The notes under the pieces: generated by a model
What the model was told of the DNA's origin: nothing
What the model saw: the letters and a program-made list of their open reading frames with translations, nothing else
Databases searched by the model: none
Part shown: positions 1 through 64,000 of the stretch, piece after piece
Layout of the letters: every line of letters begins with the position of its first letter
How positions within the stretch are numbered: position 1 is the first letter of the stretch
Assembly: GCF_001605885.1 (NCBI RefSeq)
Contig: NZ_LRPE01000039.1
Coordinates: 248,001 to 312,000 of the forward strand
Source of the DNA: Acinetobacter lactucae
GTDB lineage: Bacteria; Pseudomonadota; Gammaproteobacteria; Pseudomonadales; Moraxellaceae
Direction of reading: 5' to 3'
Length of the DNA: 64,000 bases
Program-made: the position numbers and the translations under genes

Positions 1-137
1 GACTTGTGGAAAATGCTGGCGCTGTAGATCTTGATTTAACAGCGGCAGACTTGGCTGAAATTGATGCGATTATTGCGAGATACCCAAACATGGGCGCACG
101 CTATAACGCTCAGCAACTTGCAGCGGTGAATCATTAA
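1..137 (+). CDS. aldo/keto reductase, C-terminal fragment
   Basis: The window opens inside a gene read from base 3 to the TAA at 135-137. The 44 visible residues (LVENAGAVDLDLTAADLAEIDAI..., ending AAVNH) look like the C-terminal helix of the aldo/keto reductase family, where an L-x-x-x-D-x-A-x-I-D pattern near the end is common. The catalytic part lies outside the window, so substrate cannot be judged. A strong terminator follows directly. Confidence 0.6.
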   Translation, partial: LVENAGAVDLDLTAADLAEIDAIIARYPNMGARYNAQQLAAVNH

Positions 138-150
138 AAACCAAGCTATA

Positions 151-183
151 AAAAAAGTCCGACTTTGTGTCGGACTTTTTAAT
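151..183 (+). terminator. Rho-independent terminator, bidirectional
   Basis: AAAAAGTCCGAC and GTCGGACTTTTT form a perfect stem around a short TTTGT loop, with A-tract before and T-tract after. It ends the aldo/keto reductase gene and the convergent gene at 184-576. Confidence 0.85.
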
Positions 184-576
184 TTAATTTTTGCTATATG
201 TGCCTTGCTGGCGTCCACCTTCCCAGATCGCGTCTAAGGATTTGTCAGAAATATTTAGGCTTTCAGGGAAAATACTTAAATCCTTTTTAAATTTAGCCTC
301 TGGTTTTAAACCAATACAGTCTCCGTTTTTCCACCATGTGCCTTCAGCATATTGGTCTAAAGCACCCACAACCAACATCCATTGAAACTTACCGTCGGGT
401 TGAAGTAAAAGTTCTGAACCGACTTCCATCACACCATTTAAATAATAGTGTCCACTCCAAGCCTGATCAGCTTGCTGAAATTTCACTTCTTTACAGGTGC
501 TGGTTGGCTCAGCATAAATTTGAGATGAAATCGCAATCGTAGAAAGTAGTAGCAATCGGACAAATATATTTTTCAT
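184..576 (-). CDS. secreted hypothetical protein
   Basis: The product has about 130 residues and starts at MKNIFVRLLLLSTIAISSQIYA, a clear Sec signal peptide with an AxA-like cleavage site (IYA/EP). I chose the ATG at 576 rather than the longer frame to 615 because it has an AGGAAA-type ribosome site and puts the signal peptide at the N-terminus. The mature part has two Cys (TCKEV, GDCIGL) that could form a disulfide and many Trp/Gly, suggesting a small beta-rich periplasmic domain. I do not recognise the family. It is convergent with the reductase gene. Confidence 0.7.
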   Translation of the reverse strand: MKNIFVRLLLLSTIAISSQIYAEPTSTCKEVKFQQADQAWSGHYYLNGVMEVGSELLLQPDGKFQWMLVVGALDQYAEGTWWKNGDCIGLKPEAKFKKDLSIFPESLNISDKSLDAIWEGGRQQGTYSKN

Positions 577-670
577 TATTTGATTTCCTGCAAAGTCAAT
601 AAATTTCATTTTCAATCAATTTGTTAGTTAGCTTTATCCATCCCTGTCTTAGAGCAAACAAATGGGATTC

Positions 671-1090
671 TTAGGTTTTTATATATTCTTCATAAGAAGA
701 GACTACGGTTACATCTTCTGCTAGGAAATCAGGGTACTTTTCTCTTAGTAACTCAACACATTTCGGATTTGCGGTTACTACAACGAGGGGGTCACTCGGG
801 TAGGTAACAAACATGGGGAAATCACTAATGAGTTTAAAAACTGCTCTCTCCATTTTTTCTGATCCGCATGGTTTGAAAATAGTTAATCCTTCTACACTCG
901 AGTTATCCTTACCGAAAGTTATGGAGAAATGACAGTGTACGCCTGCCATCCTGCCTTCATATACCTCTACGCCATAGTCCAGAAAGTAATAATTGTCATC
1001 TATTTCTGTCCAATAAGGACTAAAAATATCTAATATATCCTCTTTGGTTGCAGAATCTTCCATTGAAAAAATAAAATATTCAATACCCAT
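671..1090 (-). CDS. hypothetical cytoplasmic protein, 139 aa
   Basis: This acidic soluble protein has no signal peptide or membrane segment. A good ribosome site (AAGAGAG, about 6 bases before the ATG) supports the start. Composition and size resemble immunity-type proteins that sit in polymorphic-toxin neighbourhoods, but no toxin gene is seen here and I cannot assign a family. It lies 35 bases downstream of the small membrane gene at 1126-1329 on the same strand, so the two could be cotranscribed. Confidence 0.65.
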   Translation of the reverse strand: MGIEYFIFSMEDSATKEDILDIFSPYWTEIDDNYYFLDYGVEVYEGRMAGVHCHFSITFGKDNSSVEGLTIFKPCGSEKMERAVFKLISDFPMFVTYPSDPLVVVTANPKCVELLREKYPDFLAEDVTVVSSYEEYIKT

Positions 1091-1125
1091 GTTTTCTCTC
1101 TTATTTACGATGTCTCATTATTCAA

Positions 1126-1329
1126 TTAATACGATCCAGCATAGGCATACATTAGACCAGCTACACCAATACATAAAAGAATGATAAAGGCTATATTCTG
1201 TGTCTCAGACTTGTTTTTACGTTTTTTACCGTATAGCCCAACAATTACTGCAATTATAATTATTAAGATACTAGCGAGCATTACAAAGCCCATCATAATG
1301 CCCTGGCCGATATTTGCCGAACTTAACAT
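1126..1329 (-). CDS. small two-helix membrane protein, 67 aa
   Basis: Residues about 10-33 (GIMMGFVMLASILIIIIAVIVG) and 45-63 are hydrophobic helices joined by a basic loop GKKRKNKSE, predicting an in-out hairpin with the loop in the cytoplasm. AAAGGAAAC upstream of the ATG is a good ribosome site. No family recognised. It sits between two hypotheticals in the same orientation. Confidence 0.65.
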   Translation of the reverse strand: MLSSANIGQGIMMGFVMLASILIIIIAVIVGLYGKKRKNKSETQNIAFIILLCIGVAGLMYAYAGSY

Positions 1330-1373
1330 GCAAGTTTCCTTTTAAATCTTAGAAAATAAAACTAAGGAATTTA

Positions 1374-2117
1374 TTATTTTCCAGACTCAACTTTTAAATA
1401 CGTACCGTCGGCATAAACGTTATGTCCAAAGCCACAACCCGAGTTACCTTCGTTCTGTTTGACCTGAATATAATTTCCTAATTTCGCATTAGATTTAAAA
1501 TCGAGCTGAATACGGCAGTCTTCATTTTTATAAACCGTTTGCTTTTTATTAGTCGGCATTTTGGTGTCAAACTCGCCCATGTTCGGACCATAAATTAAGC
1601 TTCTAAGTCCCATATATAAACCGGCATAACTGATTGCATATTGGCCCTGCTTACGGCTTACCGTGATGTGATCCCACTCACCAAAACCGGAGTAACGTAC
1701 ATACTCACCTGACAAATCATTTGAGGTTTTAGGTGTTGGTAATTGCTTAAGATTGAACTGACTCGATTTTGATTTTTCATCAAGCATAAACCATGCTCTT
1801 GCCCAAAGTGGTTGACCTAATTTAGCATAGGCTAAGCCCACGTTATTGTTGGCAACTTCAATATCACGGTCAGTAAATTTACCTGTAGTTTCATCTTGAT
1901 TGGCTTTACAAAATGCAGTCCAAGACGCTTGGTTTTGGAAATTTTCGAGTGCTTTTTTATATTGTTTTTGGTCGTAGAATTTCTTACCTAAGCTCGCATA
2001 TTGCTTCACTTTATTACAGCTTTGCTGTAGCTCTTGTGCAAAAGAAAACTCTGCATGAGTCACCGCCAATGCCGAAAGTATGAGAACCGCGCAACCTGAA
2101 ATAATCGATTTAATCAT
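1374..2117 (-). CDS. secreted TPR-like hypothetical protein
   Basis: The 247-residue product starts with a signal peptide (MIKSIISGCAVLILSALAVTHA, cleavage near AEF or AQE). Residues about 35-110 look like one or two tetratricopeptide-type helices (ASLGKKFYDQKQYKKALENF; NNNVGLAYAKLGQPLWARAW). The second half is beta-rich, with two Cys (NEDCRIQL, SGCGFG). It is probably periplasmic. Function is unknown; TPR content suggests protein binding. Confidence 0.7.
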   Translation of the reverse strand: MIKSIISGCAVLILSALAVTHAEFSFAQELQQSCNKVKQYASLGKKFYDQKQYKKALENFQNQASWTAFCKANQDETTGKFTDRDIEVANNNVGLAYAKLGQPLWARAWFMLDEKSKSSQFNLKQLPTPKTSNDLSGEYVRYSGFGEWDHITVSRKQGQYAISYAGLYMGLRSLIYGPNMGEFDTKMPTNKKQTVYKNEDCRIQLDFKSNAKLGNYIQVKQNEGNSGCGFGHNVYADGTYLKVESGK

Positions 2118-2345
2118 TTTTAAAATTCTTTAATAATTAACTAATTATATAATATGAGTAAGCTCTATAAATCACAATTCTCTGCAACAAAACTCTATTA
2201 GAAGCGTTTAGATTTTTATAAAGTTTATTAAATTAATTCAGAATAAATTGTTGAGAATATTAAGCGTTAATTGGTTATTTTTGTTGAATATTCATCCAAA
2301 AAATATTGTAGACTGCATGCGTAAAACTTAGGAAGAATTATAAGC

Positions 2346-3233
2346 GTGAATAATTTAATTACTGGAACCCTATTTGCACTTTGTGCGGCTGCACTTAATG
2401 CTTCTATTGGTGTAATTAGTAAATTACTCATGCACAGTGGCTTAAGCCCACAAGATATTGCCTTTTTAAAAACCATCATCGCCTTTTTCTTTTTAAGTGT
2501 GGTTTTATTTAAAGTGCCTGTTAGCCAAAAGATTGCTTTTATTAGCAGCACGCCAAGTAAACTCAGCGTTTTTACCCAAATTGCCATATGTGCTTTTTTA
2601 GGGATTTTCTCTTTATTCTTTTTCGAAACCATTGCCTACAACCACGGTGCAGCAGCTAATGTTGTGGTGGTACTCATGGCTTCGGCTGCCATCTCTGCCC
2701 TATTTTTTGGTCGGTTTATTTTAAAAGAAAGTATCTACATTCATTCTCTTATTGGAACATTATTGGCAGTCGCGGGGATTAGTATTATTTCATGGAAAGG
2801 CGAAAATAGTCTTTTAATGCTGATTAATGCTTCTATTGCCGGCACAGGCTATGGCCTATTTTCGGTTTTAGTGAAAAAGTTCAAATTAAACGGCGGGCTG
2901 TTTCTAACCAAATATTTATTGCTGTTTGGCAGTGTTTATCTTGCCGTTCCGTTTTTAGTAAACTTGCATAGCATTACTTTTAATAGTGACATTGTTTTAG
3001 GTTTGATTGGTTTAGCTGTGCTGCCGACCATCCTCGGCTTTTTCTGTACCACCAAAGCGTTGTCTTATATGAGTGCCGCAAAGGTACAGGTGACCGAGCT
3101 TTCAGAACCTATTTTCGCAGCGCTTATGGCATGGGTTTTCATTCATGAACAGCCAACTTTATCGTTTTTATATGGCGCGATTTTTATTATTGCCGGCATT
3201 TTTTTAATGAACAAAGCGCCGAAAACAATCTAG
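2346..3233 (+). CDS. EamA/DMT-family transporter
   Basis: The 295-residue protein has about ten membrane helices in two EamA repeats, the usual RhaT/drug-metabolite exporter layout. The N-terminal repeat begins LFALCAAALNASIGVISKLL and the C-terminal one ends with the PIFAALMAWVFIHEQPTLSFLYGAIFIIAGI block typical of the family. GTG start with AGGAA 11 bases upstream. The substrate is not predictable. It is convergent with the LysR gene, with only six bases between stops and no room for a terminator outside the genes. Confidence 0.85.
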   Translation: MNNLITGTLFALCAAALNASIGVISKLLMHSGLSPQDIAFLKTIIAFFFLSVVLFKVPVSQKIAFISSTPSKLSVFTQIAICAFLGIFSLFFFETIAYNHGAAANVVVVLMASAAISALFFGRFILKESIYIHSLIGTLLAVAGISIISWKGENSLLMLINASIAGTGYGLFSVLVKKFKLNGGLFLTKYLLLFGSVYLAVPFLVNLHSITFNSDIVLGLIGLAVLPTILGFFCTTKALSYMSAAKVQVTELSEPIFAALMAWVFIHEQPTLSFLYGAIFIIAGIFLMNKAPKTI

Positions 3234-3239
3234 CCAATT

Positions 3240-4151
3240 TCATTGATATTCCTCTGCGTGGTGACAAGCCACTTGCACCACACTGGCAAAGTTAATCGCC
3301 ATTTGTGAAGGGGCGTGTTTTTTATAAGCAAGTCCTAAACCCACCGTAGGTACAGGCGCTTTCAAAGAGCGATAAGCCACCCCTTGTATTTGCAATTGTT
3401 TGGTCGACTCTGGCACCAAAGACACCCCTAAATTTGCAGATACTAACGATAAAATAGACACAATTTGTGGAGCGTTTTGTCCAATTTTTGGTTCAAAGCC
3501 ACGCTCATGGCAGGCTTGTTTAATCGCATCAAAAAGCCCTGCGCTAATTGAAGGCGGCGAGACAATAAAATCAAGCTCTCGTAGTGCCGTTAAATCAATT
3601 TCTGGTGATGCATCGTCGAGTTGAAAAGACTCGGAAGGCAAAGCAGCAATGAGTGGCTCTGCCAATAATTCTTGAATAATTAAACTGTCTGGAATGTTGC
3701 GTGGTGAGCGAATAATCGCGACATCTAAACGGTCCTCAAGCAACAGGTCAATGAGCAGTAAAGTGTTGGCCTCTTCAAGCTTTAAATTCACTTTCGGATA
3801 TTGTTGCTGAAAATAGCGAACGCATTTAGGAATTAAAGGGTTCAACATTGAAGTCCCTGTAAAGCCTAAACGTAGTTGACCGACTTCGCCATTTGCCACT
3901 TGTTTAACGAGGTTCGCTGCATCTTCTACACGCTGCTGTATAGGCTGAATGGCATTTAAAAAGGCAAGCCCAGCTTCAGTTAGCCCCACCCCATGCGGAG
4001 ATCGAATAAATAAATCTGCACCCAGCTCTTCTTCTAAGTCTCGTATTTGCATGCTTAAAGGCGGCTGGCTCATGTTTAAGCGCTGCGCAGCTTTGGTGAA
4101 GTTTTTTTCTTCTGCTACCGCTAAAAAGTAGCGTATATGTCTTAGTTCCAT
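3240..4151 (-). CDS. LysR-type transcriptional regulator
   Basis: The 303-residue protein starts with the LysR winged HTH (MELRHIRYFLAVAEEKNFTKAAQRLNMSQPP...), followed by a periplasmic-binding-like effector domain. It is nearest in feel to the CatM/BenM/AlsR branch. It is divergent from the MFS gene at 4291, so that transporter is the likely target and the shared 139-bp gap the likely operator region. The effector is unknown. Confidence 0.9.
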   Translation of the reverse strand: MELRHIRYFLAVAEEKNFTKAAQRLNMSQPPLSMQIRDLEEELGADLFIRSPHGVGLTEAGLAFLNAIQPIQQRVEDAANLVKQVANGEVGQLRLGFTGTSMLNPLIPKCVRYFQQQYPKVNLKLEEANTLLLIDLLLEDRLDVAIIRSPRNIPDSLIIQELLAEPLIAALPSESFQLDDASPEIDLTALRELDFIVSPPSISAGLFDAIKQACHERGFEPKIGQNAPQIVSILSLVSANLGVSLVPESTKQLQIQGVAYRSLKAPVPTVGLGLAYKKHAPSQMAINFASVVQVACHHAEEYQ

Positions 4152-4290
4152 CGCTATATATAAAACATATCATGATCCATTGTTAAATATATTAGAAAAA
4201 TACCTTTCAAATTGCTAATTTTAATTTATCGAATTTTCTCGATGCAGCGTGCCCACAAGCACTGCACTTTCTTTCTGTCATGGTCATGAT

Positions 4291-5535
4291 ATGAACTCTT
4301 CATCTACACCCAGTACCTTAGGCACTGAGACAACTTCTGTTCTGTCCCGCGAGTGGATTCACAAAGGCACTAAAGCCTATAAGCATGCAGGATTCGCTTT
4401 ATTCTTGGTTGGCTTTGCCAGTTTCTCACTGATTTATTGTGTTCAGCCGCTATTGCCTGCATTTAGTCAAAGTTTCCAAATTAGCCCTGCGAGTAGCTCT
4501 TTAGCACTGTCATTAACGACGGCCTTTTTAGCCATTTCAATTGTGCTATCGAGTGCCTTTTCACAAGCGATTGGCCGTCGTGGTGTGATCTTTACATCCA
4601 TGTTATGTGCCGCAATTTTAAATATTGTCTCAATGTTTACACCGAACTGGCACAGCTTACTGATGGCGCGTGCTCTAGAAGGTTTGCTGCTCGGTGGTGT
4701 ACCCGCAGTCACTATGGCGTGGATTGCCGAAGAAATTGCACCTGAGCACTTGGGTAAAACCATGGGTCTATATATTGCAGGTACGGCTTTTGGTGGCATG
4801 ATGGGCCGTGTTGGCATGGGGATTTTAATTGAGTATTTTTCATGGCGCACAGCTTTAGGTTTACTTGGCGCAATCTGTGTTATTTGCTCAATCGCCTTCG
4901 TCAATCTACTGCCAGCCTCACGTAATTTTGTACAGAAAAAAGGGCTGAATTTAGGATTTCATATGCAAATGTGGCGTACCCATTTAACCAATACAAAACT
5001 ATTACGTCTGTTTGCCATTGGGTTCTTGCTCACTAGCGTGTTTGTGACCTTGTTTAACTATGCCACTTTCCGTTTAAGTGGAGCGCCTTATTCACTCAGT
5101 CAGACGCAAATTAGCCTTATTTTCTTGTCGTATAGCTTTGGCATGGTGTCTTCATCGTTGGCAGGAACGCTAGCCGAGCGTTTCGGTAAAAAAACCATGA
5201 TGATGAGTGGCTTTGCACTCATGATTGTGGGTAGCCTCATGACCCTACTCACCTCACTTTTCGGCATTATTATTGGCATTGCATTTATTACTACGGGTTT
5301 CTTTATTACCCACTCACTTACAAGTAGTTCTGTAGGTGCTGAAAGTAAACAAGCTAAAGCCCACGCCAGTTCACTCTACTTACTTTTTTACTATATGGGC
5401 TCAAGTATTGTCGGCTCGGCGGGCGGTTGGTTTTGGCTACACGGCGGATGGAATGCGATTGTAGTTTTAACCGTCGTACTTTCATTGTTTGGAATATTTT
5501 TAGCGGTTTATACCACACACGCGAAAGCGCATTAA
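4291..5535 (+). CDS. MFS transporter, YnfM-like
   Basis: About 414 residues with 12 helices; the first helix block (GFALFLVGFASFSLIYCVQPLLPAF) and the loop 2-3 signature AIGRRGVIFT are typical of YnfM/arabinose-efflux-like MFS proteins. The ATG at 4291 is used; a GTG at 4249 would add 14 residues, and neither has a clear ribosome site. It is likely controlled by the divergent LysR gene. Exported substrate unknown. Confidence 0.85.
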   Translation: MNSSSTPSTLGTETTSVLSREWIHKGTKAYKHAGFALFLVGFASFSLIYCVQPLLPAFSQSFQISPASSSLALSLTTAFLAISIVLSSAFSQAIGRRGVIFTSMLCAAILNIVSMFTPNWHSLLMARALEGLLLGGVPAVTMAWIAEEIAPEHLGKTMGLYIAGTAFGGMMGRVGMGILIEYFSWRTALGLLGAICVICSIAFVNLLPASRNFVQKKGLNLGFHMQMWRTHLTNTKLLRLFAIGFLLTSVFVTLFNYATFRLSGAPYSLSQTQISLIFLSYSFGMVSSSLAGTLAERFGKKTMMMSGFALMIVGSLMTLLTSLFGIIIGIAFITTGFFITHSLTSSSVGAESKQAKAHASSLYLLFYYMGSSIVGSAGGWFWLHGGWNAIVVLTVVLSLFGIFLAVYTTHAKAH

Positions 5536-5558
5536 TTTTTAAGGTAAAGGAAAATCAT

Positions 5559-5888
5559 ATGTCGAGTTTATTTGTTTATGGCACTTTAGGCCCGGGTCGT
5601 CCTAATGCACATATACTTGAAAATATTGGCGGACAATGGTCAGAAGGTTGGGTAAATGGAACCTTACGTAATGAAGGTTGGGGAGCGGATTTAGGTTATC
5701 CGGGAATTGTACTTGATGATAGTAGCAATCAAGTGCAAGGTTTTGTTTTTAGCTCAGAACAGCTAGACGCGAACTGGAAATTACTCGATGACTTTGAAGG
5801 TGAAGGCTATGAAAGAGTACCTGTGCAAGTCACTTTAAATAGTGGCGAACGTGTTGATTCGTTTATCTATGTGTTGAAAACTCAATAA
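5559..5888 (+). CDS. gamma-glutamylcyclotransferase-like protein (AIG2/YtfP family)
   Basis: The 109-residue protein has the family's substrate-binding loop at its N-terminus (LFVYGTLGPGRPN) and the acidic segment LDDFEGEGYERVPV that carries the usual catalytic Glu. The ATG at 5559 follows AAGGTAAAGG, a good ribosome site, only 23 bases after the MFS stop, so it may be cotranscribed with the transporter. The true substrate of YtfP-type members is often not gamma-glutamyl peptides. Confidence 0.85.
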   Translation: MSSLFVYGTLGPGRPNAHILENIGGQWSEGWVNGTLRNEGWGADLGYPGIVLDDSSNQVQGFVFSSEQLDANWKLLDDFEGEGYERVPVQVTLNSGERVDSFIYVLKTQ

Positions 5889-5896
5889 ATCAAACA

Positions 5897-5932
5897 GCGT
5901 GCTGTCTTCATAAAAGCAGATAGCACGCATCT
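5897..5932. terminator. inverted repeat, probable terminator
   Basis: GCGTGCTGTCT (5897-5907) pairs with AGATAGCACGC (5918-5928), one G-U pair. Weak T-rich tail on the plus strand. It separates the convergent GGCT-like and SDR genes. Confidence 0.6.
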
Positions 5933-5939
5933 TTATATT

Positions 5940-6722
5940 TCACACAGTCGGCACTGTACCACCATCAATCACAAACTCAGTACCCGTAATCGCCGAAGCC
6001 CGTTCAGAGACCAAATAAGTAATTAAATCTGCCACCTCTTCCGGTTTATTTGGGCGCCCTAACGGAATCCCACCCAAAGCATTCATAATGATTTGCTTCC
6101 CCCCTTCATAATTTGTTTCTGCTTCGAGTGCAAGACGCTCTGCCAAAGCCACAGCAGCTTCAGTTTCAATCCAACCTGATGCCACGCGAACAACACGTAT
6201 TCCCTTTGGAGAAATCTCTTTAGATAAACTTTTACTATATGTAGATAACGCCGCTTTTGCTGCTGCATATGCAGTCGTTGATTCTGGTAAAGGCAGTTCT
6301 CTCTGAATGGAAGTTACATGAATAATGACACCGGAACCTTGCTCTAACATCAGAGGTACCAATGCCCGATCCAGACGAATGGCAGGCATTAAATTTAAAT
6401 TGATTTCTCGCTCCCATTCTTCATCACCTAATACAGCAAATCCGCCTGCCGGAGCAGATGAACCACCTAAAACGTGTACAACGATATCAATTTTCCCCCA
6501 GTGTTTCTGCACAGCCTGCACTAGCTCACTGCATCCTTTAGCTGTAGTTAAATCAGCTTCAATAAAATACACATTTTGTGGTAAATCCCCTGCAGGATGG
6601 CGAGCAGCAGTCATGACTTCCGCACCTACCTCATGTAATGCTCTTACAACAGCGGCTCCTGTTCCCTTACTGCCACCTGTCACCAACGCCTTTTTTCCTA
6701 AGAGTTGTAAAGGAAAATTCAT
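5940..6722 (-). CDS. short-chain dehydrogenase/reductase
   Basis: Classical SDR of 260 residues: nucleotide-binding TGGSKGTG near residue 16, HVLGG at the NAG position, catalytic Ser in HVTSIQRE and YAAAK, and C-terminal IDGGTVPTV. Oxidises or reduces an unknown alcohol/ketone with NAD(P). Its ATG overlaps the stop of the NTF2-like gene by four bases (ATGA), so the two are translationally coupled. The LysR gene at 7153 is divergent and probably controls both. Confidence 0.9.
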
Positions 6723-7051
6723 ACGGTAATCTCCAATACTTCAATTTTTTCATCGGTTAGCTGGAACGCATAATGTAAATTGATCGGACTACCGGGGAAG
6801 TTACCTTCTACACGTGCCAAAACCACATGCTTTCCGTTCTGCATCTCTATGCTCAGTGGTTCAGCATAATATTCATATTGAGTCGAAGCTTGCTGTTTCC
6901 AGCCCAAGATAGCCTTATGCCCCATATATTCGTGTCCTTCATCGCGCACGACACCATGCTCTGTAAAACAAGCAACTACTGCTTCTGCCGTCTGCCGATC
7001 TGATTCAAAATAATGTTGAATGATTGATGGCAATAAAATTTGGTGAGCCAT
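6719..7051 (-). CDS. NTF2/SnoaL-like small protein
   Basis: 110 residues with the fold pattern of the NTF2-like superfamily: N-terminal helices ([26 protein letters not shown]), then beta strands ending [16 protein letters not shown]. Many bacterial members act as hydrolases, isomerases or ligand carriers beside dehydrogenases. First gene of a two-gene operon with the SDR gene. Confidence 0.8.
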
Positions 7052-7152
7052 ATATCTAAGCCTTAAGTAAATTGATGCTTTCGATTGTAGCCCTACAAGA
7101 TTCTTGTTATAAGAGGGATAATATGGGATGAATTAATGCAGAAATCGGGACA

Positions 7153-8067
7153 ATGAACAACACCAGCCTAACGGATCTAAAAGCGGTGATTGTGCTTGCC
7201 AACCACCGTAATTTTCGGTCAGCAGCAGTTGAACTCGATATGTCTTCTTCAGCGCTTAGCCGAAATATTGCCCAGCTAGAACATAATTTAGGGATACGCT
7301 TATTTAATCGTACAACCCGTAGTGTTTCACTGACTGAAGCAGGAATACAGTTTTTAAATCGTATTACCCCAGCATTGGAACAAATTGATCTTGCTGTTCA
7401 AGAGACATTAGACCGTCGCGCCACTCCTTCAGGAACATTAAGAATCAATGCGGAAGAAGGTATGTCTCGGCAAATTTTGCATTCTGTAATCATTGAATAT
7501 ATCCGTCGCTATCCGGATGTACGAGTTGATCTCGTTTCTGATGGAGAATTCATTGATATTGTGAAAGAAGGTTTTGATGCTGGCATACGTTTCGCGAGTA
7601 CCGTCCCGCAAGATATGGTTGCCATTGAAATAGGCCCTAAGCAAAGCATGGCGGTAGTTGCAACACCAGCTTACCTAAATACACATGGTATCCCCCACAT
7701 ACCTTCTGATTTGTTAAAGCATGAATGCATTCGCCTACGATTACCTAGCGGTAAAATTTATAAATGGGAATTTACTCAAAACAATGAATCTTTAACAGTC
7801 GATGTTTCAGGACATCTTACAATTGATACCTATATGTTAGCCATTGATAGTGCTTTATCTGGTATTGGCTTAGCTTACACAGGACATTGGTTTGTAGCTC
7901 CTCTCATCGAACAAGGTCGACTCATACGTGTTTTGGAGGAGTGGACACCTCACTATGCGGGTCTATGTTTATATTACCCGCAAGGAAAATATCCTAGTGC
8001 TGCGCTACGTGCTTTCATTGACTTAGCGCGTGAACAGCGACTTATTCCTTCCTATCCCATTCTTTAA
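7153..8067 (+). CDS. LysR-type regulator, probable controller of the SDR operon
   Basis: 304 residues. The HTH is at residues about 4-63 (LTDLKAVIVLANHRNFRSAAVELDMSSSALSRNIAQLE) and the effector domain follows, in the style of the DsdC/PerR-GcvA-like group with FNRTTRSVSLTEAG. It is divergent from the NTF2-like/SDR operon across a 101-bp gap. Effector not known. Confidence 0.9.
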   Translation: MNNTSLTDLKAVIVLANHRNFRSAAVELDMSSSALSRNIAQLEHNLGIRLFNRTTRSVSLTEAGIQFLNRITPALEQIDLAVQETLDRRATPSGTLRINAEEGMSRQILHSVIIEYIRRYPDVRVDLVSDGEFIDIVKEGFDAGIRFASTVPQDMVAIEIGPKQSMAVVATPAYLNTHGIPHIPSDLLKHECIRLRLPSGKIYKWEFTQNNESLTVDVSGHLTIDTYMLAIDSALSGIGLAYTGHWFVAPLIEQGRLIRVLEEWTPHYAGLCLYYPQGKYPSAALRAFIDLAREQRLIPSYPIL

Positions 8068-8159
8068 ACTGTTTGCTATTATCAGATATGAGAAAACATC
8101 TAACTGCTCATTTTTTGGCTTGTAATTTTTTTAAGAAACTGTAAAATTCTCACCACATC

Positions 8160-8235
<76 letters not shown>

Positions 8236-8241
8236 TCATTA

Positions 8242-8275
8242 AACCTCATGAATATTTGATTTATGAGGTTTTTTG
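8242..8275 (+). terminator. terminator of tRNA-Thr
   Basis: AACCTCAT (8242-8249) pairs with ATGAGGTT (8263-8270) followed by TTTTTG. Confidence 0.85.
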
Positions 8276-8289
8276 TTGTCTGTAGATTT

Positions 8290-8340
8290 TAGACTATTTG
8301 ATTTTCACGGACTATTGTGGCCCATTTGATCGATAGTCTA
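8290..8340. repeat. inverted TAGACTAT / ATAGTCTA repeats beside the tRNA
   Basis: TAGACTAT (8290-8297) and ATAGTCTA (8333-8340) are perfect inverted copies, and a third GGACTAT lies at 8309-8315. ATAGTCT recurs at 10751-10757, on the other side of the ATPase operon. The rest of 8276-8624 shows no gene. It could be a recombinase arm-site or boundary of a small inserted block, which is inference. Confidence 0.4.
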
Positions 8341-8624
8341 GTGATATAAAATAGTTCATTAAATCTACTTCATCAGGTATTGGATCTGTTCTAACTTTTA
8401 CGTGGATAGTAAGATGGTATGATTTGATACATTAAGAATATTAAAGGTATTAATAAATTTTAAATTGCTGGCTAACACTCCCGAATAGGAGTTAATTGCC
8501 TAACAATGAGATAAAGAATAGTTATTTATAGTGATAAAAAATAATTTCTACAGGAAATTAGAAGAAAAATTATTTAACGAATAATAACCAAAATCGTAGT
8601 AAGATGTTCCGATATTAATAAATT

Positions 8625-8655
8625 AAAAAACCCAATCACTTTAGATTAGGCTTTA
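8625..8655 (-). terminator. terminator of the ATPase/nuclease-like operon
   Basis: Read on the minus strand, AAGCCTAATC pairs with GATTGGGTTT through two G-U pairs and is followed by a T-run. It lies 100 bases past the stop at 8755, so it probably ends that operon. Confidence 0.7.
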
Positions 8656-8754
8656 AAATCATAAAAATATAAAAAATTTCAATTGAATAAACCCAGCTTT
8701 TAAATAAAATACGCCATAATATTTTAAAACGTACTATACTTTAATAGCAATTAA

Positions 8755-9315
8755 TTAAGACGAACCAACAAGAGGAATCAAATCCTTAATATGGATTACG
8801 CCTGGATTTGAAATAATTATTAATGGTATTTCATTATCTTTATTTACTTGAGCATTTAAACCTTTTCGAGATGTTGTTTTTGCTACAGAACCACGTGTTT
8901 TACATACTATTCCTATAAATTTAAATGGCTCTCTTAAATGTTTATTCAATTTCAATAAACTACATAACCATTCACACAAATATATCCCAGCAAAAATTTG
9001 TTTAAAGGCCTTAGCACCTGCGTTCTTAGACTTTAAATCTAAAACAAGAATATAATTATTGTTTTCATAATTAAGAACAATAATACCATCACATACACTA
9101 ACAATACCTTCTAAAGGTCCATTTACAATAAATTCCCAAGGGTGCCCCCCTTCTTTATCTAAAGTAAATCCAAAACCTTGTGAACCACCAATTTTTAAAA
9201 ATTTATTAGTTGAACTTTTGGATATTTCTTCAATTTCAAACATATTTCCGGATTGTTTAAGTCGATAGTCTGATTTAATAATTTGCTGAAATGCTTGGAT
9301 TAAAGTTACAGGCAT
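8755..9315 (-). CDS. unknown protein with PD-(D/E)XK-like motif, partner of the ATPase
   Basis: 186 residues, not recognised as a named family. The core D76 (VCDGIIVL), then beta strand YILVLDLKS with D93 and K95, then a helix with Q106 (FKQIFAGIYL), follows the D...(D/E)xK...Q order of PD-(D/E)XK nucleases. The start ATG at 9315 lies five bases after the ATPase stop and has GAGGG as ribosome site, so it is coupled to the ATPase. The DNA is more AT-rich than flanking genes. I infer a nuclease-like effector; the alternative is a non-catalytic relative of that fold. Confidence 0.65.
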   Translation of the reverse strand: MPVTLIQAFQQIIKSDYRLKQSGNMFEIEEISKSSTNKFLKIGGSQGFGFTLDKEGGHPWEFIVNGPLEGIVSVCDGIIVLNYENNNYILVLDLKSKNAGAKAFKQIFAGIYLCEWLCSLLKLNKHLREPFKFIGIVCKTRGSVAKTTSRKGLNAQVNKDNEIPLIIISNPGVIHIKDLIPLVGSS

Positions 9316-9320
9316 TATTA

Positions 9321-10718
9321 CTAGCCCTCACTCAACACATATGAATAGTAAATATCATCACTACTATCGTTTAGCTGATTAATTTGCTCATCAAAAGTTT
9401 TTGCGATAATCCCTTCTTCATTAACCTCCATCTCTTTGAGCTCTCCACACTCAAAAACATATGCACCAATTTTATCCTTTGTTAGTAAAGCTTGACTATC
9501 TATCGAGTATTTTCGCAATAATTGACTTTTAGTCGCTTGGTTACCATTATTCTCACCAAGCATGATCAAGGAATTTAGCTCTCTAACAAAATAATCGCTA
9601 TGTGTGCTTACGACTATTTTTAATCCCATATTCACCATTTTTGCGATTAAACGAGCAACTAATCTTTGATTGGATGGATGCAAGTTTAGTTCGGGTTCAT
9701 CTATCATTAAAACACTTTGTTCCTTTGCTTGATATTCAAGATAAAACCAAAGACCAAATAAACTTTTTGCTGTTGAAGAAGATAAGTGTAAATCCATTTT
9801 AGGAACAGTTGGACCACCTCTTTTCTTTTTAGGCATAAAGGTAATATTACCTTCAGCATCAATATTATATTTACCACCAATTAATTTCTTAACTTCTTCA
9901 GCTAGCTCATGATATTTATTCTTTTCTGCACTTTTTTTTATATTAGTTAAATCATTTAACCAATCTATATAATCCGCAATTGGTTTAGCATATTTTGATC
10001 CTAGAACATCTTTTAGCAATAAATGTAAATCAAGTTCATCCCTAGAAGCATGATGTAATAAAGCTGTTCTTCTACTACTAAGCTCTCTATAAAACAGATG
10101 TAAACCATTTCTTTCTGCTGGTATTAAAAAAGTACTTTGTTGCTGCGCATTTCTACCTACTAAATAATTATAAATTAATGAGCTGATAACATCATTTAGA
10201 ATTTCTTTAGGTAGATCTTTTATCAAGGTCATAGAAATAACTTGACTATCTTTAGATTTTATAGCTTTAAAGGCATGAATTTGCTTAGATCCCAATGAAA
10301 ACTCAAATTCAAAAGATCTTCCCTTATTTCTCTCTAGTATTTCAGTAAGAACGACCTCCCATTTAAAAATAGAATTCTCAAATAGACTACTGTCTGAACT
10401 AAATATACTTGGTAACTTCATTTTAGTTGCTTTTTCAATGGAGCTCAGAGTGTCTTTAAAATTCTTTTCGAGCCATTCCTCTAAATTAAATTCCAAAATA
10501 CCATTTTCTTTAAGATCAGTAACTATTTGATCTACACCAGCAAAGCTGCTAATTTCCTGATTATTCAAAAAACCATAAATAGTATACATAACCCATGTTT
10601 TACCTGTGTTATTTGGTCCACAAAGCAAAGTAAGAGGTTTGACTTCAATCGTACCACTCTCAAGATTTCCAAGATTTTGAATTGAAAATGTCCAAGCAGT
10701 ATTGCCTTGATTTGACAT
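9321..10718 (-). CDS. ABC/OLD-type AAA ATPase
   Basis: 465 residues. Walker A is GPNNTGKT at 34-41, a signature-like stretch LSSSTAKSLFGLWF at about 312-325, Walker B VLMIDE at 336-341 with the adjacent ELNLHP, and the switch His in STHSD at 371-375. This is the single-chain SMC/OLD-like layout (AAA_15/AAA_21 group). No TOPRIM domain follows, so it is not a full OLD nuclease. The possible catalytic role is supplied by the next gene. Such ATPase plus small-effector pairs are common in phage defence; that role here is inference. It is the first gene of the two-gene operon. Confidence 0.85.
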   Translation of the reverse strand: MSNQGNTAWTFSIQNLGNLESGTIEVKPLTLLCGPNNTGKTWVMYTIYGFLNNQEISSFAGVDQIVTDLKENGILEFNLEEWLEKNFKDTLSSIEKATKMKLPSIFSSDSSLFENSIFKWEVVLTEILERNKGRSFEFEFSLGSKQIHAFKAIKSKDSQVISMTLIKDLPKEILNDVISSLIYNYLVGRNAQQQSTFLIPAERNGLHLFYRELSSRRTALLHHASRDELDLHLLLKDVLGSKYAKPIADYIDWLNDLTNIKKSAEKNKYHELAEEVKKLIGGKYNIDAEGNITFMPKKKRGGPTVPKMDLHLSSSTAKSLFGLWFYLEYQAKEQSVLMIDEPELNLHPSNQRLVARLIAKMVNMGLKIVVSTHSDYFVRELNSLIMLGENNGNQATKSQLLRKYSIDSQALLTKDKIGAYVFECGELKEMEVNEEGIIAKTFDEQINQLNDSSDDIYYSYVLSEG

Positions 10719-10903
10719 TATATTTTCCTAAATTTAATCATTTGACTCTTATAGTCTGATACTATCATATCGACAGTTAATAAGAACTATTCCTTAAATG
10801 AGTAGAATATCTTTAGAACTATCTGTGATGTAGATGCTTATTTCTCATTTAACATGAAATCTTATCTACAAATTTTAGTAAAGTGTTTAATAATAAGAAA
10901 TGA

Positions 10904-11110
10904 AAAAAGCCCAACATCCTGTTGGGCTTTTTTCGTATTTCGTTACTAGGCATACATCCTGTAATACCTCACGTCCTGATGCTTAAACTTATTATTGTTG
11001 TTTTACGTTTTGGAACTTCCTGTTCCTGATGAGTTCATCATAGGCAATTCGTGAGATCATAGAAAGACGATAATTTCCTGAATGGATGTAGGAAAAAACG
11101 TACATGGTTC
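10904..11110 (-). ncRNA. possible small RNA with terminal hairpin
   Basis: No gene is visible between 10719 and 11254. On the minus strand an unusual run of AGGA-containing elements (TTCAGGAAA, TCAGGAACAGGAAG, CATCAGGACG, ACAGGATG) ends in a strong terminator, AAGCCCAAC/GTTGGGCTT with T-run at 10904-10934. The layout recalls Acinetobacter C4-like small RNAs, but no clear promoter was found and the 5' end is a guess. Confidence 0.35.
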
Positions 11111-11254
11111 TTTTAAATTTAAAACTTGATTTATCTATCATGGAAATAAAAATATGAATTTATAAGAAGTTATGTTCTTCAATTAAATAAGAAAACGATA
11201 TAATGAGTTTATTACTTTATTTCTAAAATAAATTTAAAAACAACAAGGAACGAC

Positions 11255-11425
11255 ATGTCTAATCTACCATCAAATCTTTTTCAACCTTTAGTGATCATAT
11301 TTGCATGCCTTATTATCCTTGTAAGTAAAATGCCTCAGCTAAAATTTAGAAAAACCATATTATTTTTAGCTCTTGGCAGTCTTACTTTAATCTGTGCTTT
11401 GGCAATATTTGGCTTCTTTAATTAA
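11255..11425 (+). CDS. small membrane protein, 56 aa
   Basis: ATG at 11255 with AAGGA eight bases upstream; TAA at 11423-11425. Two hydrophobic helices (PLVIIFACLIILVS and ILFLALGSLTLICALAIFGFF) flank a short basic loop PQLKFRK, predicting a hairpin. No family recognised. It is convergent with the GFA gene, three bases apart. Confidence 0.55.
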   Translation: MSNLPSNLFQPLVIIFACLIILVSKMPQLKFRKTILFLALGSLTLICALAIFGFFN

Positions 11426-11428
11426 GCC

Positions 11429-11851
11429 TTATTTCTTGCTCTTCTCTATCATTTTTTCAAAGTGTTTAAGGTTTGGGTTCAACATGTCCCACGCATAGGT
11501 CTGGCTCACAAAAACCTCCGCTTTAGGATGATAGAGACTTGGGTCATCCAAAGTGCCTGCGCGTATTGAAATCATTTCAGGAACAAGTTCAGGTAAGCCA
11601 AAAAGTTGAGAACCACAAGTCGGGCAAAAAGCTCTTTTAATGGGACGACCAGAAGAACCTAATGTCTCAAAATATTTAAGTTCGCCACTTATTTTCAATT
11701 CAGATTGATGAAAAAAAGCAATTGGTGCATAGGCCGAACCTGTTGCTTTTTGGCAATCTCGACAATGGCAATTAAAACTATAACGTGGCTCTGCATCACT
11801 TTGATAGCTCACAGCTCCACATAAACATGATCCTTGATATTTAACTGACAT
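11429..11851 (-). CDS. GFA-family (CENP-V/glutathione-dependent formaldehyde-activating-like) protein
   Basis: 140 residues with the full zinc-ligand set: CLCG near residue 9, CHCRDCQK near 29, and CPTCG near 76, in the usual GFA order. The beta-tent fold binds zinc. Most family members have no proven formaldehyde activity. It lies just downstream of the methyltransferase on the same strand (8-base gap), so it is likely the third gene of that operon. Confidence 0.9.
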   Translation of the reverse strand: MSVKYQGSCLCGAVSYQSDAEPRYSFNCHCRDCQKATGSAYAPIAFFHQSELKISGELKYFETLGSSGRPIKRAFCPTCGSQLFGLPELVPEMISIRAGTLDDPSLYHPKAEVFVSQTYAWDMLNPNLKHFEKMIEKSKK

Positions 11852-11859
11852 GGCTCACC

Positions 11860-12714
11860 CTATTTTTTTATTGCTGTAATTTGAATATAACGTACATACC
11901 CATTTTGGTAGAGTTGTTGGCATAACTTTGCAGTCATTTGGATTTTAAAATTTGCCAACCCTCGGTTATGGCTTTGTGCTTGTTGATTTTGAATATACTG
12001 TGAAAAACCTAATAATACCTGTTCTGATAAATCTTCGATTTTAATATCTGTAAAACCTTGTTGTTCCAAGGTAGTTCTCAGCATCTCTTCCGTGAGTAAG
12101 GCATCCCAAGTGACATCGGCTGCTTTAAGTAAATAACGATGCTTTTGTTCTTGTAGCATGGTCATGTTGTGACATGAGTCGGCACGCATCAAGTAATGAA
12201 AACCTAATCGTCCTTTTGAATTTAAAACTGGCGTAACCGAATCTAGAAATGAATTTAAATTGCTGTGATAAGCCGCATCGATACAGAGCACTACATCGAA
12301 GCCTTGTTTAAATTCAAGTTGTTTTAAATTTAAAAATGAACCGCAGAAAATCTGACTTATTTCGGGAATAAGCTTTTGAATTTTATGAACGCATTGGACT
12401 TGTAAGTCAACTGCGCTAAGGCTTTTAGGCTGATAATGCTTTAACCAGTGCAACAAACTTGCACCCTGACCGCAGCCTAAATCTAAGAGATGATCTTTTG
12501 AATTTAAATTGACAGCTTGTGCCAAATGATCAGCCAATTGGCGACAAGCTTCACGGTAGCTTTGGGTATTTTTCCAAAAACCCAAATTTGTCCAAGCAAT
12601 CTCCCCATCATCTCCCAAGTTTGATGCATCAATTGCATATTTATGGGGAATGAGTCGAGAAAGAGCTGCTCGAACTTTTGTTTTCACAATTTTAGTAGCC
12701 GAGTTCTGGGGCAA
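11860..12714 (-). CDS. class I SAM-dependent methyltransferase
   Basis: 284 residues from a TTG at 12714; a GTG at 12687, after the upstream stop, is an alternative. The SAM site is DHLLDLGCGQGAS at about 98-110, with acidic AVDLQ in strand 2 and CIDAAYH in motif II. The N-terminus (IAWTNLGFWKNTQSY) resembles small-molecule/lipid methyltransferases. It overlaps the FAD oxidoreductase gene by 23 bases if the TTG is used. A lipid-modifying pair is possible but unproven. Confidence 0.8.
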   Translation of the reverse strand: MPQNSATKIVKTKVRAALSRLIPHKYAIDASNLGDDGEIAWTNLGFWKNTQSYREACRQLADHLAQAVNLNSKDHLLDLGCGQGASLLHWLKHYQPKSLSAVDLQVQCVHKIQKLIPEISQIFCGSFLNLKQLEFKQGFDVVLCIDAAYHSNLNSFLDSVTPVLNSKGRLGFHYLMRADSCHNMTMLQEQKHRYLLKAADVTWDALLTEEMLRTTLEQQGFTDIKIEDLSEQVLLGFSQYIQNQQAQSHNRGLANFKIQMTAKLCQQLYQNGYVRYIQITAIKK

Positions 12715-13990
12715 CTTCTACCTTAGGTTTTAAACCTACAAATGGTAAAGGTGCACCTAAAATTTCAGCAATATGCATTGCAGAAGTGACTGCTGACTCT
12801 AAAATTGGCAAGCCATCGCACGACCATGAACCACAGTAGAATACTTTACGGCTTGGGTCTAAATGACGTTGTTGCAATTCTTTGTTTAAAGCAACCGTTT
12901 GCGAGTCTACAACTGCACGCGTTAAAGTCACTTTTGAAATCACTTTTTTAGGGTCAATATCAACCACTGGACGCCAAGTTTGGAATACAGGATTTTTACC
13001 TACGAGTGTTGGCTCGACCGCATTCATCCATACAGTGAATTGCTGACGTGTAAACTTACGGTCCATCATGTAGCTCAACACTGACCAGTCTTTACGGCGT
13101 GGCGGCATGACTGTCGCATCGGTATGAATCACAAGATCGCCTTGTTCAAAGCGGAATTGCTTAAGCAAGTTCATATCTTCTGCAAACTGTTCAGGATTTA
13201 AAAACTCATCGATTTTAGATGTTGGGGTTGCAACAATCACTCGATCAAACAAGTTCTGTTCACCTTGGCTATTTTCAACCAGTACTTTTTCGCCTTGTTG
13301 CTCAACTTTCTTAATTGCCGATCCGCTATGGATATCGATGCCTTTAATTAAGCTATCTACAAATGCTGGTGTGCCACCTTTCATACGTAACAGCATGTCG
13401 CCATCAGTTAAGTGACGTAAAAACTCAAGTAAGTTTTTTGCAGGCCAGTCGCCAATTGTTTTTGGATTACACGTACAAATTGTATAGAGCACTGGCATAA
13501 CCACGCCATGCCAAAATACTTCTTCAATATCGTTCTGATTAATAAATTCAGCGAGGGTAATATCTTGATTTTTAGATTTGAAAAACTGGTGAATCGCAGT
13601 TTTTAATTGCAACATCCCTTTCACAAGACGCCAGCCATATTGCTGGATGCCTTTACGGTTATTAATAATCGGGAAATTACCAATACGGCTACGAGATGTC
13701 GTTAACCATGTTTCCGTACGATCTTCGAATAACCAGCTACAAGACATATAAGTACGAACCGGGAAGGTTTTAATACCTAAATGAGCAGCAAGGCTAAGTG
13801 TATTTTTCCATAAGTGAGGATTCATCACACGTAGCGGTGCATCAATAATTCCACCATCGAACTCAATACTATGGCTATCCATTCCCCGGCCAGGAAGTGC
13901 TTCAAATATCGTGATCGTATGCCCTGCATCTTTCAGAATTCTTGCTGCCGCAAGCCCTGCCATTCCACTGCCAATAATTGCGATATTCAA
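12692..13990 (-). CDS. FAD-dependent oxidoreductase (amine-oxidase/COG2907-like)
   Basis: About 432 residues. The N-terminal Rossmann motif NIAIIGSGMAGLAAARIL begins right at the TTG at 13990, which I prefer over a start at 14029 because it places the dinucleotide motif at the usual residue 2-8. A second FAD contact is CGSWSCDGLPILESAVTSA near the C-terminus. Related COG2907 proteins sit beside cyclopropane-fatty-acid-synthase-like methyltransferases, matching the next gene. Substrate unknown. Confidence 0.8.
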   Translation of the reverse strand: MNIAIIGSGMAGLAAARILKDAGHTITIFEALPGRGMDSHSIEFDGGIIDAPLRVMNPHLWKNTLSLAAHLGIKTFPVRTYMSCSWLFEDRTETWLTTSRSRIGNFPIINNRKGIQQYGWRLVKGMLQLKTAIHQFFKSKNQDITLAEFINQNDIEEVFWHGVVMPVLYTICTCNPKTIGDWPAKNLLEFLRHLTDGDMLLRMKGGTPAFVDSLIKGIDIHSGSAIKKVEQQGEKVLVENSQGEQNLFDRVIVATPTSKIDEFLNPEQFAEDMNLLKQFRFEQGDLVIHTDATVMPPRRKDWSVLSYMMDRKFTRQQFTVWMNAVEPTLVGKNPVFQTWRPVVDIDPKKVISKVTLTRAVVDSQTVALNKELQQRHLDPSRKVFYCGSWSCDGLPILESAVTSAMHIAEILGAPLPFVGLKPKVEVAPELGY

Positions 13991-14029
13991 AATGATGTCC
14001 CATTTTTCGAGAATTTTTTTGATTATCAC

Positions 14030-14351
14030 TCATACCCTAAAAAAACGCCGTATTAAAAACTACCAGATTTTTATTTTTTGCATCAATTTATATATAAGAA
14101 ATTTAAAAGATTCAGCCAGAAGTTTTTCATAAAATTTTACAAAAGCAGATGAATGTATAAAACTCTATATTTTTTAAAAATTTAAAAAAAATCTTTTAAA
14201 TAAAATAAGATAATTTAACTATATTTATATCATTTGTTTTACAAGCATCTTTTTTTAATATATTATTAACTCATAATAATGAGAAGCAAATCACACAAAA
14301 CAATGCCGAAACAACAATGAAAACCATCATAAAAATAGAACCTTTACAGCG
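14030..14351. other. AT-rich intergenic stretch upstream of the FAD oxidoreductase
   Basis: No credible gene. Very AT-rich; presumably holds the promoter of the minus-strand FAD/methyltransferase/GFA operon. I see no convincing palindrome or repeat. Confidence 0.4.
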
Positions 14352-14388
14352 AAAAAGCCCGCTATTCACACTTGATAGCGGGCTTTTT
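14352..14388. terminator. bidirectional terminator
   Basis: AAAAAGCCCGCTAT pairs with ATAGCGGGCTTTTT around TCACACTTG. It is placed to end the pirin gene on the minus strand. Confidence 0.8.
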
Positions 14389-14430
14389 ATTACTTTGCTT
14401 TTAGAGCTTAATCAAACACAATTCGGCAAT

Positions 14431-15303
14431 TTATGCTTCTTGCATGATTGAACCGAATTTTCCGCGATTAAAATCATTAATCGCTTCCATAATCTCAGCT
14501 TTGGTATTCATTACGAATGGACCATAACCTTCGATTGGTTCATTGAGTGGTTGGCCAGTCAACACTAAAAATTTAGTGTCTTCTTCTGCATTCAAACTAA
14601 ACTCAACACCCTCACGAGACAAAATCGCAACGGTTTTACCTTCAAGGCGATTTGCATCATTGACCACAATCGCGCCATCTAATACTACAACAAGCGTGGT
14701 GTGACCTTCAGGTACATAGAGAGTATGTTTCTGGCCTTTAGCCAATTTACCATCCCATACATTTAATGGGCTAAATGTGGTTGCAGCACCTTTTGCATCT
14801 GCATATTCACCAGCAATCACACGCAAATGGCTACCGTGCTCGTCTAGTGCAATGTCTGGAATTTCTTTCGCTTCAATCGCTTGGTATTTTCCAGGCGTCA
14901 TTTTTGAATGAGCAGGTAAATTAACCCACAATTGCACCATTTCAAAAAGACCACCATGCTCTGCAAATTCAGGAGAATGGAACTCTTCATGCAACACACC
15001 TGCACCCGCAGTCATCCATTGCACATCACCAGTTTTAATGGTTCCGCCGCCACCACTTGAATCTTTATGAGTCACTTCACCTTGATAGGCGATGGTCACT
15101 GTTTCAAAGCCACGGTGAGGATGCGAACCTACACCTTGCTGTTCGGTCGTTGGTGAGAAGTTATAAGGCGCTGCATAATCGAGTAACAAAAATGGGCTTA
15201 GGGTTTGGCCTAAACGGTCATAAGAGAACAGGTTATATACAGGGAAACCATCACCCACCCAATGCATGTGGTTATTTTGATATGCACCAAGAAATTTCTT
15301 CAT
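14431..15303 (-). CDS. pirin family protein
   Basis: 290 residues. The ATG at 15303 has AGGAGAG in ideal position, so the longer frame is rejected. The N-terminal cupin has the pirin metal ligands: HPHRGFETVTI (two His), HxDS in VTHKDSSGGGG, and GVLHEEFHS. Pirins bind iron or other metals; several have quercetin 2,3-dioxygenase activity, others act as redox-sensing cofactors. It is divergent from the YcaC-like gene, a pair often found together. Confidence 0.92.
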   Translation of the reverse strand: MKKFLGAYQNNHMHWVGDGFPVYNLFSYDRLGQTLSPFLLLDYAAPYNFSPTTEQQGVGSHPHRGFETVTIAYQGEVTHKDSSGGGGTIKTGDVQWMTAGAGVLHEEFHSPEFAEHGGLFEMVQLWVNLPAHSKMTPGKYQAIEAKEIPDIALDEHGSHLRVIAGEYADAKGAATTFSPLNVWDGKLAKGQKHTLYVPEGHTTLVVVLDGAIVVNDANRLEGKTVAILSREGVEFSLNAEEDTKFLVLTGQPLNEPIEGYGPFVMNTKAEIMEAINDFNRGKFGSIMQEA

Positions 15304-15407
15304 CTGATCTCTCCTATATATGTAGGATTTTCTTGAACTGAGATTGATTTTACGCCCCAATAATTGCAGTTTATAGATCAGGATTAGCAACACATTATTT
15401 CATCTAT

Positions 15408-15438
15408 GAGACAATCCCTCTTTTTCAGAAAGTGTCTC
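15408..15438. promoter_or_regulatory. candidate LysR operator between pirin and YcaC genes
   Basis: GAGACA (15408-15413) and TGTCTC (15433-15438) are inverted arms in the divergent 277-bp gap. The LysR regulator just past the hydrolase gene is the likely binder. Inference. Confidence 0.4.
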
Positions 15439-15580
15439 GTTGATCGTCCTATTTTTAAAATTCTTAATCCTATTTTTTAGACTTAAACACAACATAAAAC
15501 TCAACTAGCATAATTTTAGGCAATAACGACCTACTCAATAATTTTTGATTATTCATTTAGATAACACGAGGAAATAAAAA

Positions 15581-16207
15581 ATGGCTCAAGATTACGTGCG
15601 CTTAGACAAGGATAATGCTGCGGTTCTTTTAGTTGACCACCAAGCAGGTTTACTTTCTTTAGTTCGAGATATCGACCCAGATAAATTTAAAAACAACGTA
15701 TTAGCGCTTGCAGATGCGGCGAAATATTTCAATTTACCGACTATTCTCACTACCAGTTTTGAAAACGGTCCAAATGGTCCTTTAGTTCCAGAATTAAAAG
15801 AACTTTTCCCAGATGCACCTTTTATTCCACGGCCTGGTCAAATCAACGCTTGGGACAATGAAGACTTTGTAAAAGCGGTCAAAGCGACAGGTAAAAAACA
15901 ACTGATTATTGCAGGTGTAGTGACTGAGGTTTGTGTAGCATTCCCAGCTTTATCTGCCCTCGCAGAAGGTTTTGAAGTATTTGTGATTACTGATGCTTCT
16001 GGTACTTTCAATGAATTAACCCGTGACGCTGCTTGGGACCGTATGTCAAAAGCAGGTGCTCAGCTTATGACTTGGTTTGGTATGGCATGTGAGTTACACC
16101 GTGACTGGCGTAATGATGTGGAAGGTCTCGGTGCACTCTTCTCAAATCATATTCCTGATTACCGTAACCTGATGACCAGCTATAATTTTAATACATCGCA
16201 AAAATAA
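15581..16207 (+). CDS. ycaC: isochorismatase-like hydrolase, YcaC type
   Basis: 208 residues closely resembling E. coli YcaC. Catalytic triad positions are visible: Asp in LLVDHQAGLL, a Lys after the FIPRPGQINAW loop, and nucleophile Cys in AGVVTEVCVAFPALSA. YcaC forms octamers; the substrate is unknown. Start ATG follows ACGAGGAAAT. LysR follows it. Confidence 0.85.
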   Translation: MAQDYVRLDKDNAAVLLVDHQAGLLSLVRDIDPDKFKNNVLALADAAKYFNLPTILTTSFENGPNGPLVPELKELFPDAPFIPRPGQINAWDNEDFVKAVKATGKKQLIIAGVVTEVCVAFPALSALAEGFEVFVITDASGTFNELTRDAAWDRMSKAGAQLMTWFGMACELHRDWRNDVEGLGALFSNHIPDYRNLMTSYNFNTSQK

Positions 16208-16217
16208 GCTGAATTGC

Positions 16218-16249
16218 TAAGATTAGAGTGCCTAAGCACTCTAATCTTA
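16218..16249 (+). repeat. 14-bp perfect hairpin over the LysR 5' region
   Basis: TAAGATTAGAGTGC (16218-16231) and GCACTCTAATCTTA (16236-16249) pair perfectly around CTAA. No T-run follows, so it is a weak terminator at best. It sits between the YcaC stop and the LysR gene, where it could protect the mRNA 3' end or attenuate read-through. Confidence 0.6.
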
Positions 16250-16272
16250 AATTTAAATGGATTGATCGGACA

Positions 16273-17202
16273 TTGATAAGCTCTTTTGATGATTTTTATT
16301 ATTTCTATTTAGTCGTAAAACACGGCGGCTTTAGTGCGGCCAGTGAAGCCGAAAATATAAGTAAATCGAAACTCAGCCGACGTATTATTGATCTTGAAAA
16401 TAAATTTAATGTGAGCCTGATTCAAAGAACTACCCGCCATTTTAAAGTGACCGATTTAGGTCAAGAATTTTATGAGGAATGCTGCAAAGTTATTGCTCAA
16501 GTTGAATGTGCAGAAAACGTTTTGTTAAAGCAAAAAAGTGAACCGCAAGGGGTAATAAAAGTAAGCTGCCCGCCCTTAATGATGCATTTTCAAATTAGAA
16601 AAATTTTAAATCAGTTTTTAAAAACCTACCCTAAAGTTGAAATATCGCTTGAGCTGACCAGCCGTCGAGTAGATATTTTGCATGATGATATCGACCTCGC
16701 CATTCGTACCAATTTCGAACCGAATGAAGATTCAAATTTAATTGTTCGTGATGTGATTAAAACCGACCACTGCCTAGTGGCTTCGCCTGAATTACTGCAA
16801 GGTCGCACCATCGAGCATTATTCCGAGTTACAGGAATTTCCAAGTATTAGCTTAGGGACTCAAAAACAAAATTATATTTGGCATTTATGCAATATTCGTA
16901 ACGGTGAATCGGTTGATATCCCTTATCAACCACGAATAAAAAGTAATGATTTGGCAGGCGTTTACTATGCCGTGATGGATGGTTTAGGCATTGCCGATCT
17001 TCCCTTTTTAACTGTCGAATCTGAAATTCGTAAAGGTACACTGGTTCATATTCTTCCTGACTGGAAGTCGAATATTGGCATGCTACAACTGGTTTATGTG
17101 TCCAGAAAAGGCCAACGTCTTGTGGTTGAAAAACTCATTGAAACCCTGATTGAAGAACTCAGACGTTTACCAGAAAGCCATGAAGGATACCTACCGACTT
17201 AA
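16273..17202 (+). CDS. LysR-type regulator
   Basis: About 309 residues from a TTG at 16273, chosen because the HTH (FDDFYYFYLVVKHGGFSAASEAENISKSKLSRRI) then begins near residue 5, as is usual. A GTG at 16228 would give 324 residues, but it lies inside the strong hairpin and has no ribosome site. The effector domain has SCPPLM and VDILHDDIDLAIRT, like the YcaN/YhjC branch. It is next to and probably controls the YcaC and pirin genes. Confidence 0.85.
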   Translation: MISSFDDFYYFYLVVKHGGFSAASEAENISKSKLSRRIIDLENKFNVSLIQRTTRHFKVTDLGQEFYEECCKVIAQVECAENVLLKQKSEPQGVIKVSCPPLMMHFQIRKILNQFLKTYPKVEISLELTSRRVDILHDDIDLAIRTNFEPNEDSNLIVRDVIKTDHCLVASPELLQGRTIEHYSELQEFPSISLGTQKQNYIWHLCNIRNGESVDIPYQPRIKSNDLAGVYYAVMDGLGIADLPFLTVESEIRKGTLVHILPDWKSNIGMLQLVYVSRKGQRLVVEKLIETLIEELRRLPESHEGYLPT

Positions 17203-17203
17203 A

Positions 17204-17240
17204 TAAAAAAACCGGTCATGAATGGGCATGACCGGTTTTT
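17204..17240. terminator. bidirectional terminator
   Basis: AAACCGGTCATG pairs with CATGACCGGTTTTT around AATGGG. It follows the LysR gene and also faces gabD. Confidence 0.85.
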
Positions 17241-17306
17241 GTGAAACATCACATACAGCATAACTGCATGTTTTCGTTCAGAACAAAACGAACTCGTTTT
17301 GGTTCC

Positions 17307-18755
17307 TTACTCAGATAAGTCTACGCAGAGGTATTTCATTTCGACATATTCTTCGATGCCGAATTTTGAACCTTCACGGCCTAGACCTGACTGTTTTACG
17401 CCACCAAACGGAGCAACTTCATTTGAAATCGCACCCGTGTTAATGCCGACCATACCGTACTCAAGTGCTTCACCCACTCGCCATTGACGAGCTGTGCTTT
17501 GAGTAAATAAATAAGCAGCTAAACCAAACTCGGTATCATTCGCCATCGCCACTGCTTCATCTTCAGTTTTAAAGCGGAATAGTGGTGCAAGCGGACCAAA
17601 AGTTTCTTCTTTAGACACTTTCATGTCTTGAGTTACGCCAGTTAAAACCGTTGGCTCAAAGAATGTGCCACCAAGTGCCGAGCGTTGACCACCAATACGA
17701 ACTGTTGCGCCTTTCTCGGTTGCATCTGCAATATGAGACTGAACTTTTGCAATCGCATCTTCATCAATTAAAGGCCCTTGGGTTGAACCTTCTTGACGAC
17801 CGTCACCAACTTTAAGCTTAGACACAGCTTCAACCAGACGCTCTGCCAATGCATCGTAAATACCGTCTTGAACATAAATACGGTTAGCACAAACACAAGT
17901 TTGACCGCTGTTACGATATTTACTTGCCATAATGCCCTGAACAGCTTGTTCAAGATTGGCATCGTCAAATACCACAACTGGTGCATTACCACCAAGTTCA
18001 AGCGAAAGCTTTTTAATGGTTGGCGCACATTGTTGCATCAAGATACGGCCAACTTGGGTTGAACCTGTAAAGCTGAGCTTACGAACAATATCGCTTTCGC
18101 ATAGGGTTTTACCAACTTCAACTGCATCACCACTAATGTTAATTAAAACATCAGCTGGTAAACCTGCCTGTAAAGCCAATACTTCAAGCGCATAAGCGGT
18201 TAACGGCGTTTGTTCTGCAGGTTTAACCAACATTGAACAACCCGCAGCAATCGCTGGACCTGCTTTACGCGTAATCATGGCAGCCGGGAAATTCCACGGC
18301 GTAATTGCAGCAGTAACACCAATCGCTTGTTTAATCACAAGCAAACGTTGATTTGGCAATGTAGGTGTTAAGACTTCACCATCAATACGGCGCGCTTGCT
18401 CTGCAAACCAGCGAATAAATGATGCTGCATAACCAATTTCACCACGTGCTTCTGCCAATGGTTTACCTTGCTCAGCTGTTAAGATTTGAGCCAGATTTTC
18501 TTTGTGCTCAAGCATGAGGTTGTACCATGCCAATAGCACATCAGCACGAGCCAAGGCAGTTTGCTTTTTCCAAGCAGCTTGCGCTTTTGCTGAACGATTA
18601 ATTGCGGCTTCAACCCCTGCACGGTCATAGGTTTTTACCCATGCCAAAGTTTCACCCGTAGCAGCATCATTTACCTCGACATAGTCATTTGATGCAGGTG
18701 CTTCTAATGAGATATCAGGATGTTTTAATAAATACTGCAAATTATTTTGAATCAT
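17307..18755 (-). CDS. gabD: succinate-semialdehyde dehydrogenase
   Basis: 482 residues, aldehyde dehydrogenase superfamily. Seen: PWNFP with Asn155, general base Glu253 in LELGG, catalytic Cys287 in GQTCVC, and the KEETFGPL block. It oxidises succinate semialdehyde from GABA to succinate, the second step of the GABA shunt. Its ATG overlaps the gabT stop by four bases (ATGA), so it is coupled. The assignment is made by similarity plus operon context. Confidence 0.95.
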   Translation of the reverse strand: MIQNNLQYLLKHPDISLEAPASNDYVEVNDAATGETLAWVKTYDRAGVEAAINRSAKAQAAWKKQTALARADVLLAWYNLMLEHKENLAQILTAEQGKPLAEARGEIGYAASFIRWFAEQARRIDGEVLTPTLPNQRLLVIKQAIGVTAAITPWNFPAAMITRKAGPAIAAGCSMLVKPAEQTPLTAYALEVLALQAGLPADVLINISGDAVEVGKTLCESDIVRKLSFTGSTQVGRILMQQCAPTIKKLSLELGGNAPVVVFDDANLEQAVQGIMASKYRNSGQTCVCANRIYVQDGIYDALAERLVEAVSKLKVGDGRQEGSTQGPLIDEDAIAKVQSHIADATEKGATVRIGGQRSALGGTFFEPTVLTGVTQDMKVSKEETFGPLAPLFRFKTEDEAVAMANDTEFGLAAYLFTQSTARQWRVGEALEYGMVGINTGAISNEVAPFGGVKQSGLGREGSKFGIEEYVEMKYLCVDLSE

Positions 18756-20044
18756 GCAGATTGCTCCATTGCTTTTGCACTACCTGCTTTTAGAGTTGCA
18801 AAACCTTGTTTCAAGATATCAAGGCCTTGGCGGAATTGTTCAGCAGGAATGGTTAATGGATATAAGAAACGAATTACATTACCGTATTTACCACAAGTAA
18901 GAAGTAACAACCCGTTTTCCATTGCATAGTTTTGTACAACTTTTGCTTGTTCAGCTGTTTCAAGCTCTACTGCAACCATTGAACCTAAAGCACGAATATC
19001 AGTTACTACGTCGCCTGTTGCTTGTTGAATATCTTTAAGGGTAGCTACTAACTCTCCACCTAATTCATTTGCACGGTCGCATAGGTTTTCTTCTTCAATC
19101 GCATCAATCACAGCATGCGCAGCAGCAACCGCAATCGGGCTACCTGCATAAGTACCACCTAGGCCACCTGGATTTGGTGCATCCATCACTTCTGCACGGC
19201 CAACAACACCTGAAATTGGGAAACCACCGCCCAAGCTTTTCGCCATCGTAATGAGGTCTGCTTTAATCTCGTAATAGTTCATTGCGAACAATTTACCAGT
19301 ACGAGCAAAACCTGATTGCACTTCGTCAGCAACCAATAAAATACCGTGCTTGTCGCAAATTGAACGTAAACGTTTTAAGAACTCAGCTGGCACCACATTG
19401 AAACCACCTTCACCCTGTACTGGCTCAAGTACGATTGCTGCAACATCATGTGGTGCAATATCTTCACTGAAAATATCTTCAACGCTTTCAATTGCCGCGT
19501 CTACTGAAATACCTTTAGCAGGCACAGGGTAACGTGCGTGGAATACACCCGCTGGCATTACCCCGAAATCACGTTTGTAAGGCGCTGTTTTACCTGTCAT
19601 TGCCATGGTCATGAATGAACGACCGTGGAAACCATTACCGAAAGTAATAATGCCGTGACGACCTGTATAACAACGAGCAATCTTCACCGCATTTTCAACT
19701 GCTTCTGCACCAGTTGTAAAAAAAGCTGACTTGGCAGGACCAGCAATTGGCGCGCGTTCATTAATACGCTCAGCTAAAGCTACATAGCTTTCATATGGTG
19801 TTACTTGATAGGCAGTATGCGTAAATTTAGTGAGTTGCTCAGTCACCGCTGCAATCACTTTAGGGTGGCGATGGCCTGTATTTAAAACCGCGATACCACC
19901 CGCAAAGTCGATAAATTGATTGCCTTCCTTGTCCCAAAGCGTAGCATTTTCAGCTTTTTCCGCATACCACTGGCACATCACGCCTACACCACGTGGAGTT
20001 GCTTGCTGTTTACGTGCGTTAAGTGCAGAATGTTGATTATCCAT
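18752..20044 (-). CDS. gabT: 4-aminobutyrate--2-oxoglutarate transaminase
   Basis: 430 residues, class III aminotransferase. PLP contacts: TGAEAVENAVKIAR at 111-124, Asp240 in VADEVQSGFARTG, and Schiff-base Lys269 in ITMAKSLGGGFP. It transfers the GABA amino group to 2-oxoglutarate, giving succinate semialdehyde for GabD. First gene of the gabTD operon; transcription is probably controlled from the GAGAGCCA tandem operator about 125 bp upstream. Confidence 0.95.
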   Translation of the reverse strand: MDNQHSALNARKQQATPRGVGVMCQWYAEKAENATLWDKEGNQFIDFAGGIAVLNTGHRHPKVIAAVTEQLTKFTHTAYQVTPYESYVALAERINERAPIAGPAKSAFFTTGAEAVENAVKIARCYTGRHGIITFGNGFHGRSFMTMAMTGKTAPYKRDFGVMPAGVFHARYPVPAKGISVDAAIESVEDIFSEDIAPHDVAAIVLEPVQGEGGFNVVPAEFLKRLRSICDKHGILLVADEVQSGFARTGKLFAMNYYEIKADLITMAKSLGGGFPISGVVGRAEVMDAPNPGGLGGTYAGSPIAVAAAHAVIDAIEEENLCDRANELGGELVATLKDIQQATGDVVTDIRALGSMVAVELETAEQAKVVQNYAMENGLLLLTCGKYGNVIRFLYPLTIPAEQFRQGLDILKQGFATLKAGSAKAMEQSA

Positions 20045-20155
20045 TTGATTCCCTCATATTTTCATCATCAGTTGCAGCTTTGGTTTTTTGCATCCTGTGC
20101 TTAATTTTCAGGGTGCTTTACAACGACTGCCTATGCATGTAATTTCGCTCGTCTG

Positions 20156-21700
20156 ATGCCAACTGACGAGAGCCACTTTTTAACTGTAGGAGAGAGCCAA
20201 TTGCGTAGTTTACTTGGAGATCATTTGCTGCAACGACTCCAACAGGACACTGAAGGGAAACTACATCAACGCCTTTTCCGTTGCCTGCGTGGTGCCATTA
20301 TTGATGGAGTCATCCAGCCCAAGACCCGTCTACCTGCGTCACGCGACTTAGCCAGTGAAATTCATGTTTCAAGAAATACAGTGCTTACTGCCTATGAACA
20401 GCTACAGGCTGAAGGTTACTTAGAAGCTCGTACGGGGCACGGCACTTGGGTTGCCGAAAAATTACCAGAGAGTTTTTTAAATACACAAAACAAGAAAAAA
20501 GTAGTTTCTAGCCCGAAAGCTCAAAGCTCTTATGCCCTCTCACAGCGTGGTTCTAACTTATTAGGTTATGCCGCAGCTTCACCACACCAATGGGGAGCTT
20601 TCGTGCCGGGAGCACCCGATGTGACTGAGTTCCCCCATCATATTTTTAGTCGCATTCAAGCACGCTTAAGCCGCGAACCAGATATTAACCGCCTGATTTA
20701 TAGCAATGCTGGTGGCTGTATTGAACTTCGAAGTGCGCTGGCAGATTACTTACGTGTTGCACGTTCAGTTCAGTGCGATGCGGATCAAATTATTATTACC
20801 GAAGGCATCCACCAAGCCATTGATTTAGTCTCACGTGCCCTTAGCGATATGGGAGATAAAATCTGGATTGAAGACCCCGCTTATTGGGGAATGCGTAATA
20901 CGTTACGGATTAATGGTCTTGATATTCAGCCGATGCCTGTCGATGCTGAAGGCATTATTCCTGAAGAAAATCCAGCTGTTCCGCCTAAACTCATTTTTGT
21001 CACACCTTCACATCAATATCCGCTTGGCTCACATTTAAGTCTTGATCGTCGCAGACAATTGATTCAAATCGCACGTCAGCACAATAGCTGGATTGTCGAA
21101 GATGACTATGACAGTGAGTTCCGTTTCTCAGGTCAGCCTTATCCATCTTTACAAGGTTTAGAAAATGATGCGCCTGTGCTGTACATGGGCACATTTAGTA
21201 AAACCATTTATCCATCTTTAAGAATTGGTTATTTAGTCGTACCTAAACCACTTTTTTCACCACTACGTATCGTGGCAGCCGAGCTTTATCGTGGGGGCCA
21301 TTTGCTTGAGCAAAAAGCCCTAGCTGAATTTATTCGTGAAGGCCATTACGAAGCGCATATTCGTCGCATGCGCCTGCTCTATGGTAAACGCCGTGATTAC
21401 TTGGTGAGCTTAATTCAACGCTATCTTGGCCCCGAATTTATTCATGAATATGATGAAGCAGCAGGATTACATCTGGTTTTAAAACTACCGAACGCTTGTG
21501 ACGATGTGGCGATTGCAGCGACTGCACTCGAACGCGGCGTCAAGGTTCGTCCACTTTCACAGTACTACATGCAGTCGCATGCGCATGCAGAGCGTGGACT
21601 GCTGATGGGCTTTGCCTGCGTAAATGAAAAAGACATGGTGATGGCTTTTGGCGTCTTGCTGCAGTGCTTACGTGAAGCAGGTGTACCTACGCTGAATTAA
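20156..21700 (+). CDS. gabR: MocR/GabR-type regulator of GABA catabolism
   Basis: 514 residues: GntR winged HTH at about 35-100 (LPASRDLASEIHVSRNTVLTAYEQLQAEGYL) fused to an aminotransferase-fold domain with PLP Lys349 in GTFSKTIYPSLRIGY. Such regulators sense GABA through PLP and activate gabTD. Start is uncertain: the ATG at 20156 lacks a ribosome site and its first codons overlap the tandem operator, while a TTG at 20201 follows AGGAGAG by seven bases and would give 499 residues. Divergent from gabT. Confidence 0.88.
   Translation: MPTDESHFLTVGESQLRSLLGDHLLQRLQQDTEGKLHQRLFRCLRGAIIDGVIQPKTRLPASRDLASEIHVSRNTVLTAYEQLQAEGYLEARTGHGTWVAEKLPESFLNTQNKKKVVSSPKAQSSYALSQRGSNLLGYAAASPHQWGAFVPGAPDVTEFPHHIFSRIQARLSREPDINRLIYSNAGGCIELRSALADYLRVARSVQCDADQIIITEGIHQAIDLVSRALSDMGDKIWIEDPAYWGMRNTLRINGLDIQPMPVDAEGIIPEENPAVPPKLIFVTPSHQYPLGSHLSLDRRRQLIQIARQHNSWIVEDDYDSEFRFSGQPYPSLQGLENDAPVLYMGTFSKTIYPSLRIGYLVVPKPLFSPLRIVAAELYRGGHLLEQKALAEFIREGHYEAHIRRMRLLYGKRRDYLVSLIQRYLGPEFIHEYDEAAGLHLVLKLPNACDDVAIAATALERGVKVRPLSQYYMQSHAHAERGLLMGFACVNEKDMVMAFGVLLQCLREAGVPTLN
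20168..20199. promoter_or_regulatory. tandem operator GAGAGCCA-N16-GAGAGCCA (gabT/gabR)
   Basis: Two identical 8-bp half-sites, 20168-20175 and 20192-20199, lie 24 bp apart. The same pair with identical spacing is found upstream of the permease at 23391-23422. MocR proteins typically bind tandem direct repeats, so this is the likely GabR site. Confidence 0.7.
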
Positions 21701-21721
21701 AGATTTTTCCATATTAATAAA

Positions 21722-21756
21722 CAAAAAGAGCCTCATTGTGAGGCTCTTTTTTTATT
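21722..21756. terminator. bidirectional terminator
   Basis: AAAAGAGCCTCA/TGAGGCTCTTTT with a T-run separates the convergent gabR and permease genes. Confidence 0.85.
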
Positions 21757-21763
21757 TAAAAAT

Positions 21764-23206
21764 TTAAACTAACTTTTCTTCATGGCTATGAGTTAAATGA
21801 GTCGCTCTACGATCTTTACCCCAACCCAATTTTTCGGACAACAATCCGAAGAACACAATAATGCCGAACAATGCTGTAGTGTAAATCACTTCTTTAAAGT
21901 AGGTGCCTTCAATCAACATGGTAAGAATTGCACCAATAATTGCAAAGATCACCACGTATGTTAGATAAGGGAACATCCACATTTTAAAGTCAATTTTTAC
22001 GCCTTCCGCTTCAAGTTTCTTACGCATACGAAGCTGAGAATATGCAATGGTCAGGTATACATACAGTGTTGCTGCACCAGTCGTTAGCATGAAAAAGTCA
22101 TAAACATTCATACTCTCGGTTGCAGTTAAAATTACTGCAATCACTGAGAAGAAGCATGACACAATCACCCCAACCCAAGGGCTGCTTTTACTGTTTACAG
22201 AACCAAAACTTTTCGGTGCATCACCACGTTTAGCTAAAGAGAACAACATACGTGAACATGTGTAAAGTGCTGAGTTAAAGCAACTACATACCGATGTTAA
22301 AACCACAAAGTTAACGATATGGCGCGCACCCGGAATGCCAAGGGCAGACAGAGTCACACTATAAGTACCCCAAGTTGAATCTTTCAAAAGTTCATTGTTG
22401 TGGGGAATCAAACATACCGCAACGAACATTGAGCCGACGTAGAATAAAATAATTCGCCAAACCACCGAGTTCGATGCCTTACGAATTTCTTTAGATGGGT
22501 TTGCCGATTCTGCCGCTGCTACAGTCACAATTTCAGCGCCAATATAGGCGAACATGACCCCAAGCAAGGCGGTAATAACGGATGAACCACCATTAGGCAT
22601 AAAGCCTTGAGAAGTTAGGTTACTAATACCAGAAGCAGCCGGATTGCCCCAAGGCCACAAATGCATGATGGCTAAACTACCAATCACAAGGAAAATAACA
22701 ATCGCGATGACTTTAATGAGCGCAAACCAGAACTCAAACTCGCCATAGTTTTTCACGTTTTGCAAATTAACGACAACAAGTGCACCAATCACCACGACCA
22801 TATAGGCCCAGATCGGTATAAACGGGAACCAGTTGTTTAGAATTTTACCTGCAACATAAGCTTCCCACCCCATGAGCATTGCCAAAGTACACCAGTACAA
22901 CCAGCCAATTGAAAACCCTGCCCAACGACCAATTGCACGATCCGCATAGGTTGAAAAAGAGCCACTATCAGGATTTAAAACGGCCATCTCGCCTAACATA
23001 CGCATGATGAACCAAACGAGTAAACCACCTAATGCGTAGGTTAGAAATACCACAGGGCCGGTGTTGTAGATAATACTGCCTGAGCCAACAAACAGAGAAC
23101 CGCCAATAACCCCAGCAATCGAGATCATGGTGAGGTGGCGTGATTTAAGTCCATGTTTTAAACTTTGGGAGTGATTGGCTTCAGAACCATTTTGATGAGC
23201 TGCCAT
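21764..23206 (-). CDS. gabP: amino acid permease, probable GABA permease
   Basis: 480 residues with 12 helices of the APC superfamily. The first block (SRHLTMISIAGVIGGSLFVGSGSII) and the AAAESANPSKEIRKA loop are hallmarks of the GabP/AnsP/LysP branch. Start ATG at 23206 follows AAGGAAAAT, so the longer frame to 23299 is rejected. It shares the tandem GAGAGCCA operator with gabT, the basis for calling GABA as substrate. Other amino acids cannot be excluded. Confidence 0.8.
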   Translation of the reverse strand: MAAHQNGSEANHSQSLKHGLKSRHLTMISIAGVIGGSLFVGSGSIIYNTGPVVFLTYALGGLLVWFIMRMLGEMAVLNPDSGSFSTYADRAIGRWAGFSIGWLYWCTLAMLMGWEAYVAGKILNNWFPFIPIWAYMVVVIGALVVVNLQNVKNYGEFEFWFALIKVIAIVIFLVIGSLAIMHLWPWGNPAASGISNLTSQGFMPNGGSSVITALLGVMFAYIGAEIVTVAAAESANPSKEIRKASNSVVWRIILFYVGSMFVAVCLIPHNNELLKDSTWGTYSVTLSALGIPGARHIVNFVVLTSVCSCFNSALYTCSRMLFSLAKRGDAPKSFGSVNSKSSPWVGVIVSCFFSVIAVILTATESMNVYDFFMLTTGAATLYVYLTIAYSQLRMRKKLEAEGVKIDFKMWMFPYLTYVVIFAIIGAILTMLIEGTYFKEVIYTTALFGIIVFFGLLSEKLGWGKDRRATHLTHSHEEKLV

Positions 23207-23390
23207 ATCATTTTCCTTAATATATGGAGGATATCGGCTAGTCTCGGAAATCCTCCGAAGCCAAAAAATATCCCCTAAAAATTTAGCCGTTCTGCCCAAT
23301 TCCTAAAACAGAAAATTCACTGAGCTTATCCGGCGCTTCCGTATGCATACTTCCAATAGCTTTAATTTGTCGTTTCGGCACTCAAGAAAC

Positions 23391-23422
23391 GAGAGCCATT
23401 TTTGTAATAAAAGAGAGAGCCA
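23391..23422. promoter_or_regulatory. second tandem operator GAGAGCCA-N16-GAGAGCCA
   Basis: Half-sites 23391-23398 and 23415-23422, spacing 24 bp, exactly as at gabT/gabR. The similarity extends to GAGAGCCAATTGC after the second half-site and to an ATGCATA a little further towards each target gene. It lies about 185 bp upstream of the permease start. Confidence 0.7.
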
Positions 23423-23511
23423 ATTGCAAAATTTATACGCAAAATTGGCCCTTTTTGTAGCGGATACTGCTAAATGGCTTTTTGTTTTTATTTTAATCAG
23501 ATTGAAAATCT

Positions 23512-24060
23512 TTAGTTCTGTTCAGAGATTAACAACGCTTTTGTGCCTGTTTGCAACGCTCTAAATATATGTTTCTGGTCAGCTGGATAGCAAATATAGT
23601 CTCCAACACCAAGCTCTACCGCTTCATCAATTAAACCCACCAAAGCTTTCCCTTCAATCACAATAATATGCTCTACAGAACCAACTGGATGTGGCTCTGA
23701 AAGCCGGTCTTCACCCGGCTCCACAATCAATAAATAAACATCACGGCGCGCATGAGGCGGACAAGTCGCCAGCAAAATTGCTTTGTAGTTGGCGATCTCT
23801 GAGCTCACTGTTGGACCATCGCCACAGCGAATGACTTGTACCTGATTGCTCGGTTCTTCCATCAAACGCGCAAATGGAATATTCAGCGCAACACAAAGTG
23901 CCCATAAGGTTTCAATGCTTGGGTTACCTTGGCCCGCTTCTAATTGTGAAAGAGTCGATTTGGCAACTCCTGCACGGCGAGCAACCTCTGCCAATGAAAG
24001 CCCTGCTCTTTGGCGTTCACGCGTTAAACCTTTGGCAATAATTTCAATTGGCTGAGACAT
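23512..24060 (-). CDS. XRE-family regulator with cupin domain
   Basis: 182 residues: HTH at about 8-62 (LTRERQRAGLSLAEVARRAGVAKSTLSQLEAGQGNPSIETLWAL) and a cupin sensor domain at 100-175 (VEPGEDRLSEPHPVGSVEHIIVIEG, then GDYICYPADQKHIF). It is divergent from azlCD and probably represses it through the ATCGTTCGTT repeats in the gap. The cupin ligand is unknown. Confidence 0.9.
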   Translation of the reverse strand: MSQPIEIIAKGLTRERQRAGLSLAEVARRAGVAKSTLSQLEAGQGNPSIETLWALCVALNIPFARLMEEPSNQVQVIRCGDGPTVSSEIANYKAILLATCPPHARRDVYLLIVEPGEDRLSEPHPVGSVEHIIVIEGKALVGLIDEAVELGVGDYICYPADQKHIFRALQTGTKALLISEQN

Positions 24061-24084
24061 TCAGTACATCCGTTCTATAAAAAA

Positions 24085-24145
24085 AACGATCGTTCGTTTT
24101 GACAAAACAATCAGACTTATTCATTATAATGGAAAATCGTTCGTT
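24085..24145 (+). promoter_or_regulatory. azlCD promoter with repeated operator
   Basis: TTGACA (24099-24104) and TATAAT (24125-24130), spaced 20 bp, are flanked by two copies of ATCGTTCGTT at 24089-24098 and 24136-24145. The first copy belongs to the perfect palindrome AACGATCGTT (24085-24094). Binding of the XRE regulator at both would trap the promoter between them. Confidence 0.6.
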
Positions 24146-24155
24146 ATATCATGCT

Positions 24156-24824
24156 ATGACTACATACGCTCTCATTAAAAAACTCAGTAAAGACACGACT
24201 CGCTCGATTTTCTTTGTGTGTCTAGCGACGAGTGTCGTTGGCATGTCTTTAGGTTCACTCGCCGCAAGTTATGGCTTAGCACTCTGGATTCCGCTTTGCC
24301 TATCTGTATTTGTGCTCGCAGGAACTGCTGAATTTATTTTTATTGGATTCTTGGCTGTAGGGGGTAGCCCGATTGCGGCTGCAATTGCAGGACTACTCGT
24401 CAATTTAAGGCACTTACCTTTTGGCATTGCGGTCAATGAACTGATTCGTGGCAAATATTCTCGATATTTCGGGGCTCATATCATGAACGATGAAAGCGTT
24501 TTGTTTGGTATGGCACAACCCGATTTTGAAACAAAAAAAGCTGCTTACTGGTTATGTGGTATATGCATTATGCTGAGTTGGCCACTTGGTGTAACGGTGG
24601 GTTATTTTATTGGAAGTGCTATTCCCGACCCAAAAACATTCGGCTTAGATGCCATTTTCCCAGCGATTTTAATTGCACTTACTTTTTCTGCTTTAAAGAA
24701 TAAATCTACTCGAAAAGCTGCATTTGCCGGATCTACTTTAGCCCTGATCACCACACCTTTTTTGGCCTCAGGACTTCCAATTCTGATTTCACTTTTTGGC
24801 TTGATATGGGGTAGAAAGAAATGA
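24156..24824 (+). CDS. azlC: AzlC-family amino acid exporter subunit
   Basis: About 222 residues from the ATG at 24156; earlier starts are ruled out because the -10 box lies at 24125-24130. Six or seven helices including the AzlC signature GTAEFIFIGFLAVGGSP...AGLLVNLRHLPFG. With AzlD it forms an exporter of branched-chain or other amino acids. Its last four bases overlap azlD (ATGA). Confidence 0.85.
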   Translation: MTTYALIKKLSKDTTRSIFFVCLATSVVGMSLGSLAASYGLALWIPLCLSVFVLAGTAEFIFIGFLAVGGSPIAAAIAGLLVNLRHLPFGIAVNELIRGKYSRYFGAHIMNDESVLFGMAQPDFETKKAAYWLCGICIMLSWPLGVTVGYFIGSAIPDPKTFGLDAIFPAILIALTFSALKNKSTRKAAFAGSTLALITTPFLASGLPILISLFGLIWGRKK

Positions 24825-25144
24825 ATCAACAGTTACTCATAATTTTGGGTATAGGCTTGTTAGCACTTGGAACCTATGGCATTCGCTTTGCTGGTTTTCA
24901 CTTGGGTGCCAAGTTTTCTTTTTCTGAAAAATACCAAGTTTTACTCTCAAATGGGGCAACTGTCTTGCTCTGTGCAATTGCTGTGACGACAACATTTTTT
25001 GAAGGTCAACATTTCGCGGGGTTCGCACGTATATTTGGGGTGGCACTAGCACTGTTCTTGGTTTGGAAAAAAGTACCGCTTTTATTGGTGATTTGCTTGG
25101 CAGCCGCGGGCACGGCACTTATCCGTTTGCTTGGGATTGAGTAA
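24821..25144 (+). CDS. azlD: AzlD-family amino acid exporter subunit
   Basis: 107 residues, about four helices; GLLALGTYGIRFAGFHLG at the N-terminus is typical of AzlD. It is translated from an ATG overlapping the azlC stop. It forms the complex partner of AzlC. Confidence 0.85.
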   Translation: MNQQLLIILGIGLLALGTYGIRFAGFHLGAKFSFSEKYQVLLSNGATVLLCAIAVTTTFFEGQHFAGFARIFGVALALFLVWKKVPLLLVICLAAAGTALIRLLGIE

Positions 25145-25145
25145 T

Positions 25146-25176
25146 AAAAAAGGCGAGATAAACTCGCCTTTTTTGA
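25146..25176. terminator. bidirectional terminator
   Basis: AAAAAGGCGAG/CTCGCCTTTTTT stem between the convergent azlD and ssb genes. Confidence 0.85.
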
Positions 25177-25184
25177 AACTTTGA

Positions 25185-25775
25185 TTAGAACGGTAAATCG
25201 TCGTCTAAATCAGCTGGTGCAGAAGCTGGTTGTTGCGGAGCTTTAGGCGCAAAACCACCCGCTTGAGGATTGCTTCCACCATTACCGAAACCACCTTGGC
25301 TACCATAACCGCCGCCACTGTTTTGACCGTAGCCGCCACCTTGGTTGTTATTATTTTGATAACCATTACCACCCTGTTGAGGTGCGTTAAAACGTGGTTG
25401 ATTAAAATCATTACCACCAGCGAAACCTTGTTCACCTTGTTGACGAGCATCTAACATCTGCATCTGGTCGCCACGAATTTCTGTAGTGTAACGCTCTTGG
25501 CCATTTTGGTCTGTCCACTGACGCGTACGTAGTGAACCTTCAATATAAACCTTAGAACCTTTACGCAAGAACTGTTGAGCAATTTCCCCTAAACGGTTAT
25601 GCAATACAATACGGTGCCATTCTGTTTGTTCTTTACGTTCACCAGTATTTTTATCAGTCCAAGCTTCACTTGTCGCGATTGAAAATTGGGTCAACGAGCC
25701 CCCATTTGGAAAAGTTTTTGTTTCAGGATCACGACCCAAAGTACCAACCAAAATAACCTTATTTACACCACGCAT
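25185..25775 (-). CDS. ssb: single-stranded DNA-binding protein
   Basis: 196 residues: OB fold at 1-110 ([43 protein letters not shown]), then a Gly/Asn/Gln-rich linker, and the acidic tip DLDDDLPF that recruits replication and repair partners. Length is normal for gamma-proteobacteria. Confidence 0.97.
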
Positions 25776-25826
25776 TAGCTGTCTTCATCCTATACATTTC
25801 TATGTTTTACTTTATAAGAGTTATGC

Positions 25827-27191
25827 TTAAATGGCTACCTCTTTACCGAACAACTGCGTTAAATCACGTCGCGCAGCATCATCTAGAGACTGTTTATCGA
25901 CTTTAATATAAGCAACTTGCTGGTCAGGCATCACCACAACTTCTTCGATACCACGAATTGCCAATAGCTGTGTGGTCCACTCATTCACCTGTTGCACTTG
26001 CGGCAATGGCAACACAATCGATGACAAATACCGCGGCTGAGCTAAACCAAAACTAATTAGCAACCATATTATAGCAATCCCTGCCAAGACACTCCATCCA
26101 ATCGCAGTATTATGTAACATCAATAATTGACCACCTAGTGTGCCACCAAAAAAAGCGCCTAAAAACTGACTACTGGCATTTACGCCCATAGCAGTTGCTT
26201 TTGACTGGATTGGAGCAGACTTCGACAACCAAGAAGGCAATAAAGCCTCCATCACATTAAATGCAATAAAGAAAATACCTAAACCTGCAAGCAGAACATA
26301 TTTTGATTGATAACCAAATATGAGCAGCAACAAACCTGCAATAATGCCTGTAATTGCCGTTAAGAAAATCCCTCGCATTTTGCGATATTTTTCAGCAATG
26401 ATAATGCTTGGAAATGCAAAGAACAGGCTAATGACTAACAGGGGCAAATACACCAGACCGTGGCTCGCCAGAGGAATATGTGCAAACTCGATAAGTTGTG
26501 AAGGCACATAAATAAACATGGCAGTAAGTAATAAGTGCAATGCAAAAACCGAAACGTGCAAACGGTTTAAATCACCCATTTGAATGACTTGCTTAAGCTG
26601 TGCCATGTAGCCTTGCTGATAATTACGATGATGGCGAGTCACTTTAGGTACAAGCAATAACATCGCTATCGCAATCAAGCCCATAATAGTCGTCACAAAG
26701 AACAAACCAGAAATGCCGACAAGGCTTGTGAGCCAAGGCCCCAGACTAAAGGCCACTACAAAAGATAGCCCAATACTCATGCCCATCGCGGCCATGGCTT
26801 TAGTACGCTGCTCTTCGCGCGTCACATCGGCTAAAAGTGCCATCACAACAGCTGAAACTGCGCCAGCGCCAGCGATAGCACGACCAATAATTACACCATA
26901 AATCGTGTCAGATAAACCCGCAATTGCACCACCAATGGCAAAGAGTAATAGACCAAATACCACAAGTGGTTTACGGCTAAAACGGTCTGCCAGTAAGCTA
27001 AATGGAATCTGTAAAATTGCCTGACTTAAGCCATAGATACCTACAGCCAAACCAATGAGTGCTGGAGTTGCATATTGATATGACTGCCCAACTACAGAAA
27101 AGACAGGAATAATCATGAACAAGCCCAACATGCGTAGTGCGAAAATACTACTTAAGGCAAAAGTTGAGCGACGTTCCAAAGCATTCATCAT
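25827..27191 (-). CDS. MFS transporter with C-terminal ferredoxin-like domain (YajR-like)
   Basis: About 454 residues. Twelve helices with motif A LADRFSRKPLVVFG and LPSWLSKSAP, then a soluble tail at about 385-454 (VNEWTTQLLAIRGIEEVVVMPDQQVAYIKVD), matching the YAM domain of E. coli YajR. Start at 27191 (ATGATG, either possible). In many gamma-proteobacteria this gene lies between uvrA and ssb; here ssb is adjacent but uvrA is 6.5 kb away. Confidence 0.85.
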   Translation of the reverse strand: MMNALERRSTFALSSIFALRMLGLFMIIPVFSVVGQSYQYATPALIGLAVGIYGLSQAILQIPFSLLADRFSRKPLVVFGLLLFAIGGAIAGLSDTIYGVIIGRAIAGAGAVSAVVMALLADVTREEQRTKAMAAMGMSIGLSFVVAFSLGPWLTSLVGISGLFFVTTIMGLIAIAMLLLVPKVTRHHRNYQQGYMAQLKQVIQMGDLNRLHVSVFALHLLLTAMFIYVPSQLIEFAHIPLASHGLVYLPLLVISLFFAFPSIIIAEKYRKMRGIFLTAITGIIAGLLLLIFGYQSKYVLLAGLGIFFIAFNVMEALLPSWLSKSAPIQSKATAMGVNASSQFLGAFFGGTLGGQLLMLHNTAIGWSVLAGIAIIWLLISFGLAQPRYLSSIVLPLPQVQQVNEWTTQLLAIRGIEEVVVMPDQQVAYIKVDKQSLDDAARRDLTQLFGKEVAI

Positions 27192-27280
27192 ATCAATACA
27201 CGTTATCAAACTAGGTAAATTATAAGCCGATTCGTTTCTAAAAATACGGAACACCTTATTTAAAATAACGATTTGGGCTT

Positions 27281-27308
27281 AAAAAAATAAAGAGGCATTT
27301 AGCCTCTT
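27281..27308 (-). terminator. terminator of the TerC-like gene
   Basis: AGAGGC/GCCTCT stem (27291-27307), followed on the minus strand by TTTATTTTTTT. Confidence 0.7.
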
Positions 27309-27337
27309 CATTCTATCGAACTTTACTGAAAATTAGC

Positions 27338-28420
27338 TTAAGGCGACTGTTGATCACGCTTCGAATACTGAATTGAAGCAATGACAGCCCAAACAATAAA
27401 CGCTACACCAATTAAACCAGTCACAACTTCAGGTACATGTACGCCTGTACCACTTGCAATCATAATGAATGCTAAAGCACCAATCGCATAATGCGCACCA
27501 TGTTCTAAGAACACATAAGCATCTAGTGTGCCTTTTTCCACAAGGTAAACTGTCATTGAACGGACAAAAATAGCACCGATTGCAAGGCCCAGCATAATAA
27601 CAACAACGTCGCTAGTAATTGCAAAAGCACCGATCACACCGTCAAAACTGAATGATGCATCTAATACTTCAAGATATAAGAAACCACCGATACCCGCTTT
27701 CACTACACCAGAAGCAGCACCTGATCCGTCTTTCATGACAGCATTGCCATCTTCATCAATTTCAGGTTCACCACCTAACATATGGCTTAATACTTCTACA
27801 CCAATATAAACCACAATGCCCCAAATACCGGCCATAGTCACAACAAGGCGCTGAGATTCGTCAACATTTGCTGCCATAATTAGCATTGCAATGAGAGCAA
27901 TAAAAACAGACATTGCTGGTACGCTTGCTAAACTAGAAAGTTTAGCTTCAAGCCATCTGAACCAATGAGTTTCTTTCTCTTCATCAAAAAAGAAGTTCAA
28001 GAAAACCAATAGTAGGAATGTTCCACCAAAAGCAGAGATCTCGGCGTGGTGGGCCATTAATCGCTCAGAATACGTTTTTGGATCGTTGAGTGCCAATTTA
28101 GCCACTTCAATCATTCCCATATCTGCAGTAACGGCGACAATCGCCACTGGAAAAATTAAACGCATACCAAAAACGGCGATTAAAATACCAACCGTCAAAA
28201 AGAGCATTTTCCAGAACGGATCCCAATTACGTAGAACCGAGGCATTTACGACAGCATTGTCAAAAGATAAAGAGACCTCCATTACAGCTAAAATGGCTGT
28301 AATCGTTAAAGCTTTAAGCATGGTAGACACGCCCGCTTCAGGTCCATGGGTAAAACCCCAATACGCCGATAGTGCTAAACACACCACCGTGAAAAATATC
28401 GAAAATCGGAAATGCTTCAT
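27338..28420 (-). CDS. TerC-like integral membrane protein (DUF475)
   Basis: 360 residues, about nine helices. The conserved acidic membrane motifs of TerC/Alx proteins are present: VMEVSLSFDNAVVNASVLRN and LDASFSFDGVIGAFAIT, with Asp in a transmembrane helix in each half. The long N-terminal half and the cytoplasmic loop with EIDEDGNAVMKDGSG fit the DUF475 branch. Family members export manganese or affect tellurite resistance. A 22-bp palindrome overlaps its likely promoter. Confidence 0.85.
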   Translation of the reverse strand: MKHFRFSIFFTVVCLALSAYWGFTHGPEAGVSTMLKALTITAILAVMEVSLSFDNAVVNASVLRNWDPFWKMLFLTVGILIAVFGMRLIFPVAIVAVTADMGMIEVAKLALNDPKTYSERLMAHHAEISAFGGTFLLLVFLNFFFDEEKETHWFRWLEAKLSSLASVPAMSVFIALIAMLIMAANVDESQRLVVTMAGIWGIVVYIGVEVLSHMLGGEPEIDEDGNAVMKDGSGAASGVVKAGIGGFLYLEVLDASFSFDGVIGAFAITSDVVVIMLGLAIGAIFVRSMTVYLVEKGTLDAYVFLEHGAHYAIGALAFIMIASGTGVHVPEVVTGLIGVAFIVWAVIASIQYSKRDQQSP

Positions 28421-28471
28421 GGATCAGACCTATACCAAGAATAAATTTAATCTTTCTTAAAAACCGCCGCT

Positions 28472-28511
28472 ATTATATCGATAATTCACCACAAAACGAT
28501 GTCGTTTTGTG
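28472..28511 (-). promoter_or_regulatory. TerC-like gene promoter with 22-bp palindrome
   Basis: On the minus strand a perfect TATAAT lies at 28477-28472. CACAAAACGA (28490-28499) and TCGTTTTGTG (28502-28511) form a perfect palindrome that covers the -35 position. Regulator unknown. Confidence 0.5.
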
Positions 28512-28682
28512 CCGTTATTACTGTTACTTTATCTACCTGTTTAATAAAGAAATTTATAATATTTGATTAACTTGTTAATCGTGTTAAATATTTTCTTGCG
28601 ATATATCTATCATTATTATTTTTGTATTTTAAAATTGATTTAAAATCTGGTTCAGCTGTCTTAAATTAAATGGAATGTTTTT

Positions 28683-29357
28683 ATGCTTTTTTCTCAAGAA
28701 CTTTGGCAACGCAATTTAAATTTATATCAAAAAATTTTAGACCTGCCTTTTAATCAGGAACTTGCTCACGGTACTTTAGATAAAGAAGCTTTTTGTCATT
28801 ATGTGATTCAAGATGCTCAATACTTAGTGGCCTATGGTCGTGTGCTTGCTGTTGCAGCAGCAAAGGCTTTTGAGGCTGACGATATTATGCAATTTTCAGA
28901 TGCAGCCAAAATTGCGATTGTGGTTGAGCGCAGTTTGCATGATGACTTTATGAAAAACTTTGGGGTAACCAAAGAAGAATTTAAAAATACGCCGCTAACC
29001 TTGGCAGGCCACCACTACACTTCATTTTTAACAGCAACTGCTTGGTCTGAAAGCTATCCAGTTGTGCTTGCGGCCCTACTACCGTGTTTCTGGATTTATG
29101 CTGAAGTCGGTAAAGATATTGTAAATAAATCAATTCCAAATAACCCTTACCAAGCATGGATTGATACTTACGCTGGTGAAGAGTTTCATACAGCGGTTCG
29201 TAATGTGATTGCGACAGTAGATAAAGTTGCAGCACGTTGTGATGCAGATACTTTAGAAAAAATGTATGCAGCCTATACCATGGGTGCAAAACTTGAGTGG
29301 TTGTTTTGGGATAGCGCCTACCACAAAAGACAATGGTTAGGTTTAGATCATATTTAA
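28683..29357 (+). CDS. tenA: TenA-family aminopyrimidine aminohydrolase
   Basis: 224 residues, all-helical TenA fold. Nucleophile Cys135 in LLPCFWIYAEVG matches the family's catalytic Cys, and the Glu in YAGEEFHTAVR and Asp in YVIQDAQYLVAYGR are the usual substrate contacts. TenA salvages thiamine breakdown products by hydrolysing aminopyrimidines. No TPP riboswitch is seen upstream. Confidence 0.92.
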   Translation: MLFSQELWQRNLNLYQKILDLPFNQELAHGTLDKEAFCHYVIQDAQYLVAYGRVLAVAAAKAFEADDIMQFSDAAKIAIVVERSLHDDFMKNFGVTKEEFKNTPLTLAGHHYTSFLTATAWSESYPVVLAALLPCFWIYAEVGKDIVNKSIPNNPYQAWIDTYAGEEFHTAVRNVIATVDKVAARCDADTLEKMYAAYTMGAKLEWLFWDSAYHKRQWLGLDHI

Positions 29358-29421
29358 AACTTAAAAAGAATCGGTCAGATCGTTCAAGATGCTGACCGTT
29401 TTTAAAAAATGTGAGACAGAT

Positions 29422-29793
29422 ATGTATATCGGCGAATTAGCATCTTTAACTGGAGCCACTCCTAAAGCCATTCGGCATTATGAGAAATTAGGCTTACTAC
29501 CAGTCGCAAAAAGAAAGGGAAATTATCGTGTTTATGAAGCACTGGATGTTCAAGCGGTTAAGATGATTCGCCTCGCGCAAGCTGTCGGATTTAGCCTTTC
29601 AGAACTGTATGACTTGTCAGCTTTAAAATATAAAAATAATCGTTTTCCTGTAGAAATTGCACAGCAGCTTATTCAAAAAAAGAATCAACAAATTATTGAG
29701 CAAAAAAAAGCATTAAATCGTTTACAAGAAGATTTAAAGCAACTGGAAGATGAGATTATTCAGACTTATATTACCAATAAGATTTCTGCCTAA
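29422..29793 (+). CDS. MerR-family regulator
   Basis: 123 residues from the ATG at 29422: winged HTH at 1-70 (MYIGELASLTGATPKAIRHYEKLGLLP) and a coiled-coil dimer helix at 80-118. No Cys cluster for metals, so an organic effector is likelier. The next gene has a MerR-type promoter with a long spacer, its probable target. Confidence 0.9.
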   Translation: MYIGELASLTGATPKAIRHYEKLGLLPVAKRKGNYRVYEALDVQAVKMIRLAQAVGFSLSELYDLSALKYKNNRFPVEIAQQLIQKKNQQIIEQKKALNRLQEDLKQLEDEIIQTYITNKISA

Positions 29794-29835
29794 AACAGCT
29801 AGTTAAAATCTGCAAATAGCTTTCAAAATGAGTGC

Positions 29836-29867
29836 TTGACTCTGCCCTTAGGGACAAGATTTATCGT
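29836..29867 (+). promoter_or_regulatory. MerR-type promoter of the SDR gene
   Basis: TTGACT (29836-29841) and TATCGT (29862-29867) are 20 bp apart, longer than the normal 17, with the dyad CCCTTAGGG inside the spacer. This is the classic architecture for MerR regulators, which unwind DNA to realign the two boxes. ATG follows at 29897. Confidence 0.65.
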
Positions 29868-29896
29868 AATGACTTCTTTTATTACGGACCAATAAA

Positions 29897-30709
29897 ATGA
29901 GTGCTTATCTTTCTTTATTTAAATTTAAAAATTCAACAGCATTAATTACAGGCGCATCTTCAGGAATAGGCAAAGCCTATGCTCATAAACTTGCATCTTT
30001 AGGAATTCATTTAATTTTAACAGCACGCTCTGAGCAGAAACTAAATGATTTAGCCGATGGACTTAGAAAAACATATAACGTGAATGTTGAGGTGATCGTT
30101 TTAGATTTAGCTCAACCCAATTCAGCTCAGAGCTTATTTGATGAAGTGCAAGGTAGAAAATTATCGGTAGAGATTTTAATTAATAACGCAGGATTTGGAA
30201 AATGGACTAAATTTCTAGATCAATCTGTATCTACCTATCAAGAAATGATTACGCTAAATATCAGCAGCGTAACGTCTTTATGTTATCTATTTTTGCCCCA
30301 CATGCTTACGAACAAAAAAGGCATCATGATTAATATTTCATCTACAGGTGCGTTTCAACCCCTGCCTTATATTGCTGTGTATGGGGCAACTAAATCTTAT
30401 GTATTGCAATTTACTGAGGCTCTTGCAGGAGAATACGGCTCTTCAGGAGTTAAATTTCTGGCAGTTTGTCCAGGCAATACGGAAACCAATTTTACTCAGG
30501 TCGCTAATGCAGATACCAGCGGTATGAAAAGCTCTACAGTCGACGATGTTGTATCTGCAACAGTTAAAGCATTAGATAAGAATAAAGCAACGGTTGTAGT
30601 GGGTTGTAGCAATTATTTAACGTCTCAACTGCCACGAGTTCTATCTCGTAAAAAGATGATCAAATTAGTTGAAGGGATGCTCAGAACCCGCATTATCGAA
30701 CCGTCATAA
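29897..30709 (+). CDS. short-chain dehydrogenase/reductase
   Basis: 270 residues. TGASSGIG at about 19-26, NNAGFG, Ser in NISSTG and catalytic YGATK. It resembles the DltE/17-beta-HSD-like group, with the long C-terminal helix typical of it. Substrate unknown. Under probable control of the upstream MerR gene. Confidence 0.9.
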   Translation: MSAYLSLFKFKNSTALITGASSGIGKAYAHKLASLGIHLILTARSEQKLNDLADGLRKTYNVNVEVIVLDLAQPNSAQSLFDEVQGRKLSVEILINNAGFGKWTKFLDQSVSTYQEMITLNISSVTSLCYLFLPHMLTNKKGIMINISSTGAFQPLPYIAVYGATKSYVLQFTEALAGEYGSSGVKFLAVCPGNTETNFTQVANADTSGMKSSTVDDVVSATVKALDKNKATVVVGCSNYLTSQLPRVLSRKKMIKLVEGMLRTRIIEPS

Positions 30710-30723
30710 AGCTAGTTCAAATT

Positions 30724-30753
30724 AAAAGATTAAGAGATCTCTCTTAATCTTTT
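30724..30753. terminator. bidirectional terminator
   Basis: AAAAGATTAAGAGA and TCTCTTAATCTTTT, a perfect 14-bp stem, between the convergent SDR and glpM genes. Its end overlaps the glpM stop by two bases. Confidence 0.75.
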
Positions 30754-31093
30754 AATTTTGAAACAACTGCCATCCATAAATCAAACCTGCCGCGGCAACC
30801 ACCCAACACAGTGTTGCCAAACCTAGACACGACCACATCGACATACGCGTTGCAAGCACATAAACGGCAACTAAATAAATAGCATAGGGAATAAGTGACC
30901 ATAGACCAAACAGAGCCGTTTTTTGTAATGCCTCGGCACCTTTTTGCTGATAAACAATCACATGAGCAATCAAAGCGAATGTAGGAAAAAGCGGGACTAA
31001 ACCTGCAATATAAAAGGCCTTACTTTTCGATAAAATTGAAATGATGAGGACAACCCCGGCCCCCAACATACACTTTAAAAATAACGCCCACAT
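30752..31093 (-). CDS. glpM: GlpM family membrane protein
   Basis: 113 residues, four helices. It carries the GlpM core AGLVPLFPTFALIAHVIVYQQKG nearly as in E. coli/Pseudomonas GlpM, and the WSLIPYAIYLVAVY helix. GlpM affects alginate production in Pseudomonas; its molecular function is not known. Confidence 0.88.
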   Translation of the reverse strand: MWALFLKCMLGAGVVLIISILSKSKAFYIAGLVPLFPTFALIAHVIVYQQKGAEALQKTALFGLWSLIPYAIYLVAVYVLATRMSMWSCLGLATLCWVVAAAGLIYGWQLFQN

Positions 31094-31183
31094 ATTTAAT
31101 CTAGATCCAACGCTTAACTATAAACTTCAATATTGTGCAGTTTGACTAAAGATACTTAAACCACAATCTGCTTGTGCTAAACG

Positions 31184-31305
31184 TCATCTGCAACCTGCCT
31201 ATGATTATAAATGAATGTTTTTGCAAGAGAGTGGATAGATGATGTAAAACAACAGGTTTTGCAGATGACAATGGTTTTGGTTACTTTTGCCAAAACAAAA
31301 GTAAC
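31184..31305. repeat. REP-like/MITE-like repeat element
   Basis: TCATCTGCAACCTG (31184-31197) is mirrored by CAGGTTTTGCAGATGA (31253-31268), with two extra T. Next to it is a second perfect inverted repeat, GTTACTTTTG (31280-31289) and CAAAAGTAAC (31296-31305). No gene lies in 31094-31383. The second motif resembles REP sequences seen in multiple copies in Acinetobacter and Pseudomonas. Confidence 0.5.
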
Positions 31306-31383
31306 AGAATTAACTGATAGTATCTAATCTCACGGATTAAAGCTCCGTTGTGAAATTAAAAGTATTACCTAGATTTCATTTCA

Positions 31384-31737
31384 TCATAAAAAATTAACAG
31401 CGACCAAAGCAATTAATGCTGGAACTGCCTGAATATAAATAATCTTTTTACTTGCAGTCAGACCGCCATAAACACCTGCAATCAGTACACAACCTAAAAA
31501 GAAATTGGCAATGGATGTCGCAAAAGGTGCATCAGCCAATAAAGACCAAAACAAACCCGCTGCTAAAAAGCCATTATAAAGACCTTGGTTTTGTGCCATC
31601 ACTTTGGTGAGTTTTGCTTTTTCGGCATTATTTCCAAAGGCTTTCATGCCATAAGGTTTGTCCCACAAAAACATTTCTAACACTAAAATATAGACATGTA
31701 GTATTGCGATAAGCGCAATTAAAATTTGTCCGATCAT
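31384..31737 (-). CDS. DUF1304 domain membrane protein
   Basis: 117 residues, four helices, with the DUF1304 signature HVYILVLEMFLWDKPYGMKAFG and QNQGLYNGFLAAGL. No function known for the family. ATG follows AAAAGGAAAAC. Confidence 0.9.
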   Translation of the reverse strand: MIGQILIALIAILHVYILVLEMFLWDKPYGMKAFGNNAEKAKLTKVMAQNQGLYNGFLAAGLFWSLLADAPFATSIANFFLGCVLIAGVYGGLTASKKIIYIQAVPALIALVAVNFL

Positions 31738-31766
31738 ACAGTTTTCCTTTTTATTTTAAAGATATG

Positions 31767-31796
31767 AAAAAAGATCAGTCTCTCGACTGATCTTTT
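31767..31796. terminator. bidirectional terminator
   Basis: AAAGATCAGTC/GACTGATCTTTT around TCTC, ending the reductase gene at 31803 on the minus strand. Confidence 0.8.
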
Positions 31797-31802
31797 AGTG
31801 TC

Positions 31803-32780
31803 TTACGGCTTTAACAACACTTTGCCTTGACGAGCACCTTGTGTGGCTCTTTGTGCGGCAGTTTTAATCTCATCAAAACTAAATACACCTTCTACAGGTA
31901 GGATTAATTTTTTCTGAGTTGCTAACGTTAATAACTCAACAATCAGTTCCTTTTTACGAGCAGCAGGCATTTCTTTATTAACCACACTCGCCCAGAAACC
32001 TTTTACTGTCGCTTGTTTGAAAATCAAATCGCCCGATGAAATCTGCATGGTTTCACCAGTCATACTACCGAACGAAACGAGCAGACTATTTTCACTGAGT
32101 AAATTCAGCATTTCACCACTTGCACTTCCACCAATCGAGTCTACACCAGCAATTAAAGGTTGGTCACCGTGAATCTGTTTAACTTGCTCTTTCCAATTAG
32201 GCTGATCAGTTGCAACAACATGCTGAATGCCTAACGCTTGCATCTCGGCTATCGCGTCAGTACGACGAACTAAATTAATTACAGGTAAACCACGTGCCTG
32301 TGCAATCATCGCAACCGTTTTACCAACTGCACCATTCGCTGTGTTTTGAATGAGCCATTGACCGGGTTGAACATTTACAAAGTCGAGTAGCATGAGCGCA
32401 CTAATTGGCATACCAATCAGCTGCGCTGCTGTTTCGTCATCAATTTCATTATTGAGTGGAATAATCCCTTGAGCAGGTGCAATAAAGTATTCAGCCCAAC
32501 TACCATGCACAGCTGCCACTGCGATGCGCTGCCCTACTTGTACATGAGTAACGCCTTCACCTAACGCATCTACAATACCAACGGCTTCACTACCACCAAT
32601 CGCAGGTAAAGTTGGCTTGTAGCCATAGCTTCCACGTACTGTCCATACATCATGATTATGCATTGGAGACATGATGGTTTTAATACGAACTTCGCCTGCT
32701 TTTGGCTCTGGCTTTGGCATATCCGCCTGCTCTAAAACGTCTACAGGCTCGCCAAAATTACGATGGATAATACTTCGCAT
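31803..32780 (-). CDS. zinc-free medium-chain (quinone-reductase-like) dehydrogenase
   Basis: 325 residues. GroES-like N-terminal domain and Rossmann domain with NTANGAVGKTVAMIAQARG; no zinc-ligand cysteines, so it belongs to the quinone reductase/MECR branch. Probably NADPH-dependent reduction of an enoyl or quinone substrate. It starts three bases after the TetR gene stop, so it is in an operon with it. Confidence 0.88.
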   Translation of the reverse strand: MRSIIHRNFGEPVDVLEQADMPKPEPKAGEVRIKTIMSPMHNHDVWTVRGSYGYKPTLPAIGGSEAVGIVDALGEGVTHVQVGQRIAVAAVHGSWAEYFIAPAQGIIPLNNEIDDETAAQLIGMPISALMLLDFVNVQPGQWLIQNTANGAVGKTVAMIAQARGLPVINLVRRTDAIAEMQALGIQHVVATDQPNWKEQVKQIHGDQPLIAGVDSIGGSASGEMLNLLSENSLLVSFGSMTGETMQISSGDLIFKQATVKGFWASVVNKEMPAARKKELIVELLTLATQKKLILPVEGVFSFDEIKTAAQRATQGARQGKVLLKP

Positions 32781-32783
32781 GCT

Positions 32784-33386
32784 TTATTCCTCTATCGGTT
32801 TTATGAGTTGTTGAGTAGTTTCTAAGGCTAGATGGAGATGTGCTTTGTCTTGCGATAATTTTGTGAGTAAAGCAGCACCTAACCATAACTGATACATGAC
32901 TTGCGCAGTTTTTAAAGGTTCAATATGTTTTGGAATTGATCCTTCTTGTTGCCCTTCTTTGAGTAGCAAAGCCAAACGTTGCGTTAGTTTGTGCACGCCA
33001 TCATTAAGAATTTGGCGCATGTCTTCTGACAAGTCAGAAACCTCTGCCGCCAACTTCACAATCAGACAGTTTTCAGCCCAACTACCGTTTACGGGATCAT
33101 CAATCCACGCCTGCCATAGGGCCATTAAACGGGCATGAGCACTTTGCTCGCTGTGTTGCCAAAGTTGTTCCATACGAACTTTATAATCAGCCATATATTG
33201 CTCTAAGAGCGCACAGCCGAATGCCTCTTTCGAAGCAAAGTAGTGATAGAACGAACCTTTAGGTACGTCACAAGCCTTTAAGATTTCTTGTAAACCAACA
33301 CCGACAAACCCTTTATGTAATACCAGCTCAAAACTGGTATCCAAAATATGTTGTCGCGTGGTTTCACTTTTATTTAATCGTTTCAT
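32784..33386 (-). CDS. TetR/AcrR-family regulator
   Basis: 200 residues: HTH at about 10-60 (TRQHILDTSFELVLHKGFVGVGLQEILKACDVPKGSFYHYFASKEAF), of the AcuR/NemR-like subgroup. It has Cys residues (ACDV, FGCALL, ENCLIV) that could sense electrophiles, consistent with the reductase gene it precedes. Probably autorepressive through the TAGAC operator upstream. Confidence 0.88.
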   Translation of the reverse strand: MKRLNKSETTRQHILDTSFELVLHKGFVGVGLQEILKACDVPKGSFYHYFASKEAFGCALLEQYMADYKVRMEQLWQHSEQSAHARLMALWQAWIDDPVNGSWAENCLIVKLAAEVSDLSEDMRQILNDGVHKLTQRLALLLKEGQQEGSIPKHIEPLKTAQVMYQLWLGAALLTKLSQDKAHLHLALETTQQLIKPIEE

Positions 33387-33407
33387 ACATACATCATAAA
33401 CAACTAT

Positions 33408-33422
33408 TAGACCAGTCGTCTA
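33408..33422. promoter_or_regulatory. candidate TetR operator TAGAC-N5-GTCTA
   Basis: TAGAC (33408-33412), CAGTC, GTCTA (33418-33422), 22 bp upstream of the TetR gene start. The shape is close to the NemR box, where TAGACC arms are used. Confidence 0.6.
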
Positions 33423-33566
33423 GTAAAGTTATGTTGCTGGTTAAAATCTGCTTAGAGTAGAAATCTGAAGTGAGGAATGTTAAAAATACAACCTGCTTAT
33501 TTAAACAAATTTTGTCGATTGTCGTTTAACCGTCACAATTTGTCGCTTTAAATCATTTTGTACCAC

Positions 33567-33596
33567 TTGAACAATTTTAAATCGTTATCATATATA
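33567..33596 (+). promoter_or_regulatory. probable uvrA promoter
   Basis: TTGAAC (33567-33572) and TATATA (33591-33596), 18-bp spacer, 87 bp before the start codon. No LexA-type or UmuDAb-type box is evident. Confidence 0.5.
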
Positions 33597-33682
33597 GGGT
33601 CTGTTGTTTATAACCAGTCACACCTCTCTGCGACTGATCAATCAACACCTAAATTTTCATCAATACATAATTGAGATGTTTT

Positions 33683-36517
33683 ATGAGCCAAAGTCATATC
33701 CGTATTCGAGGTGCACGTACCCATAATTTAAAAAATGTGTCTCTCGATATTCCACGCGACAAATTTGTGGTAATTACGGGGTTATCAGGTTCAGGAAAAT
33801 CTTCTCTAGCCTTCGATACCCTGTATGCCGAAGGACAACGCCGTTACGTCGAATCGCTTTCAGCGTATGCCCGCCAGTTTTTATCGCAAATGGAAAAGCC
33901 TGAAGTCGACTCGATTGAAGGTTTATCACCAGCGATTGCTATTGAGCAAAAATCTACTAGTCATAACCCACGTTCAACCGTCGGTACCATCACCGAAATT
34001 TATGACTATTTGCGTTTACTTTACGCACGTGTCGGCACGCCTTACTGCCCTGAACATGACTTGCCTATGGTTGCGCAAACCGTTTCTGAAATGGTCGATG
34101 CAGTAAAAATCCTTGAGGAAGGCACAGCACTCATGTTGCTTGCCCCTGTCGTTCGTGAGCGTAAAGGTGAGTACAGCAATCTGTTCGAACAACTACAAGG
34201 TCAAGGTTTTGTTCGTGCCCGTGTTGATGGCGAAATCATTGATATTGATACGCCACCAGAACTCGACAAAAAGAAAAAACACACCATTGAAGTTGTCGTT
34301 GACCGCTTTAAAGTACGTGAAGATTTAGGTAACCGTATTGCCGAATCATTTGAAACTGCACTGCGTTTAGGTGGCGATATTGCAGTTTTATCGTGGATGA
34401 ATGGTGAACACCCAGATCGCGTTTTTTCTGCAAAGCACTCATGTCCTGAATGTGATCGCGCTGTCGCAGAGCTTGAGCCACGTTTGTTTTCATTTAACAA
34501 CCCGTTCGGTGCCTGTCCTGTTTGTGATGGTTTAGGTACACGCAGTCATTTTAGCTCTGAAAAGCTGATTCCAAATCCTGACCTTGCGATTAGTGAAGGC
34601 GCGATCCGTGGATGGGATCGTCAGCGTCCATATTATTATTCGATGCTGCAAAAAGTTGCAGATCATTTTGGTTTTCAACTTGATACGCCTTGGAACCAGC
34701 TCGATAAAGATACTCAAAAGAAATTCTTACAAGGTACAGGTAAAGAAAAAGTCGATTTAAGCTATATCGACGAACGTGGTCGTAAACACACTCGCGTACA
34801 ACCTTTTGAAGGAATTTTGCCGCATCTTGAACGTCGTTACCGTGAAACTGAAAGTAACTATGTACGAGATGATTTAGCTCAATATCTCTCTAATGCCGCA
34901 TGTGATGCATGTGATGGTTCACGTCTAAATGAAATTTCACGCAATGTCCGCGTAAAAGACAAAACCATTGCTGACATTACCCGTATGTCGATTGGTGATG
35001 CTGAAAGCTACTATCAAGGATTAAATCTTGAAGGTGCTAAAGGTGAAATCGCAGATAAAATCTTTAAAGAGATTCGTGAACGTCTACACTTTTTGGTGAG
35101 TGTGGGTCTTAACTATTTAAGTCTAGCTCGCTCTGCCGAAACCTTATCGGGTGGTGAGGCACAGCGTATCCGTTTAGCCTCACAAATTGGTGCAGGTTTA
35201 ATGGGCGTCATGTATGTGCTCGATGAACCATCTATTGGTCTACATCAACGTGATAACGATCGTCTATTACAAACACTGATTCGCTTACGTGATTTAGGTA
35301 ACACGGTATTAGTCGTTGAACACGATGAAGATGCAATCCGTGCTGCTGACCATATTATTGATATCGGTCCCGGTGCTGGTGTACATGGTGGTGTGATTAT
35401 TGCCGAAGGGACTTATGATGAATTGGCTAAACATACCGATTCTCTTACAGGACAATACCTTTCTGGCAAACTCAAAATTGAAGTACCCAAAAAACGTACT
35501 CAATCACCACGTCCAGATGAGGTCATCAAACTCTCTGGGGCAAGTGGTCACAACTTAAAAAATGTCGATTTAACGATTCCGCTTGGCATTATGACCTGCG
35601 TAACCGGGGTTTCAGGTTCGGGTAAATCGACGTTGATTAACCGCACATTACTTCCATTGGCTGCGACACAGCTTAACGGTGCAACGACATTAACGGCTGA
35701 GAAGTTTGACTCGATTGATGGTCTTCAACATCTCGATAAAGTTGTTGATATTGACCAAAGCCCAATTGGACGCACACCACGTTCAAATCCTGCAACGTAT
35801 ACAGGGTTATTTACACCAATCCGTGAATTATTTGCGCAAACACCAGAGGCAAAAGCCCGTGGTTATAGTGCAGGCCGTTTCTCGTTTAACGTAAAAGGTG
35901 GACGCTGTGAAGCGTGTGAAGGCGATGGTATGATTAAAGTCGCAATGCACTTCTTACCAGACATGTATGTACCTTGCGATGCATGTCATGGCAAACGTTA
36001 TAACCGTGAAACACTTGAAGTAGGCTATAAAGGCAAAAACATTTCTGATGTTTTAGAAATGACTGTTGAAGATGCTGCGGAGTTCTTTAGCGCTATTCCA
36101 GTGATTCATCGACGCTTAGAAACCTTAACTCAGGTGGGCTTAGGCTATATCCGTTTAGGCCAAGCTGCTACGACCTTATCTGGTGGTGAAGCACAACGGG
36201 TAAAACTAGCGCGTGAGTTAGCAAAACGAGATACGGGTAAAACTTTATATATCTTGGATGAGCCAACAACAGGTCTGCATTTCCATGATATTGCCAAGTT
36301 ACTCGATATTTTGCATGAGCTACGCAATAAGGGTAATACCATTGTAGTGATTGAACATAACCTTGATGTGATTAAAACAGCGGACTGGGTTGTCGACTTA
36401 GGCCCTGAAGGTGGTTCAGGCGGTGGTATGATCATTGCCGAAGGAACACCGGAACAAGTGGCCGAGGTTGAGATTTCCCATACAGGCCGTTTCTTAAAGC
36501 CGATGTTGAAGCAATAA
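33683..36517 (+). CDS. uvrA: excinuclease ABC subunit A
   Basis: 944 residues from the ATG at 33683 ([19 protein letters not shown]). Walker A motifs GLSGSGKS (N) and GVSGSGKS (C), ABC signature LSGGEAQR in both halves, zinc-binding CPECD and C-terminal CEACEGDGM...[10 protein letters not shown]. It recognises bulky DNA lesions with UvrB in nucleotide excision repair. Full length. Confidence 0.98.
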
Positions 36518-36520
36518 AAT

Positions 36521-36550
36521 AAAAAGCCGGAAATCATTTCCGGCTTTTTT
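36521..36550. terminator. bidirectional terminator
   Basis: AAAAAGCCGGAAAT/ATTTCCGGCTTTTTT between the convergent uvrA and diguanylate cyclase genes; overlaps the latter's stop by two bases. Confidence 0.85.
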
Positions 36551-38258
36551 ATCCCTCAACTGCATTTCGCCCTTTGGCTTTAGCTTTTAAGAGTGAGTTG
36601 TCAGCCTTCTCTAAAAGCTCAATCCAATTCGCTGCGCCTATGGCAAAACCAATACTTACAGACACATGCAATTTTTCTTCTGTACCAGATAAATCAATCT
36701 CTTCTAAAGAAATCGCCATTCGAATTTTCTCTGCTAATAGACGGACATCTACAAATTGCATCTGCTCTAGCAATATTAAAAATTCATCTCCCCCATAACG
36801 AACAATTAAATCCGAACTTCGGATATTTTGCTTTAATTGCTCGGCAATACTGACAATGACGCGGTCACCCACAATATGCCCATAGCGGTCATTCACCTGT
36901 TTAAAACGATCTATATCGATAATCATTAAGCAGGTCTGCGTAAATTTTTGAGGATAACTTTCAACGATTTTTAAATATTCAGATAAAGCCAAACGGTTAG
37001 ACACACCAGTGAGTGGGTCAGTATTAGCAATATTCTTCAATTGAAATTCAAAAGCATCTCTTTGTTGCAACATACGCTGCAATCGGTCTATCGCTTCAAA
37101 CAAAGAAAAAAATTCACCTTTTGTGGTGACATTCATCTCATCTTTACAATGATCTGAACTATGCGATAAATCTAAAATTAAAGTTCTCGCTTTAATTAAA
37201 GGAGAAAATACACGTCTTTGGGCATATATCAGAGTAAGTAATGCTGTAGCCAAAGAAATTAGAGAAATAAATAAAGTTAAAAAGAAATCATTTCGAGCAA
37301 TTGCATTTTCTTGAGTGGCAATGACTACACTCTCATCAAGAATATAACTTTGTAAATCAACTACAGTGGTAAATTTACCTACGATTGCTTCGGTTAACTG
37401 TGTACCACTTAAAAAATATGGCTCATCCTTTTGGCTTTCTTCTAATAGCTTTTCTACAATTGGAATACCCTGATCTATAAACTCTGTTTTCACACGTGAA
37501 TATAATCGTCGATATTCTGGAGTTTTTGCCTGTTCAGGCTGCAAAGTATCAACCAATATCCATAAATATCTAGCTTGATGCTGAGTTTGTAGAGAACGTG
37601 CCCGATTATTACTTGGAATCTCTTCATTAAAACTTACAGGGGCAATAATATTAGATGCCATACGCCCAGCCTGATCACGCATATCAGTCAGAACGATAAT
37701 CAGCGTAAAGTAATTAGAAATACGACTATCTTTACTTTTTAACTGCAACATCAATTTTTGCAATATTTCCCTACATTGATCCCATGCGCCAAACATTCCT
37801 AAAATAGCGTTATCCATTTGAACGGAAGTTCTGGATGCATATGGATTTTCACCATAATAATCAACTACATGTCGAGCTTGTTTGAGATTTTCCTTTAAAC
37901 TGGTTTGCAACTCATTGGCTAATGAGACATAACCTGCTTGTTTTAAAATAAGAATGCTTGTATCAATTTGTTCATCGACAATTAAACGAAATTTTTTTAA
38001 TTCTTGCTGACTCTTTAATAAATCGTGAGGACCACTCGACATCATTTTGTTAGCGGGAGCACGTTCCTTCGAAATTTTATAAGCAATATCAGCAACTGCT
38101 CTTAAACTTTTTATTTCGGCTAGGGCTTGTCTAGTTTTTATATAATCCTGATAGCTTCCCACAATAAGAGGTATTGCCATGAATAATAAGGACAAAATTA
38201 TAACCAGCATAAAAAAGAACAGTCGATTACTAATATGCTCTGAACGTAATCCTGACAT
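36549..38258 (-). CDS. membrane diguanylate cyclase
   Basis: 569 residues: helix at about 12-33, a long periplasmic helical sensor region, a second helix at about 325-345, HAMP-like linker, then a GGDEF domain with catalytic GGDEF at 489-493. The inhibitory I-site RSSD is at 480-483, the normal five residues upstream, so the enzyme is likely active and feedback-inhibited by c-di-GMP. The sensor ligand is unknown. Confidence 0.92.
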   Translation of the reverse strand: MSGLRSEHISNRLFFFMLVIILSLLFMAIPLIVGSYQDYIKTRQALAEIKSLRAVADIAYKISKERAPANKMMSSGPHDLLKSQQELKKFRLIVDEQIDTSILILKQAGYVSLANELQTSLKENLKQARHVVDYYGENPYASRTSVQMDNAILGMFGAWDQCREILQKLMLQLKSKDSRISNYFTLIIVLTDMRDQAGRMASNIIAPVSFNEEIPSNNRARSLQTQHQARYLWILVDTLQPEQAKTPEYRRLYSRVKTEFIDQGIPIVEKLLEESQKDEPYFLSGTQLTEAIVGKFTTVVDLQSYILDESVVIATQENAIARNDFFLTLFISLISLATALLTLIYAQRRVFSPLIKARTLILDLSHSSDHCKDEMNVTTKGEFFSLFEAIDRLQRMLQQRDAFEFQLKNIANTDPLTGVSNRLALSEYLKIVESYPQKFTQTCLMIIDIDRFKQVNDRYGHIVGDRVIVSIAEQLKQNIRSSDLIVRYGGDEFLILLEQMQFVDVRLLAEKIRMAISLEEIDLSGTEEKLHVSVSIGFAIGAANWIELLEKADNSLLKAKAKGRNAVEG

Positions 38259-38513
38259 TTCTAGCTGGTACTCCGTAAATGTCCTGCCATTTTTACTACG
38301 ATATAAATTAGGCTTAAATCCATCCTAGCATTTTAATAACTAGAATTTCATCAATAATCCCTTCATTTCTCTTTTAATAATTATACGATTCCCCCCCATT
38401 CTCAGCTTAAATGAAAAATCAGAATCGAAAAATCAAATGATTTTTATAAAAAAACTCTATTTTACAGATTAAAGTTTTTTAGTAATGATAATAAATATAT
38501 TCACTTGTCCTCT

Positions 38514-38563
38514 TGGATGTCTCTCCCAGCATCCACTGCCCAGCTTAAAGCTGGGTTCTTTTT
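38514..38563 (+). terminator. tandem hairpins ending in a T-run
   Basis: TGGATG/CATCCA (38514-38535) is followed by CCCAGCTT/AAGCTGGG (38539-38555) and TTCTTTTT. It looks like the 3' end of a plus-strand small RNA, but I find no convincing promoter and no gene upstream in this direction. It lies in the 1-kb gap 38259-39265. Confidence 0.5.
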
Positions 38564-38627
38564 GATCTATTGTTTTTAAAATAAAATTCACGTAATTCAT
38601 AATGTAGTTTTTAGATTTTCTTACAGA

Positions 38628-38739
38628 TAAAAAAAAGCTCAACCTTGGGGAAAGCTGAGCTCGTAAAGTCTGATGTGACATACACATCGTATCTGGGCAA
38701 GCACTTTAAATCCTAAAAACGTTAGGCAGTGAACTTTGC
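38628..38739 (-). ncRNA. probable small RNA, about 110 nt
   Basis: On the minus strand, TTTACA (38774-38769) and CATAAT (38751-38746), 17 bp apart, are followed by three hairpins: CCTAA/TTAGG, GATGTG/CACATC, and the terminator AGCTCA/TGAGCT with eight T (38661-38628). No reading frame of note. The 5' end at about 38739 is inferred from promoter spacing. No known RNA family recognised. Confidence 0.6.
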
Positions 38740-39199
38740 CATTAAATTATGTGATTTATCTCTACTTTTGTAAAGTTGATTAAATTAATCAGAATTAAAA
38801 TTTTAATCGTTTTTTTAACTTAAAATATAGATTCCTTTTACTTTATTCACTTATATAATAATTAAGAATAGTTAAATTTTTTAGTTAAACTTATCGGAAT
38901 ATTGTTAACTATTCCTCAAAATAAAATAAATTTGATAATAAAATGACGATTTTTTATTCACTTTGTAAACAAAGCTATACTTTTACCAATGTTAAAACCG
39001 ATCAATACAATCAGTTTTTCCAATTACAATTGTAATATCTTTTAAACATTTAGTTGTTAATTCTCAATGAAATATAATTATTAGCTTATTGTAAATGTTC
39101 ATTTTTTTATCAGGTTGACAATTTACTTTTCATTTGATTAGTTTTTCACCATTTTTAACATAAGTGTCAAATATCTTTAACATTACCTTTTCTACATTA

Positions 39200-39227
39200 T
39201 TGACTTCATAAATTGTTACAATACAAT
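39200..39227 (+). promoter_or_regulatory. porin promoter
   Basis: TTGACT (39200-39205) and TACAAT (39222-39227), 16-bp spacer, 39 bp before the porin ATG. The 450 bases upstream are strongly AT-rich with no gene, fitting an UP-element/H-NS-bound region for a highly expressed porin. Confidence 0.6.
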
Positions 39228-39265
39228 GGCCCCAGCTTTATCTCTTGTTAATGCTGGAAATGATT

Positions 39266-40168
39266 ATGAAAAAACTTGGTTTAGCCACTGCTGTATTATT
39301 AGCCATGACCGGTGCTCATGCTTATCAATTTGAAGTTCAAGGTCAATCTGAATATGTTGACACAACTGCAAACGATAAAAACTTCACAGGTGACGTTGCT
39401 GGTACATTCTATTTAAAAAATGTTGATACTGCTAAAGGTCCTTTAGCTGAAGCAGCTTTCTTGAACCAAGCTTCTAGCGTATCTTTAGGTTATAGCTACC
39501 AACAGTATGACCAAAGCAACGGTTTAAACTATCACGTTGGTACATACGGTGTTAAAGGTGAGGCTTACGTTCCTACTCCTTACCTTCCTGGATACGCTAG
39601 CGCAACTTATAACCACACTGATGTTGATGGTAAAAACGCTATCTCTCGTGATGACAACGGTGACCGTTATGCATTAGAAGTTGGTGCTATGTTGTTACCT
39701 AACTTCTTGATGACTGTTGGTTATACAAGCGTTGCTAACCAATTCGCTTTAGACAACTTTGGCATCATTAGCAACGGTATCTACTCTGCTGTGAACCAAA
39801 CTGCTGCAATCCAAGACGACCAAGATGCTGTTACAGCTCGTGCTAAATATGTAGGTCCAATCGATGGAACTAACATGGCAATCGGTTTTGAAGCTGCTGG
39901 TGCTTTCGGTCAAGAAAACCAATATGGTTTAAAAACTGACCTTTACTTAACTCCTAAGTTAAGCGTTGGCGCATCTTTCATTGGTAACGATGGTTCAGCT
40001 GACATCAAAGGCAATGACCTTGGTGAATTCCGTCAAGCTTGGGGTGGTAACGTAAACTACTTCATTACTCCAGCTGTAGCAGTTGGTGCATCGTACATGA
40101 AAGCTGACGTTAAAAAGTCTAGCTACGATACACAAACTATCGGCTTAAATGCTAAAGTTCGCTTCTAA
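39266..40168 (+). CDS. omp33-36: outer membrane porin, Omp33-36-like
   Basis: 300 residues. Signal peptide MKKLGLATAVLLAMTGAHA, then alternating beta strands and C-terminal Phe (LNAKVRF), the outer-membrane targeting signal. I recognise it as Omp33-36 of A. baumannii, a water channel and virulence factor linked to carbapenem susceptibility. Start ATG at 39266 puts the signal peptide at the N-terminus. It shares PLAEAAFLxxAS with the porin at 63427. Confidence 0.85.
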   Translation: MKKLGLATAVLLAMTGAHAYQFEVQGQSEYVDTTANDKNFTGDVAGTFYLKNVDTAKGPLAEAAFLNQASSVSLGYSYQQYDQSNGLNYHVGTYGVKGEAYVPTPYLPGYASATYNHTDVDGKNAISRDDNGDRYALEVGAMLLPNFLMTVGYTSVANQFALDNFGIISNGIYSAVNQTAAIQDDQDAVTARAKYVGPIDGTNMAIGFEAAGAFGQENQYGLKTDLYLTPKLSVGASFIGNDGSADIKGNDLGEFRQAWGGNVNYFITPAVAVGASYMKADVKKSSYDTQTIGLNAKVRF

Positions 40169-40189
40169 TTTAAATTAGAAATTGAATTA

Positions 40190-40219
40190 AAAAAAAGGAC
40201 TCATTTGAGTCCTTTTTTT
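40190..40219. terminator. bidirectional terminator
   Basis: AAAAGGACTCA/TGAGTCCTTTTTTT between the convergent porin and BCCT transporter genes. Confidence 0.85.
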
Positions 40220-40230
40220 ACAGCTAAATA

Positions 40231-42198
40231 TTAACTTCGTACAATATTTAAGAAATATAAATGGCGTTCATATTGATCAATAATATCTTGAATTAAATCT
40301 TCCTGAGTCCAATCCATTACGTCATAGTTCTGTCCACCTTCTCTTAAAAAGACTTCAGCTTGGAAATATTGCCCATCTTCAGCTTCAGTACGTCCAATTA
40401 AAAAACTTGGCGGCACTGTTTCACGTGAAACAACTTTATAAATAAAATTAATTTCATTGTGATGATCGACCCGAAGTTGCATCCCATCTTCAAGTTGAGT
40501 AATTGAAACTTCTAAGTGACGGCGTCTAAATTCATGCTTGATATTTTCAAATGCGCGAGCCACTTGCTTTTCAATATATTCTCTTACTTCTTCTTCACTA
40601 TGAGGATAGTGCATGATTAATCCGAGACGCTGTTGCCAGCTTCGTGGATTATGAATAGCACGTGGAGTAATGCGTGCTTCCTGAATGGCTGTCATTTTGG
40701 TGACATCAAGATGTAACGCTTTTATTAATCCCCAACTCATGAACAGCATAACCACAGTAAACGGCAATGCGCTCATAATGATTGAAGATTGAAGTGCAGC
40801 CAAACCACCGACTAACAATAAAATAATGGCGAGTAAAGCCATCAGCACTGTCCAGAACAAACGCTGCCAAGTTGGTGAATTTTCAGTTTTTGCAGTTAAG
40901 TAGTCTGTTACTAGGGCTCCAGAGTCAGCAGACGTCACAAAGAATAAAACGACTAAAATAGTAGCCAAAATATTCATGACACCTGACCATGGCAAGTGAC
41001 CTAAGAATTCAAACAGTGCAACTGACGAGTCTTGCTGAACAGCCTGAATGAGAGTGGTTTGATGTTCATGAATAATGCTAAATAACGCAGCATTTCCTAA
41101 AAAGCCCATCCAGATAATCGTAAAACCTGTCGGAATGAGCAGAACACCAACAATAAACTCTCGAATGGTACGACCACGTGAAACCCTCGCGATAAACATA
41201 CCCACAAATGGTGACCATGAAATCCACCAGGCCCAATATAAAATTGTCCAACCACCAATCCATCCATTCGGCTGATAAGCATATAAATTGAATGTCATGG
41301 TAAAAAGATTAGAGATATATTGCCCAGTGTTTTGAATAGTAGTCTGGAGTAAATAAATACTAGGACCAGCGATAAACACAAATATTAGTAATATTAAGGC
41401 TAAGACTAAGTTTAGCTCTGATAAGCGTTTAACCCCTTTATCTAGACCTAAGAACACAGATAAGGAAGCTAAAATGCTCACAAAAATAATCAGTAAAACT
41501 TGAATATGGGTGCTTTGTTCAACGCCAAATAAATAATGTAGACCAGAGTTAATTTGGGTAACACCAAACCCCAGAGAAGTTGCTACACCAAATACTGTAC
41601 CAATGGTCGCGAAGATATCGATGCTGTCGCCCCATGGTCCATAAATCTTTTTACCAATGAGCGGATATAGGGCTGAACGGGTCTTTAGTGGTAAATTATG
41701 TCGATAAGCAAAATAAGCCAATGCTAACCCAACTACTGCGTAAATTGCCCACGCATGCAAACCCCAGTGGAAGAAAGTTACTCTAAGTGCTTGCTGCGCT
41801 GCATCAATGGTCTGGGCATCTCCACTTGGTGGATTAACATAATGCATGACCGGTTCGGCAACCCCGAAAAACATCAGGCCGATCCCCATCCCTGCTGTAA
41901 ATAGCATGGCGAACCAAGACCCATTATTATATTCAGGCTGGCTATGATCAGGCCCTAATTTAATCCGTCCTATTGATGAGCAGGCGATATAAATCAACAA
42001 GATAAGAAAGAAAGCAACAGATAAAACATAAAACCAGCTAAATGAATCGGTGATCCATTGTTTTAATTGCTGCGTTAGAAGTTCAAAGGAACTGGGAGCG
42101 ATCACAACAACTGCCAAAAACAAAGCAATGATAATGACCGTACCAAAAAATACGTTAGGATTAACGTTTGCGAACCAACCTGGTTGTTTGGAAGGCAT
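40231..42198 (-). CDS. BCCT-family choline/betaine transporter
   Basis: 655 residues with 12 helices. The conserved WYWAWWISWSPFVGMFIARVSRGRTIREF stretch is replaced here by YWAWWISWSPFVGMFIARVS, the substrate-binding aromatic box of the family, and GMGIGLMFFGVAEP is the glycine stretch. The long C-terminal tail (EEEVREYIEKQVARAFENIKHEF) resembles BetT, so choline is the most likely substrate, but that is inference. Confidence 0.85.
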   Translation of the reverse strand: MPSKQPGWFANVNPNVFFGTVIIIALFLAVVVIAPSSFELLTQQLKQWITDSFSWFYVLSVAFFLILLIYIACSSIGRIKLGPDHSQPEYNNGSWFAMLFTAGMGIGLMFFGVAEPVMHYVNPPSGDAQTIDAAQQALRVTFFHWGLHAWAIYAVVGLALAYFAYRHNLPLKTRSALYPLIGKKIYGPWGDSIDIFATIGTVFGVATSLGFGVTQINSGLHYLFGVEQSTHIQVLLIIFVSILASLSVFLGLDKGVKRLSELNLVLALILLIFVFIAGPSIYLLQTTIQNTGQYISNLFTMTFNLYAYQPNGWIGGWTILYWAWWISWSPFVGMFIARVSRGRTIREFIVGVLLIPTGFTIIWMGFLGNAALFSIIHEHQTTLIQAVQQDSSVALFEFLGHLPWSGVMNILATILVVLFFVTSADSGALVTDYLTAKTENSPTWQRLFWTVLMALLAIILLLVGGLAALQSSIIMSALPFTVVMLFMSWGLIKALHLDVTKMTAIQEARITPRAIHNPRSWQQRLGLIMHYPHSEEEVREYIEKQVARAFENIKHEFRRRHLEVSITQLEDGMQLRVDHHNEINFIYKVVSRETVPPSFLIGRTEAEDGQYFQAEVFLREGGQNYDVMDWTQEDLIQDIIDQYERHLYFLNIVRS

Positions 42199-42365
42199 AA
42201 CTCCTCCATGTTATTTTAATGAAAAGTGACAGGCATTAAGCCAATAGAGATATTCACGGAATGAACAAAGTTAAATCTTTCAATAGAGAAAGCCGATAAT
42301 ACTCTAAATAAACTTAAATAATATTGCAGTTACAAAGGTGTAAACAAATTGAAACACCTTCTCCT

Positions 42366-43058
42366 TTATTTGCCAGAATCCTTCCTTGTGGGGTGAGCAA
42401 TGTACTGCAAAGCAATTAAACGGGTAACAATCAAGGCCAGATACATCACTCCGCAGAACATCTGTAGCATGGCTAAAACTCGTGCTGGGGGACTAAGCGG
42501 CATTAAATCCGATAAGCCTGTCGCGGACTGTAAACTAAAGCTCAGGAAGAGTAGGTCTAACCAAGTCTGTAAATGATGAACATTATTTGGGTTTTGGAAG
42601 CTAGCAGGAATTAATAGCTGACAAATGTTGTAGAGGAATGCAAAGCCCCAAGCAATCAGGGTAAAGACTGCTGCTGCCGCAAATAGTTCATCTCTTGTTA
42701 AATACCGGTCAGCGAACATATAACGGAATAAACCATAAGCAGCCGAAAAGTAAGCTAGCGCTTCACAGCTATGGGCAAATATCTGGATCGTTAAATTGCT
42801 ATAGCCTAATAAGATAAAGACCGAAGATATAATCGCTCCACTGACAAAGCTTAAACCCAAAAAAGTAAACATTGGAGTTTGGCGAATAACCTTGGCAATA
42901 ATGAGTAAGGCAAGTACTCCTAACGCCCAAGTGAGGGTTCTATAAGACGCATCGTGAAAAGTCAGCATAGCTAAAATCAATAAAATAAACTGAACGAGTA
43001 AGAGCCACGCAGAAGGTAGCAGTCGAAAGCTCGCCCAAAAATCGATGATAGATCGCAT
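42366..43058 (-). CDS. channel-like membrane protein (two-TM ion-channel fold)
   Basis: 230 residues with about six helices. The C-terminal pair around SFSLQSATGLSDLMPLSPPARVLAMLQMFCGVMYLALIVTRLI has the pore-helix/inner-helix pattern of Ion_trans_2 channels, but the selectivity filter reads TGLSDL instead of TVGYGD, so it is probably not a potassium channel. It is downstream of actP on the same strand beyond a terminator. Function unknown. Confidence 0.7.
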   Translation of the reverse strand: MRSIIDFWASFRLLPSAWLLLVQFILLILAMLTFHDASYRTLTWALGVLALLIIAKVIRQTPMFTFLGLSFVSGAIISSVFILLGYSNLTIQIFAHSCEALAYFSAAYGLFRYMFADRYLTRDELFAAAAVFTLIAWGFAFLYNICQLLIPASFQNPNNVHHLQTWLDLLFLSFSLQSATGLSDLMPLSPPARVLAMLQMFCGVMYLALIVTRLIALQYIAHPTRKDSGK

Positions 43059-43176
43059 TTAATTATTTTCCTTTTTCGTTATATTTTGAATTATAGAAAA
43101 TCATACTGTACAAAAAATAGGATAAACAAGTTGTTCTTTATTAAAAAATTCTTTCATCTCGATATATAAAATAAAC

Positions 43177-43201
43177 AAAAAAAGCCCCTAAGGGCTTTTA
43201 A
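43177..43201 (-). terminator. terminator of the actP operon
   Basis: AAAGCCC/GGGCTTT stem, with T-run on the minus strand. Confidence 0.75.
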
Positions 43202-43225
43202 TGAGGGATGTACTAAATTTTGGTT

Positions 43226-44941
43226 TTAGTGGTCTGAAGCACCTGAAGCACCAATACCGGTCATTGAGCGAACGTATTGGGCATCGAATGCAGCACGCTC
43301 TTTTTTTGCACGTGCAGAGTTGTCAGTCACCGAGAACAACCAACAGCAAAGGAATGATAATGGCATCGCAAATAATGCAGGACCATTAAACGGGTTAATT
43401 GGTGTATCAGAGATTTTTAAAGTATCCACCCAAACTGCTTTAGACAGAACAATAAGCACTACCGCTGTTACAAGACCAACCAAACCACCGATAACAGCAC
43501 CACGAGTCGTTAAACCTTTCCAGAACATTGAAAGAACAAGGATCGGGAAGTTTGCACAACATGCCACAGAGAACGCCAAGCCCACCATGAAGGCTACGTT
43601 TTGTTTTTCAAACAAGATACCCAAAATCATCGCAAAGATTGCTAAACCAAGTGTCGCAATTTTTGACATACGGAGTTCTGAAGCTGGAGTCGTTTGACCT
43701 TTCTTAAATACGTTAGCGTACAAGTCGTGTGAAATTGCAGATGCACCTGAAAGTGTTAAACCTGCAACAACTGCAAGAATTGTTGCGAATGCTACTGCTG
43801 AAATGAAGCCCATGAATAAGTCACCGCCTAAAGCGTCACTTAAATGCACGGCTGCCATGTTGTTACCACCAACAAGTTCAAGCTTGCCTGATACTGCCAT
43901 TTTTGCAACATCAAGGAATTGAGGGTTGTTTGATACGAAAAGAATCGCACCGAAACCAATAATAAAAGTTAGAAGATAGAAGTAACCAATGAAACCTGTC
44001 GCAACCACAACTGATTTACGCGCTTCTTTTGCATCTTTTACTGTGAAGAAACGCATAAGAATATGTGGAAGACCTGCTGTACCAAACATGAGTGCTAAGC
44101 CAAGAGACAATGCATCAATCGGATTTGCGGCAAGTTTACCCGGACCCATAATTTTCGCAGCTTCTTCAAAGCTTACGCTGTGAACTTTACTGAATACTTC
44201 AATTGATTGAGTGAACATGTTGCTGAAGCTAAAACCAACCGCTTTCATCACCATGAATGCCATGAAAGTCGCACCACTGAGCAACATGACTGCTTTAATG
44301 ATCTGTACCCATGTCGTTGCCAACATGCCACCAAAGATGACGTATGCCATCATTAATAAACCAACGATGACAACAGCGATGTTGTAGTTCAAACCAAATA
44401 GTAATTTGATGAGCTGACCCGCTCCTACCATTTGAGCGATCAAGTAGAATGCGACAACAACCAACGAGCTCAAGGCAGCTAAGGTACGGACCGGTTTTTC
44501 TTCGAGACGGAATGACACTACGTCTGAAAGGTTGTATTTACCCAGGTTACGTAAACGCTCTGCAATCAAGAATAAAACGATTGGCCACCCTACCATAAAC
44601 CCAAGAGAATAAAGTAAGCCATCAAAACCCGAGCTAAATACCATTGCGGAAATACCGAGGAAAGATGCAGCTGACATATAGTCACCGGCAATTGCCAATC
44701 CGTTCTGGAAACCGCTGATTCCGCCCCCTGCGGTATAGAAATCTTGTGCTGATTGGGTTTGTTTTGCAGCCCACTTGGTAATAAACAAAGTGAAACCAAC
44801 AAAAATCAAAAACATGATGATGGCATGCCAGTTTGTCGCCTGTTGCTCAGCTTCTCCCAAATCTGGACCAGCCATAGCAACAGTTGAATATAGCGATGCT
44901 GCTGCCAATAAGGCTTTCGCTTTTAATGAATTCCATTTCAT
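43226..44941 (-). CDS. actP: cation/acetate symporter
   Basis: 571 residues from the ATG at 44941 (ribosome site AGGAT). Cleavable signal-like first segment, then 13 helices of the SSS family; [17 protein letters not shown] and [14 protein letters not shown] are ActP hallmarks. It imports acetate with sodium or protons. It starts one base after the yjcH stop, so they are one operon, probably controlled by CrbR. Confidence 0.95.
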
Positions 44942-44942
44942 A

Positions 44943-45275
44943 TTAGTGTAATCCTTTCTCATGCGTGATGGCTTCAACTTCCTTCAACGCTTCTTCACTC
45001 AACTGGTCAAGGGTATTGTTTGCGATATAGGAATACACGCCACACAGTAGGAAAGATAAAACAATAATTCCTAAGCCTAGTGGAATACCCCATGTCGTTA
45101 CACCACCACTAAATGAACTCATCAAAAATTCTTTGTTGTAGCCAACAAGTAGCATAAAGCCCACATAAAGCACTAACATAATGATTGTGAGCGTCCAGCT
45201 TAATGCACTTTTTTTCTTGACCATTTTCTGAAACTTTGGATTGTGTAGAATCTTTTCTACTTGGCTTTGATCCAT
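44943..45275 (-). CDS. yjcH: DUF485 (YjcH) membrane protein
   Basis: 110 residues from the ATG at 45275, which follows AAGGAG. Two helices around residues 30-50 and 70-92. YjcH always accompanies ActP; its exact role is unknown. First gene of the yjcH-actP operon, divergent from crbS. Confidence 0.9.
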
Positions 45276-45371
45276 AACCAAACTCCTTGCCCTGTGCCCA
45301 ACCTTGGCCACTTTTTTAATAGTAGTTTCTCATTATTCAAATTAGCAAAATTACGTGTAATTCGTAACTTA

Positions 45372-45381
45372 GACTTTGGTC
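45372..45381. promoter_or_regulatory. candidate CrbR box (yjcH/crbS)
   Basis: GACTTTGGTC in the 182-bp divergent gap, 97 bp from yjcH and 77 bp from crbS. The same box with A/G at one position lies upstream of 49349 and acs. Confidence 0.55.
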
Positions 45382-45457
45382 GTTAAAATTTAATCAATTT
45401 ATTGCTTTGTTTCTGCTTGCGGTATGATAGGCGCAAGGTTTTAATCATGTAGGTCAT

Positions 45458-48400
45458 ATGAACAGCTGGCTGATTATTGGGGTACTCACTCTTTATATAG
45501 CACTCTTATTCGTTTGTGCTTTTTTTGGCGAAAAGCATGCCAGCCGTCTGAGTACACGTGGCCGCATGTTCTTGTTTAGTTTGACCTTAGGTGTTTACTG
45601 TTCATCTTGGACTTTTTATGGTGCAACCGGAGCGGCGGTCCGAGAAGGCGTTATTTTCTTACCTATTTATTTAGGTCCACTGTTATTTGTCTGGTTCGGT
45701 TATGACATCTGGCGACGTTTAGGCCGAGTACGTCAGCACCACGCGATTTCATCAATTGCCGACTTTGTTGCTGCACGTTATGGAAAAAGTGGCGTATTAG
45801 CTTCGCTGGTTACAATCTTGGCAGTGATTGCGATTATTCCCTATCTCGCCTTACAGTTACGTGCAATTGCCTTAAGTACATCAGTCATCTTAGAGCAGAA
45901 TGCTCATATTCATACGACCACCAACAGCGTTTTGCTTTTAACCAGTGTCCTTGCGATCTTGGCCATGATTTTTGGTACCAGACAAATTGCAAACACCGAG
46001 CAACATGGCGGCCTCATGTTAGCTGTGGCATTTGAATCTTTTGTGAAATTATTCGCGCTGATCTGTGTCGCTTTATTTTTTATTTTTGAAGCACCCGCGA
46101 ACTTAGTACAAGTCTCAGCCGACGTAAACCAAACCTTTCAGGAAGTCCAATTGTTTGGGGTACCTGAAACTTTCTGGATTCAGACACTATTGGCAGGTCT
46201 AGCAATTATATGTTTACCCCGTCAATTTCATGTGGCTGTTGTTGAATTACGTGATGAAAAGCATATCCGCGGTGCACGTAAATGGTTTGCGGCTTATCTT
46301 ATTTTAACGATTCTAGCGATTATCCCGATTGCAAGCTGGGCCTTGCATGCAGCTCCGAAGTTCCTCACTGTGCCCGATGTTGCAGTACTCTCATTACCAC
46401 TGAGTTATAACCAAGAGTGGTTAGCCCTACTGGCCTTTTTAGGCGGGTTCTCTGCATCAACAGGCATGTTACTGGTGTCATCTGTTGCCTTGTCTATCAT
46501 GCTCAGTAATGACTTGATTATGCCCGCACTTTGGCGTTTTAAGTTGCTTTCACGCCATGATAAACATCTACCAAAAGTTCTTAAATTTAGTCGACGTATT
46601 AGTATTGTCGCGGTAATGCTACTTGGCTTTTTATTCTTCCATTTCTTTAATGATATTAACCAACTTTCAGTATTTGGTTTATTAGCATTTAGTGCTGTTG
46701 CCCAGTTCGCACCTGCATTGATTGGGGGATTGTATTGGCGAGGCGGAAGTCGCCAAGGTGTCTACGCTGGTCTCATCGTTGGATTTTTAATGTGGAGTTA
46801 TACATTACTATTTCCAACCATCTTACGTAGTTTGCCGGAAGCCTATCAAGAAACAGCCCAAAGTATTTTGCTTTTTGGTCCTTTTGGAATAAATGCCTTA
46901 CGTCCAGAGTCACTTTTTGGTTTTGAGTCATTTGCACCTTTAACGCACGGCGTCATTTGGTCACTCGGTTTAAATATTCTTTTATATATCTGGATTTCTA
47001 AACTTTACCGCCCAAGTGTGGCTGAACAAATACAGGCAGAAAGCTTTTTTTATTATGAAACTAAGCCTTTGCCATCACCCCATACTTCTACCGATTTGAC
47101 CTATTTACCACACGATGCCGCGCGCTTAAAAGTAGGTGATCTGTTCGCACTTGCTAAAAGAATTACGGGTGAGCAACCCACAACTCAAGCATTCGAGAAC
47201 TTTTGCGAGCAAAATCATCTCACGCTCAACCCGAATAGTATCGCCAACGGCATGTGGTGGCGATTCACTGAGCAATATCTTGCAGGTATTATCGGGGCCG
47301 CTTCTGCACGTACGTTGCTCACTACAGCAATGATTAACAATGGTTTGGCATTAGGACAAGTCGCTAATATTTTAGACCAAGCCTCACAATGGCAACGTTT
47401 TAATCAAAACTTGCTGATGACCATGATTGACCACATGACTCAAGGGGTAAGTGTGGTTGATAAAAATATGTGTTTGGTCGCGTGGAACAACCAATATTTA
47501 AAATTATTTGGCTACCCAAAAGATTTAGTCTATGTAGGTTGTCCAATTGCCGACTTGATTCGTTATAACGCTGAACGCGGCGAATGCGGACCCGGTTCAG
47601 TCGAAGAACATGTTCGTAAACGCTTACACTGGATGAAAGTCGGAAGTGCGCATGAGTTTGAACGAATCCGTAAAGACGGACGCGTTATTCAAATGCGTGG
47701 TAATCCTATTTCAGGGGGAGGCTTTGTGACTACGTTCGCTGACATTACTGCTTTCCGTGCGAATGAGGCAATACTCGAAGCCCGCGTAAAAGACAGAACC
47801 CAACAACTTGCAGATGCCTTAAGCGAGCAACAGCTTGCACGCGAACAAGCTGATATGGCCAATATGTCAAAAAGCCGATTTATTGCAGCCGCCAGTCATG
47901 ACTTATTACAACCTATGCATGCCGCCCGTTTGTTTAGTACGGTTCTTGAACAAAGCATCGCAACTGAAGAAGATCGTCAAACTTTGCAGCAACTTGACCG
48001 TGCTCTGTATGGCGCAGAAAGTATGCTCTCTGCCCTACTCGATATTGCACGTTTAGAAGGCGGCACCATACAACCAAAAAGACAGCCTTATCCTTTACAT
48101 GATTTATTAAGCGATCTTGAACTCCAGTTCAAATCAATTGCTGCACAGCGAAACATTTCCCTGAAAGTTCACGATGTATCGTTCTGGATCGATACAGATC
48201 CACAGTGGATTCGACGCATTATTCAAAACTTTGTAAGTAATGCTTTGCGCTATACAGCCAAAGGCCGAGTAATTGTTGGCGTATTACGTTCTGCTCAAAA
48301 ATCTGGTCATATTCGAATTGGTGTTTGGGATACAGGCCCTGGAATTGCTGAAGAGCAACGTATTAAACTATTTCAAGAATTCGAACGTTGTGGACATTTA

Positions 48401-48955
48401 TCCCCTTGGGGTGAGCAAGGTTTAGGTTTGGGCCTTGCTATTGTGCAGCGTATGACGGGCTTGCTGAATTATCCAGTCCATGTCTACTCACAACTCAATA
48501 AAGGCTCTTGCTTTATGATTGAGGTTCCTATCGTAGAAGCTCCAAAAGTGATAACCCCAACCGTACAGGCAGTACCTTTAAAAACCAAAGCCTACCGAAT
48601 TTTATGTCTAGACAATGATGAAACTATTCTTGAGGGCATGAGTAGCTTATTAGGTCGATGGGGTTATGAAGTTTTTAAAGCCACTGAACCAGAACAAGCA
48701 CTTGAGATTATTCAAAAAGAGAATATTCAGGTCTGGCTTATCGATCAGCATTTAAACAACAACCAACTCGGTGTCGATTTTATTTTGCAAAATCGTCAGG
48801 ATGACGTTCCAGTGGCTTTAATTACCGCAGATTCTCATCCTGAGCTACCTCAACAATTGAAAGAACTGAATATTGTTTTACTCAAAAAACCGCTTAAGCC
48901 AGCTTCTCTAAGAGCATGGTTATCGGGACTTAAAATCGCCAGTGAGGTAGATTAA
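45458..48955 (+). CDS. crbS: transporter-fused hybrid histidine kinase, acetate switch sensor
   Basis: 1165 residues: SSS-type transporter domain at about 1-520, PAS domain around 650-760 (MIDHMTQGVSVVDKNMCLVAWNNQYLKLFG), HisKA with His814 (AAASHDLLQPMH), HATPase (FVSNALRYTA, DTGPGIAEE), and receiver domain with Asp1096 (IDQHLNN). This is the CrbS/MxtR layout. It controls acs and actP with the response regulator CrbR. Full length, no damage seen. Confidence 0.92.
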   Translation: MNSWLIIGVLTLYIALLFVCAFFGEKHASRLSTRGRMFLFSLTLGVYCSSWTFYGATGAAVREGVIFLPIYLGPLLFVWFGYDIWRRLGRVRQHHAISSIADFVAARYGKSGVLASLVTILAVIAIIPYLALQLRAIALSTSVILEQNAHIHTTTNSVLLLTSVLAILAMIFGTRQIANTEQHGGLMLAVAFESFVKLFALICVALFFIFEAPANLVQVSADVNQTFQEVQLFGVPETFWIQTLLAGLAIICLPRQFHVAVVELRDEKHIRGARKWFAAYLILTILAIIPIASWALHAAPKFLTVPDVAVLSLPLSYNQEWLALLAFLGGFSASTGMLLVSSVALSIMLSNDLIMPALWRFKLLSRHDKHLPKVLKFSRRISIVAVMLLGFLFFHFFNDINQLSVFGLLAFSAVAQFAPALIGGLYWRGGSRQGVYAGLIVGFLMWSYTLLFPTILRSLPEAYQETAQSILLFGPFGINALRPESLFGFESFAPLTHGVIWSLGLNILLYIWISKLYRPSVAEQIQAESFFYYETKPLPSPHTSTDLTYLPHDAARLKVGDLFALAKRITGEQPTTQAFENFCEQNHLTLNPNSIANGMWWRFTEQYLAGIIGAASARTLLTTAMINNGLALGQVANILDQASQWQRFNQNLLMTMIDHMTQGVSVVDKNMCLVAWNNQYLKLFGYPKDLVYVGCPIADLIRYNAERGECGPGSVEEHVRKRLHWMKVGSAHEFERIRKDGRVIQMRGNPISGGGFVTTFADITAFRANEAILEARVKDRTQQLADALSEQQLAREQADMANMSKSRFIAAASHDLLQPMHAARLFSTVLEQSIATEEDRQTLQQLDRALYGAESMLSALLDIARLEGGTIQPKRQPYPLHDLLSDLELQFKSIAAQRNISLKVHDVSFWIDTDPQWIRRIIQNFVSNALRYTAKGRVIVGVLRSAQKSGHIRIGVWDTGPGIAEEQRIKLFQEFERCGHLSPWGEQGLGLGLAIVQRMTGLLNYPVHVYSQLNKGSCFMIEVPIVEAPKVITPTVQAVPLKTKAYRILCLDNDETILEGMSSLLGRWGYEVFKATEPEQALEIIQKENIQVWLIDQHLNNNQLGVDFILQNRQDDVPVALITADSHPELPQQLKELNIVLLKKPLKPASLRAWLSGLKIASEVD

Positions 48956-48962
48956 ATATTTT

Positions 48963-48994
48963 CTCTCCCAAACCTTTTAATAAGTTTGGGAGAG
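48963..48994. repeat. inverted repeat after crbS
   Basis: CTCTCCCAAAC (48963-48973) and GTTTGGGAGAG (48984-48994), 11-bp perfect arms. No T-run on either side, so termination would be weak. Confidence 0.5.
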
Positions 48995-49204
48995 ATGGTT
49001 GGCAAAAATTATGGGTTTAATTTAAGCCAATAGGCAAAACTGCTCAAAAAGTCTACTTTTGTTTATTAAATAATTGGCCAAACTTTCCATTAGCTCTTTT
49101 TCTATGGCAAAGCTCACCTTTTTTGTAAGTGAACACTTGTATACTTAGTTACAATTTCATAAGCCACTGTTTTTTAAAATTATAATTAGTCAAAAACAAC
49201 TATA

Positions 49205-49220
49205 TACGACTTTAGTCGTA
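49205..49220. promoter_or_regulatory. candidate CrbR box upstream of unknown gene
   Basis: TACGACTTTAGTCGTA is a palindrome with 7-bp perfect arms; the core GACTTTAGTC matches the boxes at yjcH/crbS and acs. It is 129 bp before the 49349 start. The remainder of 48995-49348 holds no gene. Confidence 0.6.
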
Positions 49221-49348
49221 TTCTACTTGCATTCTTCATGACACATAAATATTCAAAACTTATTTTTTAAATGTACAGCTATTTTTATATAAAACCTATT
49301 TCTATATTAAGCACCCCTGCTCACGAATTAATGCAAAGGACAATTGCT

Positions 49349-50116
49349 ATGAATATTTCTGATAACAGCCCACAAGGCCAACTTTCGTCTCAACAGTTTT
49401 ATCGTCAATATAGTGCCAATGCTTTACTTCCTGAACTAGATTGGCAAAGTATTTTCCCCCATAGCAAACTCAACGAAGCAAATATCAAAGCGTTAAATAC
49501 AATTTATCAATGTGCAGTCCCACTGGCACTTAATGTATTTCATGATCTAAATTTTGATGTATTTGCACCTGCGGCTTATCATCCGCAAGGTTTAGGCTTA
49601 TTTGATAAATTGGCTCAACAAGAAGAAAACTTTTTAAAAGTTCTTAGCGCTGAAAGTGAAAATCTTGACCACGACACACGTCATCAAATCTGGAGCATGC
49701 TACTCCGTGGCGGTGCTGTACTCGTTTTCAAAGCTTGGCTTGGTCATGTCAAACTCGGCGAAAATCAGTTAGATATGACTCAGTTTGATGAACTCTCTGA
49801 CTTACTGTTTATTAAAACGCATCCAGATCAACTTGCTGAACGACTCCATGTTGATGAAAAAGCAAAACTCGACCATATCTTCTTGATGTATGGCAATGAT
49901 ATCTTCCTTGATCGCTTCAACAGCCTAGAAACAGCTGCACTTTTTGTAGATTTAGGCGTTTATGATGCAGCCTTCTTAAGCTTACGTGACGACCGCGTGG
50001 CTGAATATTTAAAAATGAAAGGTTATGTGACTCAAGATCAAATTGATGATTTGCAATGTGCGCTTAACCCATTGTACTGCGACAGCCTAACGCCAAAGCA
50101 AGACTGCCTTGCTTAA
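49349..50116 (+). CDS. unknown protein, acetate-switch neighbour
   Basis: 255 residues from the ATG at 49349 (ribosome site AAGGA). Soluble, mostly helical, no signal peptide, no recognised motif; the C-terminus has two Cys (LQCALNPLYCDS, QDCLA). It lies between crbS and crbR, and a near-perfect copy of the acetate box precedes it, so I infer membership in the CrbR regulon. I cannot name a function. Confidence 0.75.
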   Translation: MNISDNSPQGQLSSQQFYRQYSANALLPELDWQSIFPHSKLNEANIKALNTIYQCAVPLALNVFHDLNFDVFAPAAYHPQGLGLFDKLAQQEENFLKVLSAESENLDHDTRHQIWSMLLRGGAVLVFKAWLGHVKLGENQLDMTQFDELSDLLFIKTHPDQLAERLHVDEKAKLDHIFLMYGNDIFLDRFNSLETAALFVDLGVYDAAFLSLRDDRVAEYLKMKGYVTQDQIDDLQCALNPLYCDSLTPKQDCLA

Positions 50117-50126
50117 GTGGCACCCA

Positions 50127-50157
50127 TAAAAAAGACCTCAATTGAGGTCTTTTTTCT
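50127..50157. terminator. bidirectional terminator
   Basis: AAAAGACCTCAATTGAGGTCTTTTTT between the convergent 49349 and crbR genes. Confidence 0.85.
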
Positions 50158-50160
50158 TTT

Positions 50161-50811
50161 TTAGATTTTCTTATCTTCAATATTAAGTGCACTAATCGCT
50201 AATACGGCTTGTGTACGGTTTTGCACACCTAATTTTCTAAAAATAGCGGTCACATGCGCTTTAATTGTTGCTTCTGAAACATCGAGCTCGTATGCGATCT
50301 GCTTATTTAACAAACCTTCGGCAACCATCATCAAAACACGGAATTGCTGAGGTGTTAACGATTGAATACGTTCAGCTAAAGCAGTTTCATCTGCTGCTCT
50401 TGGGTCAAGGTTAAGATTAGATGGCAAGTTAGGTGGTAACCAGATATCACCTTCTAAGACTTGACGAATCGCTTCGCCAATATGACTTGGATGAGCCGAC
50501 TTAGGAATATAACCCATCGCACCATGTGCAATTGCACGCTGAATGATTGAAGTTTCTTCATGTGCAGAAACCACAATAATCGGAATAGATGGATACTGTG
50601 CTCTTACATAAACCAGAGCCGAAAAGCCTGAAGCACCCGGTAAATTTAAATCGAGTAATACTAGATCAGGTTCTGCCCCATTTTCCAAACGCTCATAAAA
50701 CTCATCAACCGAAGCTGTTTCATGAATTTGTGCCTGTGGCAGGCTATAACGTACTGCTTGAATTAAAGCATGACGAAACAAAGGATGATCATCAACGATT
50801 AAAATATTCAT
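50161..50811 (-). CDS. crbR: LuxR-family response regulator, acetate switch
   Basis: 216 residues: receiver domain with phosphoacceptor Asp54 (LLDLNLPGASG), conserved DDHP at 7-10, Lys in YIPKSAH, and a LuxR HTH at about 148-205 (LTPQQFRVLMMVAEGLLNKQIAYELDVSEATIKAHVTAIFRKL). It matches CrbR/ErdR, the partner of CrbS, activating acs and actP. The DNA site is likely the palindromic GACTTT(A/G)GTC box. Confidence 0.88.
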   Translation of the reverse strand: MNILIVDDHPLFRHALIQAVRYSLPQAQIHETASVDEFYERLENGAEPDLVLLDLNLPGASGFSALVYVRAQYPSIPIIVVSAHEETSIIQRAIAHGAMGYIPKSAHPSHIGEAIRQVLEGDIWLPPNLPSNLNLDPRAADETALAERIQSLTPQQFRVLMMVAEGLLNKQIAYELDVSEATIKAHVTAIFRKLGVQNRTQAVLAISALNIEDKKI

Positions 50812-51187
50812 AAGCGATTAAAGTAATCTTGAGCATAAGTATGGCCTATTGTAACCCTACTATTTAGATGAAAGATACGTTCATCTTATCCATTTTTATG
50901 CAAAATGTTGATAAATGCAGAACTTAGCCAAGATTTTCAGATGTTTTTTAACTTTTAATCAAAATTAATCTGTTTTTTATATAAGCTTCTTTTTTATTAT
51001 AAAAAATATATCACCAATAATTATATAAAATAAAAACAGCAACTTAACAGAAAGCCAAAGTATAAAAATCCACTATTTATCTTTTATATTTAAAACTGAT
51101 AAGGTTGACCAATTTCGTTATTTTACAGTTTACCGTCATTGTTGATTAATAAGTCTAATCTCTTGTTTTAGGCTTAGGAACCAAATT
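50812..51187. other. AT-rich intergenic stretch
   Basis: No gene. Divergent promoters of crbR and msuE must lie here. A GTTGACC at about 51102 might be a -35 box for msuE but no good -10 follows at proper spacing. No sigma-54 -24/-12 element was seen. Confidence 0.35.
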
Positions 51188-51925
51188 ATGACTGGTATCA
51201 CATCACCAAAACCTTTAAATATTGTTGCTGTTTCTGGTGGCTTAAATACCCCATCTAAAACGGAAAGTCTGGTTCAAGCCATTCTTGATGAATTATCAGA
51301 AGCAATCGACATTAAAGTTCATTTTATTAAATTAAGCGAAATTGGACCTCTATTAGGCGGTGCATTTTATCGCAATCAACTTCCACAGCGCGTACAAGAT
51401 GATCTTGCAGCGGTTGAAGCAGCAGATGCTTTAATTGTAGGCACACCTGTTTATCGTGCCTCTTTTACAGGTCTTTTCAAACATTTCTTCGATTTTGTTG
51501 AACAAACTGCTTTAGTCGATGTGCCTGTACTTTTAGCAGCATCAGGCGGTAGTGATCGTCATGCACTCGTGCTAGAACATCAACTTCGTCCGTTGTTTAG
51601 TTTCTTCCAAGCACAAACTTTACCAATTGGCGTATATGCGACAGATCGTGACTTTACCCCAGAATATACGGTGAAAAGCGAGCAATTATCCGATCGTATT
51701 ACGTTAGCGGTAGCACGTGCATTGCCTATTTTAGAATGGGCACCGGCAAAAGGTAAACGTGCTGAGGTGGTTAAACCTAAATCACAGCAGGCAAATCAAG
51801 AACTTGGTATTAACAAGCAAATTGAGCAAGAAGAAGTATTACCTTCAGCAGCTGTACCAGATCTTGATGCGGCAGAGTCCCGTTTACATCACAAGTCTGG
51901 CAAATCATTAACGCATGTTGCCTAA
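51188..51925 (+). CDS. msuE: FMN reductase, MsuE-like
   Basis: 245 residues. Flavodoxin-like NADPH-dependent FMN reductase: AVSGGLNTPSKTESLV phosphate loop at about 14-29 and GTPVYRASFTGLFKHFFDF. It supplies FMNH2 to the monooxygenase of the next gene, 44 bases downstream. It has an acidic extra tail not needed for the fold. Confidence 0.88.
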   Translation: MTGITSPKPLNIVAVSGGLNTPSKTESLVQAILDELSEAIDIKVHFIKLSEIGPLLGGAFYRNQLPQRVQDDLAAVEAADALIVGTPVYRASFTGLFKHFFDFVEQTALVDVPVLLAASGGSDRHALVLEHQLRPLFSFFQAQTLPIGVYATDRDFTPEYTVKSEQLSDRITLAVARALPILEWAPAKGKRAEVVKPKSQQANQELGINKQIEQEEVLPSAAVPDLDAAESRLHHKSGKSLTHVA

Positions 51926-51969
51926 ATGCAACATAGCTAAATAAAAATAACGAATGGGGAGAGCGAACC

Positions 51970-53082
51970 ATGACGCAATTACAACAACCAATTAAATTTG
52001 CTTATTGGGTACCAAATGTAAGCGGTGGCCTTGTAGTAAGTAACATCGAACAGCGTACAGACTGGAGTTATGACTACAATGTTCGACTTGCACAGGCTGC
52101 CGAAAAAAATGGTTTTGAATATGCGCTCACCCAAATTCGTTTTACGGCGGGGTACGGGGCAGAAAACCAACATGAATCTGTAAGTTTCAGTCATGCATTA
52201 CTGGCAAAAACTGAAAAACTTAAAGTCATTGCGGCGATTCTGCCCGGCCCCTGGAAACCAGCACTGGCAGCCAAACAACTTGCAACGATTGATTATCTAA
52301 CCGAAGGCCGTATTGCCATTAATGTGGTGAGTGGTTGGTTTAGAGGAGAGTTTGATGCGATTGGAGAAGAGTGGCCTGAGCATGACGAACGCTACGTTCG
52401 CTCTGAAGAATTTATTCGTACGCTAAAAGGAATTTGGACCACAGATAACTACAGTTTTGATGGTAAATACTATCAGTTCCAAAACTACACACTTAAACCA
52501 AAACCTCTGCAAAAGCCTTATATCGAAGTTTTTCAAGGCGGTAGCTCACGTGCTGCACGCGACATGGCATCTCGTGTATCTGATTGGTATTTTACTAATG
52601 GTAATACGGTCGAAGAAATTCAAAAACAAGTTGAAGACATTCGCACCAAAGCAAAAGCAAATAATCATCATGTCAAAATTGGGGTAAACGCTTTCATTAT
52701 TGCCAGAGATACCGAAGAAGAAGCAAAAGCAGTACTTCACGAAATTATTGATAAAGCCAACACTGAAGCGGTCAATGCATTCGGCGATGCAACTCGCGAA
52801 GCGGGTGCGGCTTCCCCAGAGCAACAAGGCAACTGGGCAAAATCAAGTTTTGAAGATTTAGTGCAATATAACGATGGGTTTAAAACCAATTTAATTGGTA
52901 CACCACAGCAAATTGCAGAGCGTATTGTGGCGCTTAAAAATGTAGGCGTTGATTTGATTCTTTCAGGATTCTTACATTTTATTGAAGAGGTGGAATATTT
53001 TGGAGAAAAGGTTCTACCACTCGTTCGCCAGTTAGAGCTTCAACAGGAAAAGGAGGTAGAAATTCAAGCTAAATCAGCCTAA
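51970..53082 (+). CDS. sfnG: dimethylsulfone monooxygenase
   Basis: 370 residues, luciferase-like FMNH2-dependent monooxygenase: KFAYWVPNVSGGLVVSNIEQR at the N-terminus, then RFTAGYG and NVVSGWFRGEFDAIGEEW. It oxidises dimethylsulfone to methanesulfinate and is paired with MsuE for sulfur scavenging. Closely fits Pseudomonas SfnG. Terminator follows at 53142. Confidence 0.9.
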   Translation: MTQLQQPIKFAYWVPNVSGGLVVSNIEQRTDWSYDYNVRLAQAAEKNGFEYALTQIRFTAGYGAENQHESVSFSHALLAKTEKLKVIAAILPGPWKPALAAKQLATIDYLTEGRIAINVVSGWFRGEFDAIGEEWPEHDERYVRSEEFIRTLKGIWTTDNYSFDGKYYQFQNYTLKPKPLQKPYIEVFQGGSSRAARDMASRVSDWYFTNGNTVEEIQKQVEDIRTKAKANNHHVKIGVNAFIIARDTEEEAKAVLHEIIDKANTEAVNAFGDATREAGAASPEQQGNWAKSSFEDLVQYNDGFKTNLIGTPQQIAERIVALKNVGVDLILSGFLHFIEEVEYFGEKVLPLVRQLELQQEKEVEIQAKSA

Positions 53083-53141
53083 AAACCCCAGTTAAAACAG
53101 CGCAAGATAATAAAAACAATAAATTAAAAATAAAGAATTTA

Positions 53142-53170
53142 TTGGCTCCAAGACTCGGCTTGGAGCCTTT
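53142..53170. terminator. bidirectional terminator
   Basis: GGCTCCAAG/CTTGGAGCC with a T-rich end, between sfnG and the convergent Lrp gene. Confidence 0.8.
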
Positions 53171-53175
53171 ATTGT

Positions 53176-53589
53176 TTAAGATTTCTCAACTTCTCGAATC
53201 ACAGTTTCAACTGAGTAACGGCACCATTTTGAAAGTTTCTCTATAAACTCATTTAATGCTGGGTGTTCAAAATGGCTTACGATCATATAGCAAGCATTGC
53301 CCATGACTTTAAAACATTCATCGATTTGTTCATATTGCTTGACCAAATTTTCAATTTCTTCAAATGCGCGTTGTTCATTTAAATGCAAATGAATAAATTG
53401 TTTATGTGAATACTGCACGGTAATCGTGTAATTTTTAATGACCCCAGCATCCATCAACTGAGAAATTCGAGCACCCACCGCCTGTCCTGTCCGGTGCACG
53501 CGCTGCCCAATTTCTTTATTGGTTAGTCGGGAATCTTGTTTAAGCAATGCAATAATTTTTAGATCGATCGGGTCTAATTCAATATTCAT
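53176..53589 (-). CDS. Lrp/AsnC-family regulator
   Basis: 137 residues. HTH at about 6-55 (LDPIDLKIIALLKQDSRLTNKEIGQRVHRTGQAVGARI) and a RAM-like ligand domain. Divergent from the isochorismatase-like gene at 53695, its probable target. Confidence 0.9.
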   Translation of the reverse strand: MNIELDPIDLKIIALLKQDSRLTNKEIGQRVHRTGQAVGARISQLMDAGVIKNYTITVQYSHKQFIHLHLNEQRAFEEIENLVKQYEQIDECFKVMGNACYMIVSHFEHPALNEFIEKLSKWCRYSVETVIREVEKS

Positions 53590-53694
53590 TTTTCATGGCG
53601 AAAGAAAACGGGCGGTAATGCTTTCATCTGACTATAGCCGATTTTTCAAGCAGAGAATAATCTTGTTTTATCTCATATCAACAAGAGTAATCTC

Positions 53695-54237
53695 ATGAAA
53701 CAAGCATTATTAGTTATCGATGTCCAAAATGATTATTTTAAAAATGGCAAAATGGAATTGGTTGGGCCAGATCAAGCGTTAGAAAAAATAAAACAACTCG
53801 AACAATATTTTAACGAGAAAAACTTGCCCATCATTTATGTACAGCATATTAATCCACCACAAGCGAGTTTCTTCCAAGAAAATACAGATGGAGTTTTACT
53901 TCATCCCGAACTCAGTGCGGGCAGTGATTCTTTAATAGTGACAAAGCATTATCCAAACAGTTTTTTAGAAACCAATTTAGATGAACTTTTAAAAGCACAT
54001 CAAATTGAGCAGCTCGTGATTACAGGCATGATGACGCATATGTGTATTGATTCAGGTACACGTGCAGCCAAAGAACTTGGCTATCAACCCATCTTAATTG
54101 CAGATGCAACTGCCACTCGTGATTTAAGCCATGACGGAAAAACTGTAAAAGCTGAAGACGTACAAACTGCTTTTTTAACTGCGCTGAGTACGTTTGCAAA
54201 TGTACAAAATACTGCTGACTTTTTAGCAAGCTCTTAA
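53695..54237 (+). CDS. isochorismatase-family cysteine hydrolase
   Basis: 180 residues. Triad: Asp in LLVIDVQNDYF, Lys in IVTKHYPNSF, and nucleophile Cys in GMMTHMCIDSGTRAAKELGY. Could hydrolyse nicotinamide- or isochorismate-like amides. Lrp gene is divergent. Confidence 0.9.
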   Translation: MKQALLVIDVQNDYFKNGKMELVGPDQALEKIKQLEQYFNEKNLPIIYVQHINPPQASFFQENTDGVLLHPELSAGSDSLIVTKHYPNSFLETNLDELLKAHQIEQLVITGMMTHMCIDSGTRAAKELGYQPILIADATATRDLSHDGKTVKAEDVQTAFLTALSTFANVQNTADFLASS

Positions 54238-54247
54238 TAGAACTCAA

Positions 54248-54275
54248 TAAAAAAGCCCCAGATGGGGCTTTTTTA
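54248..54275. terminator. bidirectional terminator
   Basis: AAAAAGCCCC/GGGGCTTTTTT between the hydrolase gene and the convergent acs. Confidence 0.85.
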
Positions 54276-54278
54276 GAA

Positions 54279-56228
54279 TTAATTTTGCTTATCAGGATAA
54301 ACCGTTGCAATCAACTGCTCTACCACTGCTGGTTCAGCCAAGGTCGAAGTGTCACCTAAGCTATCTAATTCATTCGCTGCAATTTTTCTTAAAATACGGC
54401 GCATGATTTTACCCGAACGAGTTTTAGGTAATGCTGGTGCCCAGTGTAATGCATCAGGTGAAGCCACAGGTCCAAGCACTTTACGTACCCAGTTAATTAA
54501 CTCTTTACGCAGCTCTTCCGACTCTGGAACACCTGCCTGTAAAGTCACGAAAGTACAAATACCTTGCCCTTTAATATCATGAGGCATGCCCACCACTGCT
54601 GCTTCTGCAACAGATTCATGCGAAACCAAAGCACTTTCAATTTCAGCAGTGCCCAGACGATGACCTGAAACGTTTAAGACATCGTCAACACGACCTGTGA
54701 TCCAGTAATAGCCATCTTCATCACGGCGAGCACCATCCCCCGTAAAATAAGTATTTTTAAAGGTCGAAAAATACGCCTCAATAAAGCGGTCTGGGTCACC
54801 CCAAATGGTACGCATCTGGCCCGGCCATGAATCTTTAATCACAAGGTTACCTTCAACCGCACCTTCTAGTTCATTGCCTTCACCATCTACAATGGCAGGT
54901 TGGATGCCAAACAACGGACGTGTTGCCGAACCTGGTTTTAAAGCTGTTGCACCTGGCAAAGGAGCAATCAAAATACCGCCTGTTTCGGTTTGCCACCATG
55001 TATCAACAATCGGGCAGCGACCTTCACCGACTACATTGTAGTACCAGTTCCAAGCCTCAGGGTTAATAGGTTCACCGACCGAACCGAGTAAACGCAAGCT
55101 GCTACGGTTACTTTCGCGTACAAACGAATCACCTTCTCGCATCATGGCGCGAATCGCAGTTGGCGCTGTATACAAAATAGAAACTTTATGCTTATCGACC
55201 ACATGACCAAGACGTGCCCATGTTGGATATTGAGGCACACCCTCAAACATTAGGGTCGTGGTGCCATTTGCTAGCGGTCCATAAATTAAATAACTATGCC
55301 CTGTAATCCAACCGATATCGGCTGTACACCAGTAAACATCATCTTGTTTTAAATCAAATACCTCTTTAAAGGTACTGGTTACATAAACTAAGTAACCACC
55401 CGTAGTATGTAAGACGCCTTTCGGTTTACCTGTTGAGCCCGAGGTATAAAGAATAAATAAAGGGTCTTCTGCCTTCATCGGCTCTGGAGGACAGTTTGCA
55501 TCCACTTCCATAATAACAAGGTGATACCACAAATCACGGCCCGGCTTCATTTCAATCGGGTTCGCATTGCGGTAAACCACAATCACGTTTTCAACACACT
55601 CAGTACCCGGCAATGCTAAAGCCAAATCAACATTTTCTTTGAGCGGTAAGAGTTTACCGGCACGTAGACTTGAGTCTGCGGTAATCACCAGTTTAGCTTG
55701 GCTGTCTTCAATACGACTTGCCAAAGAATCTGGCGAGAACCCACCAAATACCACGCAGTGAACTGCACCAATACGAGCACAGGCTAACATCGCAATTGCA
55801 GCCTCAGTCACCATCGGCATATACAGCACAACACGGTCGCCTTTACCAATGCCATATTTCTTTAAAACGTTAGCAAAACGGCAGACTTCGTCATGTAATT
55901 CTTTATAAGAGACAATTTTATGACGGGAAGGATGGTCACCTTCCCAAATGATGGCAGGTTTATGTGGATGTTCTTTAAGATGTCTGTCTAGGCAGTTTGC
56001 TGACACGTTCAGCTCGCCATCAGCAAACCATTCAATTTTGAAATTGTCTTTGTCAAAACTGGTATTTTTAACTTGGGTAAATGGTTTTATCCAATCGACA
56101 ATTTTAGCTTGCTCTGCCCAGAATTCATCTGGGTTCTCGATAGAGTGTTGATAACGTTTAAAGTAGTCTGCTTCAACAGTACGAGCAGTTTTTTTAAATT
56201 CCTCTGGTACTGGATAGATCTCATTCAT
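54279..56228 (-). CDS. acs: acetyl-CoA synthetase
   Basis: 649 residues from the ATG at 56228 (AAGGAAG ribosome site). AMP-binding motif [11 protein letters not shown], adenylate core TWWQTETGG, hinge [15 protein letters not shown], and acetylatable Lys607 in [11 protein letters not shown]. It converts acetate, ATP and CoA to acetyl-CoA. Full length. Probably activated by CrbR from the box at 56341. Confidence 0.97.
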
Positions 56229-56340
56229 ACGCAACTTCCTTGATCTTGTGCATCCCATCTCGAGACTGTGGCTATTATTTTACTGGATCTTATTTGCATG
56301 CCTTTGCAGTATGATGACTCTTTCAAAGTCTAGACAATGC

Positions 56341-56350
56341 GACTTTGGTC
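56341..56350. promoter_or_regulatory. candidate CrbR box upstream of acs
   Basis: GACTTTGGTC, 113 bp before acs, followed by ATATA. Same core as at 45372 and 49208. Confidence 0.55.
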
Positions 56351-56522
56351 ATATATTAAACACTTACTCAAGCATACGAAATTATGAACATTTTTATAAA
56401 ATTAAGTTGATTTAAAACATTTGTCTATAGCTTTTACTTTTATAATTTTTTCAAGATTTGATGGTTTTGATCATCAACAAAGATTATTTTGTCTCTCATA
56501 TGCAACTCAGGAATAAAATAAT

Positions 56523-57098
56523 ATGTTTGCCCAAACTAGCTCTTCACGCCCACCACAGCTCCCTTTAAAAGATAGTCCGTTTTCAATTCATGGGCGCTTT
56601 AATCGCATGAGCTATTTAGGTGGTTATGGACTGATTTATTTAATCACTCTCGTGGGCTATTTCATTTTGGCCTCATTTCTTGGAAGTTTTCAGCTTTCAA
56701 GCAATCTATTTAATTTTGAGTTTTATAGCTCTCTTTCTGGTCTTAGTGCCTTGATCGTCTGGGCTTTTTGGATATTTCTGATTTACTTAAATATTGTTCT
56801 CGTTGTTCGACGTTTGCATGATTTAAATAAAAGTGGCTGGATGGGATTGCTGTTATTTATTCCAGTTGTTCAGTTCTTTTTTATGATTTATTTACTGCTT
56901 GCCTCAGGTACAGCAGGTCCCAACGAATATGGCCCAGCTCGACCATCAACCTTTATAGAAAAACTCATGGCTTGGTTTATTTTATTCGTCATTTTAATTA
57001 GCCTTATTTCTACCGCAGGCTTTTTTTACTACTTCTCTGGTACCGATACTATAGAAACTCCGTCACAAATCTTACAAAAAGGAACTGAATACTTTTAA
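56523..57098 (+). CDS. DUF805 membrane protein
   Basis: 191 residues with four helices. The family's opening HGRFNRMSYLGGYGLIYLI and RRLHDLNKSGWMGLLLFIP are clear. Function of DUF805 is unknown. Confidence 0.9.
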   Translation: MFAQTSSSRPPQLPLKDSPFSIHGRFNRMSYLGGYGLIYLITLVGYFILASFLGSFQLSSNLFNFEFYSSLSGLSALIVWAFWIFLIYLNIVLVVRRLHDLNKSGWMGLLLFIPVVQFFFMIYLLLASGTAGPNEYGPARPSTFIEKLMAWFILFVILISLISTAGFFYYFSGTDTIETPSQILQKGTEYF

Positions 57099-57212
57099 TT
57101 AAAAAACACTTTATTATTTAGATGAACTCATTATAGTAGGCGCACATTTTATCTCCTACTATCATGAAAGCCGATCATCGCTTTCATCATTTTTTTTAAA
57201 TAGAGACTTGTC

Positions 57213-58193
57213 GTGGCTGATGAACAAAAATCCTTAACGGATGTTGCAAAAAATACAGGTGAACTTTTGCAAGAAGCAGGTACTAAAACCACTCAAACTG
57301 TTTTAGCTCATACTGAAAAGTATCATGATGCCTATACCACCATTGATAAAATCGTGGATAGTTTCTGGGAACGTGTGCCTTATATTTGTATTGCGATTAT
57401 CGTTTTCATTATTTTTTGGCTACTCACCAAATTATTTAAGCTTTTTGTTCGTAAAACTTTAGAAAACCGTTCTTACACGCGCCAAAACCTAGTTTTGGTA
57501 TTAAACCGTGTAGGAAGCACGACAATTTTATTTTTTGGTTTCTTAATTGCACTCGTCATCATGATCCCAGGTTTTACCCCAGGACAACTCATGAGTGCGT
57601 TAGGGATTGGTTCGGTTGCAATTGGTTTCGCATTTAAAGATATTTTTCAAAACCTGCTCTCAGGTATTTTGATTTTATTAAGTGAACCATTCCGTATTGG
57701 CGATTCGATCGTGGTGAATTCACTTGAAGGAACTGTTGAAGATATTCAAATTCGTGCAACATTCTTACGTTCGCCAGATGGCCGTCGTATCGTTATTCCA
57801 AATGCAACTGTTTATACGAGTGCCTTAACTGTAAATACGGCTTATCAACAACGACGCTGTGAGTTTGTAGTTGGAATTGGGTATGACGACGATGAACAAA
57901 AAGCTAAACAGATTATTTTAGATATTCTTAATAATGATCGAAATGTACTTAGTCAGCCAGCTTTCTCGGTTAACGTTACAGCTTTAGCAGATTTCTCGGT
58001 TAACCTGACTGTACGTTGGTGGGTTGATACCACTGAAACAGATATGTCGTCATCTATCAGTACAATTCAAGCTCAAGTAAAACAAGCTTTCAATGACAAC
58101 GGTATTAATATTCCATACCCAATTCAGGAATTAAAAATGGCTGCAAACCAGCCACCATTAAACCCTGAAGCATCAACTAAAGAGACGACCTAA
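57213..58193 (+). CDS. small-conductance mechanosensitive channel (MscS family)
   Basis: 326 residues from a GTG at 57213. Three helices at about 60-160, pore helix GQLMSALGIGSVAIGFAFKDIFQNLLSGILILLSEPFRIGDSI, then the MscS beta domain and C-terminal alpha/beta domain. Releases solutes on hypo-osmotic shock. Its 3' end overlaps the opposite rsmE gene by 21 bp, with a terminator beyond it inside that gene. Confidence 0.93.
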   Translation: MADEQKSLTDVAKNTGELLQEAGTKTTQTVLAHTEKYHDAYTTIDKIVDSFWERVPYICIAIIVFIIFWLLTKLFKLFVRKTLENRSYTRQNLVLVLNRVGSTTILFFGFLIALVIMIPGFTPGQLMSALGIGSVAIGFAFKDIFQNLLSGILILLSEPFRIGDSIVVNSLEGTVEDIQIRATFLRSPDGRRIVIPNATVYTSALTVNTAYQQRRCEFVVGIGYDDDEQKAKQIILDILNNDRNVLSQPAFSVNVTALADFSVNLTVRWWVDTTETDMSSSISTIQAQVKQAFNDNGINIPYPIQELKMAANQPPLNPEASTKETT

Positions 58194-58880
58194 AATATAA
58201 GAAATAGACGTTTCAGTTCTTAAAATACGGTTGCCTAAGCTCACAGCTTGGCAGCCGTTTTTTGTGAGCAAATCAACTTCATAGGGAATAAACCCACCTT
58301 CGGGTCCAACGACTACACTGCACGCATGCGGAATATTAACTGGCATGCTCTGCTCGGCATACGGATGAGCCACATAAGCGGGGCTTTCCTTTGAAATTAA
58401 GCTTGGCAAAACATCTTCAACAAAAGGTTTAAAGCGTTTGTATATTTGAATTTCAGGAACAATCGTATCGCCTGCTTGCTCAAGCCCTAAAGTCACATAG
58501 TTATCAAGTTGTTGCAAAAATGGAGTTTGCCAATAGCTTTTATCTACACGATAACTATGAATCAAACTAATTCTTTCAACCCCCAAAGTCACACTGTCCA
58601 TAATTAAACGGCGTAAAACTTTGGGCCTTGGTAAAGCTACAATTAAATGTACTGGAAGTTTTGCAGGTACAACTTCTTCACTAATAGGTCTGATACAAAC
58701 TTCTTGCTCGTTAATCGAAATAATTTCAGTGGTATAACGTGCACCATTACGAACACCAACTTTTAGATTTTGGCCAACCGTAATATCAAGATGTTCACGT
58801 AAATGCTGTAGTTGGCGCTTTGAACGGATTGACCATAACTCTGACTGAACATCTTCAGGTTCTAGCAAAACGATATTCAT
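58173..58880 (-). CDS. rsmE: 16S rRNA (uracil(1498)-N3)-methyltransferase
   Basis: 235 residues, SPOUT knot fold: LHLIVALPRPKVLRRLIMDSVTLGVERI, GPEGGFIPYEVDLL and SLGNRILRTETSISYIL near the C-terminus. Methylates U1498 of 16S rRNA. It overlaps waaA by four bases (ATGA). Confidence 0.95.
   Translation of the reverse strand: MNIVLLEPEDVQSELWSIRSKRQLQHLREHLDITVGQNLKVGVRNGARYTTEIISINEQEVCIRPISEEVVPAKLPVHLIVALPRPKVLRRLIMDSVTLGVERISLIHSYRVDKSYWQTPFLQQLDNYVTLGLEQAGDTIVPEIQIYKRFKPFVEDVLPSLISKESPAYVAHPYAEQSMPVNIPHACSVVVGPEGGFIPYEVDLLTKNGCQAVSLGNRILRTETSISYILGRLFS
58227..58263 (+). terminator. mscS terminator inside rsmE
   Basis: ACGGTTGCC and AAGCT pair with AGCTT and GGCAGCCGT (one bulged T, one G-U) around CAC, followed by six T. 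It lies past the mscS stop and antisense to rsmE's last 18 codons. Confidence 0.7.
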
Positions 58881-60169
58881 GATTTTTCGGCCAAATACCG
58901 ATTAATTACACCAATATGTTTCTGTAATGAACCTTGGTTACGCTGCAAGACTTTATGCGCCTGCTCAACCACTTGTTGAGTCTGATCAGGTTCAGCTAAA
59001 CATGCCATCCAGATTGCTACGACTTGCTCAGCATCTTGGGCAATGAGCACCCCATTTTCATCAATGAATTCATCAACAATAGTTTGGAAATTAAAGTAAC
59101 GAGGCCCAATTACGGTCGGCACATTTAAGACCATAGGTTCTAAAATATTATGCCCACCGCCTGGTTCATTAAGTGATCCACCCACGAAACACACCTGACT
59201 TAAGGCGTACCATAACCAAAGTTCACCCATGCTATCCGCCAGATAAACCTGTGTACTGGCATGAATACTATGATTCATACTTCTACGATGAGTGACTAGA
59301 CCTAAGTTTTGGGAAATTTCAAATACTTCATCGAAACGTTCAGGATGTCGAGGTACGACAATACAAACTAAATCAGGTTCTGACTTTAGATAAGGTGCAA
59401 GCGCTTCTAAAATTTGTTGTTCTTCGGGTGCATGTGTACTGGCAATTGTCAGGACTTTACGCTGTCCCAAATACCATTGTTGTTGTAATTGCTCAGCCTG
59501 ATTTATAAAAGTCTGAGGTGCATGAATATCAAATTTAATATTTCCAACCACCTGACTTTTTTGTTGATCCAAACCCAATTCTACATAACGTTGGCGAGTC
59601 GCAACGTCTTGTGCCAATACCCAGTCAATTTGTTTCAGCATTCCTGCCGTTAGACCTGAAACGCGGCTATAACCTTTAGCTGATTTTTCTGATAATCGCG
59701 CATTTAATAACAAACAAGGAACCTGTTGTAGTTTGGCTTGATCAATTAAATTTGGCCAAAGCTCAGTTTCAACCAATGCTAAAAGTTTTGGCTGATACAA
59801 CTCAAAAAATTGTTTTAAAAGATGCTTTTGATCAACAGGCAAATAAACTGCTTGAAATAAATCTAAATAAGGTGCTTTTAAAAATAATGATTTGGCACGT
59901 GCCTGCCCTGTTTTCGTTGTGTTGGTCACTAATACAGGTTGACCGAGTTTAAGATAATGCTCGATTAAAGGCTGCGCAGCATTGGTTTCTCCAACCGAAA
60001 CAGCATGGAACCAAATTGCTTTGACATTTTTCGGAGATTCAAACGGCCCAAATCTTTCCAGACATTCCTGATTATATAATTCCTGGCTTTCTGCACGTTT
60101 TTTTATCCGCCAGTGGTAAAAAGGTTTTAATAAATGGAGTGCGGTGTTGTACCAAAAAGGGGTCGCCAA
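58877..60169 (-). CDS. waaA: 3-deoxy-D-manno-octulosonic acid transferase
   Basis: 430 residues, inner-membrane anchored GT-B glycosyltransferase. HAVSVGETNAAQPLIEHYL, ALVETELWPNLI and GGSLNEPGGGHNILEPMVLNVPTVIGP are family marks. Adds Kdo to lipid A in lipopolysaccharide/lipooligosaccharide synthesis. Operon with rsmE. Confidence 0.95.
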   Translation of the reverse strand: MATPFWYNTALHLLKPFYHWRIKKRAESQELYNQECLERFGPFESPKNVKAIWFHAVSVGETNAAQPLIEHYLKLGQPVLVTNTTKTGQARAKSLFLKAPYLDLFQAVYLPVDQKHLLKQFFELYQPKLLALVETELWPNLIDQAKLQQVPCLLLNARLSEKSAKGYSRVSGLTAGMLKQIDWVLAQDVATRQRYVELGLDQQKSQVVGNIKFDIHAPQTFINQAEQLQQQWYLGQRKVLTIASTHAPEEQQILEALAPYLKSEPDLVCIVVPRHPERFDEVFEISQNLGLVTHRRSMNHSIHASTQVYLADSMGELWLWYALSQVCFVGGSLNEPGGGHNILEPMVLNVPTVIGPRYFNFQTIVDEFIDENGVLIAQDAEQVVAIWMACLAEPDQTQQVVEQAHKVLQRNQGSLQKHIGVINRYLAEKS

Positions 60170-60223
60170 GCGGTTTGCCTCAAATCATCAAAGTTTAAAA
60201 CTGGGGAAAATATAACATAGATA

Positions 60224-60262
60224 GAAAAAATGGCAGAGTTTCGATACCTAAACTCTACCATT
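60224..60262 (-). terminator. terminator of nemA
   Basis: On the minus strand ATGGTAGAGTTT pairs with AAACTCTGCCAT (one mismatch/G-U) and is followed by TTTTTT. Confidence 0.75.
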
Positions 60263-60327
60263 ACAAGAAAAGCGATTTACTGAGTTCAGAAACAAACGAA
60301 GTCAGCAAATCATCATTTCAAAGAATT

Positions 60328-61386
60328 TTATGAAGCTTCTAGCGTTGGATAGTCTGTATAACCTTCAGCGCCTTTAGCATATAAAGTTATTGCTTGAAGT
60401 TCATTTAGTGGCAAGTCTTGCTCTAAACGTTGTAAAAGATCTGGGTTAGCAATATATGCTTTACCAAAAGATACGGCATCTGCCTGACCTTCACGCAAGA
60501 TACGTTTTGCTGACTCTGGTGTTAGGTTCTCATTGGCAATCCATACACCATTAAATTTTTCGCGAAGTTTAGGGCTAATACTGTCAGCAGCTTCATATTC
60601 ACGAGAGAAAATGAAAGCTACATTACGTTGGTTAAGCTGTTCAACTACATAACCAAAAGTTGCTAATGGATTTTCATCACCCATATCGTGTGAATCACCA
60701 CGCGGTGCGATATGAACACCAACTCGGCCAGCGCCCCACACTTCAATAAATGCATCAACGACTTCTAATAATAAACGTGCACGGTTTTCAATAGGACCAC
60801 CGTATTCGTCATCACGTTGGTTGGTATTACTTTGAAGGAACTGGTCAATTAAGTAACCATTCGCTGCGTGTAATTCAACACCATCAAAACCAGCTGCTTT
60901 AGCTAATTCTGCTGAATGTTTATATTGAGCGACCACCTCTTTCACTTCTTCTAATGAAAGCGCACGGGGTTTAACATACGGACGTTTAGGACGTAATAAA
61001 CTCACTTCACCCGCAGGTTGAATTGCACTTGGTGCAACAGGAATATCACCATCTAAAAGTTCAGGATGTGAAATACGACCTACATGCCAAAGTTGCACTA
61101 CAATTTTTGAACCTTGAGCATGAACTGCCTCAATAATTTTATTCCAAGCTTGTGCCTGCTCTTCTGACCATAACCCTGGGGTATCTGCATAACCCACAGT
61201 TTTTGAACCAATCACTGTTGCTTCAGTCAAAATGAGACCAGCATTTGCACGTTGTTGATAGTATTCAACCATTAAATCATTAGGCACTCGGCTTTCACCA
61301 CTACGCGCACGCGTTAATGGAGCCATGACCAATCGATTTTTGATTTCAAAATCACCAACCGTTAAAGGAGTATTGAGTTCAGCCAT
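60328..61386 (-). CDS. nemA: alkene reductase / N-ethylmaleimide reductase (old yellow enzyme)
   Basis: 352 residues, FMN-binding OYE barrel: NRLVMAPLTRARS, WHVGRISHP, the His-Ala-Ala-Asn pair GVELHAANGYLIDQFLQ, and the later SFGKAYIANPDL. Uses NADPH to reduce electrophilic alkenes and nitro compounds. 28 bases after the ArsR gene, so an operon with it. Confidence 0.92.
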   Translation of the reverse strand: MAELNTPLTVGDFEIKNRLVMAPLTRARSGESRVPNDLMVEYYQQRANAGLILTEATVIGSKTVGYADTPGLWSEEQAQAWNKIIEAVHAQGSKIVVQLWHVGRISHPELLDGDIPVAPSAIQPAGEVSLLRPKRPYVKPRALSLEEVKEVVAQYKHSAELAKAAGFDGVELHAANGYLIDQFLQSNTNQRDDEYGGPIENRARLLLEVVDAFIEVWGAGRVGVHIAPRGDSHDMGDENPLATFGYVVEQLNQRNVAFIFSREYEAADSISPKLREKFNGVWIANENLTPESAKRILREGQADAVSFGKAYIANPDLLQRLEQDLPLNELQAITLYAKGAEGYTDYPTLEAS

Positions 61387-61414
61387 AATCGCCTCGACTT
61401 ACACTTTTAATAAT

Positions 61415-61717
61415 TTAAAGTGTTTGTTTTAAATGTTCGATATATTGCTGAATCAAAGCTTCGTTACGTGAAAAATAAGACCATTGACCATATTTTTGGA
61501 CCTGAATAAGCCCCGCCTGTTGTAACACAGACAAATGATTAGACATCGTAGACTGAGCTACTTTACCCAAACGTTCAATATGACCTGCACAAACACCCTT
61601 CTCAAAACTACCACCACATTCTTCCACCGGTAAATAATGTGCAGGTTCTTTTAACCATTGCAAAATTTGCCGACGCAGAGGGTTGGAAAGGGCTTTGCTA
61701 ATTGCATCAATATCCAT
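61415..61717 (-). CDS. ArsR-family regulator of nemA
   Basis: 100 residues. Winged HTH with recognition helix STMSNHLSVLQQAGLI and a cysteine pair in EECGGSFEKGVCAGH, a likely thiol sensor for electrophiles. First gene of the arsR-nemA operon; probably binds the repeats upstream. Confidence 0.88.
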   Translation of the reverse strand: MDIDAISKALSNPLRRQILQWLKEPAHYLPVEECGGSFEKGVCAGHIERLGKVAQSTMSNHLSVLQQAGLIQVQKYGQWSYFSRNEALIQQYIEHLKQTL

Positions 61718-61739
61718 AGGCTCAACACGTCTTTTAAAC

Positions 61740-61822
61740 GAACAAAGCTTTGTTCAGCATTTCAAAAACATAATATCGTATTTCCTCGATATTCATATCT
61801 ATTTTTTTCGATATTCATATCG
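61740..61822. promoter_or_regulatory. ArsR operator region
   Basis: A perfect 16-bp palindrome GAACAAAGCTTTGTTC (61740-61755) is followed by tandem CGATATTCATATC copies at 61787-61799 and 61809-61821, 22 bp apart, the second giving a palindrome with its G. All lie upstream of arsR-nemA. Confidence 0.55.
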
Positions 61823-61938
61823 TATTTTTCCGATTAACATTTGAAGACTGAACTGCTTTGCCGTTTTAATCGCTAAAAATCCAAGAGTTCTACATATTCA
61901 TAGATGAACTGTATTTAAACTAAAAGTTCAGCAGACTC

Positions 61939-63034
61939 TTATAAACCTTGTTTTAAGCTCGCCTCAATAAAGCGATCAAGGTCACCATCAAGAACAGCAC
62001 CTGTATTAGAGTTTTCAACACCCGTACGTAAATCTTTAATACGGGAATCATCTAATACATATGAACGAATTTGGCTTCCCCAACCAATATCAGACTTCGA
62101 GTCTTCTAGCGCTTGAGCTGCTTCATTACGTTTTTGCATTTCCAATTCATACAAACGCGCACGTAGCTGTTTCCATGCATGGTCACGGTTAGCGTGTTGC
62201 GAACGCTGGTTCTGACATGCCACCACAATACCTGTTGGAATGTGAGTCAAACGCACAGCCGAGTCGGTTTTGTTAATATGCTGACCACCTGCACCAGATG
62301 CACGGTAGGTATCAGTACGAACATCAGAAGGATTAATATCAATTTCAATATTGTCATCAACTTCTGGTGAAATAAATACCGCAGAGAATGAAGTGTGACG
62401 ACGGTTACCACTGTCAAATGGTGATTTACGAACTAAACGGTGTACACCTGACTCTGTGCGTAACCAACCGTAAGCATATTCACCTTCAACACGAATTGTT
62501 GCTGATTTAATACCAGCCACATCGCCATCAGATACTTCCATAAGTTCTGCTTTAAAGCCATGGCGTTCAATCCAGCGCATATACATACGTAATAGCATAG
62601 ATGCCCAGTCTTGTGCTTCTGTACCACCTGAACCTGATTGAATCTCTACATAGCAAGGATTCGGGTCCATTGGGTTACTAAACATACGACGGAATTCAAG
62701 TTTAGCCAGTTCATCTTCAGCAGCACCAAGCTCTGATTGAACATCCTCCAGCAAGCTTTCATCGTCAGCTTCTACAGCCAAATCTAACATCGCTTTTGCA
62801 TCTTCAAGTTGTGTTGACAACCCATCCAATACATTAATAACGTTTTCTAGTTCGCCCTTTTCTTTCGCCATTGCCTGAGCGCGGCTTTGATCATTCCAGA
62901 TCGCAGGGTCTTCTAACTCACGTAAAACTTCTTCTAAACGTTCTTTTTTCAGATCGTAGTCAAAGATACCCCCGTAGTGTTTGGCTACGATCAGTTAAGT
63001 CTTTCAATTGGTTTAGATAAGGATTAATTTCCAC
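61939..63034 (-). CDS. prfB: peptide chain release factor 2, with programmed +1 frameshift
   Basis: Total about 364 residues. Frame 1 runs 24 codons from GTG at 63034 to CTT (62965-62963) before TGA (62962-62960). A +1 slip at CTTTGAC, preceded by the internal ribosome site GGGGGTATCTTTGA, joins the second frame (GAC at 62961 to the stop at 61939). SPF and GGQ motifs are seen ([28 protein letters not shown]). Recognises UGA and UAA; low RF2 raises frameshifting, a classic autoregulation. Reading only frame 2 gives a false short gene. Confidence 0.96.
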
Positions 63035-63319
63035 GCGAGTGTTCCCATAAGAGCAGATAAACAGTCAATTATTTTAGCATAGCTGTAGTTATCTACGAAC
63101 TTGCTTTGTATTTCTCCTCATATTTCACTCATTTAATCTATAAATTTTCTTCATTTTATTTAAAGTTTAATTGGTAACATCCTCATACAAAATTGGGTAC
63201 TTTTACAGCATTTTTTATGATCTACACAAAATATCCTCAATTTTAATAAAATAAAACATTATGAATTTATATTTAAAAATCAAAATCTTATATTAATTCA
63301 ATTTACATAAATATTACAT

Positions 63320-63374
63320 GGTTACAGTACGGTTACTTGCGCAAGATTGACGGCAAAGCTTTTTCGTCTAGACT
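63320..63374 (+). promoter_or_regulatory. porin promoter with paired GGTTAC
   Basis: TTGACG (63347-63352) and TAGACT (63369-63374), 16-bp spacer. Two GGTTAC copies, 63320-63325 and 63331-63336, lie one helical turn apart directly upstream, as OmpR half-sites do. Nothing else in 63035-63319. Confidence 0.45.
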
Positions 63375-63426
63375 AAAAGTTGTAACAAAACATTTATAAA
63401 ATCGCTTTTTAGAGGGGAGAGATTCC

Positions 63427-64000
63427 ATGAAAAAACTAGCAATTGCATCAGCTCTTTTATCTGCACTCGCAGTGAGTGGCGCAGCAAACGCTTACCAAGC
63501 TGAAGTTGGTGGTTCTTACAATTATCTTGATCCAGACAACGGTAGCAGCGTAAGTAAATTCGGTGTTGACGGGACTTATTACTTTAATCCTGTTCAAACT
63601 CGTAACGCTCCACTTGCTGAAGCAGCTTTCTTAAGCCGTGCAAGTAACGTTAACGCCCTAATCAACTATGGCGATAACAGCGGTACAAAAGATACTCAAT
63701 ATGGCGTAGGTGTTGAATACTACGTTCCTAACTCAGATTTCTACCTTAGCGGTGATGTAGGTCGAAATGAGCGTGAAGTCGACAACACTAATATTGACAG
63801 CAAAGTAACTACTTATGCAGCTGAAGTAGGTTATTTACCAGCTCCTGGTTTATTACTTGCATTAGGTGTTAAAGGTTACGACGAGAAAGACGGTAAAGAC
63901 GGCGCTGATCCAACAGTACGTGCTAAATACGTAACTCAAGTAGGTCAACATGACGTAAACCTTGAAGCGTTCGGTGCATTTGGTGACCTAGACGAATATA
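63427..64000 (+). CDS. outer membrane porin, Omp33-like paralog (partial)
   Basis: 191 codons visible; the gene runs off the window. Signal peptide MKKLAIASALLSALAVSGAANA, cleaved before YQAEVGG, then beta-rich sequence with ALGV, EYYVPNSDFYLSGDVG. Motif PLAEAAFLSRAS matches PLAEAAFLNQAS of the 39266 porin, so the two are paralogs. GGGGAGAG is a very strong ribosome site. Confidence 0.85.
   Translation, partial: MKKLAIASALLSALAVSGAANAYQAEVGGSYNYLDPDNGSSVSKFGVDGTYYFNPVQTRNAPLAEAAFLSRASNVNALINYGDNSGTKDTQYGVGVEYYVPNSDFYLSGDVGRNEREVDNTNIDSKVTTYAAEVGYLPAPGLLLALGVKGYDEKDGKDGADPTVRAKYVTQVGQHDVNLEAFGAFGDLDEY

Follow-up and report, generated by a model that had tools for sequence, protein, structure and literature searches.

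The window examined here (the whole 64-kb stretch of DNA that was analyzed) contains a gene for a 255-residue orphan protein, termed ORF255, between crbS and crbR, which raises the question of whether this protein belongs to the CrbR regulon and serves in the acetate response. The gene order is actP and yjcH (−), crbS (+), ORF255 (+), crbR (−), an ssuE/ssuD-like pair (+), an lrp-like gene (−), a pncA-like gene (+), and acs (−), with names taken from an annotated homologous stretch. ORF255 occupies 49349–50116 (+), with its ATG at 49349 and a ribosome-binding-like site, AAAGGA, at 49335–49340 (+); similar purine-rich stretches precede most ortholog starts. A longer frame of 281 amino acids beginning at 49271 was rejected, as it is not the start that orthologs keep. 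The placement of ORF255 between crbS and crbR, as given by a sequence-only reading of the locus, was borne out. The crbS gene (mxtR, emaS; 45458–48955, +) encodes a hybrid histidine kinase with PAS, HisKA, HATPase, and receiver domains and an N-terminal transporter-like (SLC5) part, for which no Pfam match was obtained at E 0.001. The crbR gene (erdR, emaR; 50161–50811, −) encodes a receiver and a LuxR-type DNA-binding domain according to Pfam; its best NCBIfam model was ErdR (E 1.7e-77), yet the match fell under the cut-off of that model. ORF255 and crbR are convergent and separated by a terminator-like hairpin at 50128–50155 (+). The acetate symporter gene actP (43226–44941, −; NCBIfam ActP subfamily) and the acetate–CoA ligase gene acs (54279–56228, −; TIGR02188) both scored above cut-off, and yjcH was placed at 44943–45275 (−) with its start from an annotated homolog. 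The nearest sampled genomes showed a 99% match to the window ORF255, and in one of them CrbS was 100% identical.

A predicted CrbR box upstream of ORF255

The motif GACTTTRGTC had been reported by the sequence-only reading upstream of yjcH/crbS, acs, and ORF255, the last as a 16-bp palindrome. Three exact matches were indeed found in the window (45372–45381, 49208–49217, and 56341–56350), against a mean of 0.17 in 100 shuffles, none of which reached three; matches with one mismatch were ordinary (8 vs. 5.9 expected). The first, in the yjcH/crbS gap, and the third, upstream of acs, read GACTTTGGTC on the + strand and carry the exact core, which recurs as AC[CT]AAAGTC in 78/84 yjcH upstreams and in relaxed form in 22/33 acs upstreams. 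The palindrome, TACGACTTTAGTCGTA (49205–49220, +), has 7-bp arms and a TT centre and is the predicted CrbR site of ORF255. A search of the whole genome upheld the distinctness of this 16-mer, which occurred exactly once, but not that of the 10-base core, which was near background with 23 sites vs. 15 for the reversed pattern. Sixteen of these sites lie within reading frames; the seven intergenic ones comprise yjcH/crbS, ORF255, acs, lldP, sucA, and two that by eye are symmetrical and resemble terminator hairpins. Hence, the core alone proves little, and it is conservation that sets the box beyond chance.

The core is the ACTU motif already published for CrbR/ErdR promoters, an inverted repeat described by Sepulveda and Lupas upstream of acs in 31 Gammaproteobacteria, required for CrbR activation in reporters, and, in Acinetobacter oleivorans, marked at both acs and actP in the table of that study (PMC5715377). 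The motif is already known; ORF255 as its candidate target is new. The exact nine-base core ACTTTRGTC (A or G form) was present in 60 of 67 upstreams of orthologs with 48–96% identity to the window protein, compared with 2 of 272 control upstreams taken from eight neighbouring genes, and the A form, ACTTTAGTC, was found within 300 bp upstream in 57/67 orthologs vs. 0.1% of shuffles. The box is thus retained in other strains. These counts exclude two loci (L053 and L061) in which an internal ATG had been taken as the start; both have the 16-mer with two mismatches. A match to the core with at most one mismatch was common by chance (41/272 control upstreams), and the perfect palindrome was rare (3 of the 57 orthologs with the exact core). 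In the second genus that carries ORF255, the boxes are weak, with one or two mismatches, at −210 to −242.

Alignment of 47 non-redundant promoters, in which ACTTTAGTC is 100% by selection, showed T at −4 in 98%, A at +11 in 100%, and T at +12 in 96%, as well as a proposed −10-like element, CATAAA, at +35 to +40 from the A of ACTTTAGTC (68–91% per base), which in the window lies at 49244–49249 (+). A consensus sigma-70 promoter scan gave four sites vs. 3.8 in shuffles, none of them at this element. From the position of CATAAA, transcription is inferred to start about seven bases past it, near 49256; if so, the box would span roughly −51 to −36, nearly where the acs box of Pseudomonas fluorescens has been reported (−52 to −36; PMC5715377). 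The spacing between the box and a −10-like TACTG at acs is about as at ORF255, and at yjcH the −10-like candidate is a few bases nearer the box. Read along transcription, the box of ORF255 is inverted relative to those of acs and yjcH (ACTTTAGTC vs. ACCAAAGTC); as a near-palindrome read by a dimer, its inversion may not matter, although it is still a difference. The exact core was absent upstream of crbR in 80/80 loci, so that ACTU lends no support to crbR autoregulation.

The regulator pair and the inverted repeat are the same in the CrbS/R regulon of P. fluorescens SBW25, and the promoter distance is similar; that regulon also takes in genes of unclear role beside acs and actP (PMC5715377). 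Its reported targets are acs, actP, pflu0110, and pflu5625, whereas ORF255 relatives are limited to Acinetobacter and one related genus among the genomes searched. The counterpart of CrbSR in Acinetobacter baumannii has been published as EmaSR (PMC9603970). By gene order in strain ATCC 19606, emaS corresponds to crbS and emaR to crbR, and the EmaSR regulon includes yjcH-actP, as proposed for CrbR here (PMC9603970, PMC10891947). EmaSR mutants fail to grow on acetate and ethanol and are also changed in motility and biofilm (PMC9603970). According to section 2.5 of that paper, expression of emaSR neighbour genes falls in the double mutant, and these may include the ORF255 counterpart; Figure 1A of the same paper spans the gene between emaS and emaR. 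By position this gene is DJ41_3171; the string “3171” does not occur in the main texts of PMC9603970 and PMC10891947, and no title on it was among those listed in literature searches on DJ41_3171 and on the acetate regulator pair. The EmaR box proposed in these two papers, CTTATxxxxATxAT, is unlike ACTU and rich in A and T (PMC9603970, PMC10891947), and may perhaps not be the true EmaR site.

Distribution of ORF255 and features of the protein

Of the 299 genomes sampled from the family, 112 were found to carry ORF255, namely, 108 of 126 Acinetobacter and four of one other genus, while crbS was present in 126/126 Acinetobacter. The neighbourhood was fetched for 69 of the 112 loci, and in 69/69 ORF255 adjoins crbS on the same strand, 271–578 bp past it; in 16 of the 69, crbR lies outside the fetched stretch. 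Among the 18 Acinetobacter genomes without ORF255, crbS and crbR are adjacent in 14, with a gap of 3–227 bp, and in the other four crbR is not adjacent or was not reached. The core with at most one mismatch was absent from the 14 gaps, except that L112 has a 9-base match bordering its 17-bp gap, and two of the other four loci (L107 and L115) have a one-mismatch core within 600 bp after crbS. This joint presence and absence indicates that box, promoter, and gene are for the most part gained or lost together as a single cassette.

When 341 genomes of the order were searched by alignment, two Acinetobacter genomes and one weak 38-residue match outside the genus (G371) came up; the latter was rejected as a relative since its E value of 0.0015 refers to one genome and is at chance level when 341 are searched. 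A separate collection gave 114 confirmed matches, and the 80 of these that were listed all bear Acinetobacter titles. A mobile origin was also rejected: where the phage and plasmid collections contained a match, the record was an Acinetobacter one, and at least one such record is chromosome-like with the same gene order; a scan of viral contigs found no relative. The record CAKLQH020000013.1 (filed as “Acinetobacter phage MD-2021a”) shows the chromosomal order of yjcH, actP, crbS, ORF255, crbR, and acs; it is probably a contig of bacterial origin wrongly filed under phage. The PLSDB records NZ_CP064203.1, NZ_CP104448.1, and NZ_CP077849.1 are A. baumannii entries of a plasmid collection with the size of chromosomes (3.6–4.1 Mb).

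The dN/dS of ORF255 was 0.013–0.076 in nine pairs, pointing to purifying selection. Nothing exceeded the curated cut-offs of Pfam and NCBIfam, and PHROGs, PADLOC, and PDB sequences gave nothing usable; phasin was discarded as a family, since its E of 0.07, seen in 8 of 50 members, is far from any cut-off. The AlphaFold model (pLDDT 80.5, pTM 0.78) is all-helical with one short hairpin. Structure searches with this model returned nothing usable (Foldseek best E 1.6 against PDB and 0.63 against viral structures; VIA best Z 4.1), nor did Foldseek or VIA with the C-terminal part alone, whose model is poor (pLDDT 70.6), so that the missing match says little. The lack of a fold match does not prove that ORF255 is a new fold. 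Conserved residues cluster at about 115–131 (WSM..RGGAVL.FK.WL) and at 79–85 (PQGLGLF), and no membrane or export segment was recognisable by eye.

Possible association with acs and candidate members of the regulon

All 108 ORF255-bearing Acinetobacter have acs, which is missing in 8 of the 126 genomes, and 8/8 of these are without ORF255; ten genomes keep acs and crbS without ORF255. One ORF255-less genome (G145), with acs in two overlapping pieces at C16:50401-52324 that reflect a frameshift or an assembly error, was scored as acs-positive. When the 18 genomes without ORF255 were compared with 21 chosen genomes with it for acs, actP, and isocitrate lyase, actP was missing in 5/18 vs. 0/21, and the isocitrate lyase family likewise in 5/18 vs. 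0/21. On the CrbS tree, which omits ten far loci (L119–L128), the ingroup required six changes for ORF255 and four for acs; four independent pairs comparing the two genes gave two in the same direction, none opposite, and two with no difference, too few events for significance. The link between loss of ORF255 and loss of acs is suggestive. Since crbS survives in acs-less genomes and ORF255 does not, a role beside Acs is favoured over one as a partner of CrbS. Five genomes of 2.4–2.8 Mb (L109 and L111–L114) keep crbS and crbR and are devoid of acs, actP, isocitrate lyase, and ORF255; the sensor there has outlasted the acetate targets known for it and may serve another purpose.

Boxes were also seen before sucA and lldP in 22 chosen genomes, 15 of which have lldP. 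A box with at most one mismatch lies at −479 to −582 of sucA in 15/22 genomes (seven exact; loci L243–L264), and in the genome of the window an ACTU-like box is found 68 bp past the stop codon of sdhB, at about −487 of sucA (L238, 1501–1510). Similarly, 13 of the 15 lldP-bearing genomes have a box with at most one mismatch at −240 to −320 (five exact; loci L265–L279), in both orientations, that of the window genome being at 1501–1510 of L224. What speaks for these candidate boxes is the position they share. It may be that the 2-oxoglutarate dehydrogenase operon (sucA) is under CrbR. An imperfect TTAGACCTTAGCCTAA also lies at −113 of a homolog of acetate:succinate CoA transferase.

Proposed role of ORF255 and alternative explanations

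The ORF255 gene, its box, the conservation of that box, the linkage to crbS, the joint absence, and the purifying selection are all documented at the level of sequence. Membership of ORF255 in the CrbR regulon, as put forward by the sequence-only reading, is supported as a prediction by the conserved box with its −10-like element, the crbS linkage in 69/69 loci, and the joint absence; ORF255 is very probably an acetate-response component of the genus that had been missed. The reading toward which we lean, with slightly better than even confidence, is that ORF255 is a CrbR-activated helical accessory protein of the CrbS/CrbR (EmaSR, MxtR/ErdR) acetate response; an acetate function is plausible, on indirect grounds. 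According to this reading, CrbS would sense the acetate or ethanol state and give rise to phosphorylated CrbR, which would bind the predicted box at 49205–49220 beside the −35 region. Transcription would then be induced from near 49256, and the all-helical protein would be made alongside ActP and Acs, and probably SucA and LldP too. ORF255 would most likely aid the handling of acetate or acetyl-CoA flux, useful only with Acs, its biochemical role being a guess. A more far-reaching version, held tentatively and as the less probable of the two, takes ORF255 as the founder of a family that is restricted to Acinetobacter and a single related genus and whose fold is unmatched among solved structures; as a CrbR-induced acetate effector it might regulate or chaperone Acs or serve as an acetate-stress factor, with CrbR also driving sucA and lldP.

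ORF255 could instead be induced by CrbR and bind the CrbS kinase, whose signal it would tune as a partner or through feedback. Its position beside crbS on the same strand in 69/69 fetched loci, including the 16 in which the fetched stretch does not contain crbR, and its CrbR-type box agree with such a role, but the adjacency could merely mirror where insertions fall, and crbS is present in 126/126 genomes compared with 108/126 for ORF255, which is absent from 8/8 acs-less genomes that keep crbS; we regard this as unlikely. That ORF255 is in the CrbR regulon and serves another process, e.g., use of pyruvate or lactate, motility, or growth on surfaces, appears less likely again. It would accord with the altered motility and biofilm of EmaSR mutants (PMC9603970), with the ten genomes that have acs and no ORF255, and with the ErdR targets pp_0353/pp_0354 of Pseudomonas putida, which were unimportant on acetate, pp_0353 being of importance for pyruvate (PMC9927547); the absence of ORF255 from every acs-less genome counts against it. 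The P. putida targets scpC and pp_0353/pp_0354 are likewise accessory to ErdR, with roles sought by deletion; they are a CoA transferase and a putative exonuclease, whereas ORF255 matches no family (PMC8402216, PMC9927547).

A further view, that the palindrome is a terminator hairpin after crbS or a chance occurrence and ORF255 is free of CrbR control, draws on a terminator-like match on the minus strand that overlaps the palindrome and on the near-background number of cores genome-wide. The hairpin pair −1/+8, however, forms in 13 of 57 orthologs, bases outside the palindrome pairing are also conserved in the ortholog promoters, and the core stands in 60/67 ortholog upstreams vs. 2/272 controls; the terminator reading was therefore rejected, and regulator-independent expression is considered very improbable.

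With regard to regulation, ORF255 is an addition to the known CrbR regulon; with regard to the protein, it is an orphan family. It represents a conserved, so far unremarked candidate target of a two-component system needed for growth of A. baumannii on acetate and ethanol. As a candidate EmaR site, ACTU is better conserved than the AT-rich motif in the literature, cross-species conservation having been scored for ACTU alone. The boxes at sucA and lldP suggest a regulon reaching the TCA cycle and lactate uptake; if CrbR does drive these genes, the 2-oxoglutarate step and lactate uptake would be tied to acetate sensing. EmaSR is required in this genus both to grow on acetate and to reach full virulence in an insect model; if the proposed role is correct, the ORF255 family would act in that setting, and an orphan protein regulated with one pathway would offer a tractable path toward a new function.
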